From the NCBI GenBank assembly GCA_007126515.1, contig SLBD01000187.1, forward strand, positions 1 through 32,175: a stretch of 32,175 nt of DNA, read 5' to 3'. This DNA is from Kiritimatiellia bacterium. GTDB taxonomy: Bacteria; Verrucomicrobiota; Kiritimatiellia; SLAD01. The position numbers and the translations under genes were made by a program. The notes below the pieces were generated by a model. The model had not been told where the DNA came from. It made no database searches and saw only the letters and a list, made by a program, of their open reading frames with translations. Below, piece by piece: positions 1 to 32,175 of this stretch (within the stretch, counting starts at the first letter, position 1; every line of letters begins with the position of its first letter).

Positions 1-1393
1 GAACCGATAATCCTTTTTCCACGGCCTTGCGAGCCAGCAGCCCTGCGCCCAGTAGGAGGCTGGGGTTCGAGGTGTTGGTGCAACTGGTGATGGCCGCGAT
101 GACCACCGATCCATGCCGTAGGTCGCCACGATTGGGTACTGTGGCTGTTTGATCAAGCGCCTCTGGAGACAAAGCAAACCCGCGCTTTTCAGGAGATTCT
201 GTGAGGGCTTCTTCAAATGATGATTTCAAGTCGCTCACGAACACGCGATCCTGCGGACGCTTCGGCCCGGCAAGGCTGGGCTGAATGGTTGTTAAGTCCA
301 GTTCAACTTCTTGATCGAATTCGGGCATGACTTCTGACTGACGGAAGAGGCCTTGCTCCTTACAATAGCGTTCGACAAGGTCAATTTGCTCCTCTGAGCG
401 ACCGGTGATGCGGAGATAATCCAAGGTAGCATTGTCGATCGGGAAGAAGCCCATCGTGGCTCCGTATTCTGGCGACATGTTGGCGATCGGAGCACGATCG
501 GCCAGCGTCATGTGATCCAATCCGGGACCAAAGAATTCGACAAAATGTCCAACGACTCCTTTTTCGCGCAGGATTTGTGTGACCGCCAACGCCACATCGG
601 TCGGTGTGGCCCTGTCCGGCAATTCGCCGACTAAGCGGAAACCGGTTACGGTCGGAGTCAAGAGCGGGATCGGTTGGCCCAGCATAGCGGCTTCGGCCTC
701 AATTCCGCCGACGCCCCAGCCGAGCACGCCCATACTATTGATCATGGTTGTGTGGGAATCGGTACCAACAAGAGTGTCTGGATAGGCGACTCGTTGTCCC
801 GCATCATCCTCTGAAGCAGACACGCAGGTCGCGAGATATTCCATGTTTACCTGATGACAAATGCCGAGGCCTGGAGGCAACACACTGAGTTTTTGAAAGG
901 CGCTCTGGCCCCAGCGCAAAAAGCGGTATCGTTCACGATTGCGCTCAAATTCTTTGGCGAGGTTGTATTCGAAGGCGGGCTGATCACCGTACTGGTCTAC
1001 TTGGACCGAGTGATCAATCACCAAATCGACGGGGATTTGCGGCTCGATCTTGGCGGGATCGTGCCCAGCCCGCTGCAAGGCGCTGCGCAATGCTCCCAGA
1101 TCGACCACACACGGGACACCAGTGAAATCCTGCAGCAGAACGCGTGTCGGCATGTATGGATATTCCGTATCGCTTGGGGTGGCTGGCTGCCATTTTGAAA
1201 AGGAAAGCACGTGGTCTTCGGTGTAGGCCGGATGAGCCTGCATACGAATGAGAGACTCTAGTAGAATTTTCAAAGACAAGGGATAGCGGGAAACGTCGCC
1301 ACATCCAGCATCCGCCAAGGCGGCCAAACTGTAGTAATTCACAGTGCCAGACGCCAAGTTCAGCGTCCGCAGGGTCGATTTCGTCACACTCAT
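1..1393 (-). CDS. acnA: Aconitate hydratase (AcnA-type), N-terminal part; continues beyond window start
   Basis: Minus-strand translation from ATG at 1393 (SD GGAGG upstream): MSVTKSTLRTLNLASGTVNYYSLAAL...VPCVVDLGALR...PVDLVIDHSVQVDQYG...VGTDSHTTMINSMGVLGWGVGGIEAEAAMLGQP...HGSVVIAAITSCTNTSNPSLLLGAGLLARKAVEKGLS. Classic aconitase motifs. Missing from the ORF track because it is open at the window edge. Confidence 0.96.
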   Translation of the reverse strand, partial: MSVTKSTLRTLNLASGTVNYYSLAALADAGCGDVSRYPLSLKILLESLIRMQAHPAYTEDHVLSFSKWQPATPSDTEYPYMPTRVLLQDFTGVPCVVDLGALRSALQRAGHDPAKIEPQIPVDLVIDHSVQVDQYGDQPAFEYNLAKEFERNRERYRFLRWGQSAFQKLSVLPPGLGICHQVNMEYLATCVSASEDDAGQRVAYPDTLVGTDSHTTMINSMGVLGWGVGGIEAEAAMLGQPIPLLTPTVTGFRLVGELPDRATPTDVALAVTQILREKGVVGHFVEFFGPGLDHMTLADRAPIANMSPEYGATMGFFPIDNATLDYLRITGRSEEQIDLVERYCKEQGLFRQSEVMPEFDQEVELDLTTIQPSLAGPKRPQDRVFVSDLKSSFEEALTESPEKRGFALSPEALDQTATVPNRGDLRHGSVVIAAITSCTNTSNPSLLLGAGLLARKAVEKGLSV

Positions 1394-1438
1394 TTATTTC
1401 CTCCAACGGTAGATATGTTCGCTTGTGGTCGTGAAGAG

Positions 1439-1452
1439 TACAGAATACTGTA
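1439..1452. promoter_or_regulatory. Candidate operator palindrome in the aconitase/CBM48 divergent region
   Basis: TACAG-AATA-CTGTA perfect inverted repeat; overlaps a plausible plus-strand promoter TTGTGG (1423-1428)-N17-TACTGT (1446-1451). Confidence 0.35.
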
Positions 1453-1484
1453 GGTTAGACAAAAGAAAAAATAGGGCAGGTTGG

Positions 1485-1829
1485 ATGATCACGCAAATGA
1501 ATAAAGTCGCAGACACAGAACTTTACGAAGTGGAGTTCAATCTGGGTCATTTCTCGCAGCAGGGGCGCCAAATGATTGTCACAGGTGACTTCATCAATTG
1601 GACTCTGCAACCTGCTCCCCGTGCCAGTGGCTTTGTCGCCACGCAAGGGACATCGAATACGTTTTCCCACAAACTGCCGGTCGGCAGTTATGAGTACAAG
1701 TACTATGACTTGCTGCATGCGGAATGGATGGAAATTGACCGCTATCCCGACATTTACCGAGGATTTTACTGGGATTATGTGATCAATCCGTATGGGACGA
1801 TGAATTGCATCGTGCATGTGCGGGGATAA
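1485..1829 (+). CDS. Stand-alone CBM48/AMPK-type glycogen-binding domain protein
   Basis: ORF 1425..1829; ATG at 1485 is the more plausible start. Contains MIVTGDFINWT...FSHKLPVGSYEYKYYDLLHAEWMEIDRYPD...NCIVHVRG, resembling the E-set/CBM48 pattern (V.GdFN.W...lp.G.yeYKf..dg.W..D). No catalytic domain. Confidence 0.7.
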   Translation: MITQMNKVADTELYEVEFNLGHFSQQGRQMIVTGDFINWTLQPAPRASGFVATQGTSNTFSHKLPVGSYEYKYYDLLHAEWMEIDRYPDIYRGFYWDYVINPYGTMNCIVHVRG

Positions 1830-1837
1830 GCTAGCAT

Positions 1838-1866
1838 TTGCCAAAGCGCGGCGGCTTGCCTACAAT
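1838..1866 (+). promoter_or_regulatory. Candidate sigma70-type promoter for pgi
   Basis: TTGCCA (1838-1843), exactly 17 nt spacer, TACAAT (1861-1866); about 36 nt upstream of the pgi ATG, with SD GAGGAG at about 1890. Confidence 0.5.
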
Positions 1867-1901
1867 GCTCCTTATTATTCATTTTCTAATGAGGAGTCTT
1901 T

Positions 1902-3518
1902 ATGGAACATTCACAAGCATGGCAGGCGTTGGCAGAGCATTTTAAGGAAGTTAAAGACAACCATTTGCGGGATTGGTTTGCATCGGATCCCGAACGAGCG
2001 GAGACGTTCTCCATGGAGGTCGACGGCTTGTTCCTGGACTATTCCAAGAATCGCGTTGAGGCAAAGACGCTTGAGCTCTTAAGCCAACTGGCCGCAGAGG
2101 CTCAAGTTAAAGAGGCTGCGGCCGCGATGCTCTCGGGCCAGAAAATCAATCAGACTGAGAACCGTGCCGTCTTGCATACTGCCTTACGCAATCGATCCGG
2201 ATCACCCGTTGTCGTGGACGGGGTGGATGTGATGCCGGAGGTGCAGCGGGTGCTGGATCAGATGGCGCAGTTTGCGAACCGTGTCCGCTCGGGGGATTGG
2301 GTCGGATTCACTGGCAAGCGCATTCGGCGTGTCATTAACATCGGCATCGGCGGCTCTGATCTCGGCCCAGTGATGGCGTATGAAGCGTTGAAACCTTATA
2401 GTGACCGGACGTTAAATGTGAGGTTTGTGTCGAATGTCGACGGGACCCATTTGGCGGAGGCCATTCACGATGCCATCCCCGATGAAACGCTCTTCATCGT
2501 CGCGTCGAAGACGTTTACAACGCAAGAGACATTAACCAATGCTGAAAGCGCCAAGGCTTGGCTGCTAGAAGCGCTCGGCGATCCAGCGGCGGTGGCGCGG
2601 CATTTTGTCGCAGTCTCGACGAATGGTGAAAAGGTGGCGGCGTTTGGGATCGATACGGACAACATGTTCGAGTTCTGGGATTGGGTAGGGGGACGCTACT
2701 CACTGTGCTCCGCGATCGGCTTGTCGTTAATGGTGGCGATTGGTCCGGATCATTTTAACCAAATGTTGGATGGGTTCCATGCGATGGATCGGCACTTTGC
2801 CACGGCGCCCTATGCTGAGAATATGCCCGTCCTGCTGGCGCTGTTGGGGATCTGGTATAATAACTTTTTTGGTGCGGAAAGCCATGCCTTATTGCCTTAT
2901 GACCAGTACCTGTCGCGCTTCCCCGCCTATTTCCAGCAATGCGATATGGAAAGCAATGGCAAGTCGATTGATCAACAAGGAAACCGGGTGACGTGTCAGA
3001 CGGGACCAATCATTTGGGGGGAGCCGGGCACCAACGGTCAGCACGCGTTCTATCAACTTTTGCACCAAGGGACCAAGCTGGTGCCATGTGATTTTATTGG
3101 TTTTCATCATTCGCAAAACCCGATTGGCGATCATCATGTCAAATTAATGGCTAATTTCTTTGCGCAAACAGAGGCGCTGGCGTTCGGCAAGACAAAGGAT
3201 GACGTAGAAGCCGAAGGAACGGCTCCTGAGCTCGTCCCGCACCGCGTGTTTGAGGGGAATCGACCGACTAACACCTTGTTGGCCGACCGCCTGACTCCGT
3301 TCGTGTTGGGGCAATTGATTGCGCTGTATGAGCACAAGGTGTTTGTGCAAGGGGTGATTTGGAACATCTATTCCTTTGATCAATGGGGCGTTGAACTCGG
3401 CAAGCAATTAGCCGGACGCATTTTGGCGGAGCTGACTGCAGAGGATGATGCCGACTTGCCGCATGACTCATCCACGCAGCAGCTGATTCGACGTTTTCGT
3501 CAGTCACGACAGGGATAG
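1902..3518 (+). CDS. pgi: Glucose-6-phosphate isomerase
   Basis: 538 aa; [103 protein letters not shown], all diagnostic of PGI. Confidence 0.99.
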
Positions 3519-3522
3519 GGCA

Positions 3523-3915
3523 ATGGCTGCAGGCGCAGAAATTGTCTGTTCGGCCTGTGGGGCAGAGGCGTTGGTGGTCCGCCAACCCGTGTATGAGGGA
3601 TTTAAAAAGGTTGGGGAGGAGTTTTTGTGCTCGGCCTGTGGGCATGTCTACTCATCGGAAGCCGATGTGCCCTTCAAGTCGGGAGGGCCTACACCCATCC
3701 TTTTTACTGAGACGGATCGGTCCCCAACGCCTCACCTGTTTGATGCGGCTGAAAACGAACAGCTCTGCCGATATTGCGCCAACTACGTGATCAACCCCTT
3801 CACCCAGTGGTGTAGCCTGCATCGCCGTGAAGTCGAGGCGACGGACAGTTGTGATCAATTTACTCGACGCGAAAATACAGATGATGCGGCGCCAGATCGC
3901 GATGAACCCGAATGA
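3523..3915 (+). CDS. Small cysteine-rich zinc-ribbon protein of unknown function
   Basis: 130 aa starting 4 nt after the pgi stop; CSACGAEAL...CSACGHVYSS forms a 4-Cys ribbon, followed by CRYCANYVINPFTQWCSLHRREVEATDSCDQF. Confidence 0.75.
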   Translation: MAAGAEIVCSACGAEALVVRQPVYEGFKKVGEEFLCSACGHVYSSEADVPFKSGGPTPILFTETDRSPTPHLFDAAENEQLCRYCANYVINPFTQWCSLHRREVEATDSCDQFTRRENTDDAAPDRDEPE

Positions 3916-6430
3916 GGATATCGTTTATCCCAGAGATCAAGACCGCTGGAGTCCGATCTTGATCGCGTTCGGGATTGCGATGAGTGGGGCGGTCGAGAAC
4001 TTCGCGTCCGTTTACCCAGATAGTAATGCCATCACCGCTACCGGTGACCAGATATACCCGCTGCGGTGAATCAGATTGGATTTGGGTGAATAGATAACTG
4101 CTGCTGAATCCGTCTCCGCCAAGCCAACGGGATACATCCATTCGTCCTTCACGTTCGATGATTTCGTCGGGTAGCCGCTGCCATGTAAGGCTCTCTCCGT
4201 GTTGTCCGGAATAGGCATCACCCAAATCAATTTCAGTCGGGTCCACATTCAAAGGAGAGCCGACACCCCCAGAGAAAAGGCCAAGGCCATGCCACTGAGG
4301 CGATACCACGACTTCCATGGTTCGACTTGGATGATCTGCTTCTTCTCCTCGCAATTCCAACCGCAGCGGATACGTGCCGGGTGGCGTCTCAGTGAGAGCG
4401 GATACTTCGAATATCACCGGACGACTCTCGCCTGGTTCCAGTGAAAATCGGATAATTTGATTCGGTGTCACAGCGATGCCGGGGGCGGGTGCCAAACGAA
4501 TCCCAAATGGCTGAGGCGTGTCGCTATGATTTGTCACTGCATATTCAAAACGCTCAATCGGACGATTGGAGTTCAGAAAGCGGCGCGTTGGAACAATGCC
4601 TCTTTGATTCGGTTCTCCGGTCATGAGCACCTGAACTGGCAGATCCTCTGGGACTGGAGCCCCCTCGAACAAATCTCCAAAGCGATGGTGGGCCGATGCG
4701 CGAACAAAGGCAGGTAGTTCATGCAAAGCGGGCGAGCGTTCGATTGTGGCGGGGCCGATAATTTGTTCGCCCGTCCATAAATCGATCCAGGTGTCAGCGG
4801 GGAGGTAGATGGTTCTGGAGCGCGTTTGATCCACTTGCGGTGCAAACAGTAATTCCGGTCCCAGCATGAATTGGTCATCAATTGAATGGGTTTCTGGATC
4901 ATCTCCGAAATGCCAGATCAACGGGCGCAGAATCGGGATTCCTTCGTTAACCGCATCTTGTCCCCACTCCGAGAGCCAAGGCTGGAGCCGTTCCCGGACC
5001 TGAAAATAGAAGGCGGCGATCGCTATTGTTTCTTCGTCGTACTGCCAGGGCTCGCGACCCTCGACCCCATGAAACTGCATAATGGGCGAGACCGCTCCAA
5101 ATTGCAGCCAGCGGATATATAATTCCTTTTCGGGGATCCCTGAATATGCGCCGATATCGTGGCCCCATAAGGGGAATCCGCTCAGAGAGGCCGAGAGTCC
5201 GGCTCGAATCACCGGTGCCAATCGGTTCCATTCCGCATGCTGGTCGCCAGCCCAAAGAGTACTCAAGCCGGCATTCAACGGGCCCGCTGAGCGAGCGAAT
5301 GTAATGCCTTCGCGCCCGGCCTCAGCGAATGCATCCAACGAAGCCCGTTGGTAGTAGTACGGGTGCTGATTGTGAAAGACGGGGTCAGGCATGTGTTCGC
5401 CCCCATCTGTCTTGAAGCCGCTGACGCCCATTTCTATTAGAGGGACATGCAAATCCCGCCACCAATCGCGCGCTTCTTGAATGCGAAAGTCAATCTTTCG
5501 GCCACCCTCCAACCAGCGAACGATATGTTCGGACCCATCCTCATTTAACACCAGCCATCCGTTTTCGTGGGCCATCTCATAGGCCTCCGAATTCGTCCAC
5601 ACGCTGGGGGTAATCCAGCAGAGGACACGGACTCCAGATTCTTTCAAATCCTGCATCCAAGTAATCGGAAGAGGATACCGCCTGCGCTCAAAGCGGAAGT
5701 TGTGTAATTGCTCCGCCCACGCTTCCAAAACAACAACTCCCAGCGGCATTTCCAACGCTGCCATTCGATTGACGATGGCTGAGACTTCGTCTGATCCGAA
5801 ATAGGAATTGCGCGACATCCACGGGCGAAAGATCCAGTAAGGAGCGGAGCGGGGGCGTCCCACCAAGGCCGTGTAGGTGCGTGAGATTTCCTCTGGTGTA
5901 CCTTCGAAATAAATCAATTCAACTCCCTCATCGGGAATGAGAATGCGAAACGTGTTTTCTTGACTATAGCCAATGTCAAACTGAACTCGTCCCGGGTGAT
6001 TAATGAACAGACCGTACCCACGTGAACTGATAAAGAACGGCACGGCTAGATACGATGTATCGATACGATTCCAACCGTCCGTCACCCAGTGCTCCAGCTG
6101 ACTGCCTCGCAAGTTGAATGCATCGAGTCGTTGCCCGCATCCCCAGATTGCTTCTCCGGCGTGCAAGTAAAACGAAAGGACAGTCTGGTCGGGGCCAATC
6201 TCGGTCACAGAAAAGCCATCAAGATTAATTGTTTCGACCAAGGTCGGAGTCTTCAGCAATTCATAGCGATGAGTGGGCGATCCGATTTGCAATCGGCGGA
6301 CCGAGTCCAAACGGGGGGAAGGGGATTCGTTCATAGGGGACTCCGAGGCAGGCGGTTGTTCGGATTGAACAGAGTGATGTGTCAACAGTGCGGCGGTCAA
6401 CAACGGGTAGAGCCATAGATATGTTTTCAT
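3860..6430 (-). CDS. Secreted GH31 glycosidase (alpha-glucosidase/xylosidase-type) with C-terminal accessory domain
   Basis: ORF 3860..6574; start set at 6430 (MKTYLWLYPLLTAALLTHHSVQS, signal peptide). GH31 nucleophile region GVSGFKTDGGEHM, acid/base region LWAGDQHAEWNRL, SGFPLWGHDIGAYSG. C-terminus (GSGDGITIWVNGREVLDRPTHRN) looks like a PA14/NPCBM-like sugar-binding fold. Confidence 0.92.
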   Translation of the reverse strand: MKTYLWLYPLLTAALLTHHSVQSEQPPASESPMNESPSPRLDSVRRLQIGSPTHRYELLKTPTLVETINLDGFSVTEIGPDQTVLSFYLHAGEAIWGCGQRLDAFNLRGSQLEHWVTDGWNRIDTSYLAVPFFISSRGYGLFINHPGRVQFDIGYSQENTFRILIPDEGVELIYFEGTPEEISRTYTALVGRPRSAPYWIFRPWMSRNSYFGSDEVSAIVNRMAALEMPLGVVVLEAWAEQLHNFRFERRRYPLPITWMQDLKESGVRVLCWITPSVWTNSEAYEMAHENGWLVLNEDGSEHIVRWLEGGRKIDFRIQEARDWWRDLHVPLIEMGVSGFKTDGGEHMPDPVFHNQHPYYYQRASLDAFAEAGREGITFARSAGPLNAGLSTLWAGDQHAEWNRLAPVIRAGLSASLSGFPLWGHDIGAYSGIPEKELYIRWLQFGAVSPIMQFHGVEGREPWQYDEETIAIAAFYFQVRERLQPWLSEWGQDAVNEGIPILRPLIWHFGDDPETHSIDDQFMLGPELLFAPQVDQTRSRTIYLPADTWIDLWTGEQIIGPATIERSPALHELPAFVRASAHHRFGDLFEGAPVPEDLPVQVLMTGEPNQRGIVPTRRFLNSNRPIERFEYAVTNHSDTPQPFGIRLAPAPGIAVTPNQIIRFSLEPGESRPVIFEVSALTETPPGTYPLRLELRGEEADHPSRTMEVVVSPQWHGLGLFSGGVGSPLNVDPTEIDLGDAYSGQHGESLTWQRLPDEIIEREGRMDVSRWLGGDGFSSSYLFTQIQSDSPQRVYLVTGSGDGITIWVNGREVLDRPTHRNPERDQDRTPAVLISGINDILIRVHRDLAPHHLYFRVE

Positions 6431-6574
6431 CCATGCAAGAGTAAAATTATGATCGGGTGTCTGACAACCCGAATCCTTGGCGAAGCAGCACGGAGGACCC
6501 GCCTTCGCAGAGCCTCGGTCTACAAAGACAATGCGAATGTGCCGCAATTCTAATTTCCTCCGATTTCTGCACAC

Positions 6575-6656
6575 GACTCGCTCGGGGAGCTCGCCCTACC
6601 TCGTTTTGTCGGGAAAGGGCGAATTGAAAGGGTGGGCGAGGCAATCCTGCCGAGCC
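6575..6656. repeat. Family-2 bipartite palindromic repeat, copy 1
   Basis: Arm GACTCGCTCGGGGAGCTCGCCCTACC (6575-6600) and opposing arm GGTGGGCGAGGCAATCCTGCCGAGCC (6631-6656). The first arm matches the reverse complement of 14258-14283 at 24/26 positions. Confidence 0.85.
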
Positions 6657-6781
6657 GAGATTCGGAAAGGGAGTTCAAAATACGAATGGCTGACTTCTTT
6701 GACAAAATGATTGGAAGAATCAAGTCATGATCGGCTATGATTGTCGATCATCGGGACTATCGGAATAATACAAAAACGAAA

Positions 6782-8002
6782 ATGGATTGGGTACTTTTAC
6801 TGATTGGATTGAGTTGTGGTGGGGTGATATTTCATACCTACATCGGATATCCACTGCTGATTTATTGGCTTTTCCGCAGTTGCGGTCTTCCGGTGAAGAA
6901 GCAGGATTTGCAAGAGCGTTGTTCAATTGTCATCGCCGCATACAATGAAGCAAACACGTTACCCGCCAAGCTTCAGTTGTTGCTGGCCAGCGATAACGAA
7001 CCTCTGATTGCGCAAATCTTGATCGGCTCCGACGGGTCAACGGACGGGACTGAGGCGGCTGTAGAGGCTGTTGGTGATTCGCGCATTCGTGTGATTCGGT
7101 TCAACAAACGGCGCGGTAAGCCTGCCCTGTTGAATGAGCTGATCCCCGCCTGCGGCAGTGGCATCGTTGTGCTCACGGATGCCCGGCAAGAGATTGCGGA
7201 CGGGGCGATTGCCGGCTTGCTGCGCAATTTCGCTGATCCAGCGGTGGGTGTTGTTTCAGGCGAACTGATTTTTCGGACGGGTACGGGGCCGAGCGCGACC
7301 GCCGTGGGTATGGACACCTATTGGCGTTATGAAAAATGGATTCGGCGGGCGGAAGGACAATTCCGTTCCGTGCCTGGGGCCACAGGCGCCTTGTACGCCA
7401 TTCGCTGCGACGAGTTTCGCCCGATCCCACCTGAAATGCTCTTGGACGATGTAGCCATCCCTATGCAGATTATTTGTCGCGGTTGGCGGTGTGTGTTCGA
7501 GCCGGAAGCGGTGGTCTATGATGTTCCTTCGGTGGCCGGTCGCGCCGAGGATGCCCGCAAACGCCGGACGATCGCTGGCAACATTCAATTGGCCCTCCGT
7601 ATGCCTGAACTTCTGCTGCCCACGCATAATCCAATTTGGTTTGAGTTTATGTCTCACAAAATGATCCGCCTATTGTCTCCGCTTTGCCTGCTTGTCTTAT
7701 TGCTGACGACGGCGCTTGGGACGGGGCTCGGCTTTCTGACTGATGATCGCGCTGAGGCTTGGCAATGGGTGTTCAGAAGTCTTTTCATCGCTCAAGCCGC
7801 TTTCTATCTTCTTGCCGGATTTGGATCGACTCGCTGGGGGAGAGGAACTCGTCTAGCTGTGGTCGCGGCCATGTTTATTCGCCTCAACTGGGTAACTTGT
7901 CTGGCCTGGCTGGATGCGTGGGCAGGTCGTTTTCGTGTCGATTGGCAAAGGTCGTCAGCGCTGGACACATCAGGAAATGAGACATCCTCAGCGAACAGCT
8001 AA
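6782..8002 (+). CDS. Glycosyltransferase family 2, membrane-anchored
   Basis: ORF 6737..8002; ATG at 6782 (MDWVLLLIGLSCGG) preferred. SIVIAAYNEANTLPAKLQLLL, IGSDGSTDGTEAAVEAV, RRGKPALLNELI, VLTDARQEI, two C-terminal TM segments. Confidence 0.93.
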   Translation: MDWVLLLIGLSCGGVIFHTYIGYPLLIYWLFRSCGLPVKKQDLQERCSIVIAAYNEANTLPAKLQLLLASDNEPLIAQILIGSDGSTDGTEAAVEAVGDSRIRVIRFNKRRGKPALLNELIPACGSGIVVLTDARQEIADGAIAGLLRNFADPAVGVVSGELIFRTGTGPSATAVGMDTYWRYEKWIRRAEGQFRSVPGATGALYAIRCDEFRPIPPEMLLDDVAIPMQIICRGWRCVFEPEAVVYDVPSVAGRAEDARKRRTIAGNIQLALRMPELLLPTHNPIWFEFMSHKMIRLLSPLCLLVLLLTTALGTGLGFLTDDRAEAWQWVFRSLFIAQAAFYLLAGFGSTRWGRGTRLAVVAAMFIRLNWVTCLAWLDAWAGRFRVDWQRSSALDTSGNETSSANS

Positions 8003-8620
8003 CTCGTCGGATGCAACCGGAATTAAAATTTCATTGCGGCGCATGAACCACGGCGTAAACGGAGCGTTGTAGCGGGCCCATACAGGCTCTCCGACAATCT
8101 CCCAGTTATGAGCTTTGATCCATTCGTTCAACGCCTCCTTATGTTCGTGAAAACTGCGTTCGCTCCAGCGACCTGAGTAGCGCACAGCCGCCATTCGGCG
8201 GGCCGGGATTTCGCGTAATCGTACCTCTGGGTCACGCGGCTGCGGAACGGTCTCCATCGTGTACGTTGCTGGCATCATGAAGCTGACTGCCCATCGGTCG
8301 CCTTCCGCGACTTGTCCGACGGGTGCCGTCATCGCGATTTTTTCACCCGCTGGCTTTTGTCCTACAGGAGAGGTCATCGCAATCCGGTTTTGAGAGTGGT
8401 TGTGACCGGAGATATATTGGAACAGCGTGTTAAAGGCGCGATTCCCTGCCTGCTCAAAGTCGCTCGTCACGACGACTTCTGCCACAATTTGCGGCTCATA
8501 ATCTCGCAACTCGAAGTCATCTTCCTCGAAGATTACGGTGAATGCTGCTTCTTCGGTAGCGTCTGACTGTGTGATTGTTGCCCCCATTAACAGTAAAATT
8601 ATCAATCTTGTATATCTCAT
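7988..8620 (-). CDS. SOUL-family heme-binding protein, probably exported
   Basis: ORF 7988..8695; start at 8620 gives a signal peptide (MRYTRLIILLLMGATITQSDA). FELRDYEPQIVAEVVV, NRAFNTLFQYISGHN, RIAMTSPV...KIAMTAPV are SOUL/HBP signatures. Confidence 0.9.
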   Translation of the reverse strand: MRYTRLIILLLMGATITQSDATEEAAFTVIFEEDDFELRDYEPQIVAEVVVTSDFEQAGNRAFNTLFQYISGHNHSQNRIAMTSPVGQKPAGEKIAMTAPVGQVAEGDRWAVSFMMPATYTMETVPQPRDPEVRLREIPARRMAAVRYSGRWSERSFHEHKEALNEWIKAHNWEIVGEPVWARYNAPFTPWFMRRNEILIPVASDELAVR

Positions 8621-8624
8621 CACA

Positions 8625-9374
8625 TCAAAGAGTCGGAGATTCTTTGATATACTGACGAAAGACCGACATAATGGATCTTGCCTCCGCGCTTTCAATCCAT
8701 GCGGCCATTTCTACCAGCCCGTCAGGTGTGCCCATATCGAGTAGCGGGGGTTCGCTGGGGCAGGCTTGGAGGCGCTGTTCTGCGGCCCACTGAGGGAACA
8801 AGTCTGTCTCCAATGAACAGAAGGTATCAGGTTTGAGCGTATTGAGGCAGAGTCTGGGTATCCAATAGACCCCGCCATTGATCCAACCTGCTTGGCGTTC
8901 AGCCTTTTCCCTGAAAGCGTGTATGAGGCCGGTACTATCAAATTCCACCGTGCCGAAGCGTCCCGCTGACTCAATTCGTGTGACAGCGATGATCAAGTTC
9001 CAATCTTTGGCATCGTCAGTGGCCAAGCGAGTCATGCGGTGCAGGTCCAGTTGGGGAAGCAGGGTGTCTCCGTTGACAAGCAGGAAGTGGTCATCTCGCA
9101 GAAACGATGAAATGCACGTCAGGGCTCCACCTGTTCCGAGCGGTTGAGGTTCTTCCGATACCGTGATTTGATCCTGCTGTGCGGCCCATTTCTGTATTTG
9201 CTCCGCCATGTGCCCGGCGGCCAAGTGAATATCAGTCACTCCACCCTGACGCAGCCAGTCGACCTGCCATTCGATGAATGGTCGACCTGCGACGGGCACC
9301 AAGGCCTTGGGTCGGTCTGGATATAACGACGCGAGTCGAGTCCCTTTTCCCCCTAGAAGAATCACAGCTTGCAT
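8625..9374 (-). CDS. Sugar-phosphate nucleotidyltransferase (HddC/RfbA-like)
   Basis: MQAVILLGGKGTRLASLYPDRPKALVPVAGRPFIEWQVDWLRQGGVTDIHLAAGH...LGTGGALTCISSFLRDDHFLLVNGDTLL; NTP_transferase motifs GGxGTRL, PKALVPV, GDTL. Confidence 0.9.
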   Translation of the reverse strand: MQAVILLGGKGTRLASLYPDRPKALVPVAGRPFIEWQVDWLRQGGVTDIHLAAGHMAEQIQKWAAQQDQITVSEEPQPLGTGGALTCISSFLRDDHFLLVNGDTLLPQLDLHRMTRLATDDAKDWNLIIAVTRIESAGRFGTVEFDSTGLIHAFREKAERQAGWINGGVYWIPRLCLNTLKPDTFCSLETDLFPQWAAEQRLQACPSEPPLLDMGTPDGLVEMAAWIESAEARSIMSVFRQYIKESPTL

Positions 9375-9496
9375 GTGGGGCCTCCGGTTTCAGGAATGGA
9401 TTGATAGCCTTTGTACTCGGATTCGCATGTCAATCCGGACACATCGCGCATGATGCCGCTGCACATCAGGGTTCCGTATGCGAAGAGGTTGTTCAT
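9362..9496 (-). pseudogene. Truncated gamma-glutamylcyclotransferase (AIG2/GGCT-like) remnant
   Basis: 44-codon frame MNNLFAYGTLMCSGIMRDVSGLTCESEYKGYQSIPETGGPTCKL*. N-terminus carries the GGCT hallmark xFAYGTLM, then stops and overlaps the start of the downstream nucleotidyltransferase by 13 bp. Not in the supplied ORF track. Confidence 0.65.
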
Positions 9497-9508
9497 CGCA
9501 GAGGCCGA

Positions 9509-10102
9509 CTACAGATTTCGCCAGATACCGCGGCGCTGTCGTTGCGCTTCCGCTTGGAAAGCTTTATAGGCTTCCTCGCGGGGGTGGGGGGCATCATAGA
9601 CAAATGCGTTGCCGCCCAGCAGGAGGCGTTCACCAATGTCCGTGCCCTGTAATTCAACGTAGCAGAGGAGCCGCCCAAACGCATCCCGAAGGACTTGGCC
9701 TTCTTCAGGGAATATCAAGTTCACCTGTCGATTGAGCAGCCACATTTCTACCGTCCGAGTGGCGACATCGCCGTAGGCCAGCAGGAACTCAGGATCCATG
9801 CTCAAGTATTCCGCTTGAGCGCGTAAGCCCCTCGTGCGGCGTGTTTCGGGGGCATCAATGCCGAGGATACGGACACGCTCTTCGTTACCCTGCCACTGAA
9901 CAACAATCGTATCGCCATCAATGACGCGTGTGCACAGGGCCAATGACCAGCTGTCTTCATCTGTGTACGGTTGAATGGCCGGACGTCCGATCTTGACTCC
10001 AAGAATCAGACCGCCAACAAAGAGAATCAGACACAGAAGAGTCCAGATGGTATGCACCCGGACTGCATGCGACTGTCCTAATTTATATAGCCATGTTCCC
10101 AC
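9509..10102 (-). CDS. Thermonuclease-family (SNase-like) protein, membrane-anchored
   Basis: GTG start; N-terminal TM (VHTIWTLLCLILFVGGLILGV), then CTRVIDGDTIVVQWQGNEERVRILGIDAPETRRT...DAFGRLLCYVEL...ERLLLGGNAFVY, SNase-like core. Confidence 0.93.
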   Translation of the reverse strand: MGTWLYKLGQSHAVRVHTIWTLLCLILFVGGLILGVKIGRPAIQPYTDEDSWSLALCTRVIDGDTIVVQWQGNEERVRILGIDAPETRRTRGLRAQAEYLSMDPEFLLAYGDVATRTVEMWLLNRQVNLIFPEEGQVLRDAFGRLLCYVELQGTDIGERLLLGGNAFVYDAPHPREEAYKAFQAEAQRQRRGIWRNL

Positions 10103-10174
10103 TCACACCTCGACAACAACAGGTAAGTTGCTAGTATCTGCACAGATGCCAACGATATTACAAGGAGAGCCCCC

Positions 10175-11209
10175 GTGCCAAGTCCGATTCACTGTACCTC
10201 CAGTCAACTCGATTTGCTAAAGAGACCGCGGCGCAATCGGCGGACGGAAGCAACGCGGGCTTTAGTACAGGAGACGCATGTTTCCGTTGATGATTTGATT
10301 CAACCTTTGTTTGTAGTGGATGGAGAGGGACCGGTTGAATCGGTTCAGAGTATGCCCGGCGTGATGCGTTATCCAATCCCGGCATTGCTCAATCGCTGCA
10401 ATGAAATCATCGAGCTCGGTATTCGTGCGGTGGCCTTGTTTCCGAATTTCGGCCCCGGGTGCAAAGATGAGGTCGGTTCTCACGCGTTGGTGCCGGACCA
10501 ACTGCTCTTGAGGGCAGTTCGTGCCGTAAAAGAGGCGTTCCCGGATCTCTTGGTGATTACGGATGTGGCTCTGGATCCATATACTTCGCATGGCCATGAC
10601 GGTGTCTTGTCAGCCGATGGGCGCTCGGTGGATAATGATGCGAGCGTAGAGAAGCTGGCCCAGTTGGCGGTGCTGGAAGCGGAAGCGGGTGCGGACTGGG
10701 TTGCTCCGTCCGACATGATGGATGGTCGGGTCCTGGCCATTCGACGAGCGTTGGATGAGGCGGGATACACGGAAACGGCAATCCTTTCGTATGCCGCCAA
10801 GTTTGCATCCTCTTTTTATGGCCCGTTCCGGGAGGCTGTAGGCAGCCTGCAGGCAGCGGGGACAGCCCATCTCGACAAGCGCACCTACCAGATGAATTCG
10901 GCTAATCCGCGTGAAGCGTTGCGCGATGCGTTGCTGGATGAGGAAGAAGGGGCCGACCTGTTGATGGTCAAGCCTGCGGGGCCGTATTTGGATATCCTCT
11001 ATCAGCTCCGCCAACAGACGCGGTTGCCTGTGGCGGCTTATCAGGTTTCCGGAGAATATGCGCAGATTCACGCTGCGGCGCAGATGGGGTGGCTGGACCT
11101 CAAGAAGACTCGGGATGAAACGTTATTGTCGATCAAACGAGCGGGTGCGGATACGATTCTCACCTATTTCGCTGCGGATTGGGCTGCCGATGCCATTGCC
11201 CGTACCTAG
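10175..11209 (+). CDS. hemB: Delta-aminolevulinic acid dehydratase (porphobilinogen synthase), Mg-type
   Basis: GTG start with SD AAGGAGAG. RPRRNRRTEATRALVQET, DVALDPYTSHGHDGVL, GADWVAPSDMMDGRV, KPAGPYLDIL, YQVSGEYAQIHAAAQMGW. Confidence 0.98.
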   Translation: MPSPIHCTSSQLDLLKRPRRNRRTEATRALVQETHVSVDDLIQPLFVVDGEGPVESVQSMPGVMRYPIPALLNRCNEIIELGIRAVALFPNFGPGCKDEVGSHALVPDQLLLRAVRAVKEAFPDLLVITDVALDPYTSHGHDGVLSADGRSVDNDASVEKLAQLAVLEAEAGADWVAPSDMMDGRVLAIRRALDEAGYTETAILSYAAKFASSFYGPFREAVGSLQAAGTAHLDKRTYQMNSANPREALRDALLDEEEGADLLMVKPAGPYLDILYQLRQQTRLPVAAYQVSGEYAQIHAAAQMGWLDLKKTRDETLLSIKRAGADTILTYFAADWAADAIART

Positions 11210-11927
11210 AGTTGCCAAGTTGGCAGGGGCTGCGGCGTTGGACTTGCTGTTCCCGCGTCAGTGTCATGGATGCGGCGCGAAGCCTGAGGAGGAACGGTTT
11301 CTCTGTTGGGAGTGCCGGGCGGATGCCGACTTTATTGGAGCACCTTATTGCTCGCAGTGCGGGGATCCGGTTCCTGGACACATCGATCACGAGTATCTGT
11401 GTTCATTTTGTTCACGGCACAAGCCTGCATTCGATCTGGCTCGCTCGGCTGTCCGCTATCGAGGTCTCGTGGGCGAAGCGATTCGAAATATTAAATATGG
11501 TTGTGCGACTTGGTTGATTCCTGACTTGGTGGACTTGCTGGAAGCCTGTATGGCGACCCATTACGACTTGTTGCCTGTAGATGCCGTCTGTTACGTTCCG
11601 TTATATCCTGTTCGGGAACGAGCGAGGGGATTCAATCAAGCTCAGTGGTTGGCGACCGAATTGGTGGCGCGGCGGAAACTGCCGCGGCCGCGCCCATTCT
11701 TGCGACGCATCAAGGATACGGGAACGCAAACACGTTTGACAGCCTCTCAGCGGATGGCTAACGTTACGGGAGTGTTTGAGGTAAATCGATCTCACGCGAT
11801 AAGAGGGCAGCGACTGTTGTTGGTTGATGATGTAATGACGACCGGGGCAACCGTGAATGAATGTGCTCGAGTGTTGAAGCGGGCCGGCGCAGCCAGTGTT
11901 CACGTGATTACAGTTGCGCGGGGATAA
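11190..11927 (+). CDS. comF: ComF-family phosphoribosyltransferase-like protein
   Basis: Start at 11190 (MPLPVPRVAKLAGAAALDLLFPRQCHGCG); zinc-finger CHGCG...CWEC...CSQCGDPV...CSFC; ERARGFNQAQWLA; PRPP-binding motif LLLVDDVMTTGATVNECA. Overlaps the hemB 3' end by 20 bp. Confidence 0.93.
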   Translation: MPLPVPRVAKLAGAAALDLLFPRQCHGCGAKPEEERFLCWECRADADFIGAPYCSQCGDPVPGHIDHEYLCSFCSRHKPAFDLARSAVRYRGLVGEAIRNIKYGCATWLIPDLVDLLEACMATHYDLLPVDAVCYVPLYPVRERARGFNQAQWLATELVARRKLPRPRPFLRRIKDTGTQTRLTASQRMANVTGVFEVNRSHAIRGQRLLLVDDVMTTGATVNECARVLKRAGAASVHVITVARG

Positions 11928-11982
11928 AAAAGAAAATTTGTCGGCGGACTTGGTTCGAGATCGGGAATCAGGAGTTTTTGAG

Positions 11983-12843
11983 ATGCCATTATTTAGACGA
12001 AAGAATTACGCGACAGTCAAAGTCCGGAAGCGGGAGATCCCGGACGGTCTGTGGCTGAAGTGTCCATCCTGCAATGAGATTATCTTTAAGCAGGAGCTGG
12101 AAGCGAATAGTAAGGTCTGCCCCAAGTGCGGGTTCCACTTCCAGATGAATCGCATCGAACGCCGCGATCTCCTGATTGAGCCGGGGACGTTTGAGGAATG
12201 GGATGAAGAGCTCTTCAGCGTCGATACGTTGAATTTTACGGGGGTTGCTTCGTACGAGTCGAAACTCTCCGGCAACATGAAGAAAACCGGGTATCGTGAC
12301 GCAATCCTAACAGGGCGAGGGCGTATGGGGCACCTGGACGTTGCTCTGGGGATCATGGATTTCAGTTTTCTTGGTGCCAGCATGGGGGCCGTGGTCGGAG
12401 AGCGGATCACGCGCGTGATCGAAAAGGGGACCGAACAGAGGTTACCGGTGATTGTCAGTTGTGCTTCTGGTGGGGCCCGGATGTATGAAGGTCTATATAG
12501 TCTCATGCAAATGGCCAAAACCAGCGCGGCCTTGGCACGACATGCCGAAGCCGGATTGCCCTATATCGCTTTGTTGACGCATCCGACGATGGCCGGGGTC
12601 ATGGCCAGTTTTGCTACGTTGGGCGATGTGATCATTGCTGAGCCAGGGGCATTGATCGGTTTTGCGGGTCCCCGTGTCATTAAAGAAACCACACAGCAGG
12701 ATTTGCCACCCGGCTTTCAAAAATCGGAATTCCTGCTGGATCATGGTTTGGTTGATCAAGTTGTGCATCGTCTGCAGTTGAAGCAGACGCTCATCCAACT
12801 GATCGATTACATGTCGGTTCGACCCGCTGTTGTCGGGGAATAA
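11983..12843 (+). CDS. accD: Acetyl-CoA carboxylase carboxyltransferase subunit beta
   Basis: ORF 11914..12843; MPLFRRKNY start at 11983. KCPSCNEIIFKQEL...VCPKCGFHF zinc ribbon; SCASGGARMYEGLYSLMQMAKTSAAL; PTMAGVMASFATLGDVIIAEPGALIGFAGPRVIKETT. Confidence 0.98.
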   Translation: MPLFRRKNYATVKVRKREIPDGLWLKCPSCNEIIFKQELEANSKVCPKCGFHFQMNRIERRDLLIEPGTFEEWDEELFSVDTLNFTGVASYESKLSGNMKKTGYRDAILTGRGRMGHLDVALGIMDFSFLGASMGAVVGERITRVIEKGTEQRLPVIVSCASGGARMYEGLYSLMQMAKTSAALARHAEAGLPYIALLTHPTMAGVMASFATLGDVIIAEPGALIGFAGPRVIKETTQQDLPPGFQKSEFLLDHGLVDQVVHRLQLKQTLIQLIDYMSVRPAVVGE

Positions 12844-12849
12844 CTGCAC

Positions 12850-14262
12850 GTGAGCCAAAACTGTACCGCTGCGTTGTCGGCCGCGCTGGATCGATTATTT
12901 TCCCGAACGGCGCATGGAATCCGTCCTGGACTCGATATCATCTCTGCTTTGCTGGCTGAACTTGGTCATCCGGAACAGAAGATTCCTTGCATTCATGTTG
13001 CTGGAACAAATGGCAAGGGATCGGTGTGTGCCATGCTTCATTCCGTCTTGTTAGCCGCAGGCTATCGCTCTGCCTGTTATACCTCGCCGCATTTGCTGCG
13101 CTTCCACGAACGCTTTCAGATGGGCAGCGAGCCTGTTGGAGATGACGATCTGGCCCAGTGGCTCGACCGCGTTGAAGAGACTGCGGCAACGCTGACCGAA
13201 CGGGATGGCTTGCGACCTGCGACGTTCTTTGAATGTGCCACGGCGATGGCGTATGGGCTGTTTCAACAACACAGAGTTGAGTGGGCGATACTGGAAACAG
13301 GGCTGGGAGGTCGATGGGATGCAACCAATACAGGGCGCACGGCCTTGTCAGTGATTACTCGGATTGATATGGATCACATGAACTTTCTTGGCGATCGACT
13401 GGTGGACATCGCTCATGAAAAGGCTGGCATCATCAAGCCATGTATTCCAGTCGTGTCAGGACCACAGCACCCAGAGGTTGCCGAGGTGCTTGAACAAACG
13501 GCTCGCGACCAAAAAGCGCCGATGATTTGGGCCGATCAAGTCGCGCGCTTGGATCGTGTGCAACAGCATTGGGAGGGGCAAAAAATTCGGATTGATACAG
13601 ATCAGCGAAGCTGTGGAACGTGCCTGCTGCCGCTGACTGGAAAACATCAACTGGAAAATGCAGCGATTGCTGTCGCCGCGTTGGAGACGATGGAGGCGAT
13701 AGGGTACATCCAGCTGAATGAAGAGGCGATTCGAGAGGGACTCTCTGCGACACGCTGGCCCGCCCGATGCCAATGCATTGCTGATGATCCCGTGACCATC
13801 GTAGATGTGGCGCACAACCCAGATGGAGCCCGTGCCTTGATTCATGCCTTAAATGAATTGGGTGGGAAAAAGATTCCGGTGGGGTTTGTAACGGGCTTCT
13901 TGGCGGACAAGGATGTATCGGGCTGTATTCGGGCCTTGGCCCCGCGTGCGTCTCATTTCTGGGCTGTTGGCATTCACAATCATCGGGCCATGCCCGCACC
14001 CCAATTGGCCGAATTGATCGCGTCGACAGGAAGGCCGGTCGTGGTCGCTGATCTAGGGGAGGCGTTGGATGCAGCTCGAGCATGGGCAAAGGCCAATGGT
14101 GGCTTGGTCTGCATTGCTGGGTCACTGTACCTGGCGGGTGAAGTATTGGAAATTCTGGAGCGTTCCGGTAGTCTGCCGACGATTGATGATTCTATTGTGA
14201 GCGGGAAGCGGCTCGGCGGGTCGCCTCGCCCTACCCACAGCAAACACACCCAAGGAAGGTAG
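12850..14262 (+). CDS. folC: Bifunctional folylpolyglutamate synthase/dihydrofolate synthase
   Basis: GTG start; KIPCIHVAGTNGKGSVCAMLHSVLLAAGYRSACYTSPHLLRFHERFQ, ILETGLGGRWDATN, IDMDHMNFLGDRLVDIAHEKAGIIK, VDVAHNPDGARAL, CIAGSLYLAGEVL. Last ~17 residues fall in a repeat element. Confidence 0.97.
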   Translation: MSQNCTAALSAALDRLFSRTAHGIRPGLDIISALLAELGHPEQKIPCIHVAGTNGKGSVCAMLHSVLLAAGYRSACYTSPHLLRFHERFQMGSEPVGDDDLAQWLDRVEETAATLTERDGLRPATFFECATAMAYGLFQQHRVEWAILETGLGGRWDATNTGRTALSVITRIDMDHMNFLGDRLVDIAHEKAGIIKPCIPVVSGPQHPEVAEVLEQTARDQKAPMIWADQVARLDRVQQHWEGQKIRIDTDQRSCGTCLLPLTGKHQLENAAIAVAALETMEAIGYIQLNEEAIREGLSATRWPARCQCIADDPVTIVDVAHNPDGARALIHALNELGGKKIPVGFVTGFLADKDVSGCIRALAPRASHFWAVGIHNHRAMPAPQLAELIASTGRPVVVADLGEALDAARAWAKANGGLVCIAGSLYLAGEVLEILERSGSLPTIDDSIVSGKRLGGSPRPTHSKHTQGR

Positions 14263-14283
14263 GGCGAGCTCACCGAGCGAGCC
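14210..14283. repeat. Family-2 bipartite palindromic repeat, copy 2 (opposite orientation to copy 1)
   Basis: Arms GGCTCGGCGGGTCGCCTCGCCCTACC (14210-14235) and GGTAGGGCGAGCTCACCGAGCGAGCC (14258-14283); 20/26 positions complementary, 22 nt loop. The folC stop TAG (14260-14262) lies inside the right arm. Confidence 0.88.
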
Positions 14284-14318
14284 GTTTGTAATCCAAATTA
14301 CTTCAGAGAAACCGACGA

Positions 14319-15458
14319 ATGGCCGACAAGCACCATAGCAAGAATCCCAATCGGCACTTTCACGTCGCAGTCGCATGTGGAGGAACCGGTGGCCATGTCA
14401 TGCCTGGACTCGCCACTGCCCAGGCCTTGCAGCAACGGGGCCACACCGTCACACTATGGTTGACTGGGAAACCGGTTGAGGATCAATCGATTGCCGACTG
14501 GTCGGGTGGCATCATCCGGGTTCCGGCTCGCGGTTTCCCAACGCGCCCTTCGCCGTCAGGTTTGATGGCTGCTTGGAAATTGCATCGGGCGGTGAATGTG
14601 TGCCGTCAGAAGATGCTGGAATCGTCGCCGGACGTGTTGTTGGCGATGGGCAGTTATGCGTCGGCAGGCCCCGTGATGGCCGCACGGAAGATTGGCATTC
14701 CCTATGTCTTGCATGAAGCCAATGTTTTGCCCGGTCGGGCCATTCGGTTCTTGGCTCGACGCGCTGCCACTGTGGCGTGCCACTTTGATGCCAGCCGCTA
14801 CTATTTACCCCGCCGTTGCACGATCAAGGTCACGGGTATGCCATTACGTTCCTCGTTGACGATGCCCGCACCCGAACCGCTGGCACATCACTTCCCGGGT
14901 GCCGCCCGGACAATATTAATTATGGGGGGCAGCCGCGGCGCCCGAGCCTTGAACGAGTCGGCGACGGAAGCGATAGGCAATCTGGCCGCTCGCGGCTTTT
15001 CGGTGCGTGTATTGCACCTGACGGGGAGTGAAGATGTCGAATGGGTACGCGAGCGGTATGCTGATGCGGCTGTTCCTGCATGGGTCGAACCGTTTCATAA
15101 TCAGATGCAAGAATTATATGCGCTGGCGGACATGGCGATCTGTCGGGCGGGGGCCTCAACCTGTGCCGAGTTAGCGCATTTTGGCGTGCCTGCGTTAATG
15201 GTGCCGTATCCGTATGCGGCCAATGATCATCAAACGGTGAATGCGAGGGTGCTCGAGAAACAGGGGGCCGCGGATGTAGTGGCGGAATCCAGCCTGAGCG
15301 TGCCTTGGCTGGTCGATTATTTAGAAGAGATGATTCAGAACCCCGAGCGTCTGGATCGGATGCGGACAGCTTTGCGCGATGCGTTGCCATCTGACGGAGC
15401 CAATGCGCTTGCTGATCTTGTTTTGTCCGTCGCCACCGCAAGGGAGTTGGACGAGTGA
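14319..15458 (+). CDS. murG: UDP-N-acetylglucosamine--N-acetylmuramyl-(pentapeptide) pyrophosphoryl-undecaprenol GlcNAc transferase
   Basis: VAVACGGTGGHVMPGLATAQAL, LLAMGSYASAGPVMAARKIGIPYVLHEANVLPGRA, ILIMGGSRGARALNE, AICRAGASTCAELAHFGVPALMVPYPYAANDHQ. Confidence 0.97.
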   Translation: MADKHHSKNPNRHFHVAVACGGTGGHVMPGLATAQALQQRGHTVTLWLTGKPVEDQSIADWSGGIIRVPARGFPTRPSPSGLMAAWKLHRAVNVCRQKMLESSPDVLLAMGSYASAGPVMAARKIGIPYVLHEANVLPGRAIRFLARRAATVACHFDASRYYLPRRCTIKVTGMPLRSSLTMPAPEPLAHHFPGAARTILIMGGSRGARALNESATEAIGNLAARGFSVRVLHLTGSEDVEWVRERYADAAVPAWVEPFHNQMQELYALADMAICRAGASTCAELAHFGVPALMVPYPYAANDHQTVNARVLEKQGAADVVAESSLSVPWLVDYLEEMIQNPERLDRMRTALRDALPSDGANALADLVLSVATARELDE

Positions 15459-16867
15459 GTCGTTCTGTGACTCGTACCTTGGTAGATTGCCTGGCCCAAC
15501 CGAGTCGGACTCGCGTTCATTGCATGGGCATCGGGGGCGTGGGTATGGCTGGCTTGGCGGCCTTGTTAAGTCACCGCGGCTTCGCGGTCGATGGCTGTGA
15601 TCTAGGGAAAAATCCATTGACTGATCGGTTGGAGAAAATGGGGATTCCTGTCGCCCATGAACATAGTGTTGGTCACCTTGACCCGGCCCCCGATTTGATT
15701 GTTCGCAGTACGGCTGTACCGGAATCGCATCCAGAACTCGTTGCGGCGCGCCGACTCGGAATCCCTGTCTGGAGGCGAGGGGAAGTCTTTCCCGCATTGC
15801 TGCGAGATCTCCGCACCGTTGCCATCAGCGGCACCCATGGGAAGACGACCTCAACTGCAATGACTGCTCACGCGTTACGCTGTGCAGTCTTGAATCCCGG
15901 TTTTTTTGTGGGCGGCGAATGGGAAGAGTCCGGTCTGGTGTTTCAGCCGGGTGATGGATCTGTGACGGTGGTTGAAGCCGATGAGAGCGATGGCACCTTG
16001 GCGAATTATCATCCTGATATATCCGTGATCACGGGAATCGATTTCGATCACATGGAACATTTCCGGGATGCGAGTGAATTCGAATCTGTGTTCGAGCAAT
16101 TCGTGCGTCAGACCCAGGATCAGGTCATCTATTGTATGGATGACACGCGTGTTCATCGTCTGGTTTGTGCATCGGGTTGTCCGTCCATTCCCTATGGATG
16201 TAGTGATGCATGTCAGATGCGGGCAACGGATCTGCAACCGTTCCAAGACGATCTCGGACGATTTGGCACACAAGCTCGGATATTTTGGCACGGCGAAGAG
16301 ATTGGCCGATTGCGGTTACCTCTTCCCGGCCGCCACAACATCGTTAATGCGTTGGCGGCGCTGAGCGTGTCGCATGTAATTGGGCAAGATCTGCATGAGT
16401 CCGTTCGGAGACTCGAGTCATTTCAGCCGGTGCGAAGAAGGCTGGATCGGGTGGGGGAAGTGAATGGGGCACTCGTGTATAGCGACTATGCCCATCATCC
16501 GACTGAGATCCGTTGTTTAGTTGAGGCTGTCCGCTCAATGACACGTGGACGGATCGTCGCAGTCTTTCAACCACACCGCTACACTCGGACGCGTATGTTG
16601 GGAGCCGAATTCCCCGCTGCATTTAAAGGAGTGGATCAGGTGGTGCTAGCCCCCGTGTATGCCGCTTCCGAAGAGCCGCTGGAGGGGGGAACGACAGACG
16701 ATCTCGCCGAACATTTTGCGGCGGTCCAGTGTGTGCCGTACACAGTGACATCGGATTTGGATGAAGCATGGCAATATGCTGTAGAAGATGTTCGGGCAGG
16801 AGATATTCTGCTTTTGGTTGGAGCGGGTGACATTGATCGCCTCGGCGCGAGCTGCTCAAGGAAGTAA
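15455..16867 (+). CDS. murC: UDP-N-acetylmuramate--L-alanine ligase
   Basis: GTG start overlapping the murG stop by 4 bp; VHCMGIGGVGMAGLAALL, TVAISGTHGKTTSTAMTAHAL, VVEADESDGTLANYHPDISVITGIDFDHMEHF, PLPGRHNIVNALAAL, YSDYAHHPTEI, VFQPHRYTRTRM. Confidence 0.98.
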   Translation: MSRSVTRTLVDCLAQPSRTRVHCMGIGGVGMAGLAALLSHRGFAVDGCDLGKNPLTDRLEKMGIPVAHEHSVGHLDPAPDLIVRSTAVPESHPELVAARRLGIPVWRRGEVFPALLRDLRTVAISGTHGKTTSTAMTAHALRCAVLNPGFFVGGEWEESGLVFQPGDGSVTVVEADESDGTLANYHPDISVITGIDFDHMEHFRDASEFESVFEQFVRQTQDQVIYCMDDTRVHRLVCASGCPSIPYGCSDACQMRATDLQPFQDDLGRFGTQARIFWHGEEIGRLRLPLPGRHNIVNALAALSVSHVIGQDLHESVRRLESFQPVRRRLDRVGEVNGALVYSDYAHHPTEIRCLVEAVRSMTRGRIVAVFQPHRYTRTRMLGAEFPAAFKGVDQVVLAPVYAASEEPLEGGTTDDLAEHFAAVQCVPYTVTSDLDEAWQYAVEDVRAGDILLLVGAGDIDRLGASCSRK

Positions 16868-16871
16868 AACT

Positions 16872-18014
16872 TCACGGAGCCATTTCGTCCCATGTCGAGG
16901 GCATGCGGCGATGGGGCCATTTCCCCTTGACCGTGCCTTGCTGCAGCAGAATCAAACCTGGGTTGGATCGAATCATCGTCTTTAAAGCGCGCTCGTCCGT
17001 TTGATAGAAAGGAAACGTGAGCAGATGCTCTGTGGCGAAAGCATGAATCTCTTCAAAGGGACTACTAGTCAAGGCGATGAGTGAAATGCCATTTTCCGCA
17101 GCCGATGCCGCTAGCGGTTCCACCTCCTCAACAACCACCGATGCACGTGTGGCTTGCAAGTCATCGATGACAACAATCAGTAATACATCATGATCGGCAA
17201 TATAGAATGTTGTGTAGTCTTCGCCCCATTCGTCGTGGATTGAGAAATTCTCGATTTGGGCAGGAATGCCCGGGGCAACCACATCCGTACGCCGGTCAAC
17301 AAAACGCCAGTAGTCCGGATCAGGAACACCTTCGCTCGCCAATTCTTTTTCCGTGATTGCTTTCGTTTCTCCCGTTTCTTTGTGCTGATAAGTGAAGCTG
17401 TGCTGAACGACCGGCGGCGTGCCTGTTTCCACTAAGGTGGGAATGTGATTCCCAATCCGCCAAGGGCGGAAATCAATCACGGGAAGATATAGCAGGGCAT
17501 AAACAGAGAGTCCGAGGATAAAAACGGTCGAGCTGCCCAGCCCGAACACTGCTCGTCTGCGGGGCTTTGCAACAGGTCGCTGGCGGGCATTTCGATAAAC
17601 AACAATCGCTGCAGCCAACAAGCCCAGGTTCTTAAAAAACGTCTGCCAGTTGCTGATGATCCAGGCATCGCCAAAACACCCGCAATGAGGGACTGGATTT
17701 GCAATGGCAATGTACAAAGTGAGCGGAGTAAAGAAAATCATCATACCCAGTCCCAGTGCTGAACTTATCCGGCGCACCCATCCAAAGAGGATCGCACAGC
17801 CAATCACAAATTCACTGGTATTGAGCAGGATGGCCAGCGGCAAAGCAAAATGATTTAGCTGCTCGAGGCCCGCGACAGCGAAGTAATCCTGAATTTTATA
17901 AGCGGTGCCGAGAGGATCTACGGCTTTTACGAAACCGCTGATCGCCAACAAGCTGCCCAAAACGGTGCGGGACAAGGCAACCGCCGGCGACTGGAGCTGT
18001 CTCTGCCATCTCAT
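16872..18014 (-). CDS. DoxX/MauE-like membrane protein with C-terminal thioredoxin-like domain (BT_3928-like)
   Basis: 380 aa; RTVLGSLLAISGFVKAVDPLGTAYKIQDYFAVAGL, LPLAILLNTSEFVIGCAILFG, NPVPHCGCFGDAWIISNWQTFFKN. C-terminal soluble domain has thioredoxin-like secondary structure without a CxxC. Confidence 0.75.
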   Translation of the reverse strand: MRWQRQLQSPAVALSRTVLGSLLAISGFVKAVDPLGTAYKIQDYFAVAGLEQLNHFALPLAILLNTSEFVIGCAILFGWVRRISSALGLGMMIFFTPLTLYIAIANPVPHCGCFGDAWIISNWQTFFKNLGLLAAAIVVYRNARQRPVAKPRRRAVFGLGSSTVFILGLSVYALLYLPVIDFRPWRIGNHIPTLVETGTPPVVQHSFTYQHKETGETKAITEKELASEGVPDPDYWRFVDRRTDVVAPGIPAQIENFSIHDEWGEDYTTFYIADHDVLLIVVIDDLQATRASVVVEEVEPLAASAAENGISLIALTSSPFEEIHAFATEHLLTFPFYQTDERALKTMIRSNPGLILLQQGTVKGKWPHRRMPSTWDEMAP

Positions 18015-18814
18015 GGAGATTCAACTACACCATGGATCCGATAGGTGTATCGCTGTGATTCCGTATTCGCGATAATAAACAAATGTTGGCTGAAAGCGTG
18101 AGGATGATCCTCTACATCTAGTTGCAGAAGAATGGCACCACGCTCGCCTGGAGGCAGTGGATCTTGGGGCCATTCGATTACCCGAGTCCGTACTCCGCCT
18201 CTGACCGTGCGCAGGACCAAAGGTTGATCGCCCTGGTTCTCTATGTCAATACGTGCCTCCAGGCCTGCGATTTGATCCGTGCTCAGAGAGCCCATATCCA
18301 AGCGCTCCTCCAAAAATAAAAGTTGCGGCCCAATCATGGGTGCTGCGGGAGCTGCGGTCTCTCCCTCACTCACTGTTCCTGTGATGCGATGAACTTTTGT
18401 CGGTTCTGTTGCATTGGAAGTGACTGTGATCGTACGACGCACGGTATGCGGTCGCGCGGCGAGTCTAAATTGCGCAGCAATCTGCCCCGTTTCTCCGGGC
18501 ATTAAAGGCGCGCGAGGCCAGTCCGTGATTCTCGTTCCGCAGCATCCTCTGACATTGGATAGGATCAGTGGCTGATCACCGCTGTTCACAAATTCGATCT
18601 TCCGTTGAAAAAGCTCCAAGTCGGCCAGAGTCAACGTTCCCATGTCTAAAGCTGCTTCTGCAAATTCGAGCACAGCACCTGTGGGCTTGGTGTTCTCAGT
18701 CTCCGCAGCATCCACTTTCCAGAGGGATGGAACGCAGAAGAAAAAGATGAGGAGAAAACGGATAGCAGCGGAGTGTGATATCAGGGCTTTACTTGATGTG
18801 CGAATGAAGTCCAT
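18011..18814 (-). CDS. Exported protein with two DUF1573-like domains
   Basis: Two tandem homologous units: LDMGTLTLADLELFQRKIEFVNSGDQPLILSNVRGCCGTRITDWP and LDMGSLSTDQIAGLEARIDIENQGDQPLVLRTVRGGVRTRVIEWP. Stop overlaps the next gene by 4 bp. Confidence 0.78.
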   Translation of the reverse strand: MDFIRTSSKALISHSAAIRFLLIFFFCVPSLWKVDAAETENTKPTGAVLEFAEAALDMGTLTLADLELFQRKIEFVNSGDQPLILSNVRGCCGTRITDWPRAPLMPGETGQIAAQFRLAARPHTVRRTITVTSNATEPTKVHRITGTVSEGETAAPAAPMIGPQLLFLEERLDMGSLSTDQIAGLEARIDIENQGDQPLVLRTVRGGVRTRVIEWPQDPLPPGERGAILLQLDVEDHPHAFSQHLFIIANTESQRYTYRIHGVVESP

Positions 18815-18899
18815 TGTGAGTTCCTAACGTCGCAAGTGTTGTTAGATATACCGCAATAATATAGCGTGAAAGGGCTATCAGACAAGAGTTAGGTTGTGT

Positions 18900-19433
18900 A
18901 TGGGAGATTTATCGGGATTTTGGGATCGGACCCCGCGTTGGTTCGTTATTGTTGCGGGTTCTTTTGTGGGGATCTCGCTACTGTCTTTGTTACTGCGCCA
19001 CTCGATCATCACTGGCGCGGAAACGACGATGTGGAAATTCGCTGCGGTCCACTTTGCCGGATATATTTTTTTCATTATTTCACCCGTTGAAATCCTGTAC
19101 ATCCACATGCTACGGGAAGGGCATGATGCATGGACACTATTCGGCGTGGCGATGGGTACAGCGCTCTTGGCGCAGGCCATTGATTATGGGATCGGACTTG
19201 CCTTCAGTAATACCCTGATCGAGAAGATTATTGGTGCCCGCAAATACAAACGCAACATGCGTCGCATTGAAGCCTATGGTGGCTGGACCATCTTTTTCTT
19301 CTGTCTCTTTCCTCTTTCATCACCCATCGTCGTATTGGTTGCGGGAATGATCCGTTACTCGTGGAAACAAGTGGCCCTGTTCAGCATTGCGGGCTTAGCA
19401 TTGAAATATGCCATTATACTCCTGTTGGTTTGA
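18900..19433 (+). CDS. VTT/DedA-like (SNARE-associated) integral membrane protein
   Basis: ORF 18894..19433; several TM helices; IDYGIGLAFSNTLIEKIIGARKYKRNMRRIEAYGGWTIFFFCLFPLSSPIVVLVAGMIRYSWKQ resembles the VTT core. Confidence 0.7.
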   Translation: MGDLSGFWDRTPRWFVIVAGSFVGISLLSLLLRHSIITGAETTMWKFAAVHFAGYIFFIISPVEILYIHMLREGHDAWTLFGVAMGTALLAQAIDYGIGLAFSNTLIEKIIGARKYKRNMRRIEAYGGWTIFFFCLFPLSSPIVVLVAGMIRYSWKQVALFSIAGLALKYAIILLLV

Positions 19434-19451
19434 ATCCAGGTCTCAGAGGAC

Positions 19452-22400
19452 TCAAGGCACACCGTGTTGGCGGGCAGACTCACTTCTTATATGCACAGTA
19501 AAATAGAGGCAGGGAATCACAACGAGAGTCAACAGCATGGATGTGCTGAGACCTCCAATGACAGCGAGGGCCAACGGCCGCATAATATCCGCTCCTTCTC
19601 CTATCCCGATTGCCAGCGGTGACATGCCGAGTATGGTTGTTAATGTAGTCATCAGGATAGGGCGCAGACGCGTTGCTCCGGCCTCGACGATTGCTTTCTG
19701 CAAGGGCATGTTTTGTTCGCGACGGCCGCTTTCGATATATTCGACCAAGAGAATAGCGTTGTTGACGACGATCCCAACGAGAAGCAATAGTCCGATCAGG
19801 GCTGGCGCAGAGAGGGGGGTGGAAGTAATCCAGAGAATTCCAATCACCCCAATCAGCGCGAGGGGCGCTGATAACAGTATGATCAAGGGACTGCTGATGC
19901 GCTCATATTGAACCGCCATCACAGCAAAGACCAGCAATATCGCCAGTCCGATCACTACGGTCAATTCACGATTCGTATCCTGGATGGTTTCCCACTGGCC
20001 GCCCAGGAGTACATTGTAGCCGTCCGGTAAACCGATGTCGCTGAGACGCGCCTGAATTTCAGTGATCACCGTGCTGATGTCGCTCACGGATGGGTTGAGG
20101 TCAGCGGTCACTCGAACAATCCGGGACTGATTTTCGCGCCAGATGGTTGCAGGGCTGTCGACAACATCAAGCCGCGCGACATCACGCAGAAACGTCGTCT
20201 GATCTCCTTGAGTGGCTACAATCAAATCGCCGAGCCGACCTGTATCGTCTATCTCATCCCGCCGGAGTCGGACTCGAACATCGTACTCTTGGCCACGATC
20301 AAGAAAGCGCGTCGCAACTCCTCCATCTAGCGCAGTACGGACGACAGCGCCGATATCCGCGACTCCCAGTCCGGCCCGAGCCGCACGATCCCGGTCTATA
20401 CGGATTTCCAATAATGGCGATCGATCTTCGTCGCCAAACTCCAAATTCTCCAAGCCAGCAATCCCTTGCAAGCGATCATATACATCCCGTCCGATCATTT
20501 CCAATTGATCCAAGTTGGGACCCGTCAGTCCAACCACGATATCATCGCCGGAACTGGTGAACCGCAGTCCTCTGATTTGCGGAGGCCGAACACCTACGCG
20601 TCCGCCCGGAATATCCAATGCCAGCACAGATTGACGTGCTTGCTGAATCCATCGACCTGCAGGCATGTTGGGGCGCTGTGAGGCAGGAACCAACTGTACA
20701 AGGAATTGTGCGAGACCCGAGTTCTCCGTTACTGTTCCCCCCCAAAGGGTGCCTCCGGCTAAAGTATATACTGTTTGGACGTGCGGATCGTCCAACAGGA
20801 GACTTTCGATCTGGCGCGCGGCAGCAAGAGTATCTTCGGGCGGAGTGCCTGAAGGCAGTCGTAGGCTAACCCGTACTTCACCATCATCCAGAGCTGGCAG
20901 AAATTCTCTGCTGAGTCCGCCCACAAGATGTAGCGCTCCGCTCATGAGCACAACCACGCTGATTAAGACCAGCCAGCGCCAACGTAAGACGGCGGGTAGT
21001 GCATAACGATATCGATCCGCAAGCTTCATCATGCCGGTACCGAACTTCTTGATGATAAGCGTTCGGTGTAATCGGCTACTACGCTTCATCTTGCCGAGCA
21101 AAGCCGCCAGCATGGGGACCAATGTCAAAGCCGCTCCTAGAGTGGCAAGAATGGCAAAGGAGATCGTCAGAATCATTTCACGAAAGACCAAGGCGGCGGC
21201 TCCCGTGATCAATAAGAATGGTAGTACTGCAGCCAGATTGGTCAGGGTTCCCGCTGTGACCGCAGATACGACTTCGCTTGCGCCATCTTCTGCCGCTTGA
21301 TCAGGGGACTTTCCAAGTTCTTCTCGATGCCGGTAAATATTCTCCAGCATCACAATGGCATTATCGAGTAAGAGTCCGACGCCGAGGGCAAGGCCTCCGA
21401 GGCTGATGATATTCAGATTCAAGTCATTTCCAGCCATCAACATAAAGGTGACCATGAGGGCGATGGGAATAGAGAGGCTAACGACAAACGCTTTGCGGAG
21501 GCTGCCCAGAAACAAGAGGATTAACCCCATTGCGAGCAATCCGCCAATCACGGCAGCTGATGCAACGCCCGATAATGCTCCGCGGATGAAGAATGTGGGG
21601 TCCATCGTTGTGCTGAATTCAATGTCTTCGGGAATGAAGCCGGACGTCCGCATGTCGGCGAGGGCGGCAGTGACAGCATCGGACACAGCCACCGTGTTTG
21701 CCTCTGGCTGCTTAAAAACATCCACTTGCGCCGCAGGGCGCCCATTGAGGCGCGCAAACACGCGTTGATCTGCCCCCCCGTCGGATACGAGGGCAATATC
21801 GGAGATGCGAATGGTTGTTCCATCACTCGTATCGCGCACAGGCAGAAGAACACGCTCAATATCGAGGAGGGAGGTGAATAGTCCGATGGTGGTCGTCTGC
21901 ACGTCAAATGAAGCGGCCGCCAGACGCCCTCCTGAGATGTCGACGTTTTCTGCGGCCAACGCATGTTCGACATCGCTTAATGTTAAGCCGTATCGTGTCA
22001 AACGTTGTTGATCAACCGCCACTTCGATTTCTCGGATCTGCCCGCCAATGGCTTCTACCGCCGACACGCCCTCGATCATCAGGAGTTGAGGAGCTAGGGA
22101 ATTCTCTACCCAGTCGGTGACGTCAGCCTCACTGCGTAGTGTGGAGCTGAATCCACCTCGCCAAACAGCTTGCATGCCTGGATCAAACTTTCTGACTCGA
22201 GGCTGGTCCGCCGCGTCGGGCAGCCGATTGCGGATTTGCTCGATATTGCGCGCTACATCCTGCAAGGCAAAATCGAGATTTGTGCCAAAGCTGAAGCTCA
22301 GGTCTAGATCCGTTCGGCCTTGCCGCACCCGGCTTTCAATCCGAGTAAGATTGTCTATACCAGAGACCCCTCGTTCGATGACACGAGTGATTTGCTGTTC

Positions 22401-22619
22401 CATCACTTCGGGGGACACCCCCGGGTAATTCACTGATACACGAATCTGAGGGTATTCAATCGTTGGCAGCAGATCCACTGCCAGTTGCTGCAGCGAAAGT
22501 AAGCCACCTATGAAAACAACTAGCGTGATAGCCAGAGTTCCGATGGGGCGGCGTATCGCCAAGCGTGTAATAGTTGCAAGCCCGCCGCGAAGATGGTCTT
22601 TTCGGTTAGACTGCATCAC
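19452..22619 (-). CDS. RND efflux transporter permease subunit (AcrB/MdtB-like)
   Basis: 1055 aa (GTG at 22619 or ATG at 22616); RRPIGTLAITLVVFIGGLLSLQQLAVDLLPTIEYPQIRVSVNYPGVSPEVMEQQITRVIE, GVGLLLDNAIVMLENIYRH, LLLVGIVVNNAILLVEYIE. Confidence 0.97.
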   Translation of the reverse strand: MMQSNRKDHLRGGLATITRLAIRRPIGTLAITLVVFIGGLLSLQQLAVDLLPTIEYPQIRVSVNYPGVSPEVMEQQITRVIERGVSGIDNLTRIESRVRQGRTDLDLSFSFGTNLDFALQDVARNIEQIRNRLPDAADQPRVRKFDPGMQAVWRGGFSSTLRSEADVTDWVENSLAPQLLMIEGVSAVEAIGGQIREIEVAVDQQRLTRYGLTLSDVEHALAAENVDISGGRLAAASFDVQTTTIGLFTSLLDIERVLLPVRDTSDGTTIRISDIALVSDGGADQRVFARLNGRPAAQVDVFKQPEANTVAVSDAVTAALADMRTSGFIPEDIEFSTTMDPTFFIRGALSGVASAAVIGGLLAMGLILLFLGSLRKAFVVSLSIPIALMVTFMLMAGNDLNLNIISLGGLALGVGLLLDNAIVMLENIYRHREELGKSPDQAAEDGASEVVSAVTAGTLTNLAAVLPFLLITGAAALVFREMILTISFAILATLGAALTLVPMLAALLGKMKRSSRLHRTLIIKKFGTGMMKLADRYRYALPAVLRWRWLVLISVVVLMSGALHLVGGLSREFLPALDDGEVRVSLRLPSGTPPEDTLAAARQIESLLLDDPHVQTVYTLAGGTLWGGTVTENSGLAQFLVQLVPASQRPNMPAGRWIQQARQSVLALDIPGGRVGVRPPQIRGLRFTSSGDDIVVGLTGPNLDQLEMIGRDVYDRLQGIAGLENLEFGDEDRSPLLEIRIDRDRAARAGLGVADIGAVVRTALDGGVATRFLDRGQEYDVRVRLRRDEIDDTGRLGDLIVATQGDQTTFLRDVARLDVVDSPATIWRENQSRIVRVTADLNPSVSDISTVITEIQARLSDIGLPDGYNVLLGGQWETIQDTNRELTVVIGLAILLVFAVMAVQYERISSPLIILLSAPLALIGVIGILWITSTPLSAPALIGLLLLVGIVVNNAILLVEYIESGRREQNMPLQKAIVEAGATRLRPILMTTLTTILGMSPLAIGIGEGADIMRPLALAVIGGLSTSMLLTLVVIPCLYFTVHIRSESARQHGVP

Positions 22620-23737
22620 GTCTTCCCGCGAGACGTCGGAGAGTTCTCGTCGACAGTAGCTTCAGAGTCGCTATCCCAACGGACGATCCGAACGCTTTGC
22701 TCCTCACGTAATTCCCGAGGGTTTGATGCAACGACAACATCATTGGCTGACAGACCCGCTTGCACTTCAATATAGCCCCCGCGCTCTACCCCAAGTTGAA
22801 CCTCCTTGCGGTAAAGCTGGTCGTCGGCAATGACAAATACATACGGCTCTGCCCTGTCACGGGCCACAGCCGCTACGGGAACGGCCAGCACGTCGGCTCG
22901 GCGGTCAATTCTGGCTTCCGCCCGCACCATGAACCCAACTCTCACTCCATCCTGTATCGCGCGTTCTGGTATTCGAGTGTCTACCCGTAAGAGCCGGTCC
23001 CCTTGTCGCATTGCCGGAGCAATGCGCACAATCGTCAGGTCGAAACAGCAATCTGGCATGGCATCAAACGTTGCTGTGAGAGTCTCTCCCTCGCGAATAT
23101 GGACCGCATCGATTTCCGAAACACGGAATCGCGCCCGGATATCGTCATCGGCGATCAACTCGAACACGGGGGCCCGCGTTTGCACAGCTTCGCCTGGTTC
23201 AACATACCGGGCGGTGATCAAGCCGGCACGCGGGGCGGCAATCACGGAGTTCTCCAAACGGACCTTCCACACCTGTTCGGTGCTGGATGCTACGTGCCAC
23301 GCAGCGCGGGCAGCAAAGTATTCGGCTTCGGCGACAATGTCGCGTGCCCTCAGATCTCTAAGTCGTTCATAATCTAACTTGGCGAGTTCGAGCTGTGCCC
23401 GGGCTCGTTCCAGCTCCGCCTCGGTTTCTGCTTTGTCGAGTCGAGCCAATACATCGCCCGGCTCAACACGATCGCCTTCATCCACATATACACTGTCTAC
23501 AGCCCCACCAGTACGGGCCGCGATTTGAACGCGGGCGCGCGGTTCAACCTCACCCGATAATCGCAATGTCCGGTACAGCTCTCGCGGAGTGACACGATAG
23601 GCCGCAACAGCGATCGATTGGCTAGGGCGGGAATCGGCCAGCGAGTCGCTGCGACAGCTGGCTCCAAATCCAATGATGAGGATGCCGAAGACAACCATGC
23701 AGAGCCTAATCCAAAATCTATCATGCTCATATTTCAT
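22616..23737 (-). CDS. RND efflux periplasmic adaptor (membrane fusion) lipoprotein
   Basis: Start at 23737 (MKYEHDRFWIRLCMVVFGILIIGFGASCRSD, lipobox GASC); RVQIAARTGGAVDSVYVDEGDRVEPGDVLARLDKAETEAELERARAQLELAKLDYERL; overlaps the permease start. Confidence 0.95.
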   Translation of the reverse strand: MKYEHDRFWIRLCMVVFGILIIGFGASCRSDSLADSRPSQSIAVAAYRVTPRELYRTLRLSGEVEPRARVQIAARTGGAVDSVYVDEGDRVEPGDVLARLDKAETEAELERARAQLELAKLDYERLRDLRARDIVAEAEYFAARAAWHVASSTEQVWKVRLENSVIAAPRAGLITARYVEPGEAVQTRAPVFELIADDDIRARFRVSEIDAVHIREGETLTATFDAMPDCCFDLTIVRIAPAMRQGDRLLRVDTRIPERAIQDGVRVGFMVRAEARIDRRADVLAVPVAAVARDRAEPYVFVIADDQLYRKEVQLGVERGGYIEVQAGLSANDVVVASNPRELREEQSVRIVRWDSDSEATVDENSPTSRGKT

Positions 23738-23832
23738 ACAAATGTGTCGCAGGTTCCTGTGGTAGTTAACAGCCATAATGTTCTTTTGGGAGGCTGTTCA
23801 TCGAGATTGAAGTTCTGCCTGCAGGCTGCAGG

Positions 23833-23859
23833 CTTCCGGCTGAAGCCTGTACTACCAAC
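23833..23859 (+). repeat. Family-1 REP-like unit, forward
   Basis: CTTCCGGCTGAAGCCTGTACTACCAAC; adjoins the near-palindrome GCCTGCAGGCTGCAGGC (23817-23833). Confidence 0.85.
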
Positions 23860-23880
23860 AGTTTCTCGCACCAAAGAGTG

Positions 23881-23903
23881 TTCGTAGTCCCGCCTTCAGG
23901 CGG
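23881..23903 (-). repeat. Family-1 REP-like unit, reverse
   Basis: TTCGTAGTCCCGCCTTCAGGCGG. Confidence 0.85.
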
Positions 23904-23915
23904 TTTCCTTCCTCT

Positions 23916-23942
23916 CTTCCGGCTGAAGCCGATACTACAAAC
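23916..23942 (+). repeat. Family-1 REP-like unit, forward
   Basis: CTTCCGGCTGAAGCCGATACTACAAAC. Confidence 0.88.
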
Positions 23943-23976
23943 GGGCTCTCATACCCGCGAGATTCCCTCACTCGAG

Positions 23977-24000
23977 GTTTGTAGTCCCGGCTTTAGCCGA
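23977..24000 (-). repeat. Family-1 REP-like unit, reverse
   Basis: GTTTGTAGTCCCGGCTTTAGCCGA; ends 16 nt before the transposase ATG. Confidence 0.88.
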
Positions 24001-24016
24001 CTACACTATCTTCATT

Positions 24017-24652
24017 ATGTATAACTGGCGCAATATGACCGAGCCGCAACGCGCCGAAGCTATCGAGCATCGCCGCCTGCTCCATCGTCCGTTGCACGGT
24101 CCGCCTCACTTCAACGAACGCGGTCGCCACCGCTACCATCTCATCGCCGCCAACTACCAGCATCAGACCATCATCGGCCAAAGCCTGGACCGCATGACTG
24201 GCTTCAGTCAGATACTCTTCTCCGTGTTGGATAAGGGCGAAAACGAGCTTCATGCGTGGTGCGTTTTGCCCAACCATTGGCATGCCTTGATCGGCACAGA
24301 TGATCTAAAGAAACTGCTTAGTGCAATCGGCAAACTCCATGGACGGACCTCTTTTGAATGGAACGGTGAGGAGGAAGCGCGAGGCCGCCAGTGCTGGCAT
24401 CGTTGCGCTGACCGACGCATTCGCTCCGAGGCCCATTTACATGCTGTGCGGAACTATATCCATCATAATCCGGTAAAGCATGGGTACGTAACAAATTGGG
24501 AAGATTGGCCTTGGTCCAGCGCCAGTGATTACCTTCAAGAAGTTGGACTGAAAACCGCCCGTATAATGTGGGAGCAATATCCCATCCTCGATATGGGGAA
24601 GGGGTGGGATGAAAATATAGAATCGCCCTGTGGAGGAAGAATCACCGGCTAA
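24017..24652 (+). mobile_element. REP-associated tyrosine transposase (RAYT; IS200/IS605-like Y1 superfamily)
   Basis: 211 aa; HUH motif VLPNHWHALIG; IRSEAHLHAVRNYIHHNPVKHGYVTNWEDWPWSSASDY is the typical RAYT C-terminal signature with catalytic Tyr region. Flanked by REP-like palindromes. Confidence 0.93.
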
Positions 24653-24668
24653 AGCCGGTACTACAAAC
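24645..24668 (+). repeat. Family-1 REP-like unit, forward
   Basis: CCGGCTAAAGCCGGTACTACAAAC; overlaps the RAYT stop codon (TAA within GGCTAA). Confidence 0.88.
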
Positions 24669-24689
24669 AGGTTTGTCTATTCCAAGGCC

Positions 24690-24710
24690 GTTCGTAGTCC
24701 CGCCTTCAGG
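24690..24710 (-). repeat. Family-1 REP-like unit, reverse
   Basis: GTTCGTAGTCCCGCCTTCAGG. Confidence 0.85.
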
Positions 24711-24740
24711 AGGCGCTTTTCCCGCGCGTTCATTTACTCC

Positions 24741-24770
24741 CTTCCGGCTAAAGCCGATACTGCAAGCAGG
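24741..24770 (+). repeat. Family-1 REP-like unit, forward
   Basis: CTTCCGGCTAAAGCCGATACTGCAAGCAGG. Confidence 0.83.
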
Positions 24771-24788
24771 TTCTCGCTTCCAATGGTC

Positions 24789-24806
24789 GTTTGTACTCCC
24801 AACTCC
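24789..24806 (-). repeat. Degenerate family-1 REP-like unit, reverse
   Basis: GTTTGTACTCCCAACTCC, compared with GTTTGTAGTCCCGGCTTT; hairpin lost. Confidence 0.45.
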
Positions 24807-24894
24807 CCAAAAACTCGTGATTGCGGATTGTTGATGAATTGATAGAGTACCGCAGGTTCAATTCAGTAAACCTAATACTGCAAGGAGCTAGTTC

Positions 24895-27087
24895 ATGCCA
24901 AAACAGAAAACACCGGTTGTCTTGGGAAATGCGCGGTTCACGGTCTATTCTCCGGGCTGCGTACGAATGGAGTATGCCAAGGAAGGTCAATTTTCTCCGA
25001 ACCCTTCGGTGCTGACCGGTGGAACTGCGGCCTCGTCTATATCGGCGGATGTGGTCGTGAAAGGAAAATCTTTGACGCTCCGGACGGATCAATTGTCTTT
25101 GTACTATACCGACAATGGCGAGAACTTCTCGCCCGCAAACTTGCGCATCGAACATAAGAATATTGCCGGCAACAAGGAGTATTGGGTTCCAGGCAAACGG
25201 GATGACGGGAATCTGGGCACCGTGAAGCGCTCGTTGGATTCGTGGACGTGGTGCGGCGGTCCCGGAGCGTACCCAGTAGAAGGAATCCTGAGTCGGCAAG
25301 GTGGACATTTTCTGCCGGACGAGCCTCGCGTCTATTGGAATCCAGCATCGAAATGGATTGAGAATCGTTCCCGATCCGTGTGGTTTGATGGATACTTCTT
25401 TGCCTACGGCAGTGATTTCAAGGGCGCTCTAAAAGACTTCATTAAGGTGTTCGGCCCCATTCCCATGGTACCTCGCTGGACCTTTGGCTTCTGGTACTCG
25501 CGCTGGTATCCATACAAGGCTCAAGAATTTGTGGATCTTGCCAAACGCTATCGCAAGGCCGGTATTCCGATTGATGTGATGATTATTGATACCGATTGGC
25601 GGGATGGCTGGGGTGGTTACGACTGGAGTAAAAAGTATTTCCCAAATCCTGAAAAGGCGCTCAAGAAACTCCATGATCTTGGACTCATCACTTCATTGAA
25701 TGATCATCCGGGTTACGATGGCTATGAAGCCTTGCCAGAAAACGACAGTCATATTCCAGGCGTCGAAAAAGCGTTGGGACCCCGCCCGCACAATGGCGAC
25801 TGGGCCTGCGATTGGTCGAATCAGAAGGCGCTGACGCATTGGCGAAAGCATGTGTTAGGACCCTTCTTCGATCAAGGGATGGATTTCTGGTGGGTGGATG
25901 GATGGATCAAATCGCCGTCGAATTCTTTAGATAGCCAGTTATGGGCGAATCAGCACTATTATGAGCTAGCCGAAGAAAAGACAGGTAAGCGAGGCATGAT
26001 CCTTTCTCGCTGGGGCGGGATTGGCTCGCATCGCTATCCGGTGCAGTTCTCTGGCGACACCCATTCCAACTGGCACACGCTCAAACATCAAATTGAGTTC
26101 ACGGCTCGATCGGGCAATTTAGGAGCGGCCTATTGGTCTCACGATATTGGTGGTTTCCATGAGAAGGAAATTGATGAAGAGATTTTTATTCGCTGGTTTC
26201 AGTTTGGCTCGTTGAGCCCTGTATTTCGGACGCATAGTGCATTCGGAATTCGTGAGCCGTGGAAGTTCAGTTCGCGCTGTCAGCGGTTGTTCCGTAAGCA
26301 AACTCATATGCGCTATGCCCTAGCGCCGCTGTTTTATGGGTTGGCACGCGAAGCGCATCTGGAGGGTCTGCCTATTTGTCGGCCGATGTATTTGGACAAC
26401 AATGAGAACGATGGCGGAGCCTTGGATCGTAAACACCAATATATGTTGGGATCCGATTTGCTGGTAATTCCTGCCGATGGTGGGATTGACAAGAATACTC
26501 GTGTGCAACGAAAGCGGGCGTATTTTCCCAAAGGCACTTGGCGTTCGCTGGAAACCAACGATGTGCGGATGGGTTTGCATGATGCAATCATCGATATCCC
26601 TTTGGATCTGATTCCTGTCTATGTGCGGGAAGGAGCCATCCTGCCCAGCCAAGCCGTTGGAGAGCGTCTGGGAACGCAAACACCTGAAGAGATCCAATTT
26701 GACTTTTTCCCAGCCGAAGGCATCGATTCCACGTACCAGCTCTACGAGGATGATGGTGAGTCGCTGGCACATCAAAGTGGCCAATTTGCGATCACGAATC
26801 TGCGCGGAAAGGCGGAGTTGGACCAAGTCACGCTGGACATTGACGCACCGCAGGGTACGTATAAAGGGATGCCGAAACAGCGCACGTATGTGGTACGGTG
26901 TGCGTTGAACGAAGGCGAGAAGGTTGTAAAGGCGCACGTGAAAGTGGGGAAACAGGCCCCGGTTGAGGTGAAGACTCGTGTGACAAAGTCTTGCTTGGCG
27001 GGTACAGTTAAGACACCGTATCGATTTGCTGAGGTGCAAATCGTCAGTCGCAACAAACCAGTGAAGGTTGTGTGGACGCTTAAATGA
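24895..27087 (+). CDS. GH31 glycosidase (alpha-glucosidase-type), no evident signal peptide
   Basis: 730 aa; WTFGFWYSRWYPYKAQEFVDLAKRYRKAGIPIDVMIIDTDW, MDFWWVDGWI nucleophile region, SRWGGIGSHRYPVQFSGDTHSNW acid/base region, AAYWSHDIGGF, FFPAEGIDSTYQLYEDDGES C-terminal (DUF5110-type). Confidence 0.95.
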   Translation: MPKQKTPVVLGNARFTVYSPGCVRMEYAKEGQFSPNPSVLTGGTAASSISADVVVKGKSLTLRTDQLSLYYTDNGENFSPANLRIEHKNIAGNKEYWVPGKRDDGNLGTVKRSLDSWTWCGGPGAYPVEGILSRQGGHFLPDEPRVYWNPASKWIENRSRSVWFDGYFFAYGSDFKGALKDFIKVFGPIPMVPRWTFGFWYSRWYPYKAQEFVDLAKRYRKAGIPIDVMIIDTDWRDGWGGYDWSKKYFPNPEKALKKLHDLGLITSLNDHPGYDGYEALPENDSHIPGVEKALGPRPHNGDWACDWSNQKALTHWRKHVLGPFFDQGMDFWWVDGWIKSPSNSLDSQLWANQHYYELAEEKTGKRGMILSRWGGIGSHRYPVQFSGDTHSNWHTLKHQIEFTARSGNLGAAYWSHDIGGFHEKEIDEEIFIRWFQFGSLSPVFRTHSAFGIREPWKFSSRCQRLFRKQTHMRYALAPLFYGLAREAHLEGLPICRPMYLDNNENDGGALDRKHQYMLGSDLLVIPADGGIDKNTRVQRKRAYFPKGTWRSLETNDVRMGLHDAIIDIPLDLIPVYVREGAILPSQAVGERLGTQTPEEIQFDFFPAEGIDSTYQLYEDDGESLAHQSGQFAITNLRGKAELDQVTLDIDAPQGTYKGMPKQRTYVVRCALNEGEKVVKAHVKVGKQAPVEVKTRVTKSCLAGTVKTPYRFAEVQIVSRNKPVKVVWTLK

Positions 27088-27095
27088 GGTAGCAG

Positions 27096-27473
27096 ATGGG
27101 ACAAGCAGCTAAAAAGAATCAGAAGCAGCCAAAGCTTCCCCCGCCAGGAAACGAAGTGGAGGTTGCGGAATGGTGGGCGTTGCCGATGGTCGGCAATGTG
27201 ATCACGATTGCGGCCGCGATTTCGTTGCAATTTACGATTATCCTACTGCCCTTGGTGGGACCAGCCGGGGCTGTGGCACCTCATGCGACAAAGAACTCGA
27301 TTGCATGGCATTTCATTTTATTTGTCGCCATGGGACTGAGTGTCTTGGCGTTGTTGTCCAAGCTGAAAAGACGGACAGAAGATGCCAGTCGTTTTCCACT
27401 TCTGTCTACGGCAATGCTGGGAGTTACCCTGTTCCTGTTTGTGGCTCAGGCCGCAGGCTGGTTGAGCGTGTAA
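27096..27473 (+). CDS. Small integral membrane protein, unknown function
   Basis: 125 aa, Lys-rich N-terminus then about three TM helices; begins 8 nt after the GH31 stop, SD-like GAGGTAG upstream. Confidence 0.65.
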   Translation: MGQAAKKNQKQPKLPPPGNEVEVAEWWALPMVGNVITIAAAISLQFTIILLPLVGPAGAVAPHATKNSIAWHFILFVAMGLSVLALLSKLKRRTEDASRFPLLSTAMLGVTLFLFVAQAAGWLSV

Positions 27474-27482
27474 GAAGCGGCA

Positions 27483-27884
27483 ATGGTATCGAAACAGGCC
27501 AAACGCGAAACCACTGCCTCGGTTCCAGGATCATGGGATCGTATGATGAAGGCCGTCCTGCTGCCCAATCAAGCGGTCAATTTTGTGCGCGATGAGGCGG
27601 ATGGGGCGATTAGTTTGACTGTGCCGACGCGGCGGCCCTCATTCTTGTTTCCGCCGATATCGTGGGTGATTCGTCCGCCGAAGGAGCGACTGACGATTCT
27701 TGATCACACTGGCGCGCTGCTCTGGAAATTATGCGATGGGCATCGGACGGTCGAAGAAATTGTAGAAAGGTTTGCAATTTTGCATCATTTGTCTTTTCAT
27801 GAGAGCCGAGTTTCTGTTACGGGTTATATTAAATCGCTGTTGCAGCGCGGCATTCTCGCCGTAGCCGTTCAGCCTGAAGACTAA
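27483..27884 (+). CDS. PqqD-like (RRE-fold) protein
   Basis: 133 aa; ...RLTILDHTGALLWKLCDGHRTVEEIVERFAILHHLSFHESRVSVTGYIKSLLQRGILAVAV matches the PqqD pattern (LN.tG..iwelcDG.rTv.eIv......v....v..fl..L...G.l). Confidence 0.78.
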   Translation: MVSKQAKRETTASVPGSWDRMMKAVLLPNQAVNFVRDEADGAISLTVPTRRPSFLFPPISWVIRPPKERLTILDHTGALLWKLCDGHRTVEEIVERFAILHHLSFHESRVSVTGYIKSLLQRGILAVAVQPED

Positions 27885-27933
27885 ACCAAGCAAGCCGCTG
27901 AGGTGTGGAGGCGGTTACGGGAGAGCGACGGGA

Positions 27934-29988
27934 GTGACGTTTCGTGCAGTTATTTTAGGTTTGATTGGAGCTGCGTTTATCAGTTCCTATACCTACTTCA
28001 ATGACTGGATCATGCGCCAGACGATGTTTGTGGGCAATTTTATGCCCATTTCCGTTTATGGCTTTCTGGTTGTCTTTCTGGCGATTCTCTATCCCCTCTG
28101 GCAGCGCCTAACCCGTTCAAAGGGCAAGCTGCAACGTTCGGAACTCGCGGTCATGCTGGTGCTGGTCCTGGCTGCTTGTGCAATTCCCGGCTCGAATTTT
28201 TTGCGTTTGTTTACGCCCGCGTTGATCATGCCGCATCGGTTTGAATTGACCGAACCCGGATGGCAGCAGCAGGGGGTGATGGAGTTGGTCCCCGAGAATA
28301 TGCTGGTGGATATTTCCGAGGATCCTGATGTGGTCTTGGGCGGCTTTACGCGTGGCCTAATGGAAGCCGAAGACCGTTTATCCTTCAGCGATGTGCCGTG
28401 GCATGCATGGCGACCCGCCCTGTGGTTTTGGTTGCCCATTATCCTGAGTTTATGGATTGCTTTAGTTAGTTTAGCAGTGGTGGTCCACAAGCAGTGGGCG
28501 GATCATGAGCACTTGCCTTATCCCATTGTGACATTCACCAAAGCCTTGTTGCCGGAGCAAAATGGGGAGCGGAGTCCGATTTTCGGCAATCCCATCTTCT
28601 GGCTTGGGCTTGGCGCGGTATTTTTCATTCATTTCTATAACTATATGAATGTGTGGTTCCCGCGGCATCTGTTTGGGCAGGTTCCCTTGGGCATCGACTT
28701 TTCACCATTAACAGAGCTCTCCAGCACCTTTGAGCAGGGTGGAGGCCGGACGTTACTGGAAATGTACACGATCTACTTCACGGTGGTTGCCGTGGCGTAT
28801 TTCCTGCCCAAAGAAGTGTCGTTATCGCTGGGCATTGGTCCGTTTATCTGGATATTTATTGCGGGCATTTTCGCAACCTATGGTGTCGGGGTCGGCGGGT
28901 GGCAAGGGACGTGGCCCTTTGGGCTGACGATGGACTCAATGATGATCATGGGGGCCTATTTTGGGATGTTGCTTGTCTTGCTCTTCACCGGTCGCCAATA
29001 TTATGCCGCTGTTTTCCGACGCGCGCTGGGATTCCCTGCTTCCGAGAAGATTGAATCGTCTGCCCTGTGGGGAGCGCGATTCTTTATGATGGGAATGATC
29101 TTTTTCACGATCTATACCGCTCGATTTGCGGGCCTGGATTGGCCGATTGCCCTGCTATTTGGCTTGGGATGTGTTGCGGTATATTTGGTGATGGGACGAC
29201 TCCTGGCTGAGACGGGATTGTTTTTCATTGTGGTTTCCGGCACGCCCGCCACCATTTTATGGGCGGTATTTGGCGCCCGTGCTTTGGGCCCGGAACTACT
29301 CTTCATCATGTTTATGCTTTCCTTGGTGCTGTTCTATGATACTCGTGAAGCATTGATGCCTTATGTGGTCAACGGTCTGAAATTAGCCGATGATTGTAAG
29401 GCCAAGGTGGGGAGGACGGGCTTCTTTGTTGTTGTGGCCTTGATGGTTGGATTGGCCGTGGGAATTCCGACCACGCTTTATTTCCAGTATGAGCGTGGCG
29501 TGGATGTGTCGCTATGGAAAATTGAGCAGGCGCGTCGCCCGTTCAATGAAACCATTAGCATCATGCAGCGTCTGGATGCTCAGGGGCAGTTGGAGGAAGC
29601 GGGCCAAGTGGCTGGATTGCGTCGATTTGGCCAGATGTCTCCCCATCGCAATGGTCTCATTGCTTTTATCGCAGCGGCGGGTTTGGTGTTGGCGTTTTCA
29701 GCGATGCGCTTGCGATTTACGAAATGGCCACTTCATCCCGTCATGTTTTTGGTTTGGTCCACCTATGCTGGCAACGCTTTTGCGCAATCGTTCTTTTTCG
29801 GATGGTTAGTGAAGATTTCGATCACGCGATTCGGTGGTCCAAGTGTCTACCAGCGATGCAAACCGTTGATGTTTGGTTTAATTGCTGGAGAAATGCTCGG
29901 TGGCGTGTTGCCCATGGTTGTCAGTTTCATCTTTTACATTGTCAGTGGGGGAACGATTCCTCGCCCGTTTGAAATTATGCCAGGATAG
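27934..29988 (+). CDS. Large polytopic membrane protein (resembles DUF6785/DUF6784-type proteins; possibly transporter-like)
   Basis: 684 aa, GTG start, many TM segments (e.g. FMPISVYGFLVVFLAILYPLWQRL, AVYLVMGRLLAETGLFFIVVSGTPATILWAVFGA). Family label is from memory, not searched. Confidence 0.7.
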   Translation: MTFRAVILGLIGAAFISSYTYFNDWIMRQTMFVGNFMPISVYGFLVVFLAILYPLWQRLTRSKGKLQRSELAVMLVLVLAACAIPGSNFLRLFTPALIMPHRFELTEPGWQQQGVMELVPENMLVDISEDPDVVLGGFTRGLMEAEDRLSFSDVPWHAWRPALWFWLPIILSLWIALVSLAVVVHKQWADHEHLPYPIVTFTKALLPEQNGERSPIFGNPIFWLGLGAVFFIHFYNYMNVWFPRHLFGQVPLGIDFSPLTELSSTFEQGGGRTLLEMYTIYFTVVAVAYFLPKEVSLSLGIGPFIWIFIAGIFATYGVGVGGWQGTWPFGLTMDSMMIMGAYFGMLLVLLFTGRQYYAAVFRRALGFPASEKIESSALWGARFFMMGMIFFTIYTARFAGLDWPIALLFGLGCVAVYLVMGRLLAETGLFFIVVSGTPATILWAVFGARALGPELLFIMFMLSLVLFYDTREALMPYVVNGLKLADDCKAKVGRTGFFVVVALMVGLAVGIPTTLYFQYERGVDVSLWKIEQARRPFNETISIMQRLDAQGQLEEAGQVAGLRRFGQMSPHRNGLIAFIAAAGLVLAFSAMRLRFTKWPLHPVMFLVWSTYAGNAFAQSFFFGWLVKISITRFGGPSVYQRCKPLMFGLIAGEMLGGVLPMVVSFIFYIVSGGTIPRPFEIMPG

Positions 29989-29990
29989 AG

Positions 29991-31463
29991 ATGAAGAAAA
30001 TCGATGTCCAAGATCAACCTGTACTGAGCCCCGGGCGCATCTTTCAGATTGCCGTCACCGGTGTGAAGTATCGGTTGTTCCGTGCGATTGTGACAGTGGC
30101 TGTCATTATAGTGGCGATGGCATTCCTGATGAATATTCTGACGGAAAGTTTGATCAAGCGGGCTGTGGCCGAGTCGGTCCGCGAACAAATCGATGAACTG
30201 CATCGGGTGGAAACATGGGTGGCGCGTCTGTCCATGGCACAAAGTGCGGAAGAACTCTTGCGACGGCTTGCCGTCTTAAATGCGAGTGACGACGATGCTG
30301 TAGAGCTTCAGACCATCAGCGGTTTGAGTTTGGCCGAGCTCGAAGCATTGCAGCCCAGAGCCCATGATGCTGTGAAGTATCTTAATTTTTTTCGCGGGCT
30401 GGATTTCGGTCGTCGTCGTGTATTGGTCGGCCCCGTAGCGGGGACTGGAATCTTTGATCGATTGCAAGACGAGGCGGGCTGGCATCAATTCCAAAGCGCT
30501 TTAGCGGACATGGTGGCCATTCGGTTGCCGAAACCGTTGGTCGAGTTTCAGGAGTTTTTGGAGGGATGGCACGATCTGCAAGCGGATTTGGCTGTGATTC
30601 AAGCCGGGCAGGAAAGTGCGAATCAGCAGGTTCGGGAAGCGTTAGGAGATGAAGCCATTATCGATGCGCTACGCAATGCCGATGGATCGTTCGGCGATGT
30701 GTTAAGAGAAGCGGGATACCAGTTAACGCCGGACGTTGCCGCCACTTTGAGTCGGGATGTGAATCGGATGGAGAAAATGACCTTGGTTGAGGCGACGATC
30801 AATAATGCTGGTATCCGACAGGCTATTGCCGCGGAGCGCGATGTCCTGCCGGGGGATGTGACCATGCAAATGATTTGGCGTTTTGTCCGCAATCCCGAAC
30901 GGGCCGAGTGGTTTATTGGCATGATGCGTGAAAACGAGTTGGACGTGGGGGATATGACGGGCGAAGAACTCGGATCGATTGCCGAACAACGGGCTCACAC
31001 GCGGTTGCTGACGATTGCCGAACAGCAAACTCTTGAGGCTGAGGGAGGACTGATGGGGATTGGATCGCGCATGACATGGCTGGCGCTCGTGTCCATGCTG
31101 GTCTGTGCAGTGGGAATTGCCAACGCCATGTTGATGTCGGTGACAGAACGATTTCGTGAAATCGCGACCTTGAAATGCTTGGGTGCCTTGGATGCTTTTA
31201 TCATGAGCGTGTTCTTGATCGAAGCTGGTTTGCTGGGTTTGGTCGGAGGGATTGGTGGAGCGATCGCCGGTCTATTGTTAGCGACGGGACGAATGGCGTT
31301 GACGTTTCGGAGTCTGCTGTGGCCGGCCTTCCCGTGGCAGGACATTTTTTATGCGGGGTTGATTTCAATTGGTGTGGGAATGGTATTGGCGGCCGTATCA
31401 GCTGTGTATCCCTCTTTTCGGGCGGCCCGATTGGCACCTATGGAGGCAATGAGAATCGAATAA
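29991..31463 (+). CDS. ABC transporter permease, FtsX/MacB-type
   Basis: 490 aa; N-terminal TM, ~300 aa extracytoplasmic region, then MTWLALVSMLVCAVGIANAMLMSVTERFREIATLKCLGALDAFIMSVFLIEAGLLGLVGG and PSFRAARLAPMEAMRIE, typical FtsX-domain C-terminus. Confidence 0.9.
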   Translation: MKKIDVQDQPVLSPGRIFQIAVTGVKYRLFRAIVTVAVIIVAMAFLMNILTESLIKRAVAESVREQIDELHRVETWVARLSMAQSAEELLRRLAVLNASDDDAVELQTISGLSLAELEALQPRAHDAVKYLNFFRGLDFGRRRVLVGPVAGTGIFDRLQDEAGWHQFQSALADMVAIRLPKPLVEFQEFLEGWHDLQADLAVIQAGQESANQQVREALGDEAIIDALRNADGSFGDVLREAGYQLTPDVAATLSRDVNRMEKMTLVEATINNAGIRQAIAAERDVLPGDVTMQMIWRFVRNPERAEWFIGMMRENELDVGDMTGEELGSIAEQRAHTRLLTIAEQQTLEAEGGLMGIGSRMTWLALVSMLVCAVGIANAMLMSVTERFREIATLKCLGALDAFIMSVFLIEAGLLGLVGGIGGAIAGLLLATGRMALTFRSLLWPAFPWQDIFYAGLISIGVGMVLAAVSAVYPSFRAARLAPMEAMRIE

Positions 31464-32175
31464 TGGCTGTGGCAAATCCAGAACAAGTCGCTGAGAGCCC
31501 TGCGAACGCAGGACGGCGAGTCATCATTCGTTCGGTAGGAATGAAGAAGATCTACCATCGTGGTGAAGAGACGACCTACGCCTTGCGCGGTGTGGATGTG
31601 GAAATCTATACTGGTGAATTCATCGTTGTGATGGGGCCGTCGGGGTCGGGTAAGAGCACGTTCTTCAACATGATAGGAGCGTTGGATAGCCCGTCTGAAG
31701 GCCGTGTGTTTATCGATGAGGTGGACGTGGCCCAATTGACGGCTGAGGAGCTGGCTTTTTTGCGCTGTCGCAAAATTGGATATATTTTCCAATCCTATAA
31801 TCTAATTCAGTATATGACGGCGCTGGAAAATGTCACAACGCCCATGGCCTTTGGCGGCGTGGCCCCCGATGAGGGCCGCAAACGTGGGATGGATTTATTG
31901 GAGCTGGTCGGTTTGAAAGAACGCTGGTTCCATCGTCCCATTGAAATGTCGGGCGGCCAGCAACAACGGGTGGCCATTGCCCGCGCCTTAGCCAATCAAC
32001 CCAGCATTTTGTTGTGTGATGAGCCGACAGCGAATCTGGACCATCATACCGGCGACGAGATCCTCTCGATTCTGCAAAAGCTCAACAAGGAACGGGGCGT
32101 TACCGTGATCTGCGCTACGCATGATCACCGGATGATGAATATTTGTGATCGCCTGATGTGGATCCGCGATGGAGA
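31463..32175 (+). CDS. ABC transporter ATP-binding protein (LolD/MacB-type), 3'-truncated by window end
   Basis: ATG overlaps the permease stop (TAATG). ALRGVDVEIYTGEFIVVMGPSGSGKSTFFNMIGALDSPSEGRVFID...KIGYIFQSYNLIQYMTALENV...EMSGGQQQRVAIARALANQPSILLCDEPTANLD...VTVICATHDHRM. Absent from the ORF track because it is open at the edge. Confidence 0.97.
   Translation, partial: MAVANPEQVAESPANAGRRVIIRSVGMKKIYHRGEETTYALRGVDVEIYTGEFIVVMGPSGSGKSTFFNMIGALDSPSEGRVFIDEVDVAQLTAEELAFLRCRKIGYIFQSYNLIQYMTALENVTTPMAFGGVAPDEGRKRGMDLLELVGLKERWFHRPIEMSGGQQQRVAIARALANQPSILLCDEPTANLDHHTGDEILSILQKLNKERGVTVICATHDHRMMNICDRLMWIRDG

Follow-up and report, generated by a model that had tools for sequence, protein, structure and literature searches.

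A RAYT gene with its own REP family in a BIME-type array of a Kiritimatiellia bacterium, and REP pairs carried by MITEs

Genomic context of the locus

The window, i.e. the whole stretch of DNA analysed here, is a contig (C84) of 32,175 nucleotides from a Kiritimatiellia draft genome (G000; 2.47 Mb in 244 contigs, 92% complete). It contains a RAYT (TnpAREP) gene surrounded by an array of short palindromic repeats. The gene and its array are localized between a divergent operon encoding an RND efflux system and a gene of the glycoside hydrolase family 31 (GH31; Table 1). The GH31 gene is 72-74% like the GH31 genes of the same genus, which argues against a mis-binned contig. Synteny with sister species is interrupted in the region 22616-24894. 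At this junction, GH31 is preceded in the sister species by a superoxide dismutase gene instead of the efflux operon and RAYT found in G000. Since the array lies at this junction, the comparison with sister species provides no clean empty site.

Table 1. Features of the RAYT locus and of its surroundings in the window.
Feature	Position	Strand	Sequence	Remarks
AcrB-type pump, RND efflux operon	19452-22619	-		
Membrane-fusion protein, RND efflux operon	22616-23776	-		
REP on the minus strand (iREP on +)	23836-23855	-	GTAGTACAGGCTTCAGCCGG	Mismatched stem
REP	23884-23903	+	GTAGTCCCGCCTTCAGGCGG	Perfect stem
REP on the minus strand (iREP on +)	23919-23938	-	GTAGTATCGGCTTCAGCCGG	
Unit common with G300	23966-24713	+		79% DNA identity; nearest upstream REP, RAYT and first downstream REP pair
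REP adjoining the RAYT start	23981-24000	+	GTAGTCCCGGCTTTAGCCGA	
RAYT (TnpAREP) gene	24017-24652	+		211 codons; PF01797; NF047646; 4er8 best by sequence and fold; dN/dS 0.12
REP on the minus strand (iREP on +)	24645-24664	-	GTAGTACCGGCTTTAGCCGG	Perfect stem; loop gives the RAYT stop TAA
REP	24694-24713	+	GTAGTCCCGCCTTCAGGAGG	Single mismatch in the stem; end of the DNA similarity to G300
REP on the minus strand (iREP on +)	24744-24763	-	GCAGTATCGGCTTTAGCCGG	Tag mutated, GCAG for GTAG
Decayed REP	about 24789-24812	+		GTAC for GTAG, no hairpin
Glycoside hydrolase 31 (GH31) gene	24895-27087	+		

The REP array

The REP pattern, with up to 3 mismatches allowed, gave 7 matches in the window, all comprised between 23836 and 24763, and none in 100 dinucleotide shuffles. 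These seven units and one decayed remnant alternate strictly, four on each side of the RAYT, as a sequence-only reading of this DNA had described with coordinates that are right to within 3-4 bases. That reading distinguished forward and reverse units; both exist, but their sense has to be corrected, the reverse units (GTAG at the 5' side) being the REPs and the forward units the iREPs. The regular alternation of orientation is that of a BIME/REP array. No TIR ends were detected around the array, either by eye or as matches to CAGCAATT, and Rfam recovered no family at cut-off, its sole match being a sub-threshold, chance miRNA.

Read on the GTAG strand, each unit has the organization GTAG-TN-5-bp stem-TTYA-stem, with a 2-nt spacer and a 4-nt loop. 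The same hairpin geometry is known for REPMb, from Marinomonas sp. MWYL1 (GTAG, 2-nt spacer, perfect 5-bp stem and 4-nt loop TTNA). SELEX and mutants have shown that the REPMb loop must have T, T and A as its bases 1, 2 and 4, base 3 being free (PMC8266576). The TGAA and TAAA loops had been taken as signs of diversification. On the REP strand they are TTCA and TTTA, which differ solely at the loop base ignored by TnpA_Mb, and they therefore represent no diversification of specificity. Among the units picked by tag and loop alone from all loci fetched, many of these loci coming from a pattern that partly constrains the stem, the stem is perfect in 229 of 249, with compensatory variation at three of the five stem pairs. 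A pyrimidine (T or C) occupies the free loop position in 248 of these 249 units.

The window array is partly decayed. A perfect 5-bp stem is conserved in only two of the eight units (23884 and 24645), most of the others having one mismatch, and the worst decay concerns the outermost units (23836, 24744 and 24789). As most units are imperfect and copies are few in G000, the current activity of the system is uncertain. The downstream iREP contains in its loop the RAYT stop codon TAA (24650-24652), and the gene therefore overlaps the first downstream unit. REPs also supply stop codons at L063:2134-2136 and L054:3604-3606. The loop TRA of the iREP reads TAA in the window and TGA in G300, a close relative, while in G307 the RAYT stop TAG derives from an ATAG tag.

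The RAYT gene and its product

The reading frame is intact (211 amino acids, 24017-24652), in agreement with the complete RAYT announced before, and the ATG at 24017 is supported as the start by an N-terminus common to 30 relatives. The protein contains a Y1 transposase domain (PF01797, 34 bits). It passes the NCBI equivalog model REP_Tyr_transpos (NF047646) with 81.4 bits for a cut-off of 80, and fails the IS200 model (19 bits versus 55). The HUH motif is H87-W88-H89 and the catalytic Tyr147 is included in the sequence YIHHNP; the residues H87, H89, Y147 and N151 are unchanged in all 30 relatives compared. YIHHNP displays the signature Y---NP instead of the IS200-type Y---Q, a replacement that defines the RAYTs, or class 2 TnpAY1 (PMC6006769). 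Inverted REPs, which are found again elsewhere in the genome, moreover lie on both sides of the gene, as is characteristic of RAYT/TnpAREP. The solved structure nearest by sequence is that of the E. coli TnpAREP (4er8). This structure, bound to a REP hairpin, is also the top fold match (E 6.5e-8) of the AlphaFold model, whose mean pLDDT is 83. The dN/dS ratio against the closest homologue, the RAYT of G300, is 0.12; by this measure the gene is under purifying selection. RAYTs of the window type are present as a single copy in G000.

Different RAYTs were observed inside restriction loci. In G000, a RAYT lies in frame inside a type I restriction HsdR gene (L105:1915-6003, contig C46), between the HSDR_N and SWI2/SNF2 ATPase domains, with the in-frame repeats GGQECPPS and ESGLSSPLS, REP-derived in look. 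A third RAYT (L106:2212-3009, C147), containing repeated REP-like peptides, is found at an apparent type I restriction locus with a RhuM-like gene and an HsdS-like frame, recognized from translations only. In G008, of the same family, a RAYT domain is in frame within an Eco57I-type restriction-modification protein (L107:2019-6524, C208).

Distribution of the RAYT clade and of its REPs in Kiritimatiellia

The named matches of the window RAYT come from Kiritimatiellota/Verrucomicrobia genomes, and a plasmid collection searched for this RAYT gave distant RAYTs only. A profile search of 346 Kiritimatiellia genomes recovered 41 matches to the RAYT clade, patchily distributed in 35 genomes. The possibility that the repeat occurs nowhere else, which would have spoken against the association, is refuted by pattern searches, which located seven loci in G000 beyond the window. 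A second possible objection concerned genomes that bear the repeats and no RAYT of this clade. The association itself holds, at least three REPs being present in 25 of the 35 genomes with the RAYT clade versus 38 of the 311 genomes without it (p=1.7e-13, relatedness uncorrected), but 38 genomes do have the repeats alone. In 22 of these, only more distant RAYTs are present, and in 16 no RAYT was detected at the threshold used. Genome drafts break in arrays of such REPs. In the close relative G300, about 120 REPs were counted.

Cognate pairing is observed across the relatives. TTYA hairpins lie beside 29 of the 39 usable RAYTs (one of the 29 with an inserted base), and the remaining ten are flanked either by GTAG hairpins whose loops are different (GTRA, GCAA) or by long hairpins. 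A RAYT tree, one of the checks proposed beforehand, places the TTYA-flanked set in one branch (support 100/99), and hairpin type changes twice along this tree, which is the minimum. The characteristic motifs of the clade are NH[WY]H, mostly WH, and YIHHNP, for a length of ~200 amino acids. The array anatomy, the profile and fold matches and this comparison of relatives together support the BIME-like alternation, the RAYT identity and the cognate nature of the repeats.

Tags within the clade are lineage-specific. GTAG is found in the window and in other members, GGAG in G010, G116, G166, G310 and G312, GGTG in G026, G344, G168 and G172, and GTTG in G085 and G180, with a few CCAG, AGAG and CGAG forms. 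All 29 REPs listed in G026 have GGTG, and all 22 in G166 have GGAG. GGAG, GGTG and GTTG are outside the published degenerate tags (GYAG, GYRG, GTRG, GTMG and GTGG; PMC3733652). In G085 (8.7 Mb), 9 of the 11 GTTG REPs are grouped within 135 kb (contig C1, 2977320-3112366) around a GTTG-flanked RAYT that carries an in-frame stop; this cluster fits a local spread by a tag-matched enzyme. In G004, from the same genus and without this RAYT, dispersed AGAG-tagged REPs were observed (L193, L198, L203, L208 and L213), with a second hairpin and a resemblance to the REPs beside the G010 RAYT.

Among the enzyme positions varying with the tag are W88/Y88, located between the two histidines of the HUH motif, and D132; the latter is aligned with E. 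coli E100, a residue implicated in GTAG recognition. W88 versus Y88 separates T2 from the other tags inside the TTYA clade. This covariation is only a lead, since it amounts essentially to one switch on the tree and NHYH also occurs with GTAG in the sister group. A T at tag position 3 (GGTG, GTTG) has been suggested to favour CA over CT as the cleavage site (PMC8266576). Such a shift was not seen in the region comprising the last stem base and the six 3' flanking bases, where CT is present in 23 of 33 GTTG and 14 of 27 GGTG REPs versus 86 of 155 GTAG REPs.

Comparison with known REP/RAYT systems

REPtron Mb (TnpA_Mb/REPMb; RAYT group 3, subclass 2.5), whose hairpins have the geometry of the window REPs, also has its REPs near the gene, as here (PMC8266576). 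The enzymes differ, with NHWH, WH and YIHHNP in the window versus DH[LF]H, WQ and YI[VI]ANP in subclass 2.5 (TnpA_Mb, TnpA_Sm), and unlike REPtron Mb the relatives in the window clade also bear tags other than GTAG. The window system thus displays the short REP of subclass 2.5, with its tag 1-2 nt from the stem, without the enzyme motifs. The nearest motif set is that of subclass 2.8, from Cyanobacteria (NHYH, W[YH], YIHYNP, median length 199, proline-rich N-terminus; PMC6006769), a set similar but not identical to that of the window clade and likened to it by its published description. Subclass 2.8 is reported to have long canonical REPs, whereas those of the window clade are short, with 5-bp stems. 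In E. coli (TnpAREP/BIME, subclass 2.2, 4er8), the gene is flanked, as in the window, by BIMEs with alternating REPs; the E. coli REPs, however, are long and bulged, in contrast with the short hairpins of the window, and the enzyme has the motifs DHLH, WE and YIHYNP. The window RAYT matches no published subclass on all points: its enzyme motifs are nearest to those of subclass 2.8, and its REPs resemble the REPs of subclass 2.5. Gene and array together represent a new RAYT/REP family, of a kind already well known.

Probable horizontal transfer of the RAYT and its nearest REPs

The window RAYT displays 81% identity with that of G300, which belongs to another family, and 49% with that of G010, from its own family. 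The same comparisons for rpoB give 78% and 85%, respectively. Synonymous differences with G300 are of 0.51 for the RAYT and of 0.74, near saturation, for rpoB. The similarity to G300 extends from 23966, just before the nearest upstream REP, to 24713, the end of the first downstream pair, and in both genomes the stop comes from the downstream iREP loop at the identical codon position. From this span and the matching REP-supplied stop, the RAYT and its nearest REPs were probably transferred together, the segment 23966-24713 having moved horizontally as one unit.

REP pairs carried by MITEs

Of the seven loci of G000 beyond the window, one is an array interrupted by the end of its contig (C159), another is a degraded pair (C161), and the other five are REP pairs nearly identical to one another (C46, C53, C83, C183 and C185). 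The array on C159, the second one of G000, repeats every ~82 bp (L099:7000-7200). Once aligned, the five pairs appear as copies of one element of 132-133 bp with 20-bp inverted ends CAGCAATTCTAATTATGGCC, each 133-bp MITE containing an iREP/REP pair (L138, L144, L147, L150 and L151, respectively). Target duplications of 9 bp were detected at C53 (CATCCATTC), C83 (GTGTTCAGT) and C46 (CTGCGTGAT/C), and are less clear for the C185 and C183 copies. The degraded pair of C161 finishes in the same terminus as the MITE. Judged by open reading frames, the dispersed copies are placed between genes or at a gene edge. Inverted ends, target duplications and the absence of coding capacity, which define DDE-type MITEs, characterize these copies and not the window array. 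No pair of MITE ends at insertion-sequence distance, as expected of an autonomous element, was found in the G000 draft.

The target duplications at the outer repeats lead us to attribute the spread of the element to a DDE-type transposase acting on its ends; the dispersed copies of G000 would thus owe their spread to that enzyme and not to the RAYT. Most G000 copies outside the window being MITE cargo, they are no evidence of RAYT-driven spread and say little on RAYT activity.

REP pairs of other stems are included between the same ends, with 9-bp duplications, in G181 (L220-L231) and G300 (L194, L209). REP pairs were also found within elements of three other end families: GTAATGGGTCAGT in G026 (L170-L182) and GTAACTTCTCAATAAC in G180, both with 8-bp duplications, and GGGCGCATCTG..GTGCA in G052 (L254-L255), with 9-bp duplications and a variant in G180. 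The G180 loci with REP pairs in inverted-end elements are L236, L237 and L191. In total, four unrelated end sequences were found in six genomes (G000 and five others). The test for inverted ends and duplication gave 0 in 1000 on shuffled flanks. Around the REP pairs of G111, G059, G068, G056, G166, G085 and G004 it detected no MITE ends, and MITE carriage is therefore not universal. The first end family was also observed with other internal palindromes, at L146, L153 and L155 (G000, contigs C59, C178 and C187) and at L143 (G008, C135). The association of shared ends with different REP stems may reflect independent capture, or an old composite whose REPs changed along with the local RAYT.

Comparable arrangements have been published. 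In Anabaena variabilis and Halothiobacillus neapolitanus, REP dimers lie inside multicopy palindromes, like the MITE-borne pairs; the palindromes were interpreted there as insertion targets, the passages found making no mention of target duplications, in contrast with the 8-9 bp duplications detected here (PMC3733652). The Coxiella MITE QMITE2 contains a GTAG REP at a fixed place in a multicopy inverted repeat (PMC10969869). A literature search largely excluding subscription journals recovered no description of target duplications around REP pairs or of their repeated capture.

Interpretation of the locus

We interpret the locus as a REPtron, i.e. a TnpAREP/RAYT gene accompanied by a REP family of its own in a BIME-type array, with a RAYT-driven mechanism, a horizontal arrival and a dispersal by MITEs elsewhere in the genome (probability of about 0.85). 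By analogy with the characterized relatives TnpA_Ec and TnpA_Mb, the window RAYT would bind, cleave and transfer strands as follows. It would recognize the folded single-stranded hairpin GTAG-NN-5 bp with its TTYA loop when presented as a REP but not as an iREP, and would cleave beside it by means of the HUH motif and Tyr147. Strand transfer would follow, and iREP/REP pairs would multiply over time near the gene. The RAYT and its nearest REPs would have entered the lineage by horizontal transfer, the outer units then decaying. Elsewhere in G000, a REP pair included in a TIR element (MITE) would owe its dispersal to a DDE-type transposase that recognizes the element ends.

It is conceivable, if rather unlikely, that the locus is a relic, whose RAYT, recruited to a different function by domestication, has stopped moving REPs, the array decaying and the other copies coming from the MITE. 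RAYTs have indeed been proposed to be domesticated transposases (PMC8266576), six of the eight window units are imperfect, and the few G000 copies outside arrays are MITE-borne; the intact reading frame and its low dN/dS, the two perfect units and the abundance of REPs in G300 speak against such a relic. We consider it very improbable that the gene and the repeats form a classical insertion sequence of the IS200/IS605 type, which would move autonomously with the repeats as its hairpin ends. The enzyme superfamily is shared, and the probable transfer of the RAYT with its nearest REPs as one unit would suit such an element, but the profile scores and the Y---NP motif (PMC6006769) are those of a RAYT, G000 has one copy of the window-type gene, and many loci contain REPs without the gene. 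Finally, we give hardly any credence to an array retained for regulation or termination (mRNA ends, supercoiling) with an incidental transposase: although such roles have been assigned to REPs in general (PMC3733652) and one half of the array lies between two same-strand genes, the upstream half separates genes that diverge, a position in which a terminator is unexpected, Rfam gave no family at cut-off, and the flanking by TTYA hairpins tracks the RAYT clade and not the neighbour genes.

Beyond the REPtron itself, the newer parts concern the relatives, namely the re-coding of tags inside one clade and the repeated carriage of REP pairs by MITEs. We put at about even odds the broader proposal that one Kiritimatiellia RAYT clade has re-coded its guide tetranucleotide while keeping the TTYA hairpin, with matching changes in the enzyme, and that unrelated TIR MITEs repeatedly took up REP pairs and did much of their genome-wide dispersal. 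How REPs spread is still unsettled. If the proposal is true, neither the number of REP copies nor the conserved REP pairs would record RAYT activity; MITE carriage warns that both can stem from another transposase. The clade offers a natural series of RAYT/REP pairs that differ in their tag on a constant hairpin, and exchanging residues from one relative to another (W88/Y88 and D132) would make tag recognition open to test.
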